Below are positions 1 through 35,788 of a stretch of DNA of 35,788 bases, in pieces. The DNA comes from a virus, in IMG/VR virus record IMGVR_UViG_3300021197_001978, positions 1-35,788 of that record. The stretch is one strand, 5' to 3'. The notes under the pieces are model-generated. The model was not told where the DNA came from and did no database searches. It saw only the letters and a list, made by a program, of their open reading frames with translations. Every line of letters starts with the position of its first letter. The stretch's first letter is position 1. A program made the position numbers and the translations under genes.

Positions 1-41
1 AAGAAAACAATAAGACTACTTATATCTACAGAGGAGGTGCT

Positions 42-230
42 ATGACAATGCACGAAAAAATAGACACATGGCTCGGAAAATGGGCATCACGAAAACTAAT
101 AGTATGGGGAACATCCACTGCTTTTTTGGCAGCAGGACAACTTACAAGTAATGATTGGGTTGCTGTATCTCTTGCTTATATAGGACTTCAGGGTGCAGCA
201 GATATTGCTGCTAAGTGGAAACACGGCTGA
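42..230 (+). CDS. Small two-helix holin-like membrane protein
   Basis: This 62-residue protein has two hydrophobic segments, at about residues 18-33 and 38-56, separated by a short polar turn (GQLTSND), and a short basic C-terminus (KWKHG). Small size, two membrane spans and a charged tail fit small phage holins, which open the inner membrane at lysis, but such proteins share little sequence and the call rests on topology. GAGGAGG at 31-37 lies just before the ATG at 42. A second ATG at 48 is also within reach of that site, so dual starts, as known in some holins, are possible. The next gene overlaps its stop codon (TGATG), suggesting translational coupling. Alternative: a small phage membrane protein unrelated to lysis. 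Confidence 0.55.
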   Translation: MTMHEKIDTWLGKWASRKLIVWGTSTAFLAAGQLTSNDWVAVSLAYIGLQGAADIAAKWKHG

Positions 231-544
231 TGAAGAGACTATGGTTTAAAGCCAAAGAGATTTGGTGGAAAATTATATTGGGGGTTGTTGTAGTGGCAGC
301 CCTCTTGATTTACTTTTACCGTTTGCTTAGGCCAACGGAGGATAAAATGAAGTATCTAGAAGCTATAAAGACAGAAGCCACAGCAGCCTTAAAGGAAAAT
401 GAGTTGCGTGGTAGACTTGAAAAAGATAAGATTGGCGCAGTTAAAGGAGTCTTTGAAAGTCGGCTGAAAGATACAAAGAAAATAGAAGACCGAGAAGAAC
501 GATTGAAAGCATTGATCAGACTTCACAAGGAATTGGACATTTAA
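230..544 (+). CDS. Membrane-anchored coiled-coil protein, spanin-like topology
   Basis: The 104-residue product has an N-terminal basic stretch, one transmembrane helix at about residues 12-31 (rich in I, V, L, A), then about 70 charged residues with a helical, coiled-coil-like pattern rich in K, E, R and L. This is the topology of an inner-membrane spanin (Rz type): short cytoplasmic tail, one span and a long periplasmic helix. I chose the ATG at 230 because it overlaps the preceding stop as TGATG, which favours coupled translation; an in-frame ATG at 215 would add five residues. Position after a holin-like gene supports a lysis role, but no lipoprotein partner (outer-membrane spanin with a lipobox) is visible nearby. 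The family was not recognised; the lysis role is inferred. Confidence 0.55.
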   Translation: MKRLWFKAKEIWWKIILGVVVVAALLIYFYRLLRPTEDKMKYLEAIKTEATAALKENELRGRLEKDKIGAVKGVFESRLKDTKKIEDREERLKALIRLHKELDI

Positions 545-555
545 GGAGATAAAAA

Positions 556-1689
556 ATGGTAGACATTCCTACACTAGATATTGAGGATTACGATCCCGAG
601 TTAAATGAAGAAGAAGAAACCGTTGAGGATAAGTCCGGTGGTGCTCTTACCTACGCTATTGTTGGCGCTGGACAAGGCGGCGGACGTATGGCTAAAGCAT
701 TTTATGATATGGGCTACACAAAGACTGTAGCCGTCAATACAGCACGCTCAGATCTTAATGGGCTAGACATCCCAGAGGAGCAGAAGTTTCTTGTTGATGA
801 GCATGGCGAGCAAGGCGCTGGAAAAGATCAGGCCAAAGCCCAGGCAGCTATTGAGCGTAAGGAGCAAGAGGTATTTAATAAATTCCGAGAAATTTTTGGG
901 ACTAATGTAGATCGTATCTTAATCTGTCTTGGAGTTTCAGGAGGATCAGGCGGCGGCACTGTTAATACTCTTATCAAGGTCGCTAAGAAATACTTCACAT
1001 ACATTGGTATTGAGGATGTCGATGAGCGTGTTGGTGTGGTCGCATCGCTTCCAACTGCTGGTGAGTCAGCATCCCCAACGGTAGCTAAGAACGCCCATGC
1101 TCGCATCACTCAACTTTGCGGGCTAGCAGAAAAGGGTAAGATCGCTCCACTTATCATGGTGGACAATGAAAAGATTAAAAAGCTTTACCCCAAGCTCACG
1201 GTCAAGAAGTTCTGGACAACTATCAACAATACAGTCGCTGGCTTGTTCCACGTATTTAACGTCCTGGCAAACAAGGACTCAGAATATACAACTTTTGACG
1301 CAACTGACTATGATAGTATTATGCGTCAGTCAGGCTGTATGATTATGGGTGTCACAAGCGTCAAAGACGTTGAGAGCGAAACAGCTATTTCTAATGCTCT
1401 TAAGAAAAATCTAGAGAAAACTCTTCTTGCTGAAGGCTTCGACCTTACAACTGCAACAGGTGCTGCTTGTATCGTTGTTGGCGGTGAGGTTATTTTTGAA
1501 GAAACTGCTGGGCTAATGGACAGTATCGAGTTTGGCTTTGATACGCTGGCTGCCATAACGGGCGGTGCTATAATTCATCGTGGTATCTATGAAGATGATA
1601 AGCGAGATAAGCTTGTAACCTATACTTTGGTAAGCGGACTTAAGAGACCCTCAAAACGAATTGAGGGACTTAAGAAGTTCTTGAAATAA
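556..1689 (+). CDS. Tubulin/FtsZ-superfamily GTPase (phage tubulin)
   Basis: The 377-residue protein carries the hallmarks of the tubulin/FtsZ superfamily. A glycine-rich nucleotide loop (GAGQGGGR) is at residues 37-44, the strand AVNTARSDL at 59-67 resembles the FtsZ AVNTD segment, and GGSGGGT at 129-135 corresponds to the tubulin signature GGGTGSG. The segment TTFDATDYDSIM at 245-256 lines up with the FtsZ synergy loop, so Asp248 and Asp251 match the catalytic acidic residues, while the usual Asn is a Thr. Such proteins bind GTP and polymerise into cytoplasmic filaments. Phage tubulins such as PhuZ position replicating phage DNA, but this role is not shown here. An acidic tail of about 25 residues precedes the domain and the C-terminus is basic. 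AAGGAG lies before the ATG. The location, between lysis-like genes and the terminase, is unusual. Confidence 0.88.
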   Translation: MVDIPTLDIEDYDPELNEEEETVEDKSGGALTYAIVGAGQGGGRMAKAFYDMGYTKTVAVNTARSDLNGLDIPEEQKFLVDEHGEQGAGKDQAKAQAAIERKEQEVFNKFREIFGTNVDRILICLGVSGGSGGGTVNTLIKVAKKYFTYIGIEDVDERVGVVASLPTAGESASPTVAKNAHARITQLCGLAEKGKIAPLIMVDNEKIKKLYPKLTVKKFWTTINNTVAGLFHVFNVLANKDSEYTTFDATDYDSIMRQSGCMIMGVTSVKDVESETAISNALKKNLEKTLLAEGFDLTTATGAACIVVGGEVIFEETAGLMDSIEFGFDTLAAITGGAIIHRGIYEDDKRDKLVTYTLVSGLKRPSKRIEGLKKFLK

Positions 1690-1690
1690 T

Positions 1691-2071
1691 ATGAGAAATA
1701 TAATCGCATTTGTAGTGCTATTTTCTTTCAGCGCCGCTGCGGCAGAGGTCACCACGTTTGAACCTCGCCCAGCGGTTGTTGAGCAAGAGGGGACCACATA
1801 TGTCGGAATACTCCTCAGCGAAGAAGACTTTCGTAAGGTGTTGCAAAATAAAATTGACACCAACGCAAAGCTCGCTGAGTGCTCGGTGGACCAAAAGGTC
1901 TGCACTCAGATGCAGGTGACGTACATTCGTTCCATCACCAAGCTAGAAGAACAACTCAAGAAAAACAACTCATGGTTTGACAGAAATCGTGGAACCGTCG
2001 GGCTTGTCACTGGTTTGCTCTTAGGGACAGGACTGTCTGTTGGAATTGTTCACGCAGTGTATCAAAAATGA
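1691..2071 (+). CDS. Exported protein with C-terminal membrane anchor
   Basis: The 126-residue product starts with a typical signal peptide: MRN, a hydrophobic core, and an AAAA run with likely cleavage near residues 18/19. It continues with a roughly 75-residue polar domain containing two cysteines (64 and 71) that could form a disulfide, and ends with a glycine-rich hydrophobic helix at about 101-120 and a short basic tail. This predicts a periplasmic domain anchored in the inner membrane. No lipobox is present, so it is not a classical outer-membrane spanin. The start lies one base after the tubulin-like gene stop, and its stop overlaps the next start as ATGA, so the genes are coupled. It could belong with the lysis-like genes at 42-544. 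Family not recognised. Confidence 0.7.
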   Translation: MRNIIAFVVLFSFSAAAAEVTTFEPRPAVVEQEGTTYVGILLSEEDFRKVLQNKIDTNAKLAECSVDQKVCTQMQVTYIRSITKLEEQLKKNNSWFDRNRGTVGLVTGLLLGTGLSVGIVHAVYQK

Positions 2072-2505
2072 GTAAAAAAGATATAAATTATGTTGCTAAT
2101 GTGGAAAAGTCCATAGCGGAGAAGTATGGAAGAGAAGCCGTACAAGATTTCAGATCTAATTGGAGTCCTGAGAAAGAAAAGGATTACATAAAGGATTTAT
2201 CGTCTGTGGGTATGAAGAAAACAAACAAAAAAAGAACCAATGAAGAAACTTTAATCAATGGGGTTAAAATAAAACGAAGGTCGATTGGGCAAAAGCGAGA
2301 AAGAATCTGCCCGGTCTGTAAAACATATTCATTTTCAGGACAAGACGACCTATATATGAATAGGTTCAAATGTTGTTATGAGTGCTATATTGATTTTGTG
2401 GTTCATGAAGAACAACGTTGGCTAGATGGGTGGAGACCAGACTCTGAACGTTTAGATTACGCTTTTAGGAGAAGAAAAAATGGCAACAGTACTAGAAATA
2501 GTTAG
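2068..2505 (+). CDS. Zinc-ribbon protein of unknown function
   Basis: The 145-residue protein is highly basic. It has CPVC at residues 81-84 and CCYEC at 102-106, two CxxC pairs about 18 residues apart, which is the arrangement of a four-cysteine zinc ribbon. The N-terminal 75 residues are charged, with a lysine/arginine-rich stretch (KKTNKKR) that could bind nucleic acid. The start overlaps the previous stop (ATGA at 2068-2071), and its 3' end overlaps the next gene by 26 bases. The position shortly before the large terminase suggests a late or DNA-handling role, but no function can be assigned. Candidates are a nucleic-acid-binding regulator or an accessory packaging protein. Confidence 0.7.
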   Translation: MSKKDINYVANVEKSIAEKYGREAVQDFRSNWSPEKEKDYIKDLSSVGMKKTNKKRTNEETLINGVKIKRRSIGQKRERICPVCKTYSFSGQDDLYMNRFKCCYECYIDFVVHEEQRWLDGWRPDSERLDYAFRRRKNGNSTRNS

Positions 2506-3043
2506 AGGTTTAAGCCAAGCGGCTGCTAATGCATATGATGGATCGCTGGACGAAAATGGCGAGCCACACAATATCGGGCTATCCCGTGAAGAAGGCCATC
2601 CAGTAATGGACAGTCGTGTCATAGACGGATTTAAAGTCAAATTCTCAGCCGACAAGCTTGTTATCAACTACCACGGGGAGGTTCTTATGAAAGAAGTACA
2701 CCCACGAAACCAGTTTGAAAACGAGATCGAAAGAAAATTTGGTGACATTGTAAAGTTTTTGAAAAAAGAATATAAAAAGGTTACAAAAAGTTCCGTAACC
2801 TTGAGTGAAGTTTCAGATGCTGAAATAATAGTTCAGTCCACATCGAGAGTCAGATCTTTTGTACAGGCTTCTAAGCAATATAAGATAGGTGGCATGGAGG
2901 GTGTTGAGCCAATTCGGAGATCATCCGAAAGAGATCAGGATAAGCCGTTTGAAAAAAGGTTTAAAGACTTCTTGGAACTATCTTCGGACAAGAGACCGCC
3001 AAACGACAAGTCCACTAAAAACCCAGATACGCCAGAGGCATAA
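2480..3043 (+). CDS. Conserved unknown immediately before the terminase
   Basis: The 187-residue protein has an N-terminal helix (VLEIVRGLSQAAANAY), a central section with beta-strand character around VDGFKVKF and LVINYHGE, a lysine-rich helix (VKFLKKEYKKVTK) and a polar, disordered, proline-containing C-terminus. AGGAG precedes the ATG at 2480. The stop codon is directly followed by the ATG of the terminase, with no spacer, as expected for co-translated partners. In T4 this slot is held by the small terminase gp16, but I see no coiled-coil or helix-turn-helix signature that would support that here, so the small-terminase idea is positional only. It may instead be a phage-specific structural or packaging accessory protein. 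Confidence 0.7.
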   Translation: MATVLEIVRGLSQAAANAYDGSLDENGEPHNIGLSREEGHPVMDSRVIDGFKVKFSADKLVINYHGEVLMKEVHPRNQFENEIERKFGDIVKFLKKEYKKVTKSSVTLSEVSDAEIIVQSTSRVRSFVQASKQYKIGGMEGVEPIRRSSERDQDKPFEKRFKDFLELSSDKRPPNDKSTKNPDTPEA

Positions 3044-4612
3044 ATGTCGCTCTCTAAACGAGAGGTGATGGCGGAGATCGTCCGCTGCGGAAAAGAGCCA
3101 GCTTATTTTTGCAATACTTATGCAAAAATTTCACACCCTATGAAGGGTTTGATTGGTTTTGATCTATATGATTTCCAAAAAGATGCCCTTGAAGATTTTA
3201 AAGACAACAGATTCAATGTAATCCTTAAAGCACGTCAGTTGGGTATATCCACTACCGTGGCTGCTTATGTTTGCTGGATGATGCTTTTTCATAGAGATAA
3301 AAATGTTTTAGTTGTTGCAACAAAACTAGGTACAGCCACGAACTTAGTCAAAAAGATTAAAGCTATTCACCGCCACCTTCCAAGTTGGCTTAAGATAGCA
3401 GATATATCTGTTGATAATCGAACATCTTTTGAACTGGCCAACGGATCACAGGTTAAGGCATCGTCAACCTCTGGTGACGCAGGTCGCTCTGAAGCCCTTT
3501 CACTCTTAGTTGTTGATGAGGCAGCTTTTGTGGAGGGCATGGAAGAGTTATGGGCTGGTCTCTATCCAACTCTTTCGACTGGTGGTCGTTGTGTGGCTCT
3601 GTCTACTCCTAACGGGGTCGGTAACTGGTTTCACAAGACATATACCGAGGCAGAAGAAGGTAAAAACGATTTTCACACTATAAAGTTACCATGGGATGTC
3701 CACCCAGACCGTGATTTGGAGTGGTTCGGAAAAGAAACAAGAAATATGTCTCGCCGAGAGATAGCACAAGAGCTAGAATGTAACTTTAACGCCTCAGGCG
3801 AAACAGTGGTCCATGGTGATGACTTAAAACTTATTTTAGAAAGTTTAAATGAGCCAAAAAGGAGAACTGGGTTTGATAGAAACTATTGGATCTGGGATGA
3901 GCCTGCCGATGAAAAAGATTATCTTTTGGTGGCAGATGTTGCGAGAGGAGATGGCTCAGATTTTAGTGTCGCACAAGTTTTTGATATAAAAACTATGACC
4001 CAAGTTGCCGAGTACCAAGGCAAGATAACTCCCGACATGTTTGCACCTCTTCTTTTTTCAATAGCGAGTGAATATAATAATGCACTGCTTGTTATAGAGA
4101 ATAACTCGCTAGGAATAGGGGTTTTAACTAGACTTAGAGATTTGGAGTATAAGAATCTTTATTATAGTGTAAAATCAACACACGAGTATGTAGATGAACT
4201 AACCGCTGAAGCGGTAGGAGCGATACCGGGTTTTACAATGTCAATGAAAACAAGACCATTAGTTATAGCTAAGTTTGAAGAATTCATTCGAAATAAACTA
4301 ATTACTATTAACTCTATGAGGTTGGCTAACGAAATTAAAACTTTTGTATGGCATAACGGGCGACCGCAAGCCATGAGAAGTTACAATGATGACTTAGTCA
4401 TTGCTACTTGTATAGGATGTTGGGTGAGGGATACAGCTTTGGTGACAAATAAAAGAGATGTTGAATATAAGAAAGCCCTATTGACAGGGATATCAGTATC
4501 AAATACAACGTTTAGTACAAAAATAGATGGACAAATAGGACACAAACACGGTAACAGCTTTAAAGGTACCGACGGAAGAACGCACGACTTAGGCTGGATA
4601 ATAAAAGGATAA
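3044..4612 (+). CDS. Terminase large subunit (gp17-like)
   Basis: This is the ATPase-nuclease motor that packages DNA into the prohead through the portal. The 522-residue length fits the family (T4 gp17 is 610). The ATPase domain shows a Walker A variant KARQLGIST at residues 62-70, the Walker B LLVVDEA at 154-160 with catalytic Glu159, and the coupling motif STPNG at 187-191. The RNase H-like nuclease domain begins with VADVARGDGSDF (Asp298), followed by an LVIENNS segment and a late YNDD segment, giving the expected acidic metal-binding set. The gene starts directly after the previous stop and is followed three bases later by the portal gene, the T4 packaging order. Nothing suggests an intron or split, which are common in this gene in some phages. 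Confidence 0.97.
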   Translation: MSLSKREVMAEIVRCGKEPAYFCNTYAKISHPMKGLIGFDLYDFQKDALEDFKDNRFNVILKARQLGISTTVAAYVCWMMLFHRDKNVLVVATKLGTATNLVKKIKAIHRHLPSWLKIADISVDNRTSFELANGSQVKASSTSGDAGRSEALSLLVVDEAAFVEGMEELWAGLYPTLSTGGRCVALSTPNGVGNWFHKTYTEAEEGKNDFHTIKLPWDVHPDRDLEWFGKETRNMSRREIAQELECNFNASGETVVHGDDLKLILESLNEPKRRTGFDRNYWIWDEPADEKDYLLVADVARGDGSDFSVAQVFDIKTMTQVAEYQGKITPDMFAPLLFSIASEYNNALLVIENNSLGIGVLTRLRDLEYKNLYYSVKSTHEYVDELTAEAVGAIPGFTMSMKTRPLVIAKFEEFIRNKLITINSMRLANEIKTFVWHNGRPQAMRSYNDDLVIATCIGCWVRDTALVTNKRDVEYKKALLTGISVSNTTFSTKIDGQIGHKHGNSFKGTDGRTHDLGWIIKG

Positions 4613-4615
4613 AAA

Positions 4616-6487
4616 ATGAGCGATAACAACAATCCAAATAATAATGGAAACAACCCCAGAAACGCCACGTCGCCTCTTTTTAAGCGGCTAACTAGGTTAT
4701 TTAGTGGTCCGATCGTAAACTATGATAGGCCATCTCCCTCTATGTCTCGGAGAGATATAAGAAAGTATACTTTTACTAGTAGCACTGGTAAAGAGTTTAA
4801 AAAGAAGGAATATTATAATCCATTTACAGATTATAGCAGCAAAGTATTGGGTGCTAGGAACAAACAAACTCGATATACAGACTTTGAACAGATGGAGTAT
4901 ATGCCAGAGATAGCATCTGCGCTTGACGTGTATGCGGATGAGATAACAACCTCTAATGCTTTGTCTGACTTAGTAAACATTGAGTGTCACAATCAAGAAA
5001 TAAAAGAAATAATCAAAACATTACTATATGGTGTTCTGAATATTGAGTCGAATCTATTCGGCTGGTCCAGAAGCATGTGTAAGTATGGAGACTACTATCT
5101 TTATATTGATTTGGACGATACAATGGGTATAACTAACGTCATACCGTTGCCTGTAAGAGAGGTTGAGAGAATTGAGGGTACTGACCCAACAAATCCAAAT
5201 TATGTTCAATACTTCTGGGAAAATTCTGATAAAGGTCAGGGCGTTACTTTCGAAAACTGGCAAGTTTCACACTTTAGGGTCCTAGGAAATGACAAGTATG
5301 TTCCATACGGAACCTCTGTGCTTGAGCCTTCGAGAAGGATATGGCGTCAATTGGAATTAATTGAAGATGCCATGATGGCCTATCGTATCGTCCGATCGCC
5401 CGAAAGAAGAGTCTTCTATATCGATGTTGGCAATATTGCTGCGGAAGATGTAGAACAATATATTGAGCGTGTAAAGACCCAGATGAAGAGAAATCAAATT
5501 GTTGATGAAGATTCTGGCAGAGTAGACTTACGGTATAACGCTATGAGTATAGATGAGGATTATTATATCCCCATACGAGGTGGCAACAATAATACTCGTA
5601 TTGAAACATTGGCAGGCGGTCAGTTTACTGGCGACATTGACGATGTTAATTACCTTAGAGATAAGCTTTTTTCAGCCCTTAAGGTACCAAAAGCATACTT
5701 GGCACAGTCTGATGCTATGGAAGATAAAACTACTTTAGCACAAAAAGATATAAGGTTTGCAAGAACTATTCAAAGGTTACAGCGAGTGGTAATTGCTGAG
5801 GTAGAAAAACTTTGTGTTATACATTTGTTCTCGTTAGGGTTCAGAGACAAAGACCTTCTGTCTTTCAAATTATCCCTAAACAACCCTTCAAAGATTGCAG
5901 AGTTACAAGAACTAGAACACTTAAGAACAAAGTTTGATATTGCCGGAAGCGCAACCGATGGATATTTTTCAAAAAGGTGGGTATACAAGAACATCTTTAA
6001 GTTATCTGAGGAAGAAATACAGAGGATACAAATCGAGCAGTTTTCTGACGCCAAACTTGCCGCACTGGTTGAAGCTGAGGGCGAACCTGCTGGCGGCGAA
6101 GGTGTTGAAGGTGGCGAGGGTGGACTTGATGATTTACTTGGTGGTGATGAGGGCGGCGAAGATACCGAGGAAGAAGAGACTGAAGAAGGACCCTTACTGG
6201 CAGAGCCCGACGAGCCGGGCCAAAGAGATGATTGGTACAAGCCAGTAAAATCACCAAAATGGAAACAAGGCGCAAGAAAGAGAAGTTATTTGTCTTCTGC
6301 TGGAAACAATATTGCCTCATCCTCCGAGAGAAACCTATTTAAAGGGTGGTCTGGTGAGATGTCTCCTCTGTCAAGAGGGATTGTAGGAGAAGGACTTGAC
6401 AAAGAGGAGCGGCTTCTATATGACACGCAAAATGAGGTCAAAAGATTAATAGAGCAGTTGGAGCAAAAAAATGAAAAAGAAACATAA
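4616..6487 (+). CDS. Portal vertex protein (gp20-like)
   Basis: The 623-residue protein forms the dodecameric ring at one head vertex, through which DNA passes and on which the head and neck assemble. T4 gp20-type features include SPERRVFYIDVGN near the middle, then EDYYIPIRGG, the LAGGQFTGDIDDV segment and a LFSALKVPKAYL segment, in the family order. The N-terminus is Asn-rich and likely disordered. An unusual Gly/Glu-rich acidic stretch, roughly residues 485-540, is encoded by repetitive GGCGAA/GGTGAG-like triplets and is probably a flexible insertion before the C-terminal tail. The gene overlaps the following gene by 17 bases. Length is somewhat above T4 gp20 (524), largely because of this acidic region. 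Confidence 0.96.
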   Translation: MSDNNNPNNNGNNPRNATSPLFKRLTRLFSGPIVNYDRPSPSMSRRDIRKYTFTSSTGKEFKKKEYYNPFTDYSSKVLGARNKQTRYTDFEQMEYMPEIASALDVYADEITTSNALSDLVNIECHNQEIKEIIKTLLYGVLNIESNLFGWSRSMCKYGDYYLYIDLDDTMGITNVIPLPVREVERIEGTDPTNPNYVQYFWENSDKGQGVTFENWQVSHFRVLGNDKYVPYGTSVLEPSRRIWRQLELIEDAMMAYRIVRSPERRVFYIDVGNIAAEDVEQYIERVKTQMKRNQIVDEDSGRVDLRYNAMSIDEDYYIPIRGGNNNTRIETLAGGQFTGDIDDVNYLRDKLFSALKVPKAYLAQSDAMEDKTTLAQKDIRFARTIQRLQRVVIAEVEKLCVIHLFSLGFRDKDLLSFKLSLNNPSKIAELQELEHLRTKFDIAGSATDGYFSKRWVYKNIFKLSEEEIQRIQIEQFSDAKLAALVEAEGEPAGGEGVEGGEGGLDDLLGGDEGGEDTEEEETEEGPLLAEPDEPGQRDDWYKPVKSPKWKQGARKRSYLSSAGNNIASSSERNLFKGWSGEMSPLSRGIVGEGLDKEERLLYDTQNEVKRLIEQLEQKNEKET

Positions 6488-7295
6488 CAAGAAAAGAAAT
6501 ACTGCTTTTTTGTTTGAAACTCTTGTTAGAGAGTTGACAAAGGCTTTCGTTTCAAGAGACTCAGATACGTCTACAAAGATAAAAACAATCTTTAAGGAAA
6601 ACTTCAATCAAGGATCCGCTTTGATGCAAGAGCTAGATTGTTATAAAGCATTGCAAGAGAAGTCTGGACTTGACAGATATACGGCTGAAAAGTTAATCTT
6701 CGAGGCAAAATCTAAATATAAAAAGTTGGATAAGGATGAAATATTTACCGAACAGTCCGCTGTTATAAAAAAGATAAACCAAGAGTTAGGTTCTGATACC
6801 TACAATAATTTCGTCCCTAACTACAAGTCATACGCAACTTTGGCACAAATTTTCGGAGATAAGATCCCAGTTAAAAATAGGGTTCTTTTGGAATCAGAAG
6901 TACTGAGTACTTTGACTTCTGAGCACAGCACAGAAAAATCCATGAAACATGTTGATAGTCTTGTGGTAAAGACATTTACCAAGAACTTTAATGATAGGTA
7001 TAGTAATTTATTAGAGTCACAGAGAAACCTCCTCCAGCATTATATTACATCGTTCTTGGACAATGGTGTTGACTTTAAGATTCACTTGGGTGAGCAACTG
7101 ACTAATATCAAGAAAGAAATCGAAAACTCTCTTAGTCTCGAAGAGGTTAAGAACGACAGTGAGATGGTCAATAATACCAAAGAAGCTTTAACATTGGTTG
7201 AAAAAATTAATGTATCGTCAGTTGGCAAGAAAGAGCTTATCAAAGTTTTAAGATTACAAAAACTAGTAGAAGAGTATAAGCAAAATGCCAATTAA
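6471..7295 (+). CDS. Helical head-region protein of unknown function
   Basis: The 274-residue protein is lysine-rich and predicted mostly alpha-helical, without cysteine-rich, membrane or enzyme motifs. It begins MKKKHNKKRNTAFLFETL and ends in a heptad-like helix. The position between portal and prohead protease is where T4 encodes small prohead-core proteins (gp67, gp68), so an internal head or core-assembly role is plausible, but this protein is longer and I see no sequence link. It overlaps the portal gene by 17 bases at its start and the next gene by 11 bases at its end, consistent with coupled expression in the head operon. Confidence 0.75.
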   Translation: MKKKHNKKRNTAFLFETLVRELTKAFVSRDSDTSTKIKTIFKENFNQGSALMQELDCYKALQEKSGLDRYTAEKLIFEAKSKYKKLDKDEIFTEQSAVIKKINQELGSDTYNNFVPNYKSYATLAQIFGDKIPVKNRVLLESEVLSTLTSEHSTEKSMKHVDSLVVKTFTKNFNDRYSNLLESQRNLLQHYITSFLDNGVDFKIHLGEQLTNIKKEIENSLSLEEVKNDSEMVNNTKEALTLVEKINVSSVGKKELIKVLRLQKLVEEYKQNAN

Positions 7296-7824
7296 AATAA
7301 AACTAGGTGATTCGACCAAGCCCGAGAAGAAACCAACTCAGGCCACTATATCCTTGAAAATCAAAAAGACCCTGAGTGGCAATCTTTTAATTAATGATCA
7401 TAAACATATGGATATAATTGTTGTTCCAAAAGAGAATAAAGTTGTCACTATTCCTAAGCCATATGCAGAGATAGACACTTTCCCGATCCAAAAAGACTTC
7501 ATGTACTCTCTTTTCAAGGGTGGCGTATTGGAAGGCTTTGGTCCTAAGGGTGGACCATCTTTTGGAATGTTGGAAGTAAATTATCCACAAGAATCGGATG
7601 TTGACTCATTGCAGGCGGTTTTATATCAAGTGGAAAAATACATTAAAGAAACTATTGACGACGGAGCAGTTTCTGATGCTTATGATGAGAACATAGAAGA
7701 TCGATTTACAGACCCCTCAGACGCAGAATCAACAGAGTCCGGAGAAATCCCACCCTACGAAGACACGCCGGAGGGATCATCGACTCCAAATTATTCATAC
7801 TATGGGTATGGCTATCAGTATTAA
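7285..7824 (+). CDS. Head-operon protein of unknown function
   Basis: The 179-residue product has a basic N-terminal strand-rich part (MPIKIKLGD, then ISLKIKKTLSGNLLI), a middle that looks like a compact alpha/beta domain (GVLEGFGPKGGPSFGMLEV, QAVLYQVEKYIKE), and an acidic, Ser/Thr/Pro-rich disordered tail ending in a Tyr/Gly-rich YYGYGYQY. The start lies inside the preceding gene (11-base overlap). Aromatic low-complexity tails sometimes act as short docking peptides, but no partner can be named. Context suggests head morphogenesis. Family not recognised. Confidence 0.75.
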   Translation: MPIKIKLGDSTKPEKKPTQATISLKIKKTLSGNLLINDHKHMDIIVVPKENKVVTIPKPYAEIDTFPIQKDFMYSLFKGGVLEGFGPKGGPSFGMLEVNYPQESDVDSLQAVLYQVEKYIKETIDDGAVSDAYDENIEDRFTDPSDAESTESGEIPPYEDTPEGSSTPNYSYYGYGYQY

Positions 7825-7837
7825 AGATTGAGATAAA

Positions 7838-8182
7838 GTGAATATATTAAGTTTCGTCCTTTGTTGTTATGGGCTTACTCAAATTCTGGTGTATTCTTCG
7901 CTATTGAGTTTGATTAGGCCTAAATATCATTTTTTTCACTGCCCTATGTGCATTGGCTTTTGGTCTGGCGTCCTTCTTCTGTTCCTAAACCCATTTACAG
8001 AACTATTTACATTTGAAGTTTCACTAGTTAACGGACTTTTGTTAGGTTGGTTATCTTCTGGGACCTCTTATGCGTTGTGTATGCTCATATCGGACGGAGG
8101 ATTTCAGTATGAATATCGAAATAAAAGGGATGTGGACGCAAAAATGGATGCTAAGACCAGTAACCAATTGTTGCAGGGGTAG
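7838..8182 (+). CDS. CPxC membrane protein, DUF1360-like
   Basis: The 114-residue protein has about three hydrophobic segments (roughly residues 3-25, 41-52 and 63-83) and the motif HCPMCIGFWSG at 34-44. Two cysteines in a CPxCxGFWxG context are typical of the small DUF1360-type membrane proteins of bacteria and phages, whose function is unknown. GTG at 7838 is the most upstream usable start, and the ribosome binding site before it is weak. The C-terminus is polar and charged. A membrane protein among head genes could help dock prohead assembly at the inner membrane, where T4 proheads form, but that is inference. Confidence 0.72.
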   Translation: MNILSFVLCCYGLTQILVYSSLLSLIRPKYHFFHCPMCIGFWSGVLLLFLNPFTELFTFEVSLVNGLLLGWLSSGTSYALCMLISDGGFQYEYRNKRDVDAKMDAKTSNQLLQG

Positions 8183-8189
8183 CATGACC

Positions 8190-8208
8190 GTGCGGGTAGC
8201 GCCCGCAC
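8190..8208 (+). promoter_or_regulatory. GC-rich hairpin before the prohead protease
   Basis: GTGCGGG at 8190-8196 pairs perfectly with CCCGCAC at 8202-8208 across a five-base loop. No T-run follows, so it is unlikely to be an intrinsic terminator. The hairpin ends three bases before the AAAGGAG ribosome binding site of the protease gene. It could be an mRNA processing or stability element, or could tune protease translation. Confidence 0.5.
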
Positions 8209-8223
8209 TCAAAGGAGATAGAA

Positions 8224-8817
8224 ATGAATAAGTATGTACTACAAGAGTTTATGAATCTAGATTATAGCGATGATCTTCTGACTGAAGAAGAGCGTGAAGG
8301 CAACAAGTCTGGTACGCATCTTATTGTGGCTGGAAAAATTCAAGCCGCAGACAAGAAAAACGGCAATGGACGTATTTATCCTCGCCCTATTTTAGAGCGA
8401 GAGATGAAGAACTATGAAAAACTTGTAAAAGAAGGACGAGCTATCGGGGAACTAGACCATCCAGATAGTTCAGTGGTGGAACTCAAGAACGCAAGCCATG
8501 TAATAACAGAGGTGTGGTGGAGAGGCGACGATGTTATGGGCAAGATGAAGATCCTAAACACACCCGCAGGACAAATAGCTAAGCAGCTTGTAGAAGGCGG
8601 CGTTCAGTTAGGAATATCTAGCCGAGGCCTCGGATCCACCCGCCAGGAGGGTGGCACCACCATGGTAGAAGACGACTTTCAGTTGCTTTGCTTCGACTTA
8701 GTTTCTGAACCAAGCACGACGGGCGCTTATCTTGTTGCGGAAAGCCAGGTCAAAACCCACTTGACAAAGGCTGATCGTATTAACCGTGCGCTCAACGATG
8801 TACTCGGGGAAGACTAA
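8224..8817 (+). CDS. Prohead core protease (gp21-like)
   Basis: This serine protease of the prohead core cleaves scaffold and capsid proteins during head maturation. The 197-residue length is close to T4 gp21 (212). The likely catalytic His79 sits in GELDHP, and the nucleophile is one of the serines in LGISSRGLGS (Ser132/Ser133), both in the expected herpesvirus-like prohead protease order. The strand DFQLLCFDLVSEPS at 151-164 is the typical following element. A strong AAAGGAG site precedes the ATG, and a GC-rich hairpin lies just upstream. The stop overlaps the next ATG (TAATG), and codon use is richer in C-ending codons than in the small upstream genes. Confidence 0.95.
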   Translation: MNKYVLQEFMNLDYSDDLLTEEEREGNKSGTHLIVAGKIQAADKKNGNGRIYPRPILEREMKNYEKLVKEGRAIGELDHPDSSVVELKNASHVITEVWWRGDDVMGKMKILNTPAGQIAKQLVEGGVQLGISSRGLGSTRQEGGTTMVEDDFQLLCFDLVSEPSTTGAYLVAESQVKTHLTKADRINRALNDVLGED

Positions 8818-9863
8818 TGGCTTCTGCTGGTTTTGGCATCAAGAATGATGACGGCGACGGCTTCGTAAGCAAGCTTGAAAACGACGGCGATACTAAACTA
8901 GGAGATACCTCCGGCGACCTAATTCAGATTACTGGAACCCTAGAGGTAGCCGGCGGCGCTGTGTTTAACCAAGGATCTATTGACGTTGACTTCCGTGTAG
9001 AAAGCAACAACGAGACTCATATGTTTTATCTCGATGGCGGAGCAAACCGTATTGGTATTGGGACTAATTCGCCACAATCTGTACTGCATATTATAGATCC
9101 CCTTGAAGGAACTGGTGCCGAAAGGGATGCTATCATAATTTTGAAAAGCAGAAAAGATGTGGGTATAAAGCTTATTGCTGATAGCGACAACTCTGGAGAG
9201 AACGACAACCCATTTATAGACTTTTATCAAGACGGTTCAGCAGATACTTCTGGAAGAAATAATCGCCTCGGTACTATTGCAATGGAAGGCGATGCAGACG
9301 GGACTTTTACTGGATCTATTGGCAACGCCTTTTTCATGGATGCCTTTCATCCGAATGTCGGGCACTCAAGCAGGCCTCTTCAACTTGCCAATGCTAGTAC
9401 AAACGGAGGACATTCTGCTCGTATCACACTTGAGGGGACCAATGGATATGTGGGTATCCATACAACCACTCCGGACTTTCCTTTAGAAGTTTCTGGAAAC
9501 ACAAGAGTTGCCGGAACAACCACATCTCAGTTTTATGTTACAAATGTAGCCGAGCAAGATCTTGGCTCTGGAACAAACAGTACTCTGTCCGTAGCATCCG
9601 GCACTATGCTGCTGGATGCGGATTCAATTAACGGTGTTGATGCGGGTGGCGGACTGGAAGTCCATGCTCTAACGTTTCCCAGAGGGGATAATTCTGGCAC
9701 AAGGTTAACGCTCATAGCCAAAGGGTCTACTAATAATGTGTTTATCTTACCTACAGGACTTATAAGTGGAACCTTTGGTAGCATTAATCCTGCTGCTAAT
9801 GTATCAGCACTAGAGTTTGTCTGGATAAAAGAAGGAACACATCAAGCTTGGCATCAAGCTTAG
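8817..9863 (+). CDS. Fibre-like virion protein in the head operon
   Basis: The 348-residue product has features of phage fibre or spike proteins: repeated Gly/Asn/Asp-rich strands and two copies of a GIGT-x-P-x-LxV style motif, RIGIGTNSPQSVLHI at 78-92 and YVGIHTTTPDFPLEV at 211-225, which recur in trimeric tail fibres and in metagenomic phage structural proteins. The N-terminus (GFGIKNDDGDGFV, then repeated LGDTSGD strands) resembles a short particle-attachment domain. Its ATG overlaps the protease stop as TAATG, so it is probably expressed with head genes. That context raises the possibility of a head-surface fibre instead of a tail fibre. Which one cannot be decided from sequence alone. 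Confidence 0.72.
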   Translation: MASAGFGIKNDDGDGFVSKLENDGDTKLGDTSGDLIQITGTLEVAGGAVFNQGSIDVDFRVESNNETHMFYLDGGANRIGIGTNSPQSVLHIIDPLEGTGAERDAIIILKSRKDVGIKLIADSDNSGENDNPFIDFYQDGSADTSGRNNRLGTIAMEGDADGTFTGSIGNAFFMDAFHPNVGHSSRPLQLANASTNGGHSARITLEGTNGYVGIHTTTPDFPLEVSGNTRVAGTTTSQFYVTNVAEQDLGSGTNSTLSVASGTMLLDADSINGVDAGGGLEVHALTFPRGDNSGTRLTLIAKGSTNNVFILPTGLISGTFGSINPAANVSALEFVWIKEGTHQAWHQA

Positions 9864-9879
9864 TAAGAAAGGAAAAAAC

Positions 9880-10275
9880 ATGAAAAAATCCGAACTCAAA
9901 AATATTATTAAAGAATGTGTTAAGGAGGTCATCTTTGAAAAGGGTGTTCTTTCCGGAATAATATCTGAAGTAGCGACTGGCCTTCAGGGCACTACTTCAA
10001 CAGTGGTTCAAGAAGCCAAATCATCCTTAAGGACACCAGAAAGTGAAGCCATGAGAAGAAAAGTACTAGACTCCGTAGCAAAAAATACTAATCCATACGA
10101 GGACGCCAAACAAAAGTTTGCCAACCCAGAGTTATTTGAGGGCACTGCTCCAGTACCTTCTGGGGATGGAAGGGGACCCCTATCAGGAGTTGCCCCAGGC
10201 GATCCTGGTGTTGACCTAACAAACATACCAGGCATGAGATCCTGGGCTCATTTAGCGAAAGGCAAAAGTCAATGA
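9880..10275 (+). CDS. Small head-region protein of unknown function
   Basis: The 131-residue protein starts with an amphipathic lysine-rich helix (KKSELKNIIKECVKEVI), a type of N-terminus common in small phage proteins that ride on scaffolds or capsids, followed by a polar region and a Gly/Pro-rich C-terminal half. AAAGGAA precedes the ATG. The stop overlaps the start of the bS21 gene as ATGA, so the two are likely translationally coupled. Location between protease/fibre and scaffold genes suggests a prohead component, but no family was recognised. Confidence 0.72.
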   Translation: MKKSELKNIIKECVKEVIFEKGVLSGIISEVATGLQGTTSTVVQEAKSSLRTPESEAMRRKVLDSVAKNTNPYEDAKQKFANPELFEGTAPVPSGDGRGPLSGVAPGDPGVDLTNIPGMRSWAHLAKGKSQ

Positions 10276-10553
10276 GAAACAACAGAAGACAACATGAGGA
10301 TAAGATCAATACCTGCGTTCAGGTAACTGATAGGGAGTGCGGTGGTAACTCTGAGAAAATGGTAAGAAGGTTTATCAAAAAGGTAAAAAGAGAAGGCATA
10401 GTGGAAGAGTTTCGTGAGAGAAGCCATTTTACAAAGCCGACCGTTGTCCGAGCGGAAAGAAAAAGAAATAGAAAAAGATTGATAGAAAAAATAAACAAAC
10501 AAAGACAAGAACTATTTACTACTAAGAACTTCCGCTCTAAGAGGAGAAGATAG
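10272..10553 (+). CDS. rpsU: Phage-encoded ribosomal protein bS21
   Basis: The 93-residue, strongly basic product matches bacterial small-subunit protein bS21 through its core. A short strand (CVQVTDRE) is followed by MVRRFIKKVKREGIV, FRERSHFTKPT and a long Arg/Lys helix to about residue 80, in the same order as E. coli S21 (VALRRFKRSCEKAGVL, RRREFYEKPT, basic helix). It is longer than E. coli bS21 (71 residues) at both ends. bS21 sits near the 3' end of 16S rRNA, next to the mRNA Shine-Dalgarno interaction, and phage copies are known from viral genomes, so a role in redirecting host ribosomes is plausible but inferred. The gene is coupled to the previous one by an ATGA overlap, and the next gene's promoter-like motif lies in its 3' end. 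Confidence 0.88.
   Translation: MRNNRRQHEDKINTCVQVTDRECGGNSEKMVRRFIKKVKREGIVEEFRERSHFTKPTVVRAERKRNRKRLIEKINKQRQELFTTKNFRSKRRR
10511..10518 (+). promoter_or_regulatory. ACTATTTA motif, candidate late promoter
   Basis: ACTATTTA lies 44 bases before the ATG at 10555, inside the 3' end of the bS21 gene. It is one copy of a motif found upstream of at least seven structural genes. The downstream sequence, including a CTCTAAGAGGAG leader, closely resembles that before the paralogous gene at 11056, so leader and gene were duplicated together. Confidence 0.6.
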
Positions 10554-10554
10554 C

Positions 10555-10989
10555 ATGGGCAACACATCGCCGTTCCAATCATCTTCGCTGGGTCCACCCA
10601 GAGGAGCCGGTCTTGGCAATGCCTCTTCATATCAAGTGTCTAGCGTGCCTTTTCTGACTGGTAACCTTGTATTAGATAATGGAGTGGAAGACAGAATTGT
10701 TTTCCCAACAGTAGCAAGACGTGTCATTGTTAAGAACATGGCGGATATTGATATAAAAGTATCTTTTCATTCAACAGCTTCGTGTTCTCTTGTTTCGACT
10801 TATAGTTTTAAGGATCTTCCTACCACTAATGACGAGGTTGATATAACCGGCAAGTTTACAGAAGTTTATATCTCCAATGCAACAGGCGATGATGGCAAGT
10901 ATGAGTTGTTCGCAGAACTCACTGGGATTCCCGCTGAGAACATGTTTGCACTAACGGGTTCGGGCATCTCTGGGCACACCGGCACATAA
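10555..10989 (+). CDS. Virion structural protein, tandem paralog A
   Basis: The 144-residue protein is strand-rich, with a Ser/Gly-rich N-terminus (MGNTSPFQSSS), the segment VEDRIVFPTVARRVIVKNMA, and a C-terminal LFAELTGIPAENMFALTG. It is clearly paralogous to the next gene: same length, same motif order and near-identical C-terminal third. The size, beta-sandwich-like pattern and location just before scaffold and capsid genes suggest a head decoration or other abundant virion protein. A candidate late promoter and a strong AGGAG site precede it, consistent with high expression. No named T4 counterpart was recognised. Confidence 0.78.
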   Translation: MGNTSPFQSSSLGPPRGAGLGNASSYQVSSVPFLTGNLVLDNGVEDRIVFPTVARRVIVKNMADIDIKVSFHSTASCSLVSTYSFKDLPTTNDEVDITGKFTEVYISNATGDDGKYELFAELTGIPAENMFALTGSGISGHTGT

Positions 10990-11013
10990 ATACATACTTT
11001 AACACATTAATAA

Positions 11014-11021
11014 ACTATTTA
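11014..11021 (+). promoter_or_regulatory. ACTATTTA motif, candidate late promoter
   Basis: ACTATTTA lies in the gap between the two paralogous virion genes, 42 bases before the ATG at 11056. The bases after it (CTACGAAGAATTTCTGTTCTA) nearly repeat those following the copy at 10511. Confidence 0.62.
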
Positions 11022-11055
11022 CTACGAAGAATTTCTGTTCTAAAAGGAGACACAG

Positions 11056-11490
11056 ATGGGCAACACATCACCAGATAGTTCATATTACTCAAGCTATGTA
11101 AGAGCTTCAGGAATAGGGAACGCATCAGCTTACCAGGTGGCGGGTAAGCCTTTTTTAACTGGTAATCTAGATATAGACAACGGTGTCGAAGATAAAATTG
11201 TATTTCCGACTGTCACAAAAAAAATCGTTGTAAAAAACATGGCAGATATTGATTTAAGGGTACACTTTGCTACTACGGCCTCTACTCAAGTCAACCAAAC
11301 CTCTGCTTATTGGACATTGCCGACAACGAAGGACGAAATTACTTTGAATGTGAAGTGTACAGAAATTTATATTTCTAATCCTACTGGCAATAATGGCAAG
11401 TATGAACTGTATGCAGAACTCACTGGGATTCCCGCTGAGAACATGTTTACACTGACGGGCGCTGGCATAACTGGTGCCACAAACGTATAG
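11056..11490 (+). CDS. Virion structural protein, tandem paralog B
   Basis: This 144-residue protein is the sister of the gene at 10555. Both begin MGNTSP, both carry VEDxIVFPTV followed by VKNMADID, and both end in ELTGIPAENMF. A 36-base block (10912-10947 versus 11413-11448) is identical at the DNA level, much closer than the rest of the two genes, which suggests recent duplication with local gene conversion or strong constraint. The variable middle parts may give the two proteins different binding surfaces. It is preceded by its own ACTATTTA motif and an AAAGGAG site. Likely a head or tail surface component; function unknown. Confidence 0.78.
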   Translation: MGNTSPDSSYYSSYVRASGIGNASAYQVAGKPFLTGNLDIDNGVEDKIVFPTVTKKIVVKNMADIDLRVHFATTASTQVNQTSAYWTLPTTKDEITLNVKCTEIYISNPTGNNGKYELYAELTGIPAENMFTLTGAGITGATNV

Positions 11491-11525
11491 TTCATAAATA
11501 ATCCCTTCCTTTAGTGCGCTAATAT

Positions 11526-11533
11526 ACTATTTA
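11526..11533 (+). promoter_or_regulatory. ACTATTTA motif, candidate late promoter
   Basis: ACTATTTA lies 41 bases before the scaffold ATG at 11567, in the gap after the second paralogous virion gene. Spacing matches the copies at 10511 and 11014. Confidence 0.6.
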
Positions 11534-11566
11534 CTTTGATTAATACCATCTTTAAGGGGTACACTT

Positions 11567-12562
11567 ATGTCTAACATGTTAGAGCAAGCCATCATAGATG
11601 CCCAATCTCTCAGAGAAGCAGCTATGAAAAATGCCGAATCAGAAATTGTTGAAAAATATTCTGATGAAGTAAGACAAGCAGTGTCAAAACTTCTGGAACA
11701 GGAAGAAGAGCTTGATTTAGGATTGGACTTAGAAGACGAAGTTGAGCAAGTAGATAGCACTGCCATGGAACAGGTTCCAATGGCACATGTTTCTGACGGC
11801 GCTGAAGAAATCGTCGAGGTTGATCTTGACGACATCATCGCCGCTGCGCAATCCGAGGATGACGAAGAAGAATTTGAGCTTGATCGAAGTGAGATTGCGG
11901 ATGAAGTCGGGATTGACCTGGGGCTTGAGACAGAAACCCCCGCTAATCGAAATGATGACGAACTCGCCCTCGACGAAAATGAACTTCTTGATCTTTTTAA
12001 AGAATTACTTGTGGTTGACGTGCCAGAACTGGCCGTCAAGCAATCTATGGAGGAAGCTTCCGAGGATGAGATCGAGGAAGATGAAGAAGCAATAGTGCAG
12101 GACGATGACGTTGCTTTAGCCCCTGTAGAGGGTATGGATAAAGAAGATGCTGACGACCTTCGCAATGAAAAAGAAAAGAACGAAAATCTTCAAAAAGAAA
12201 ATAAAGACTTAAAATCTCTCCTAGGAAGCCTTAAGGGAAAACTAGAAGAGTTACATGCGCAAAACGCAAGATTATTATTTACAAATCGTGTTCATGAAAA
12301 CACCTCTTTGAATGAGCGGCAAAAAAATAAAATTGTCGAGATGATTTCAAACGCACGATCAGTTGATGAAGCAAGAGTAATTTTTGAAACTCTTCAAAAG
12401 ACAATGGCGGGAATTTCTAATAGTAAGACCCCAGAATCGTTGTCTGAAGCCGTAACAAAAAGATCTTCGGTTATTCTCAGCAATCGCAGAGATGAACACG
12501 TTTCACAACAAAACCCGACCACGGATCGATGGGCGATCTTGGCGGGATTAAAAGACAATTAA
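11567..12562 (+). CDS. Prohead core scaffold protein (gp22-like)
   Basis: This 331-residue protein would form the internal core on which the capsid assembles and which is later degraded by the gp21-type protease. An N-terminal helix (residues 1-45) is followed by a very acidic region to about residue 200, a coiled-coil heptad stretch (ENLQKENKDLKSLLGSLKGKL), and a conserved helical block containing NRVHENTSLNERQKNKIVEM. This is the pattern of T4-like gp22 scaffolds. Its place between protease and major capsid protein matches T4 order (21-22-23). A motif at 11526 and an AAGGGG site precede it. The acidic linker is longer than usual, so the protein exceeds T4 gp22 (269). Confidence 0.9.
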   Translation: MSNMLEQAIIDAQSLREAAMKNAESEIVEKYSDEVRQAVSKLLEQEEELDLGLDLEDEVEQVDSTAMEQVPMAHVSDGAEEIVEVDLDDIIAAAQSEDDEEEFELDRSEIADEVGIDLGLETETPANRNDDELALDENELLDLFKELLVVDVPELAVKQSMEEASEDEIEEDEEAIVQDDDVALAPVEGMDKEDADDLRNEKEKNENLQKENKDLKSLLGSLKGKLEELHAQNARLLFTNRVHENTSLNERQKNKIVEMISNARSVDEARVIFETLQKTMAGISNSKTPESLSEAVTKRSSVILSNRRDEHVSQQNPTTDRWAILAGLKDN

Positions 12563-12579
12563 TTAAAGGAGAAAATAAA

Positions 12580-14370
12580 ATGTCTGTATTAGATACCCTT
12601 ACAGAGGGAATCAGGCAACGTTCGTTGGCTAACGAAGGTGAAGCTCTTCTTGGAAAGTGGGAGCGTACAGGTCTTCTAGAGGGGCTCGATGATGTTAAGC
12701 GTAACAACATGGCCCGTCTTCTAGAAAACCAAGCTGCTCAACTTCTCAAAGAGACAACCACCATGCAAGCCGGCGACGTTGAAGGATTCGCTTCAGTTGC
12801 ATTTCCATTAGTTCGTCGTGTATTCGGCAATCTTTTGGCACAGGACCTAGTTTCGGTCCAACCGATGAGCCTCCCGAGTGGACTCATCTTCTTCATGGAC
12901 TTCGTTTATAGTCCTGATAGCGGAATGCTTGCCGGTGCTACCGGTGCTCGTTTGACTAACAAGAAAGACACATCACTTTATGGTGGTGGAGTTGTTGGTC
13001 GTCAGTTGACGGGTGGTATTAACCTTGCTGATGCTAATAACCATTCTGGTTTTTATGGTTTGAATAACGGCTTCTCAAGCCCGACAGGCTCAGCCGTAGG
13101 ACCTCATGGTTCGCCCATGGCCGTTGGTATCGCTTCCGGTACTTATGGCGATGCAAATTCGAAGCCCGGTGGAGAACACTATGAAACCCTTAGAGGAGAT
13201 CCTGATCTTGTCTCGGGAACATCGACCTATGCTATTGCATCTGCTTCGTTGATTGGCCTTGGTGCCAATGTTGATAACCTGCAAGCTATTGTTGTTTCTG
13301 GTACCGATGGTGCTGGACTCCTTGAAGCTGGTGGATATCATGCTACTCGCCTTAACCAGTTCTCTGGTTCGAGCAAGGATCAGATCCTGCTCGTCGGTAT
13401 TTCGAGACTTGGAAGCCGTTCTGCTGTGCAGCTTTCCGAGTCAATGGGACCCGGATTGCTATCTCAAGAGCCCGCCTTCACCAACAACACGGGTACATTC
13501 TTTTACCCGGTCGTAGATAGCTTTGTCACCGCAGGCGACCCCTTTGGTGCTATCAAAGGTTCGACCACGGTTGCTGGCTGGGGACTTGAAACAAGTCAGC
13601 AGATTCCAGAAATCGATATTAAGGTAGACAGCGTCGCCGTGACAGCAGTCACGAAGAAGCTGAAAGCTAAGTGGAGCCCGGAGCTTGCTCAGGACCTCAA
13701 CGCTTATCACAACCTTGACGCCGAAGTTGAGCTTACTAGCGTCCTTTCCGAGCAGATCGCTCTTGAAATTGATCAAGAGATTCTTTCTGACCTCGTAAAC
13801 GGTGCTACTGGTGGAACTCTTTACTGGAGTCGCTTACCTGGTAAGTTTGTCAACCGTGAAGATGGAAGCATTCTTGGAAGTTCACTCTTCCCGGACTTCA
13901 CCGGAACGGTCAGCGAGTGGTACGAAACCCTTCTTGAGACAGTCAATGAAGTAAGTGCTCGTATTCACCGTAAGACACTTCGTGGTGGTGCCAACTTCCT
14001 TGTCACCTCGCCAGAATTGGCTAACATCCTTGAATTCACTGCTGGATTCCGTGCTGCGGCAACGGTTGACGAAGATGGTGGAAGCTGGGGCGTGAAGCAG
14101 GTTGGCTCGATTAGTCGCAAGATGGATATCTATGTTGATCCTTACTTCCTCCGGAACGTGATTCTGGTTGGTCGCAAGGGTAATAGCTTCCTTGAAAGCG
14201 GCTTTGTATATGCGCCATATGTTCCATTGCAAGTTACTCCCACAATCTTTGGTACAGAAGATTTCGTGCCCCGCAAGGGTGTCATGACTCGCTATGCCAA
14301 GAAGATGGTGCGTCCTGACTTGTATGGTCTGGTTGTCTGTGTCGATCTCGTGAACTCTCAAACTGAGTAG
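12580..14370 (+). CDS. Major capsid protein (gp23-like)
   Basis: The 596-residue protein builds the head lattice. The segment VAFPLVRRVFGNLLAQDLVSVQPMSLPSGLIFFMDF at residues 73-108 is the gp23-family hallmark, and the C-terminal VTPTIFGTEDFVPRKGVMTRYAKKMVRPDLYG-type ending also fits. I chose the ATG at 12580 because AAAGGAG sits just upstream and MSVLDTLTEG is a natural N-terminus; an in-frame ATG at 12529 lies inside the scaffold gene without such a site. The first 58 residues are likely removed by the prohead protease; LLKE (55-58) before the folded domain is a candidate site, by inference. A Gly/Ser-rich stretch near residues 150-190 looks like a surface insertion. Codons are biased to C-ending forms, as expected for high expression. 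Confidence 0.96.
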   Translation: MSVLDTLTEGIRQRSLANEGEALLGKWERTGLLEGLDDVKRNNMARLLENQAAQLLKETTTMQAGDVEGFASVAFPLVRRVFGNLLAQDLVSVQPMSLPSGLIFFMDFVYSPDSGMLAGATGARLTNKKDTSLYGGGVVGRQLTGGINLADANNHSGFYGLNNGFSSPTGSAVGPHGSPMAVGIASGTYGDANSKPGGEHYETLRGDPDLVSGTSTYAIASASLIGLGANVDNLQAIVVSGTDGAGLLEAGGYHATRLNQFSGSSKDQILLVGISRLGSRSAVQLSESMGPGLLSQEPAFTNNTGTFFYPVVDSFVTAGDPFGAIKGSTTVAGWGLETSQQIPEIDIKVDSVAVTAVTKKLKAKWSPELAQDLNAYHNLDAEVELTSVLSEQIALEIDQEILSDLVNGATGGTLYWSRLPGKFVNREDGSILGSSLFPDFTGTVSEWYETLLETVNEVSARIHRKTLRGGANFLVTSPELANILEFTAGFRAAATVDEDGGSWGVKQVGSISRKMDIYVDPYFLRNVILVGRKGNSFLESGFVYAPYVPLQVTPTIFGTEDFVPRKGVMTRYAKKMVRPDLYGLVVCVDLVNSQTE

Positions 14371-14401
14371 TATTTCACAAGAGATTGAATACAATTGAGG
14401 G

Positions 14402-14431
14402 AACCCCGTCCTTGTGGCGGGGTTTTCTTTT
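14402..14431 (+). terminator. Intrinsic terminator after the major capsid gene
   Basis: AACCCCG at 14402-14408 pairs with CGGGGTT at 14418-14424 across a nine-base loop, followed by a T-rich run (TTCTTTTATTGTTTTG). This is a strong rho-independent terminator 31 bases after the capsid stop codon. It separates the head operon from the neck/tail genes, which restart at the motif at 14456. Confidence 0.92.
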
Positions 14432-14455
14432 ATTGTTTTGTTTCCGAAACCAAAA

Positions 14456-14463
14456 ACTATTTA
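14456..14463 (+). promoter_or_regulatory. ACTATTTA motif, candidate late promoter
   Basis: ACTATTTA lies 25 bases after the terminator T-run and 36 bases before the ATG at 14492. A new transcription start is needed after a strong terminator, so this copy is the best contextual support that the motif is a promoter element. Confidence 0.68.
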
Positions 14464-14491
14464 GTAAAGCACCCTAACGAGGTAATTTCTT

Positions 14492-15754
14492 ATGCCAACA
14501 AATTTACAGCCTAGAAGCACAGTAAACGCAGTTATTCTACCATCTACAGGAACACACTCTGAGGTTGCAGATCTTTTAGCATACGGCATCTACAATACAA
14601 CATCATCCTTCATCAGCGGTGCGGTTGATCAAGTTGCATATACTTTTAATAAGCTTGGTGGAAATATACTAGATTTAGAAATATCACCAAGAAATGTTTA
14701 CAATGCCTATGAAGAGGCTTGCTTGGAATATTCGTATCTGATAAACACACACCAGGCCAAGAATGTGTTATCTGATTTGATGGGAAACACTACAGGCTCC
14801 TTTGATGAGGACGGCGAGTTTTTCAACTTTGAAAAGGGCGTTGATGTAAAGCCAAATTTAAAATTTCCAAGATTCCAATTAGGATATGCCATGCATATCG
14901 GGAAAGGGGGCTCTGTCCATGTGGGAATTGGATCATCGCAAAGAATATTCTCAGCATCCATAACCCCGATTGAGGACCAGCAAGAATACGATCTTCAGGC
15001 ACTAATTTTTAGCGCATCCATAGATGGAACCTCTGGTGGTTCTGCCTTTACAGGATCAGTTGGAAAAAATAAAATAAGTATTACCAGAGTTTATTATAAA
15101 ACTCCTTCTGCCTCGTGGAGATTCTTCGGCGGCAACGCAATCGGTGCCGTTGGCAATATGTCAACTTACGGGCAATATGCTGATGATAGTACATTTGAAC
15201 TTGTACCAAGCTGGCAGAATACTCTTCAGGCGATGAACTATGAAGAGGACCTGAAGGTTCGAGCATCTCATTATTCATACGAAATAAATGATAACAGATT
15301 AAAATTATTTCCAACACCAAGCGGGAATAATCCAGACAAGTTTTGGGTTGAATTTAGAACATCAGAAGATGCTTATGATGAACAAGAGGATAGACAATAT
15401 GGGGCGAGTGGTGTCAACAATATTAACACACTTCCTTTTCCAAATGTTCCATATCAAAATATCAACAGTATAGGAAAACAATGGATTAGAAGATTTGCAC
15501 TTTCTTTAAGTAAAGAGACCTTAGGTCAAGTTAGATCTAAGATAGGGACGATACCAATACCGGGGAATGATATAACCTTGAATGGACCATCGTTGGTAAG
15601 TGAGGCAAAGACTGAACAGACAGAGTTAAGAGATGAGTTAAAAGCTGTTCTTGATGAATTGGTTTATGGTAAACTAGCCGAAGGAGATGCCGAGCTTCAA
15701 AAGAATGTAGAAACTGTAATGGCATCAATTCCTTACGGCATATACGTGGGATAA
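14492..15754 (+). CDS. Neck/head-completion protein (gp13-like)
   Basis: The 420-residue product contains LGGNILDLEISPRNVYNAYEEACLEY at about residues 54-79, which resembles the gp13 helical core of T4 (LGAP..NVELTPDQLYDC..ALELY). Gp13 joins the filled head to the tail through the portal. The rest is longer than T4 gp13 (309) and strand-rich, with a region from about 140 to 290 that may be a phage-specific insertion. Order downstream (gp14-like, gp15-like, sheath) matches the T4 neck and tail cluster 13-14-15-18. The gene follows the terminator and a candidate late promoter. Assignment rests on a short motif and context. Confidence 0.75.
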   Translation: MPTNLQPRSTVNAVILPSTGTHSEVADLLAYGIYNTTSSFISGAVDQVAYTFNKLGGNILDLEISPRNVYNAYEEACLEYSYLINTHQAKNVLSDLMGNTTGSFDEDGEFFNFEKGVDVKPNLKFPRFQLGYAMHIGKGGSVHVGIGSSQRIFSASITPIEDQQEYDLQALIFSASIDGTSGGSAFTGSVGKNKISITRVYYKTPSASWRFFGGNAIGAVGNMSTYGQYADDSTFELVPSWQNTLQAMNYEEDLKVRASHYSYEINDNRLKLFPTPSGNNPDKFWVEFRTSEDAYDEQEDRQYGASGVNNINTLPFPNVPYQNINSIGKQWIRRFALSLSKETLGQVRSKIGTIPIPGNDITLNGPSLVSEAKTEQTELRDELKAVLDELVYGKLAEGDAELQKNVETVMASIPYGIYVG

Positions 15755-15758
15755 ATAA

Positions 15759-16262
15759 ATGGCCGCCAATAGATGGACACAACCTGAGCAGCCACCACCA
15801 CCGCTTTTTGTCGGTCAGGCTGAGAGGAATTTTGTTAAACAAATCAATGACGAGGTCATTGAAAAGGTTGTTGGTCAACAATTATTATATTTTCCTATCG
15901 ATATTGAGAGGTCCAAATATCATACCCTCTATGGGGAAGCAATAAATAAAACGTTCCTGCCCCCAATAAGAGCTTATGCCCTTGTTGACTATGATGGATC
16001 TACACGAACTCAAACTGAACTAGGCTTTGACAACGTCTATAATATTAGCGTGCATTTTCACAAAAGAAGACTAACAGCAGATCAAAACCTTTTTGTTCGC
16101 TTGGGTGACTTTGTACAGTACGATCAAATGTTTTTTGAAATAGTTGATGTTTTTGAGCCAAGGTATCTGTTCGGTCAAGATAGCGATTTTGCCGATGGAA
16201 CATCATTAGAAGTCACCGCAGTCGGAAGACAAGCGAGAAGAGGACTATTCGATGCCACTTAA
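15759..16262 (+). CDS. Neck protein (gp14-like)
   Basis: The 167-residue protein has the order typical of gp14-type neck proteins: QQLLYFPIDIERSKYHTLYGEA, a PPIRAYALVDYDG strand, then VYNISVHFHKRRL, LGDFVQYDQMFFEIVDV and a C-terminal VTAVGRQARRGLF. Gp14 forms the neck ring with gp13, where whiskers and tail attach. It is shorter than T4 gp14 (256), likely reflecting a minimal version. It starts four bases after the gp13-like stop and overlaps the next gene by 11 bases. Confidence 0.82.
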   Translation: MAANRWTQPEQPPPPLFVGQAERNFVKQINDEVIEKVVGQQLLYFPIDIERSKYHTLYGEAINKTFLPPIRAYALVDYDGSTRTQTELGFDNVYNISVHFHKRRLTADQNLFVRLGDFVQYDQMFFEIVDVFEPRYLFGQDSDFADGTSLEVTAVGRQARRGLFDAT

Positions 16263-17133
16263 TACAAAGACAAATACACAGTTATCTTCATCTTATCCCT
16301 TGGCATCTTCAAACATTGAAAGTATAGACTATGCCATGTTTAATTTTGTTAATGATAATTTAAACATATACTGCGATACGAACCAGGGGTCGGAAAAGGT
16401 TCCCGTCTTGTTTTCAACTCCTGAAAGGGCTTTCCAAATAAAGAGTGACCCGAATTTAAGGACAGAGGGTGGAAGAACTTTAAACCTTCCTCTGATCACG
16501 CTGAAAAGAACAGCCATGAATAAAAATCCTGAAAATAAAGGTCGATATGGTGTGCATATCCCGCCTTATTTTGATTACTATAAAAGAGGGGGATCCATAG
16601 AGGTAGCTAGGACTGTACAACAAGACAAAACAAAGAATTTTGCTAACTCAAATTCAATTAGGAAAAGTGCTGGCGGCGACAATCTTAATTTTCAGACCTC
16701 TCCTGGTGAAAACAAGAACATTGTTTATGAATCCATCTCTATACCGATGCCTACTTTCGTTGAGGTGACCTATGAATTGAAGCTTTTTTCAGAATACCAA
16801 CAGCAAATGAATGCGATGATGGAAGTATTGACAACCTTTACTGGTGCGCCCAGTGTTTTTAAGATCGAAAATGCAGGAAATAAATATGAGGCTTTTATGG
16901 AGCCAGGATATTCTATAAATAATAATTTTGAGCTAGGCTTGGAAGAAAGAAGATTTGAAACAAGCATAACCACTATGGTTCTTGGTTATTTAATCGGAGC
17001 GGGAAAAAACCAAAAGACACCAAACGTTGTGATTAGAGAATCAGCAGCAAAAATTAAAATACAACGAGAAAGGTCTATCGTGGGGGATATTCCTGAGTTT
17101 AGAAAAGGCAGCAAAGACAAATATAGGCCTTAA
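16252..17133 (+). CDS. Tail terminator/sheath-stabilising protein (gp15-like)
   Basis: The 293-residue product has VPVLFSTPERAFQI (residues 50-63), a LPLITLKRTAM segment, and ISIPMPTFVEVTYELKLFSEYQQQMNAMMEVL, which together match the T4 gp15 pattern (input of portal-side residues, a LP..L strand, then a strand-helix with PxxxEVxYELxI and a helix of oligomer contacts). Gp15 caps the finished tail tube and sheath and binds the neck. T4 gp15 is 272 residues. The position between gp14-like protein and sheath gene matches T4 order. The C-terminal 40 residues are basic and likely flexible. Confidence 0.82.
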   Translation: MPLNTKTNTQLSSSYPLASSNIESIDYAMFNFVNDNLNIYCDTNQGSEKVPVLFSTPERAFQIKSDPNLRTEGGRTLNLPLITLKRTAMNKNPENKGRYGVHIPPYFDYYKRGGSIEVARTVQQDKTKNFANSNSIRKSAGGDNLNFQTSPGENKNIVYESISIPMPTFVEVTYELKLFSEYQQQMNAMMEVLTTFTGAPSVFKIENAGNKYEAFMEPGYSINNNFELGLEERRFETSITTMVLGYLIGAGKNQKTPNVVIRESAAKIKIQRERSIVGDIPEFRKGSKDKYRP

Positions 17134-17175
17134 ATAGAACATCACTTCTTTACAGGGAGTTTCGATCTTTCCTCT

Positions 17176-17183
17176 ACTATTTA
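17176..17183 (+). promoter_or_regulatory. ACTATTTA motif, candidate late promoter
   Basis: ACTATTTA lies in the 126-base gap before the tail sheath gene, 84 bases before its ATG. A near-copy with one extra T (CTATTTTA at 17223-17230) lies 37 bases before the ATG, at the spacing of the other copies, so two elements may drive this gene. Confidence 0.55.
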
Positions 17184-17259
17184 TTAAGAGCAATGAAGTC
17201 GGTATATTAACCATCTTGTTTGCTATTTTACTAGAAATTACATCAAGGAGACCTTTTTG

Positions 17260-20200
17260 ATGGCTGACGAAAGAAAGTTTAAGTTCATATCTCCAGGGGT
17301 TTTTATAAACGAAATAGATAACTCCCAATTACCAGAAGAGCCTGGTGACATTGGACCCTTGGTTATCGGCACTGCCCCTCAAGGACCCTCCATGGTCCCA
17401 GTTACAATCAACTCTTTCTCTGAATTAGTTGAAACTTTTGGTGAACCGAATGCCGGTAAACCATCGGCAGATGCTTGGAGATTTGGACAACAGAGTGCTC
17501 CTTCTTATGGGCTGTATGCTGCTCAGGCATGGTTGAGAAACAATGCGCCACTGACTTATGTTCGTCTTGCTGGCGAACAAGATCCGGAAGCCACTGCTGC
17601 TGGCTTGGCTGGCTGGAAAGCTGGAACGCTCAGTAGCACACCAACTGAAGGCGGTTCTTTTGCTCTTGTGGTTTGGCCAAGTTCATCCATTAGTGTTGCC
17701 GACGCTGACGCTAACGTTCGTGTTTCGGGCGCTGTTGCTGCCACCTTCTATCTTAACGAAGGTAGAATGACAATTAGCGGCACGCTCGCTACTCCGCACA
17801 CTCTTCCGCTTCCGACAACAGCAAGTACTTGCACCCTGTTCGACACGGACGCTAATGGTCACTTTAATTTGGTTTTCGACCCTAACGGTGTTGGTGATAT
17901 TACTTCTCATGTAGCAAATGTGTCACTCAATCCAGATGACAGAAACTTTATTCGTAAAGTTCTTAATACTAACCCGACAGTGGTTAACTCAACAGTCACC
18001 ACCCAGCAGACCAGAAATGCAAGCCAGGGCGGCGGTTTTTGGATTGGTGAAACCTTCGAGAGGCAGCTTGCCAAAGTTGGCTCTGGCTCCATGGGAATCT
18101 TGGGTGACAGTATTTTAGGATCGAAGTTCCATATTGCACTTTTCCCAATGAGAAACCAAGTTGCAATAACGCAAGATCAGAATGATCACCAGTATGGCTC
18201 ACAAAAAGCTTCGACTGGTTGGTACATTGCTCAAGACCTAAACGTTGGTACAAACAACGCCTTCCAGGCACATGAACAACAAAAATTGTTTAGAGTTGAG
18301 GCTCGCACTGGTGGACAAAGCATCCAACGACAAATTAAAGTATCAATTGAGAACATAAAAGCCCCTGAGGGTGACTTTGATTTGTATGGTAGCTTCTCTT
18401 TGGTGATTAGAAATATTCGAGATACTGATTTGAATCAGATTATTTTAGAAAGATACGATTCTTTGAATTTGAATCCTGCTTCGCCAAATTATATTGCTAG
18501 AGTCATAGGTGATAAGTTTATGACCTATGATACAACTACGCAAACAAATCGTGAATACGGCACTTATACAAACCGTTCTAAATTCATTCGAATCGCAATG
18601 AATGAAGATATTGACAGAGGCACCACTAACGCTGAGTTCTTACCATTCGGTGTCATTGGTCCTTTGACCTATCGTGCCGCTCAAATTAACAGTGGTTCGG
18701 GCGGACTGACTTCTTATGGATCAACTGGACAGCTTAGTGCCAGTCGTGGCGCTTTGGCCAGTATGATTGACGGTGGTGATCAAACCTTGTTCGGCGCACT
18801 TGGCGGATATGACTCTGCTAGTTATGGAACAGTCACTGCCGAGAAGAACTTACTTGTTATCTCGGGAGCGGTCGCTAACGGAACAGCCGGAAATATTACA
18901 GCCTCGTTTGTGTTCCCGACAACGCCGCTACGTCGTCACAGCAACTGGGGTCGCCCCGGTGTGCCGATGAAGAACGTTTACTTTGGTGCTTGGACAGGAA
19001 TCACAAAGGATGATCAGACGTTTAATCCTTCGGTTCTTGATACTTTGACCTCAAGGTGCAAGGGCTTGCAGGGCACCCCTGCCCCAACAGGACCTAAAGA
19101 TGTTGCCCCGAATTTCCAGGCTAACATTAGTACTTCGCCAAGTCTTAATACCCCGACCATGGGACTCGGACAAGCCGTTTCGGCATCGTCTGATCCCTTG
19201 CAACTTGGTTGGGTCTTTACGCTTGATGATATAATGCTCTCGCTCGCAGCCGATGGTTTGGGCGGAGGTTATGTTCACATGTCGGGCTCAAGACAAAAAA
19301 CTGTCAGTATTAGTGCAATATCTGGCGGATATACTGGCTCGCTGAACAAGGGCTTGGACAGATTTACCACGCTTCTTGCCGGCGGATTCGATGGTGTTGA
19401 TATCACCGAGCGTGACCCCTTCAGAAACAGTGCTGTTGCTGCTGGTGTTGCAGAGGTGAATAGCTCTAAGCTTCACAGCCTCAAGAGAGCGATTAATATC
19501 GTGTCTGACCCTGACCAAAATCAATATAATGTGGTCACAATTCCTGGTGTTACAATACCTGCCGCAACTAACTATCTTCTGGAGAAAACAGAGGAACGTG
19601 GCGACGCTCTGGCCATTATTGATCTAGAGAAAATCTATACTGCGGATACAGAAAATACTTCTAGTAGCGCAGATAGAAACTCTTTCACAATTAAGCAGGC
19701 AACAGACGCCCTTAAAGCTAGAAACATTAACAACAGCTACGGCGCAGCATATGCCCCTTGGGTTCAGATCCAAGATACTATCTCTAACAGGCTTATCTGG
19801 GCTCCGCCTTCGATTGCCGCACTAGGAGCTTTGTCGTCCAACGATAGAGTTGCCGCTCCATGGTTTGCCCCAGCCGGGTTTACTAGAGGCGGATTGTCAG
19901 AGGGTGCTGCTGGATTGCCTGTCCTGGATGTCTCTAAGAGGCTTAGTTCGGAAGATAGAGACGATCTGTATGAAGCAGGTATTAACCCAATCGCTAAATT
20001 CCCTGCTGAAGGGATTGTGATCTTCGGGCAGAAGACCCTGCAACAGACAGCTTCTGCGCTTGACAGAATCAACGTGAGAAGACTGCTTGTCTTCTTGAAG
20101 AGAGAGATCTCGTTCATCGCATCGAGACTCTTGTTTGCTCAGAACAACCAAGACACTTGGAATAGGTTCTTGCAGCAAGCAACGCCTGTTCTGGAAAGCG

Positions 20201-20379
20201 TCAAGGCTCAGTTCGGCATTGATGACTTCCGCTTAATTCTGGACGAAACAACGACGACCCCAGACTTGGTGGATAGAAACATTATTTACTCTAAGTTAAT
20301 CGTGAAGCCAACCCGCTCTGCCGAGTTCTTCGCTATTGATTTTGTTATCACTAACAGCGGCGCTGCTTTTGAGGACTAA
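17260..20379 (+). CDS. Tail sheath protein (gp18-like), oversized
   Basis: This is the contractile sheath subunit. The N-terminus (FISPGVFINEIDNSQLP) and the C-terminus (LVDRNIIYSKLIVKPTRSAEFFAIDFVIT) are the conserved ends of gp18-type sheaths, and TPVLESVKAQFGIDDFRLIL near the end also fits. At 1039 residues it is much longer than T4 gp18 (659); the extra length lies in the middle, in Gly/Ser/Thr-rich segments likely to be outward-facing insertion domains. I chose the ATG at 17260, nine bases after AGGAG (17246-17250); the TTG at 17257 is also possible and would add one residue. The codon profile suggests very high expression. Confidence 0.96.
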   Translation: MADERKFKFISPGVFINEIDNSQLPEEPGDIGPLVIGTAPQGPSMVPVTINSFSELVETFGEPNAGKPSADAWRFGQQSAPSYGLYAAQAWLRNNAPLTYVRLAGEQDPEATAAGLAGWKAGTLSSTPTEGGSFALVVWPSSSISVADADANVRVSGAVAATFYLNEGRMTISGTLATPHTLPLPTTASTCTLFDTDANGHFNLVFDPNGVGDITSHVANVSLNPDDRNFIRKVLNTNPTVVNSTVTTQQTRNASQGGGFWIGETFERQLAKVGSGSMGILGDSILGSKFHIALFPMRNQVAITQDQNDHQYGSQKASTGWYIAQDLNVGTNNAFQAHEQQKLFRVEARTGGQSIQRQIKVSIENIKAPEGDFDLYGSFSLVIRNIRDTDLNQIILERYDSLNLNPASPNYIARVIGDKFMTYDTTTQTNREYGTYTNRSKFIRIAMNEDIDRGTTNAEFLPFGVIGPLTYRAAQINSGSGGLTSYGSTGQLSASRGALASMIDGGDQTLFGALGGYDSASYGTVTAEKNLLVISGAVANGTAGNITASFVFPTTPLRRHSNWGRPGVPMKNVYFGAWTGITKDDQTFNPSVLDTLTSRCKGLQGTPAPTGPKDVAPNFQANISTSPSLNTPTMGLGQAVSASSDPLQLGWVFTLDDIMLSLAADGLGGGYVHMSGSRQKTVSISAISGGYTGSLNKGLDRFTTLLAGGFDGVDITERDPFRNSAVAAGVAEVNSSKLHSLKRAINIVSDPDQNQYNVVTIPGVTIPAATNYLLEKTEERGDALAIIDLEKIYTADTENTSSSADRNSFTIKQATDALKARNINNSYGAAYAPWVQIQDTISNRLIWAPPSIAALGALSSNDRVAAPWFAPAGFTRGGLSEGAAGLPVLDVSKRLSSEDRDDLYEAGINPIAKFPAEGIVIFGQKTLQQTASALDRINVRRLLVFLKREISFIASRLLFAQNNQDTWNRFLQQATPVLESVKAQFGIDDFRLILDETTTTPDLVDRNIIYSKLIVKPTRSAEFFAIDFVITNSGAAFED

Positions 20380-20393
20380 AAAAGTTACGAGGA

Positions 20394-20401
20394 ACTATTT
20401 A
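20394..20401 (+). promoter_or_regulatory. ACTATTTA motif, candidate late promoter
   Basis: ACTATTTA lies in the short gap between the sheath and tube genes, 43 bases before the tube ATG at 20437. Own transcription would allow the abundant tube subunit to be made independently of the long sheath message. Confidence 0.6.
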
Positions 20402-20436
20402 ACTATAGGATTTCTTTTTCGAGGAGAAACTAAATT

Positions 20437-20961
20437 ATGAGTCTTTTTTGGTCGAATGTAAATACTGATCCAAAACGCCGTTTTCGATTTATACTTCAAG
20501 CTGGTAATATTCCGGTTTGGACTGTTAAAACCGCTGAGAAGCCCAGAGTGTCTGTTGGCACGGTTGAGCACCAGTTTCTCAATCACACTTTTAAGTACCC
20601 TGGTCGAGTTACCTGGGATAATATTACCATGACGCTTGTAGATCCAGTAGATCCAGACTTGGCTTTTACGTTTCTTCAAAAACTTCGTAGATCCGGGTAT
20701 GATTATCCAACCAGTCCCAACGTTCGAAGCACAATAAATAAAGCTGACGCAACAGGACCTCAAGGTATTGCTGGTGTCTCTATCGCACAAATAGATGCTG
20801 ACGGTAGAGAGATTGAAAAGTGGAAGTTGACTAATCCATGGATCGTTAGCATTGATTTCGGTGGCGCATTAGATTATGCTGCTGAGGAAATGAACGAGAT
20901 TAGCGTTGAGATGGCCTATGATTGGGCAGAGTTAATAAAAAGCGGAAATGAAGCAAGATAA
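20437..20961 (+). CDS. Tail tube protein (gp19-like)
   Basis: The 174-residue protein forms the inner tail tube. The length matches T4 gp19 (163), and the order FRFILQAGNIPVWTVKTAEKP, VEHQFLNHTFKYPGRVTWDNITMTLVDP and KWKLTNPWIVSIDFGGALDY is typical of the gp19 family, including the KYPGxxxWxxIxxTL-type strand pair. It lies directly after the sheath gene, as in T4. GAGGAG precedes the ATG. The product could share its fold with the two gp48/gp54-like tube-cap proteins encoded downstream. Confidence 0.95.
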   Translation: MSLFWSNVNTDPKRRFRFILQAGNIPVWTVKTAEKPRVSVGTVEHQFLNHTFKYPGRVTWDNITMTLVDPVDPDLAFTFLQKLRRSGYDYPTSPNVRSTINKADATGPQGIAGVSIAQIDADGREIEKWKLTNPWIVSIDFGGALDYAAEEMNEISVEMAYDWAELIKSGNEAR

Positions 20962-20962
20962 A

Positions 20963-20979
20963 ACAAATTAAATATTTGT
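20963..20979 (+). promoter_or_regulatory. Short AT-rich inverted repeat after the tube gene
   Basis: ACAAAT at 20963-20968 pairs with ATTTGT at 20974-20979 across five bases, two bases after the tube stop codon. It is too weak and lacks a T-run for an intrinsic terminator. This gap has no ACTATTTA copy, so the element could be a transcript 3'-end or processing feature, or chance. Confidence 0.25.
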
Positions 20980-21017
20980 GATATAGTTGTCTTGTTGAGT
21001 TTTAGAAAGGTTGTATT

Positions 21018-21899
21018 ATGAGTAGAAATAAAGGACGGGTTTCCCCGACAGAAGAGGACGTTCTAGAACAGGAAGTCCCATCGGGGTACCCGGAATATCC
21101 AGACCGTCCTCCCACAGCAGATGATAATGGGTTTAACTGGACGAATCCAACATACTTTGTAGAAATCCCGAGCAAGGGTAGATTTTATCCCCCGAACCAT
21201 CCGGTACATAACAAAGAAACAATTGAAATTAAATATATGACAGCAAAAGAGGAGGATTTCCTAACCTCTCAGCCATTAATTCGCAAGGGCATTGCTATTG
21301 ATCGAGTTTTGGAAAGCGTCCTTGTTGATAAATCAATAGGTATCGATGATCTTTTACTTGGCGACAAGAATGCCCTAATGATTGGCACAAGAATTACCGG
21401 GTATGGAGAAGAATATAAAGTTGAAGTTACTTGCCCCAAGTGCGGTAAAGAAAGTGACTACGAGTTTGATCTAGAAAAGGTTGGAACGAATGATTACGAA
21501 GAGCAGATCATAGAACTTGGTTGTGAATTTACCCCACGAAATACTGTCTCGGTTGATTTACCCCTAAGCAAGGTTAATGTAGAGATCCGCCTGATGAACG
21601 GACATGACGACAAGAATCTAACTGAGCAAGCTAACAAAAAGAGTAAAAAGAATATGCCCGCTACTACCTTGACAGATCAGCTAAGAGCTTTTATTGTCTC
21701 CGTTAACGGTATTGACTCTCCTTTTGCTGTAGCTAATTTTGTCTCTCAGATGCCTGCTAGAGATTCAAAGTTCTTAAGAAATCTTTATGTAAATATCGCC
21801 CCAAATGTTGATTTGCGCCAAGAGTACGAGTGTCCAAAATGTGGTCACGAGGCAGACATGGAGGTTCCGCTTGGCGTGGGCTTTTTTTGGCCTGAGTGA
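21018..21899 (+). CDS. Baseplate hub protein (gp26-like) with zinc ribbon
   Basis: The 293-residue protein matches the T4 baseplate gp26 family: FVEIPSKGRFYPPNHPV at 47-63, MTAKEEDFLTSQPLIRKGIAIDRVLESV at 74-101, then a DLLLGDKNALMIGTRITGYG segment. Gp26 is a hub assembly component. CPKCGKE (Cys139, Cys142) and CPKCGHE (Cys272, Cys275) form two CxxC pairs that could bind one zinc ion. It is longer than T4 gp26 (208). The gene ends in a run of seven Ts (GGCTTTTTTTGG), and a +1 reading frame continues from there into a gp51-like sequence, so a frameshifted longer product is possible. Confidence 0.9.
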   Translation: MSRNKGRVSPTEEDVLEQEVPSGYPEYPDRPPTADDNGFNWTNPTYFVEIPSKGRFYPPNHPVHNKETIEIKYMTAKEEDFLTSQPLIRKGIAIDRVLESVLVDKSIGIDDLLLGDKNALMIGTRITGYGEEYKVEVTCPKCGKESDYEFDLEKVGTNDYEEQIIELGCEFTPRNTVSVDLPLSKVNVEIRLMNGHDDKNLTEQANKKSKKNMPATTLTDQLRAFIVSVNGIDSPFAVANFVSQMPARDSKFLRNLYVNIAPNVDLRQEYECPKCGHEADMEVPLGVGFFWPE

Positions 21900-22068
21900 A
21901 AATAACAAAGAGTATGTTTACGAGGAAATATTCCAACTAATCCACTACGGAAGTTGGTCCTTCAGAGAAGCTTTCAACTTACCAGTGCTTATAAGAAAAT
22001 GGTTCATCCAGCGCATCGCCGCCGAGAAGAAAAGAGAAATGGAAGCCCGTTCTCAATCAACCCGCTAA
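21871..22068 (+). CDS. Small gp51-like baseplate protein, overlapping frame
   Basis: This reading frame overlaps the 3' end of the gp26-like gene in the +1 frame. The C-terminal part (EEIFQLIHYGSWSFREAFNL, then a PVLIRKWFIQRI helix and a charged tail) looks like small tail-assembly proteins encoded after gp26 in T4-like phages. Two ways to make it are visible. First, an internal start: GGAGG at 21860-21864, six bases before TTG at 21871, giving 65 residues. Second, a +1 slip at the seven-T run near 21882-21888, giving a gp26 fusion. An ATG at 21805 in this frame lacks a good ribosome site and its translation looks like out-of-frame noise. The gene product, not its exact start, is well supported. 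Confidence 0.68.
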   Translation: MAWAFFGLSENNKEYVYEEIFQLIHYGSWSFREAFNLPVLIRKWFIQRIAAEKKREMEARSQSTR

Positions 22069-22072
22069 TCTG

Positions 22073-22080
22073 TATAAATA
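22073..22080 (+). promoter_or_regulatory. TATAAATA, exact T4-type late promoter match
   Basis: TATAAATA is the classic T4 late promoter -10 element. It lies four bases after the gp51-like stop and 51 bases before the ATG at 22124. The same gap holds an ACTATTTA motif at 22095, so it is unclear which element, if either, is used. Confidence 0.35.
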
Positions 22081-22094
22081 AAACATCTTTGTAG

Positions 22095-22102
22095 ACTATT
22101 TA
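22095..22102 (+). promoter_or_regulatory. ACTATTTA motif, candidate late promoter
   Basis: ACTATTTA lies 29 bases before the ATG at 22124, the shortest spacing among the copies. It follows a TATAAATA element by 22 bases in the same gap. Confidence 0.55.
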
Positions 22103-22123
22103 TTATACCGTGGGGTGTCTTAT

Positions 22124-22453
22124 ATGAAACAGATAGATTTTGAAAACGAGGTTCTTGACTTAGAAGAAGTCAAAAATACTTTAAATGAGAATATTCTCCA
22201 TGTTTTTGCAGCATGGATTGAGTATCTTTTATCCAAAATGTTTAAGGGGCGCAGAGTCCCTGTCAGAGTTCGTGGAAACAGAATAGAGGTTGAAAGATTT
22301 ACCGACGCTCTTGTAAACGAGAAAAGGTATATGGACTATATTAAGAAGTATGGCTTAGATGATCCTATGACCTACAAGCAAAAGTCTAAACTTGATGTTG
22401 CCATAAAAAGATTTGAGCGTGAGGCTGACATAAATTGGCCAATAAGAAACTGA
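22124..22453 (+). CDS. Small tail-region protein of unknown function
   Basis: The 109-residue protein has an N-terminal acidic helix, an amphipathic helix (LHVFAAWIEYLLSKMF), a basic strand (RRVPVRVRGNRIEVERF) and a charged C-terminal helix. I chose the ATG at 22124, with GGGG eight bases upstream; a GTG at 22115 would add three residues but lacks a site. It lies between the gp51-like and tape measure genes, where small tail chaperone-type proteins often occur, which is a contextual guess only. No family recognised. Confidence 0.75.
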   Translation: MKQIDFENEVLDLEEVKNTLNENILHVFAAWIEYLLSKMFKGRRVPVRVRGNRIEVERFTDALVNEKRYMDYIKKYGLDDPMTYKQKSKLDVAIKRFEREADINWPIRN

Positions 22454-22520
22454 TAATAGCACAGACACTCTTGGAGAGTAGCAGTCTTCTTGTACAGGTG
22501 ACAAGGGGAGGTTTAGTGTA

Positions 22521-24797
22521 ATGGCTCTCAATCCCAAGGACCTATCAAAAGCCCTACAAAAACTGAAACCTAAAGAACTACTGGCCGCCATGTCGAAGAA
22601 GCAGAAAGCGATCCTCGGCATAGGTGGTGGAGCCACCGGTACCGGTGTGGCGCTTGCGAAGGATGCGCTCGAAGACCTGGGTGAAACAGTCACGAACAAT
22701 GTCAACACTGGTCTCAATGCGATGACTGAGGCTTTGGGCGTTCAGGTACCCAAAAGCCTCGGTGATCTCGCTGGTCAAATTTTTAAACTTAGAATTGGAC
22801 TTGACGATCTCTCAAAAGATGTCGGAAGAGCCACTGGACTTTTTACAAAGCTAGGGGGACAACTAGAGGAAGTAGCTGAAAGGAACAGGGACCTAGGGGT
22901 AACATTCGAAAGAACTTCCAAGGCAATGATGGGGCTTGACCAAGGCTTTAGTTTACTGGCATCGTCTACAAAGAGGCAAAGAGAAGAGACTCTTCGCTTT
23001 ACTTTCGCTCTTGAGAACTTAGGCGTCGCAGCCGAGGATTCAGGCAGGGGCTTGGAAGTTTTTGCTAGAGGCACAGCAATGTCTCAAGAGGCTGCTCGTA
23101 AATCGACAGAGCGACTGATCCAGCTTGGTCGTCAAATCGCATACAAGGGCGGACCAGCCCAGATGATGAAAGACATAGCTGAGATTGGACCCATGATAGC
23201 TAAGTTTGGATCAAGCACGGAGCAGGTTATGGGCGACCTGGCCAAAGAAGCAAGAAAGACCGGACTTAGTATGAGAGAAATCTTTGATGTCTCCGATCAG
23301 TTTGATACTTATGAGGATGCGATGACGAACGCTGGAAAACTTAACGCACAGTTTGGGCTTGGTCTAAGTTCTAATACGTTAATGATGGCAGATGATGCAC
23401 AAAGAAGGCAAATAATAGTTGACAGTTTCAGATCAACAATTGGCACTTTTGAAGATCTTGGAGATAGGCGACAGAAACAAGCTATGGCTGAGTCTCTAGG
23501 TTTTGGGAAAAACATCGAAAAGGCAAGAAAGTATCTTAGTGGCGAGACTCTTCCGTCTGAGCAAGTTGGCAGTCTTATGGGCGCTGCCCTAGAACAAACA
23601 AAAGTTTCTGAGGTAGGTGCGGCGGCACAGGAGAAGACACTTACTGCCATGGGAGACGTTGAACTTAAAGGTATGGGGCTCGAATTCGGCAAAGTAAACG
23701 AAATGGCGGATGGTCTTGCTAATACATTTAGTGACCTAAACTCAGCAGCTAAAGTATATGGACAATTAACTGCGGTAGAAGTTGGACTGGATTTAATGGA
23801 AGGACCCCTAAGTGCCCTGAGCAGAGCCTTAGGCAATCGAATTAATTTTAACGCCCTCGCCAAAGGCGCTACAACGGCTACCGTCCTTGCAAACGCTGGT
23901 AAAGCGGGTGGTCCATTTGGTATGCCGGGACAAGCCGGATCGCCCGCTGGAACTGGTGGTATGCCTGGTGGCTCACCCGGTCCTGGCGGAGATACACCAA
24001 TGGGCTTACTTCCGGCGGCAGGCGTTGGTGCAGCCGGCGTCGGCGCTGTAGGAATCGCTGAAAGACTTGTGAGGGGTAGCATGGCCAATAGAGCCGCCAC
24101 AGAGGCAGGCAAAAAATTGATGGCAGAAGCCGCAGAAGCAGCGGCAAACCCGGCGAACTCACGCTGGATGCAAGCTTTCGACGATATCGCCAATGCGGGA
24201 ACCAAGGGTGCCAGTGGTGTTGCCGATGACGCAGCAGCAGCGGTCACCAAGGGTGCTGCCAGTACTGGCAAAGGTTTCCTGAAAACAGCAGGTAAAGGAC
24301 TCGGTGTCGTCCTTTCTGGTGGTTTTGCGTTTATGGAGGCTCAGGAGAGTATTGCTGCCGGTAAGGACCCAACCGAAGCCTATGCCCGAGAGGGGCTGGG
24401 AGCCATAGGCGCTATTGGCGGCGGCGCAGCCCTGGGCGCTTTGGTCGGCGGTCCCGCCGCACCGCTCACGGCATTCGTCGGCGCAGTCGCAGGCGGCATC
24501 CTCGGCGAAAAGGCTATTGAGAGTGCCTTTGATTATTTTATGGGGGACGATAAGGATAGAGGGGCAGCAAAGGTTAAGTCAAAAACCCAAAGCGCAGACC
24601 AAGCCCTTAGAAGACAACAAGACTCACAGCGTCAAACTGTTGCTTCTGCCACTACGGCAGCAACACCAGTCAAACACACCACCAATGTGTTCATCAATGA
24701 CGAACTTAGAGGACAGACTACAAATGCCTTCAGTTTGCACACAAGCAGGATCGCCAAAACCGTGCCGGTTAATGTTAGAAATGAGGAAATTGGGTAA
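22521..24797 (+). CDS. Tail tape measure protein
   Basis: The 758-residue protein sets tail length and is expelled during DNA entry. The basic, helix-rich N-terminal half (residues 1-420) has long amphipathic helices, followed by a Gly/Pro/Ala-rich flexible segment (about 450-500, MPGQAGSPAGTGGMPGGSPG) and strongly hydrophobic Gly/Ala-rich stretches near 585-610 and 635-670 that could insert in the host membrane. This architecture is typical of tape measures. Position between gp26/gp51-like and gp48/54-like genes is the slot of T4 gp29, which has 590 residues. The Ala/Gly-rich part is noticeably richer in G and C than neighbouring genes. A GGGGAGG site precedes the ATG. Confidence 0.88.
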   Translation: MALNPKDLSKALQKLKPKELLAAMSKKQKAILGIGGGATGTGVALAKDALEDLGETVTNNVNTGLNAMTEALGVQVPKSLGDLAGQIFKLRIGLDDLSKDVGRATGLFTKLGGQLEEVAERNRDLGVTFERTSKAMMGLDQGFSLLASSTKRQREETLRFTFALENLGVAAEDSGRGLEVFARGTAMSQEAARKSTERLIQLGRQIAYKGGPAQMMKDIAEIGPMIAKFGSSTEQVMGDLAKEARKTGLSMREIFDVSDQFDTYEDAMTNAGKLNAQFGLGLSSNTLMMADDAQRRQIIVDSFRSTIGTFEDLGDRRQKQAMAESLGFGKNIEKARKYLSGETLPSEQVGSLMGAALEQTKVSEVGAAAQEKTLTAMGDVELKGMGLEFGKVNEMADGLANTFSDLNSAAKVYGQLTAVEVGLDLMEGPLSALSRALGNRINFNALAKGATTATVLANAGKAGGPFGMPGQAGSPAGTGGMPGGSPGPGGDTPMGLLPAAGVGAAGVGAVGIAERLVRGSMANRAATEAGKKLMAEAAEAAANPANSRWMQAFDDIANAGTKGASGVADDAAAAVTKGAASTGKGFLKTAGKGLGVVLSGGFAFMEAQESIAAGKDPTEAYAREGLGAIGAIGGGAALGALVGGPAAPLTAFVGAVAGGILGEKAIESAFDYFMGDDKDRGAAKVKSKTQSADQALRRQQDSQRQTVASATTAATPVKHTTNVFINDELRGQTTNAFSLHTSRIAKTVPVNVRNEEIG

Positions 24798-25654
24798 TGA
24801 ACAATAAACCAACAGACAGTTTTTTGAGCAGGAACAGCCTTCCGGGCGAGCAGAATCTTTTTAACAAAGGGATGAGACTGGAGATTACTCATTTGCCAAC
24901 TGATTATTCAGTGGCCTTCTCGGCTTTTTTGGACCAGTTCAGTGACGCTTACAATTCAGAGTGGCATGAGGAGTTTTCCTATGGAAGGATGGACCCTATC
25001 GGGGGATTTCAACAGACCACAAGAAATATCTCTATTGCTTGGCGGGTGCCTGCATCAAGTTTTGAACAAGCTAAAGATAATTTAGACAAGATCAACAAGA
25101 TTGTGTCATTTCTTTATCCACGATATGGAAAAGCAGGGAGATCTCAAGCCCACTTCATAGAGATGGCTCCTTATTGGAAAGTAAAGTTTGGAAACCTAAT
25201 ATGCAACTCTATAACAGGTGGTCCTCTTTTGGGCTGGGTCAACGGTATTACGGTTGATCCTCTCTTCGAAGAAGGAACGTTTATGTTGGACTCAACTGTG
25301 TCATTTCTTGAGAACGCAGACGCAATCGGTAGAGATTCTGTAACCGAGGGCGGCGTAAATTATTATCCAAAAACATATAGATTAAACTTTGAGATGAAAG
25401 TTTTACATGAACACTCGGTTGGCTGGAAAAGAGACCCTAACGGAGACAAATTCATATTTAGAGGTAAAATGGGCAGATCTACTGACGGCAAGCCTTTTCC
25501 TTATCCATCAGAGAGAAGCGTCAGCGACCCAATTGACGAAACAGCCATTAGTATATTGGACGTGATACAACAGCCTGAGTTCAGTCCCACAGAAAATGAT
25601 CACATTTTTGTAAACGCAAAGAATGTATTGTCTAGTAACAGGGATAGAGGATAG
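24797..25654 (+). CDS. Baseplate tube cap protein (gp48/gp54-like) 1
   Basis: The 285-residue protein belongs with the next gene to a paralogous pair that fits T4 gp48 and gp54, the tube-like proteins that close the baseplate and start tail-tube polymerisation. Shared features are LPGExNLFNxGxRLEITHLPTDYSVAFSAF, a GRMDPIG motif, IxWxVPASS, then KFGNLICN and TGGPLLGWVxGITVDP, and a C-terminal VLHEHSVGW. These features resemble a gp19-like tube fold, by inference. The position directly after the tape measure matches T4 order 29-48-54. Its start overlaps the tape measure stop (TAATG). Which of the pair is gp48 and which gp54 cannot be settled beyond order. Confidence 0.82.
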   Translation: MNNKPTDSFLSRNSLPGEQNLFNKGMRLEITHLPTDYSVAFSAFLDQFSDAYNSEWHEEFSYGRMDPIGGFQQTTRNISIAWRVPASSFEQAKDNLDKINKIVSFLYPRYGKAGRSQAHFIEMAPYWKVKFGNLICNSITGGPLLGWVNGITVDPLFEEGTFMLDSTVSFLENADAIGRDSVTEGGVNYYPKTYRLNFEMKVLHEHSVGWKRDPNGDKFIFRGKMGRSTDGKPFPYPSERSVSDPIDETAISILDVIQQPEFSPTENDHIFVNAKNVLSSNRDRG

Positions 25655-25659
25655 TCAAG

Positions 25660-26550
25660 ATGGAATCCAAGAATTTTTTAATGAAAAGAGGCTTACCAGG
25701 AGAGAAAAATCTTTTCAATCGTGGGTTCCGGCTTGAGATAACACATTTGCCAACTGATTATTCTGTGGCCTTCTCGGCTTTTATAGATCAAATGAGTGAT
25801 TCTTATAATTCTGAGTGGAACGCCGAACAGGTTCATGGTAGAATGGATCCAATCGGAACTTATACCCACACCACCAGAGCTATCTCTGTTGTTTGGATGG
25901 TTCCAGCATCAAGCCCCGAGATGGCTCAAGATAACCTTGATAAAGTAAACAGGCTTGTTACATTCTTGTATCCGACATATTCAGATTCTGTTGGGGCAAC
26001 GACAATGAATCAAGGTCCTATGTGGGGTGTAAAATTTGGTAATCTAATTTGCAATGCGCAGACCGGCGGACCATTGTTGGGATGGGTCAGAGGAATTACT
26101 GTTGATCCTGCGTTAGAAGAGGGAGTCTTTACATTGGATAAGGGCGATATCAGGTACTTGCCAAAGACTTTAAGACTCAACTTTGAGTTAAGAGTAATAC
26201 ATGAACATGATTTAGGCTGGGCTGATGATCCTCACGAAAAGGGTAACTATGTTTTTAGGGGATCCAGGCTCACACCTGGAAATAATCAACCTGGGCAAAG
26301 TATAGCTTTCCCCTACGCTTCAAACAGATACTCTTCGGATGGTATTGATGAAACTACATTTGCTGATCTGGTCTTAGCGGCTGCTGCTGGCGATACCAGC
26401 ACAGGAAGGGTTGTGGAAACGATAGATGAAAACGGACAGGTTCGATTAGAAACAGGGAACTCTAGAGATCCTCAAAGTCCGGGACAATCAAGGTCAAGGG
26501 GTGTGCTTTCCTCAACCGCAAGAAGGCCACTGATAAGAAGAAGGGGCTAA
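25660..26550 (+). CDS. Baseplate tube cap protein (gp54/gp48-like) 2
   Basis: The 296-residue paralog of the gene at 24797 shares its ITHLPTDYSVAFSAF, GRMDPIG, KFGNLICN and GGPLLGWVxGITVDP elements and the LHEHDLGW-type strand. Short DNA-level matches (for example CATTTGCCAACTGATTATTC in both) show common origin by tandem duplication. In T4 gp54 binds on gp48 to start the tube; here the second copy differs mainly in the C-terminal third, which is longer, Gly/Asp/Arg-rich and basic at the end, plausibly making the contact to the tube or hub. It starts five bases after the first copy and is followed by the gp53-like gene. Confidence 0.82.
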   Translation: MESKNFLMKRGLPGEKNLFNRGFRLEITHLPTDYSVAFSAFIDQMSDSYNSEWNAEQVHGRMDPIGTYTHTTRAISVVWMVPASSPEMAQDNLDKVNRLVTFLYPTYSDSVGATTMNQGPMWGVKFGNLICNAQTGGPLLGWVRGITVDPALEEGVFTLDKGDIRYLPKTLRLNFELRVIHEHDLGWADDPHEKGNYVFRGSRLTPGNNQPGQSIAFPYASNRYSSDGIDETTFADLVLAAAAGDTSTGRVVETIDENGQVRLETGNSRDPQSPGQSRSRGVLSSTARRPLIRRRG

Positions 26551-26560
26551 GGAGAAAAAA

Positions 26561-26902
26561 ATGGCATCAAGATATAGTAATAGGTCTTTTATCTTTAACG
26601 ATAATGATGAATATAGAAAGGCTTTCTTCAATGACCGAGGTATTAATGAAATTGTTCAATACGATACGGCAAAATTTTCTTATCCAACGGTAGACGAAAT
26701 GGATAGTCTTAGCACAATAACAATCAGGTGGTCATCGACTTCTAAACTATACAACTTGGCATCTGAGTATTACGGTTCTCCAACTTATTGGTGGGTCATA
26801 GCTCTTTATAATAAAAAGCCCACCGAGGCAGAGTTTAAAATTGGTGATCTTGTTTATATTCCGCTACCACTAGATGTAATATTAAGGTATTTTGGGAATT
26901 AA
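26561..26902 (+). CDS. Baseplate wedge protein (gp53-like, LysM-type fold)
   Basis: The 113-residue protein has TSKLYNLASEYYGSPTYWWVIALYN at residues 59-83 followed by IGDLVYIPLPL at 95-105. This YxLAxxYYGxxxYWWVIAxYN...GxxLxIP pattern is the LysM-like core of T4-type wedge protein gp53, which joins neighbouring wedges around the hub. T4 gp53 is longer (196), so this is a compact version. AAGGAG precedes the ATG. It ends six bases before the large hub gene. Confidence 0.88.
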   Translation: MASRYSNRSFIFNDNDEYRKAFFNDRGINEIVQYDTAKFSYPTVDEMDSLSTITIRWSSTSKLYNLASEYYGSPTYWWVIALYNKKPTEAEFKIGDLVYIPLPLDVILRYFGN

Positions 26903-26907
26903 ATTAA

Positions 26908-29900
26908 ATGGCTAGAAAGATCTTCAGTAATTTTCCCTGGGCTGCACAGCGTCAAGACGGTGGCTGGACTAATTGCACCACGCCCACAATACCAGGCGGA
27001 GAATCTCCTCCAACACTGGGAATTATTTCAGGTGAGTTTTTTCCAAGACAACAAGAATGGCTTGCTAATTTAGGGTTTGAACCAGGCATAAAAGAGGCGG
27101 CAGCCACAAACGATGAGTCTCTGATGGAGGAGAGCACAATAGTACACATAAGCTCTATCCCCCCAAGACCAAAATTCTTTGTCCCTGCCTTGATTAGAGA
27201 GGCGATCGCCCTATCTGAAATTATCAAAGAAGCACAAATGGAGTTGGTAGAGGATTCATTTAACCGCATCGCCAACGGATCGGTTGTTGGTGCTTCGAAA
27301 ATATTAGATGTATATGGGTCAGGGAAAAACTTACTTCAGTTCCTTATCGGGGAATTAGAATCCGACCCCTCAGGGAGGCTACCCTCTGGGGGAGATTACA
27401 AGTCGGCAGCAAAAAGACTTAAGATAAGCTACCCAAGAGTCCTTAATTATGATCCCCTGCATCAGTATACCGAACAAGGCCAGAGCCTTGCTATTGTTGG
27501 CAGAAATCTTATAGGCACATACGGCAAGTATTTCGGCAAAAACACAAACCCCTTTAAAGATGGACGTATTGACGCCTCTCATTATAAGCCGGCGACAGCA
27601 ATCATGGACGCACCGGAAAATAGCCCTTTAGCGCAGTTTATAATACCGGGTGGTGCTCGTGATGCAGTCCGAGATGGACAAATTCGTTTTCTATATTTTA
27701 CTGATATAGAATATAATAATCTTAAAAGATTTATCGACACAAAACATGCTGATTATGTTGCTGGACTAAATGACGAGGACACACCCACACTAGAACAGGC
27801 TAACGAATCGGTACAGGCGGCTAGCCCAAAACTAAACACTGGCGCTGTTACCGCTCCAAAGAATCAAAACCCGGAACGCTCGGCAAAAATAAGGATTCTG
27901 AACGGGCAAATGACACTGATGCGTCATATGTCAGACCTTATAAATATAAATAGTCTAACTCGCACAGAGACTGACGGTAACTCCACTGACGTAAAAGTTA
28001 GGCGATCTGTTGACCAAAGAAGAAAGATTGTTGAGTGTAAAAATCTTATAAATTATTATGGAGAACCAGATTCATTACTAAATCTAATAAATAATCCATT
28101 TAGCGGACTAGAAGATTTTATAAACGCTAACAATGCTGAGCTTTCAACCCTTGTTCCGAAAATGACTTTCTTCTTGGTTAACGATAAGGGCTACAGGAGA
28201 AAGATTCAATTTCCAGATCATGTGCATGATTATCAAATTAAAAAACTCGCCAAAGGAAGGGCTAACACTGACATTGACAATATGTTAAGAGCCCGTTCAA
28301 ACCATGGGACAGATGCTGGAGTGAAAAACTTTACCTGGGATTATGAAGGTAAGAAGCCCGGAGATTTTGTCATAAAGGCCAACCTAGCGATATTCTTTGG
28401 GACAGCATTAGACTTACTGAACGATGATTACAAGGCTTTTCTAGATACCACTGGTCAACCCACGCTCAGCACGGGAGAGATAACCAAAAACGGTAAATTA
28501 AAAAAGATTAGTGAAGCGGATAGAAATAAAAAAGTTGATGAGACACTTAAGGCACGACAAGTTAAGTGCCAGACGGAAAATCCACCGACAGAGGAGCAAA
28601 GTGGTAAAATAGATTTCAACTCAATTAGGCAGAGTAGATTTTTAGTACCTGGTGCTCAACGTCTTAAGTTGGTTGTTAGGGTTGGCTGGGCTTACCCGGA
28701 AGGTAAGCTGCCTAAAGGCGTTAGCAAGTCATTTAGAGAGTCAATTCGCAAGACACAAAGAGAAATAATGCTTGAGTTGACTGGTTATGATGTAGATTAT
28801 TCGGCAAACGGGCAATTAACTTTAAATCTATCTTATGCTGGAGCCATAGATAACGCTTTGGACCATATTGTCAGGGCAAACATTTTAGCTAATAGCGATA
28901 TTGATGAAGAAGAGATTTCCATATCAAAGTTTGTCGAGCCAATCCCGGATCATGACGTAGAATCAGAAGTATCTAGGACGAATGCTACTACATATGCCAA
29001 GGCAGCCTGGCCAAAAGGGTATATTGTAAGAAAGGCTATAAAGAACTTTAAACCTGGCGGAAAATTTGGACCAGCAGATATTAACGAAAGATTACTGCTT
29101 TCAAAGTCCGGCGTTGAGTATGAACTTAGGACGCTTCAGCTAGCTATAAGATCATTTCAATCACTGGTTGCTAAATTAAGCGATAAAAAGAAGATGGAAT
29201 CCATCGGCTCAGACCCCTCTACCGGAGAAGCTATGAACCGATTGCAGATGATTGATAAGTGGAGAGGTTATGAGAAGACAGCGAGGATAGCTTTGGCAAA
29301 TATTGAAGATTCGATAAGGGAGCCAAAGTATGCGGCTATTATGAATAGTTTATTAATAGATAAGAAAATCTATTACGCTCGCATAAGGTCCGAGACACTT
29401 CCCCTTGCTGCAAGTGCGTATGGTAAAGTAGTCGGCGGCTCAGCGGACCAAACCGTAGGCTCACCTGTTCCTAGCTTTAGTGTGAATTTTGCTGCAAAAC
29501 AACCTAAAGGAAACAAAGAGTCAAAGGCAGAAAGGAAAAAAAGAATAGAAGCCGCCCTAGCCCAGGCATCCTCTGGACAAAGTCCTGCTGCTTTACTTGA
29601 CCCTAAGGTAATATCTAGTAAAGATTTTGATTTAGCTCATGGTACAAGAAACTTATATTATATTCGCCTTGGTGATTTACTCGATAATATTTTAAATAAT
29701 TTATCATTTCCCAAAGACGAGGATTATTTCAAGGTTATTCTTGGTTCATTTTTTCCTTCACAGTTGGGCATCCCTGGATTCAGAGATGATCAGATTGTTA
29801 TGCTAGCTGACATTCCTATAACCTTAGAGTATTTCGGTCAATTCTTTATTAAGGCTGTCGTATCACCCCAGAGAGATGCAATGAGTCTTAAGGAGTTTCT

Positions 29901-30519
29901 TGATGCTCTTGTACTGTCATTATTGAATCCAATGCTACGAGAGGTAGCAAGAAAAGAGGGGAAGTCAGCACCAATGCTGAATAATACAACTCTATTTTCT
30001 GGCGTTGAGCTTGACGAGGGCGAGGTCATAACTCACGGCACACTTAAGAGCGTAGCGAACCAAAGAGATCAAGCCTCCATGGCAAGTAATAGATATCTAG
30101 TCATAGGGACCAGGGAAATGAGTCATCAGAACCGGCTTGGTAACGAAGAAGATGACCTAGACAATGGCATCTATCATTTAAAAATAGGTGCTGACAGAGG
30201 TATTGTTAAGAGTTTTTCTTTTAGTGAATTTAACCTTGGTCCTCAATACCGAGCGATGCAGATCATGAAAAGTTCAACCGGCGACGGTGCTATAATCGTA
30301 CCTCAAAATATAGAATTAACTTGTTATGGTAATCAGTTTTTCCCAAATAATACTCTAATATATATTGATGCCGACGTTGGTTTTGGTCGTGAGATAGCTA
30401 AAAGGCTTGGAATCGGTGGTTATTATAGTATTGTAAGGTCAGTTCATACGATAACGGCTGGAAAGTATGAGACAGTTCTCAATTGTGTGTTTCAATCTTC
30501 TGGAAATAAGGACGTATAA
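26908..30519 (+). CDS. Large baseplate hub structural protein
   Basis: The 1203-residue protein is the largest in the window. It lacks signal peptide and membrane segments; it has a helix-rich N-terminal third, a middle with strand-rich segments (MTFFLVNDKGYRRKIQFPDHV and VKNFTWDYEGKKPGDFVIKANL), a basic linker around residues 865-885 (KQPKGNKESKAERKKR), and a C-terminal strand-rich domain (MLADIPITLEYFGQFF, then KSFSFSEFNLGPQYRAMQIM) ending in a YETVLNCVFQS strand. Position after gp53-like gene and size suggest a central hub or spike-carrier protein with a gp27-type role, possibly fused with other domains. I see no lysozyme motif like that of T4 gp5. Assignment is from context and partial pattern. 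Confidence 0.72.
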   Translation: MARKIFSNFPWAAQRQDGGWTNCTTPTIPGGESPPTLGIISGEFFPRQQEWLANLGFEPGIKEAAATNDESLMEESTIVHISSIPPRPKFFVPALIREAIALSEIIKEAQMELVEDSFNRIANGSVVGASKILDVYGSGKNLLQFLIGELESDPSGRLPSGGDYKSAAKRLKISYPRVLNYDPLHQYTEQGQSLAIVGRNLIGTYGKYFGKNTNPFKDGRIDASHYKPATAIMDAPENSPLAQFIIPGGARDAVRDGQIRFLYFTDIEYNNLKRFIDTKHADYVAGLNDEDTPTLEQANESVQAASPKLNTGAVTAPKNQNPERSAKIRILNGQMTLMRHMSDLININSLTRTETDGNSTDVKVRRSVDQRRKIVECKNLINYYGEPDSLLNLINNPFSGLEDFINANNAELSTLVPKMTFFLVNDKGYRRKIQFPDHVHDYQIKKLAKGRANTDIDNMLRARSNHGTDAGVKNFTWDYEGKKPGDFVIKANLAIFFGTALDLLNDDYKAFLDTTGQPTLSTGEITKNGKLKKISEADRNKKVDETLKARQVKCQTENPPTEEQSGKIDFNSIRQSRFLVPGAQRLKLVVRVGWAYPEGKLPKGVSKSFRESIRKTQREIMLELTGYDVDYSANGQLTLNLSYAGAIDNALDHIVRANILANSDIDEEEISISKFVEPIPDHDVESEVSRTNATTYAKAAWPKGYIVRKAIKNFKPGGKFGPADINERLLLSKSGVEYELRTLQLAIRSFQSLVAKLSDKKKMESIGSDPSTGEAMNRLQMIDKWRGYEKTARIALANIEDSIREPKYAAIMNSLLIDKKIYYARIRSETLPLAASAYGKVVGGSADQTVGSPVPSFSVNFAAKQPKGNKESKAERKKRIEAALAQASSGQSPAALLDPKVISSKDFDLAHGTRNLYYIRLGDLLDNILNNLSFPKDEDYFKVILGSFFPSQLGIPGFRDDQIVMLADIPITLEYFGQFFIKAVVSPQRDAMSLKEFLDALVLSLLNPMLREVARKEGKSAPMLNNTTLFSGVELDEGEVITHGTLKSVANQRDQASMASNRYLVIGTREMSHQNRLGNEEDDLDNGIYHLKIGADRGIVKSFSFSEFNLGPQYRAMQIMKSSTGDGAIIVPQNIELTCYGNQFFPNNTLIYIDADVGFGREIAKRLGIGGYYSIVRSVHTITAGKYETVLNCVFQSSGNKDV

Positions 30520-30522
30520 ACC

Positions 30523-31947
30523 ATGGTACAACCAAATAAAGTCGATCCAAACCAAAGACCTTTTAAGTTCACAAACGTGGATAACACCTCGGACGCCAGA
30601 CAGGCCTTTGAAGAACGCAAAAAATATGCAGAGTTTATCTTTCCTATTTCATCTGATGTAGGACGTTCTTTTAATTTTTGGGGTTCTGATAAGTTTTTTG
30701 GCAGAGTCAACCAAGCTGGTGATTCTATACTCGTCTCCGAGCGCCGACTCAAACAGTTAGGTGCTTCGGAAAGTGGCAAAACATGTTATGCACTTGACTT
30801 CGTTGCTGATGCGTGGCGTGACTTTTCAGATAAGATAAAATCAGAGGTAGCATCGGGAAGACTTTACGATTCAGGACCATATTCAAAGCTAGAGGTCCAA
30901 AGAGGGTGGAGTGATATTTATACAGATTACCATTCATATATGACAGGAGACTTGTATCCAGCTTTCCAAAACGTTTTTATGAATCTTCCTATGAGGAAAA
31001 GAAAAATAGCAAACTTTGATGGGTTCCTGGAGATATTCGACGAGTTCTCTGATTTGATTATTAAAGATGCTGGTCCTATTACCTTATCTGGTTTTGTTGA
31101 AAGTATATATTCCTCCCCCCTTAATACCGGACTTGTAATAGAAACAAGCAGGGCGGAGCATGACGAGGACCTAAACAAAGAAGTTAATTTTTTATACGAT
31201 GAAAATTATGGCTTAGTTGTATCCTTGGCCTCTCAGTATGGATTCTATGTTGATAAGAATGCTCCATGGAGATTTGTGTGCGACCCAGCTTCAAGAGCAG
31301 CACAAGAGTACATGATTGGGATACCCATGACAAACCCAGACCCAGTAGATAACCCAGAGGGTGATTGCGAAGATTCTGCCTTTGTACCAAAAGGATCACG
31401 ACTCTCAGAACCCTTTGGATACTCAAGAATACCTGGGTTTGAGAATGTGCTGAGACATGCACCCGGCTACGAACCCTATAGGGATGAGGTCAGCGCCGCT
31501 TTTGGTGCTCAGGCTATTTATTCTGGCTTATTCAGGGCTTCTTATTTGGAAACCTGGAATTCAGACATAGATATTTTAAAGGTCTATTTGTTAGATTTTT
31601 ACAATCGATATGTGGCGGCTAACAGTAGCCTCTTGATACCGGCTGAAACATTAAAAAAATGTGACAAGCCCATCACAATTTTTAGAGAGATTTTGACACC
31701 GAATGTCTTGTCTTTGTATGGTGATAAGTGGTCCCTGAGGGCTTTCTATTCTCTCCGAAGAAGAGAGCGAAGTATCAAAGAGACTCCGAAGAATGAACTA
31801 AGGGATATTAGAGAAATCTTTACTTTCTATGATTTTTCGCCTCAGGGCAGAGACAATTCTAGATATGTTAAAGCCTTAAAATATACTTTTGATAAGTTTG
31901 TTGGCGGCTTAACAACAAACATGATCTCGGCTAAACTTATCTCGTAA
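30523..31947 (+). CDS. Tail/baseplate structural protein, unknown
   Basis: The 474-residue soluble protein has aromatic-rich segments (WGSDKFFGRVNQ, DENYGLVVSLASQYGFYVDKN and APWRFVCDPASRAAQEY). It shows no enzyme motifs that I can recognise. It starts three bases after the large hub gene, with AAGGA upstream, and is the last gene of the structural block before the polymerase-like gene. This suggests a baseplate or spike component expressed with the hub protein. Six cysteines are scattered without zinc-ribbon spacing. Its ATG occurs in a CCATGG context. Confidence 0.7.
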   Translation: MVQPNKVDPNQRPFKFTNVDNTSDARQAFEERKKYAEFIFPISSDVGRSFNFWGSDKFFGRVNQAGDSILVSERRLKQLGASESGKTCYALDFVADAWRDFSDKIKSEVASGRLYDSGPYSKLEVQRGWSDIYTDYHSYMTGDLYPAFQNVFMNLPMRKRKIANFDGFLEIFDEFSDLIIKDAGPITLSGFVESIYSSPLNTGLVIETSRAEHDEDLNKEVNFLYDENYGLVVSLASQYGFYVDKNAPWRFVCDPASRAAQEYMIGIPMTNPDPVDNPEGDCEDSAFVPKGSRLSEPFGYSRIPGFENVLRHAPGYEPYRDEVSAAFGAQAIYSGLFRASYLETWNSDIDILKVYLLDFYNRYVAANSSLLIPAETLKKCDKPITIFREILTPNVLSLYGDKWSLRAFYSLRRRERSIKETPKNELRDIREIFTFYDFSPQGRDNSRYVKALKYTFDKFVGGLTTNMISAKLIS

Positions 31948-31957
31948 GGTTGTAATA

Positions 31958-33178
31958 TTGCTGTTTCAAACATTAGATGATAAAGCTGAGTGTGTAGGTA
32001 TCTACACTGACAAAGAGATGATCTTTGACCCAGAAAGTTTTCCCGAAAATATATCGCAAACTTGGAGCTATTCTCCGTATTTGCGGGGTAGGGACATTGA
32101 TTACGCATCTTTATTTCTGGAAGGAGAACCTCTTTCTGGCTGTCTTCCCGAGTACTTACGAGATGACTGGGATGATGTTTCGGAAAGAATATTAGCTTTT
32201 AAGAGATCTCTGGATATATCAAAAGTAAATCAAGACGAAAACTGTTTTTTTGATCTAGTCCCAGAGAGATTTTTGATTGATCTCTGCGAGGTTAAAAATC
32301 GTATAACAGAACATGTTTTTCAAACGATAGACAAACCAAAAAGGTACAACTTTCATAGACATGTTTCGATGCTTCTGGGAGATATAGCCTCACAGCCAAT
32401 AAGTATTGACAAAAAGAAATTATTATCATATACAAAAAATCCAAAGATAAGTGGGCAGGCTAAATCGGTTTTAGATTCCCCTTCATATGTTAGGTATAAT
32501 CAATTTGGTACTAAGACTGGTCGCCTGACAACTAATAAAAACTCATTTCCAATATTAACATTGAATAAGAGTCTTCGCTCTGTCATTAAGCCACAAAATG
32601 ATATGTATGTTGAGCTTGATTTCAACGGTGCTGAAATTCGCACGTTGCTCGGAATGTTAAATGAACCACAGCCGAAAGAGGACGTCCACCAATTCCACCT
32701 CCAGAGAATTTTCAACCCTTCAGTTACTAGAGAGCAGGCCAAGGTTTACTTTTTTTCATGGCTTTATGGATCTAGGGAGATGTCGATAAAACAAGAGGGA
32801 AAAGAACTAGAAAAGTTCTATGACAGAGAAAAGTTGCTTAAAGATTTTTATGACGGTAATCAAGTAACGACGCCTTACGGAAAAGTAATGACAGATGTCA
32901 GTAGACATCATGCCTTGAACTATCTGGTTCAATCGACGACAGCAGAACTGACCTTGAAGCAAGCCCTTAAGATTGACTATCTATTGAGGACGCAAGGATC
33001 TGGTTCAAGAATAGCTTTTCTAATACATGATGCCATTGTTCTAGACCTAAAGAAAGAGGACAAACATTTACTACCTCTGGCTCTTCTTTTGATGAAGTCT
33101 ACCAATTTTGGAGAGTTCGGTGTAAATACTAAGTCGGGTAAATGTTTAGGCACACTCAAGGAGTTTAAAATTGGATAA
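31958..33178 (+). CDS. Compact family A DNA polymerase, no exonuclease domain
   Basis: The 406-residue protein has all core polymerase motifs of family A. QFGTKTGRLTTNKNSFPIL at 182-200 matches the TGRLSS segment; motif A is ELDFNGAEIR (Asp221, Glu226); motif B fits R-x3-K-x3-F-x3-YG exactly (Arg258, Lys262, Phe266, Tyr270, Gly271); NYLVQST (Asn321, Gln325) fits the N-x3-Q element; motif C is LIHDAIV, with Asp358 kept and the usual Glu after it replaced by Ala359. The N-terminal 180 residues are too short for a 3'-5' exonuclease domain and show no DxE motif. T4 itself uses a family B polymerase, so this is unusual. It starts with TTG, eight bases after AAGGT, and ends inside the next gene (8-base overlap). 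Confidence 0.9.
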   Translation: MLFQTLDDKAECVGIYTDKEMIFDPESFPENISQTWSYSPYLRGRDIDYASLFLEGEPLSGCLPEYLRDDWDDVSERILAFKRSLDISKVNQDENCFFDLVPERFLIDLCEVKNRITEHVFQTIDKPKRYNFHRHVSMLLGDIASQPISIDKKKLLSYTKNPKISGQAKSVLDSPSYVRYNQFGTKTGRLTTNKNSFPILTLNKSLRSVIKPQNDMYVELDFNGAEIRTLLGMLNEPQPKEDVHQFHLQRIFNPSVTREQAKVYFFSWLYGSREMSIKQEGKELEKFYDREKLLKDFYDGNQVTTPYGKVMTDVSRHHALNYLVQSTTAELTLKQALKIDYLLRTQGSGSRIAFLIHDAIVLDLKKEDKHLLPLALLLMKSTNFGEFGVNTKSGKCLGTLKEFKIG

Positions 33179-34028
33179 AGTAATTGGTGTTGGAGACTTT
33201 GGGTGCGCCCTTGCAGAACAATTGACAGCGTACCCAGAATATCGTGTCTATAAAATAAATTCTAAAATATCTGAAAGAGGTTCGCTCGCTATCGGCAGCT
33301 ATTCAAACATGCAAGAATACGAAAGCAGTGTTGACGACGACGAGGTAGCAGTTTACCTTAGGTCTGTTAAAAGTGGAGATGAAGTTCTTGTGGTGGCTGA
33401 GGGCGGTGACCCAATAACTGGGTCTTTGCTGCGCATTCTAAACACGATAAGTGATGCAAAAGTTTCTGTCTTATATGTTTGCCCAGATAGAAACATATGT
33501 TCGGAGACCCAAAAAAGAGACGACAAAATCTGTTTCAACGTGATTCAAGAGTATGCTCGCAGCGGTATGCTTGATAGAGCTTATTTGATAAACAAATCAT
33601 CGGTAGAGGCTTTGGTTGGTGATGTTTCTATACAGGATTATGAAAAAAGTATTTCATATTTTATATCTTATGTGGTAGCTATGGTCAATTATTTTAACCA
33701 CAGCGAGGCTATAGTGTTAAATAAGCTGAGCATTAAGAATTCCTGTAGGGTTGCTACATTTGGTGTTTGCTCATTAGATAATAAGGCACCTGTTAACTTA
33801 TTGTTCCCACTGAACAAAATATCAGATGTTCACTTTTATTATGGCCTTCCCGGCGAGGTCATTGAAGGTGACGGCACTATAATGAAAAAGATAAAACAAC
33901 AAGTAAAAGACTATAAAACTGATGAATCTATGAGCGTTGGGTTTTCTGTATACCCAGTCACGTTACCTGACCCTTTTGTTGTTTGTGCAGCATACTCAAA
34001 TGAAATACAAAATTTTGCCTTCGCTTAG
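33171..34028 (+). CDS. Divergent tubulin/FtsZ-like protein, probably non-catalytic
   Basis: The 285-residue protein resembles the FtsZ/tubulin GTPase fold in order of elements: an N-terminal nucleotide-loop-like VIGVGDFGCALAEQL at 4-18, a strand RVYKIN like FtsZ's AVN segment, VKSGDEVLVVAEGGDPITGS at 66-85 where the tubulin signature GGGTGSG should be, then a VSVLYVCPDRN strand and an AYLINKSS strand-helix. The signature loop is degenerate and no Asp pair is seen in the region matching the T7 synergy loop, so catalysis is doubtful. It is shorter than the copy at 556 (377). The TTG start follows AAGGAG by seven bases. It overlaps the polymerase stop. The fold call needs structure prediction. 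Confidence 0.6.
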   Translation: MDKVIGVGDFGCALAEQLTAYPEYRVYKINSKISERGSLAIGSYSNMQEYESSVDDDEVAVYLRSVKSGDEVLVVAEGGDPITGSLLRILNTISDAKVSVLYVCPDRNICSETQKRDDKICFNVIQEYARSGMLDRAYLINKSSVEALVGDVSIQDYEKSISYFISYVVAMVNYFNHSEAIVLNKLSIKNSCRVATFGVCSLDNKAPVNLLFPLNKISDVHFYYGLPGEVIEGDGTIMKKIKQQVKDYKTDESMSVGFSVYPVTLPDPFVVCAAYSNEIQNFAFA

Positions 34029-34063
34029 CACTATATATTGTGATATAACGAAGGACCTTTATT

Positions 34064-34507
34064 TTGTCAAACAGAAATACCAAAAGGGGCGTGTTGCTCG
34101 CCTCATTCATAACAACCGATAGCGAGAATGAAATCGATGCCGAAGTTCATTTCATAGTAAATGAGCTTGAACTAACTAATAACTATATTTTCTTGCTGCA
34201 AAACAAAAACACACCAGAGAAGAAAATATTAACTTACAATGCGGTAACAGAGACTGGTAAGAAGTTTAACCCACGGTTGCATACGATGAGAATCCACAGA
34301 AAAAAACAAACCAATACTCTTTATTCCATCAATGCTTTGAACGCTGCCATATCCGAACAGCACGATGGCGAAGTTGGAAAGCATCTAAAGTTAGACTGGA
34401 CAGAGTACTCTAATTCTCTTCTGTTAACGGTCGGAAAAAAACTTCAAGTCCATCCTATTGAAGTCCTTAAGATTTTTAAAATAGAAGAACCTCCCGAAGA
34501 AAATTAG
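34064..34507 (+). CDS. Unknown protein between tubulin-like and SSB genes
   Basis: The 147-residue product is probably soluble. It has a mixed strand and helix pattern with the motif TMRIHRKKQTNTLYSINALN at about 91-110, followed by an acidic C-terminus (EEPPEEN). AAGGA lies eight bases before the TTG start at 34064; no in-frame ATG occurs near it. The gene lies among replication genes, just before a sigma70-like promoter for the ssDNA-binding protein. A regulatory or replication accessory role is possible but unsupported; no family recognised. Confidence 0.72.
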   Translation: MSNRNTKRGVLLASFITTDSENEIDAEVHFIVNELELTNNYIFLLQNKNTPEKKILTYNAVTETGKKFNPRLHTMRIHRKKQTNTLYSINALNAAISEQHDGEVGKHLKLDWTEYSNSLLLTVGKKLQVHPIEVLKIFKIEEPPEEN

Positions 34508-34508
34508 C

Positions 34509-34536
34509 TTTACACCCTCTCCTGATGTGGTATAGT
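34509..34536 (+). promoter_or_regulatory. Sigma70-like promoter for the ssDNA-binding gene
   Basis: TTTACA at 34509-34514 and TATAGT at 34531-34536 are separated by 16 bases, close to the bacterial TTGACA/TATAAT consensus, 36 bases before the ATG at 34572. It would give host-RNA-polymerase transcription of the ssDNA-binding and recombinase genes, as expected for early or middle phage genes, in contrast to the ACTATTTA elements of the virion block. Confidence 0.65.
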
Positions 34537-34571
34537 AGATTACGGTCAACTAACCAGTAAAGGAGAAACAC

Positions 34572-35354
34572 ATGGGTATTGATCTTGCAAAGATGCGGCA
34601 AAAACACGCTGCTCTTACGACCAGAGGAGGCGACTCTTCAGAAAACTTTTGGAAGCCAGAGGAAGGCACACACCAGTTGCGACTAGTGTGTCCACCGAGC
34701 GGCGATCCATTCTTTGAGGCATATTACCACTACGGCATGGGTGCCGAAGGTAAGACTACTGTCCTCAGCCCACGAACTAATGGCGATCCCGATCCCATTG
34801 CAGAGTGGGGAACCAGTCTTTGGAACGAAGGCACTGACGGCTCTAAGGAAGCAGCAAAACGCTTCTGGCCTAAGATGCGAGTGTTTGCTCCCATCGTCGT
34901 CCGTGGCGAAGAGGACAAAGGCGTTCGCTGGTGGGGCTTTTCCCGCACCACCTACCAGGCACTACTTGATGTAGTTCTTGACCCCGAGTACGGGGACATT
35001 ACCGATACCGAAAAGGGTACGGACATTCGCATTGACTACGGCAAGAAGTCGGGTCAATCATTCCCAACGACTGATGTGCGCCCTATGCGCCGCACCTCAC
35101 CCTTGGCGAAGACCGAAGAAGAAGTCAACACTCTTCTTGAAACCATCAAAGTCGCTGCGGATGTTTTTGATGTCGCTACTTACGACGCTTGCCAAAAGGT
35201 TCTTAATGATACCTTAGGCGAGGCGGATAATGCAACTACCTCGGAGTCTACTCGTTACAGTAACACTGAGACTGCTACCACTACGGCTAACAAGAGCAAG
35301 GGTATGGAAGGTGTTGCAGATATTGAGACAGCGTTTGATGATTTGCTGTCATAG
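34572..35354 (+). CDS. Single-stranded DNA-binding protein (gp32-like)
   Basis: The 260-residue protein would coat ssDNA during replication and recombination. A basic N-terminal helix (LAKMRQKHAAL) resembles the gp32 oligomerisation arm, followed by an OB-fold-like core: FWKPEEGTHQLRLVCPPSGDP at 27-47, an HYG strand, a KRFWPKMRVFAPIVVRGEE strand-loop and VRWWGFSRTTYQALL. The tail is Ser/Thr-rich and acidic (VADIETAFDDLLS), typical of protein-docking ends. The zinc-binding cysteine cluster of T4 gp32 is absent. Length is a little below T4 gp32 (301). AAAGGAG precedes the ATG, and codon use favours C-ending codons, consistent with high expression. Confidence 0.88.
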   Translation: MGIDLAKMRQKHAALTTRGGDSSENFWKPEEGTHQLRLVCPPSGDPFFEAYYHYGMGAEGKTTVLSPRTNGDPDPIAEWGTSLWNEGTDGSKEAAKRFWPKMRVFAPIVVRGEEDKGVRWWGFSRTTYQALLDVVLDPEYGDITDTEKGTDIRIDYGKKSGQSFPTTDVRPMRRTSPLAKTEEEVNTLLETIKVAADVFDVATYDACQKVLNDTLGEADNATTSESTRYSNTETATTTANKSKGMEGVADIETAFDDLLS

Positions 35355-35370
35355 TTGACCAGCACCCGCA

Positions 35371-35398
35371 GGGGGGCACGGGGTTACAGGTGCCCCTC
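35371..35398 (+). promoter_or_regulatory. GC-rich hairpin between SSB and recombinase genes
   Basis: GGGGCAC at 35373-35379 pairs with GTGCCCC at 35390-35396, extended by a G-T and a G-C pair to a nine-base-pair stem with a ten-base loop. No T-run follows, so it is not a classic intrinsic terminator. It may reduce read-through or stabilise the upstream SSB message, giving more SSB than recombinase. Confidence 0.55.
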
Positions 35399-35418
35399 CC
35401 TATGGAAATGGAGATTAA

Positions 35419-35788
35419 ATGGGAAACAGAGCCGGAAACAGCCTTGTAAGTGATTTGCGCAGCGAATTAAACAAGGCAGCTAAAGAAAATATTGCATATG
35501 ATTTGAATGGGGACAACCCCACCGACGTAAAGACTTGGATCCCAACTGGTTCAACGCTTTTGGATTATATTATTTCCAATCGCCGAGACGGTGGCATCCC
35601 TGTCGGCAAGCTCACCACGATTGCTGGCGAGTCTGCCAGCGGCAAGAGTCTTATCGTCACCCAGATCCTAGCGAACACACAAAAGATGGGAGGCGTTGCT
35701 GTTTATATTGATACAGAGAACGCAGCCTCCCCAGATTTTATGGAACAACTAGGGCTTGACACAAAGAACAACTTTATGTATGTTCAGC
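35419..35788 (+). CDS. uvsX: RecA/UvsX-like recombinase, 5' part
   Basis: The first 123 codons of this gene are present; it runs off the window end. The N-terminal helix (SLVSDLRSELNKAAKENI) is followed by WIPTGSTLLDYIIS, then PVGKLTTIAGESASGKSLI, where GESASGKS at 70-77 is the Walker A motif of RecA-type ATPases. IDTENAAS near 98-105 precedes the strand reaching the catalytic Glu region. In T4, UvsX performs strand exchange with gp32, and the gene here follows the gp32-like gene directly. A hairpin separates the two. A gp32-to-UvsX order supports UvsX over a host RecA copy. Confidence 0.92.
   Translation, partial: MGNRAGNSLVSDLRSELNKAAKENIAYDLNGDNPTDVKTWIPTGSTLLDYIISNRRDGGIPVGKLTTIAGESASGKSLIVTQILANTQKMGGVAVYIDTENAASPDFMEQLGLDTKNNFMYVQ

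Follow-up and report, generated by a model that had tools for sequence, protein, structure and literature searches.

The window analysed here, a 35,788 nt stretch of the uncultured virus record IMGVR_UViG_3300021197_001978, raises the question of what a protein with the order of elements of FtsZ is doing directly behind a DNA polymerase gene in a phage that also encodes a more conventional-looking tubulin. The preliminary description had proposed that this protein (pseudo-tubulin, hereafter ptub) is a degenerate FtsZ-like protein which, with the tubulin encoded from position 556, could make up a two-component tubulin system in which the degenerate member caps, nucleates or copolymerises. Elsewhere the window carries the terminase, portal, protease, capsid, sheath, tube and baseplate genes of a T4-type myovirus, and the nearest sequenced phages, judged by the terminase, are Immutovirus (Flavobacterium; 47 % identity) and Microcystis phage Mel-JY01 (43 %). 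The features relevant to the argument are listed in the table.

Table. Positions in the window of the two tubulin-related genes, their motifs and the replication module
Feature	Position	Strand	Basis
Intact-looking phage tubulin, 377 aa	556..1689	+	PF00091 36.8 bits, PF22453 (TubZ-like_C) 34.4 bits
T4 signature of the tubulin, GGSGGGT, residues 129–135	940..960	+	sequence
T7 catalytic loop of the tubulin, TFDATD, residues 246–251	1291..1308	+	sequence
Conserved 474-aa protein upstream of the polymerase	30523..31947	+	synteny
Family A DNA polymerase (polA), 406 aa	31958..33178	+	PF00476 E 1.5e-14, phrog_17 E 3e-18
Probable ribosome-binding site of ptub (AAGGAG), within the polymerase ORF	33158..33163	+	sequence (predicted)
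ptub, predicted degenerate tubulin-fold protein, 285 aa	33171..34028	+	ORF, TTG start, 285 codons
Overlap of ptub start and polymerase stop, 8 nt, TTGGATAA	33171..33178	+	sequence
ptub T1 glycine loop, GVGDFGC, residues 6–12	33186..33206	+	column counts
ptub T4-equivalent, EGGDPITGS, residues 77–85	33399..33425	+	alignment, column counts
ptub QEYARSG, residues 126–132	33546..33566	+	column counts
ptub T6 position, Lys142	33594..33596	+	column counts
ptub T7/H8 region, no conserved acidic pair, no helix H8	33702..33752	+	column counts, both models
Conserved 147-aa protein between ptub and SSB (clade I)	34064..34507	+	synteny
Single-stranded DNA-binding protein (SSB)	34572..35354	+	phrog_1192 E 1.6e-17
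UvsX/RecA-like recombinase, truncated at the window end	35419..35787	+	phrog_97 E 7.2e-31

Judged from its sequence, ptub is a real and constrained gene. Its TTG codon lies 7 nt downstream of AAGGAG, the first two homologue searches returned 47 relatives (26–89 % identity), and a query from the distant clade found at least 588 ptub loci. In pairs with unsaturated dS, dN was 0.02–0.11 against a dS of 0.6–2.3, giving dN/dS of approximately 0.03–0.07 and indicating strong purifying selection; homologues and purifying selection together rule out a chance ORF. Two ptub frames contain an in-frame stop codon (TAA in G052, 11227–12060; TGA in G133, 62823–63686) and are pseudogenes or assembly errors.

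The window ptub gave no match to any Pfam or PHROG family up to an E of 1, including the PhuZ profile phrog_4733 and the TubZ-like profile, and a single-sequence search of the PDB returned nothing relevant, so a sequence search alone would label it an orphan. An AlphaFold2 model based on a thin alignment of 7 sequences, for which the five models ranged in pLDDT from 43.7 to 83.6, reached a pLDDT of 83.6 and a pTM of 0.85, and its best 50 Foldseek matches in the PDB were all FtsZ (E approximately 3e-11 to 5e-10, the top match at 2.7e-11). When compared using VIA-align, the closest structures were CetZ (3zid; Z 24.7, rmsd 3.3 over 267 residues) and CetZ2 (4b45; Z 23.9, rmsd 3.0 over 268 residues), followed by TubZ (Z 22.9), FtsZ (22–23) and tubulin (about 22). 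A distant relative (L244) sharing 30 % identity with the window ptub was modelled from 40 aligned sequences with all five models at a pLDDT of at least 94, the best having a pLDDT of 94.9 and a pTM of 0.92, and it matched FtsZ in Foldseek at an E of 1.4e-13, CetZ at a Z of 24.7 and TubZ at 23.5. The listed fold matches of both models belong to the tubulin superfamily without exception. The two models therefore confirm, at the level of prediction, the FtsZ-type fold that had been proposed for this gene: the tubulin nucleotide domain is not missing, and a complete tubulin/FtsZ fold consisting of a Rossmann-like N-terminal domain, the central helix H7 and a C-terminal domain is predicted.

The family is also linked to bona fide tubulins by sequence, and this link is modest but repeatable. 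Comparison of the distant ptubs with the tubulin type found at 556 using hhalign gave an E of 2.1e-5 and a probability of 77 over residues 4–184, the ptub profile matched clade I tubulins at E values of 2e-6 and 4e-6 in a search of 8,052 ORFs from nine contigs, and in six-frame searches each of ptub and tubulin weakly and reciprocally matched the H6–H7 region of the other. At this level ptub is homologous to tubulins, and it probably descends from one like that carried by these phages.

Outside the uncultured viruses, ptub was not found. Against 50,697 phage records there was no significant match; the only hit of the window ptub in tblastn was insignificant (E 0.4, a Helicobacter prophage record), and three distant ptubs had none. 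Cellular homologues were sought in 84,980 species genomes, where there was no matching stretch with A2 and no relative with A3. The family as a whole matched nothing at a convincing level in Pfam or PHROGs, and neither the family profiles searched against the PDB nor the window ptub searched against Pfam found a tubulin-family sequence. It is nonetheless present in well over 500 uncultured viral contigs, many of them from ocean viruses of microbes. The phage tubulins described in the literature are PhuZ and TubZ (PMC10299810, PMC7824862, PMC9123017). The statement that no described phage is known with a pair of this kind agrees with the open-access literature searched, in which no active and degenerate tubulin were found in one phage. 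On the sequence and model evidence, ptub is a new and divergent tubulin-fold family.

How far ptub has departed from a working tubulin was assessed by counting motif columns in 78 distinct ptub sequences. The T1 loop is retained and its GxGxxG pattern is near-invariant (G6 and G8 in 78/78, G11 in 77/78). The T3 glycine loop is unrecognisable across the same sequences. The altered signature noted earlier is indeed present, EGGDPITGS standing at the position of the canonical T4 signature GGGTG[ST]G; clade I, to which the window belongs, mostly has GG[DE]P[IV][ST]G and clade II mostly G-x-G-x-[IV]-S-[GA]. The most conserved stretch outside T1 is QEYARSG, which is specific to the family (R130 and S131 in 78/78). 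At the T6 position, where an Asn contacts guanine in FtsZ, 43 of the 45 clade II ptubs have Asn and most of clade I have Lys or Arg. An Asp (Asp30) ends strand 2 in the same proportion of clade II sequences (43/45). The absence of an acidic pair from the synergy-loop region of the window protein was likewise borne out, as none follows H7, no conserved motif occurs there in the family, and a spaced acidic pair is found in only 16 of the 78 T7 segments. Helix H8 is absent from both models. The active site of an FtsZ or tubulin subunit is completed by T7 and H8 of its neighbour in the filament, and ptub is thus predicted to have lost catalysis and one longitudinal stacking face, though nucleotide binding may remain.

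The tubulin at 556, in contrast, has intact T4 and T7 motifs and scores above the cut-offs of both Pfam families, and it was correctly described as active-looking. It has relatives in at least 80 contigs (L009–L088; 84–100 % identity), and 40 of 43 tubulins belonging to this type or a related one have [TS]FDxxD. Among sequenced phages, only marginal matches to Bacillus phage G were found and there was no clear relative. The related type is exemplified by the 364-aa tubulin of G085, which is 30 % identical to the 556 tubulin and contains GGGGGTGS and TFDSKD. This second type (L257:1027–2121, minus strand, and L264–L343) was seen at no fewer than 107 IMG/VR loci on contigs of up to 280,913 bp, mostly with no detectable ptub in the same contig.

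The two genes co-occur to differing extents in the two clades. In clade I, ptub lies approximately 32 kb from the tubulin gene and is present in all 13 of the tubulin records searched for it that extend at least 31 kb downstream of tubulin (14/14 with the window), though two of the 13 carry an identical ptub and are perhaps the same virus, and one (G052) is the record with the in-frame TAA; none of the shorter records in this search carries ptub. When 50 clade II ptub records were searched with PF00091, a tubulin was found in G085 only, below the family cut-off, the other sub-threshold matches looking like the ptubs themselves, and a tubulin of the G085 type was not found in the remaining records. 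Conversely, ptub is present in 7 of 34 long records with a G085-type tubulin. HMM searches of nine long contigs found both genes in three (G002, G031 and G085), ptub only in three (G037, G106 and G120) and tubulin only in three (G134, G138 and G142), and the tubulin-only phages have other ORFs between polA and SSB. The long contigs that carry ptub but in which no tubulin was detected measure 203,859, 189,713 and 186,398 bp, and those with tubulin and no ptub 184,866, 201,585 and 280,913 bp; since the contigs are not certified complete, these absences are strong rather than absolute. A six-frame query with PF22453 missed a record known to carry tubulin, and its negatives were left out. Hence, the proposed two-component system is partly supported: an intact-looking and a degenerate tubulin do occur in one phage and do so consistently in clade I, but each gene also occurs alone on long contigs, so that an obligate pair is rejected as a general rule, and ptub is distributed far more widely than the combination of both genes.

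The constant companion of ptub is the polymerase. The overlap of the two reading frames pointed out in the preliminary description measures 8 nt in the window, polA is upstream of ptub in 86 of 86 sampled loci, and in 64 of these the ptub start overlaps the polA stop or lies no more than 20 nt from it. The order polA–ptub–SSB–UvsX is common to both clades. In the remaining 22 loci the genes are separated by 36–1,950 nt, and each of the five gaps that were read contains what appears to be a short MazG-like ORF. This ORF, of approximately 100 aa, is a feature of part of clade II (L216, L229, L195, L215 and L227). The 474-aa protein encoded upstream of the polymerase is conserved in both clades, evolves fast and has no convincing family match. 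The space between polA and SSB in Immutovirus is taken up by ORFs of 151 and 171 aa, both too short to be ptub.

Because it is the polymerase and not tubulin that always accompanies ptub, we favour a role in replication, and consider this a more probable basic function of ptub than copolymerisation with the active tubulin. We suggest, with a probability of about 0.5, that ptub belongs to the replication module and acts together with the family A polymerase. Having kept T1 and being without a recognisable T3, T7 acidic pair or H8, the parts that reach into the nucleotide of the next subunit, ptub would probably still bind nucleotide but would be unable to stack and hydrolyse in the manner of FtsZ and tubulin. 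It might then act with the polymerase, for example as an accessory protein or as a nucleotide-responsive tether of the replisome, and this function would not need a phage tubulin. The partnership is read from gene order. Against it, a position in the same operon suggests shared timing of expression rather than contact, the genes are separated in 22 of the 86 loci, and clade I phages invariably carry the tubulin. Co-variation does not discriminate either: though the distance matrices of ptub and polA are correlated (r 0.87, partial 0.71), in a control using nine genomes the ptub distances followed those of the terminase gene, some 30 kb away, at r 0.96 and those of polA at 0.92, and the partial correlation may reflect ordinary shared ancestry. 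The narrower proposal that ptub is a dedicated accessory subunit, i.e. a processivity, fidelity or tethering factor, of the replicative family A polymerase in hundreds of marine phages is doubtful. We know of no description of a tubulin fold as an accessory subunit of a DNA polymerase. There are precedents for replicative family A polymerases recruiting unrelated folds as accessory subunits: thioredoxin serves T7 DNA polymerase, and mitochondrial polymerase gamma has an accessory subunit of its own. Neither of these is tubulin-like, and the link between ptub and polA is known here from gene order.

The alternative closest to the original proposal is that ptub regulates the 556 tubulin, its nucleotide-side face binding a filament end so as to cap or nucleate and to tie the filament to replicating DNA. 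Lacking T7 and H8, ptub could only cap or nucleate, much as gamma-tubulin seeds microtubules. A comparable protein is ARC3 of chloroplasts, whose FtsZ-like domain is regarded as non-catalytic and regulates active FtsZ, though ARC3 is eukaryotic and has several domains. The presence of both genes in every sufficiently long clade I record and in seven clade II records fits this reading, as does the one-sided nature of the loss, T1 and a modified T4 being kept and T7–H8 lost. However, many viruses with ptub have no detectable tubulin, and the unrecognisable T3 and the replacement of the T6 Asn by Lys or Arg in clade I mean that the nucleotide-side face is altered as well. The degree of conservation also differs, clade I tubulins sharing at least 84 % and mostly 92–97 % identity and the corresponding ptubs 45–89 %, about 50 %. 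(This extraordinary conservation of the tubulin is seen between phages that have diverged by 40–50 % in ptub and polymerase.) Capping or nucleation through the remaining face is conceivable, if unlikely.

Two further readings appear improbable. Hydrolysis-dead tubulins can still polymerise, and the complete fold and conserved T1 would be in keeping with ptub forming a non-dynamic polymer of its own, with nucleotide bound and unhydrolysed, that organises the site of replication, but without T7 and H8 one of the standard longitudinal faces is missing. It is slightly less probable again that ptub now works as a sensor of nucleotides or metabolites, or as an enzyme supplying nucleotides, and has nothing to do with filaments or with the polymerase itself. 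Rossmann proteins that bind dinucleotides likewise combine GxGxxG with an acidic residue at the end of strand 2, and the Asp30 of clade II, weak matches to PF02254 (TrkA_N) in 5 of 40 ptub members (best E 4e-4) and the MazG-like ORF that several loci have between the two genes polA and ptub would fit this reading, but the match to tubulins extends over the whole chain, C-terminal domain included. The notion of an ordinary Rossmann protein of the TrkA/KtrA type, which came from the best PDB sequence match of the A2 profile, is disfavoured since the whole-chain fold matches are tubulins.

Relative to known members of the superfamily, ptub shares with CetZ, FtsZ and TubZ the whole fold (Z 21–25 over 260–280 aligned residues, also against tubulin) and the T1 glycine loop but only 11–18 % identity, and differs in the parts listed above, GGGTGTG being replaced at T4. 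Like ptub, PhuZ is a tubulin-fold protein of large phages, in its case the nucleus-forming jumbo phages (PMC10299810), but PhuZ assembles into filaments and has kept the T4 signature, whereas ptub has lost T7–H8, sits in a replication module and is not matched by the PhuZ profile. The 556 and L257 types are found in the same phages as ptub and are related to it at the level detectable with profiles, and differ in having T4 and T7 intact.

If the preferred role in replication is correct, a large group of uncultured phages would have converted the tubulin fold of a filament-forming GTPase to use in replication, providing a natural experiment on which parts of a tubulin are dispensable and possibly a further accessory fold for family A replicases. 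A tubulin in a phage need then not mean a spindle. Clade I, in which one virus has an active-looking and a degenerate tubulin, offers a testable case. Elsewhere in the window, the tail sheath protein (17257–20379) is very long at 1040 aa, and the relatives G134, G138 and G142 each have two tandem sheath-like ORFs of approximately 940–1200 aa.
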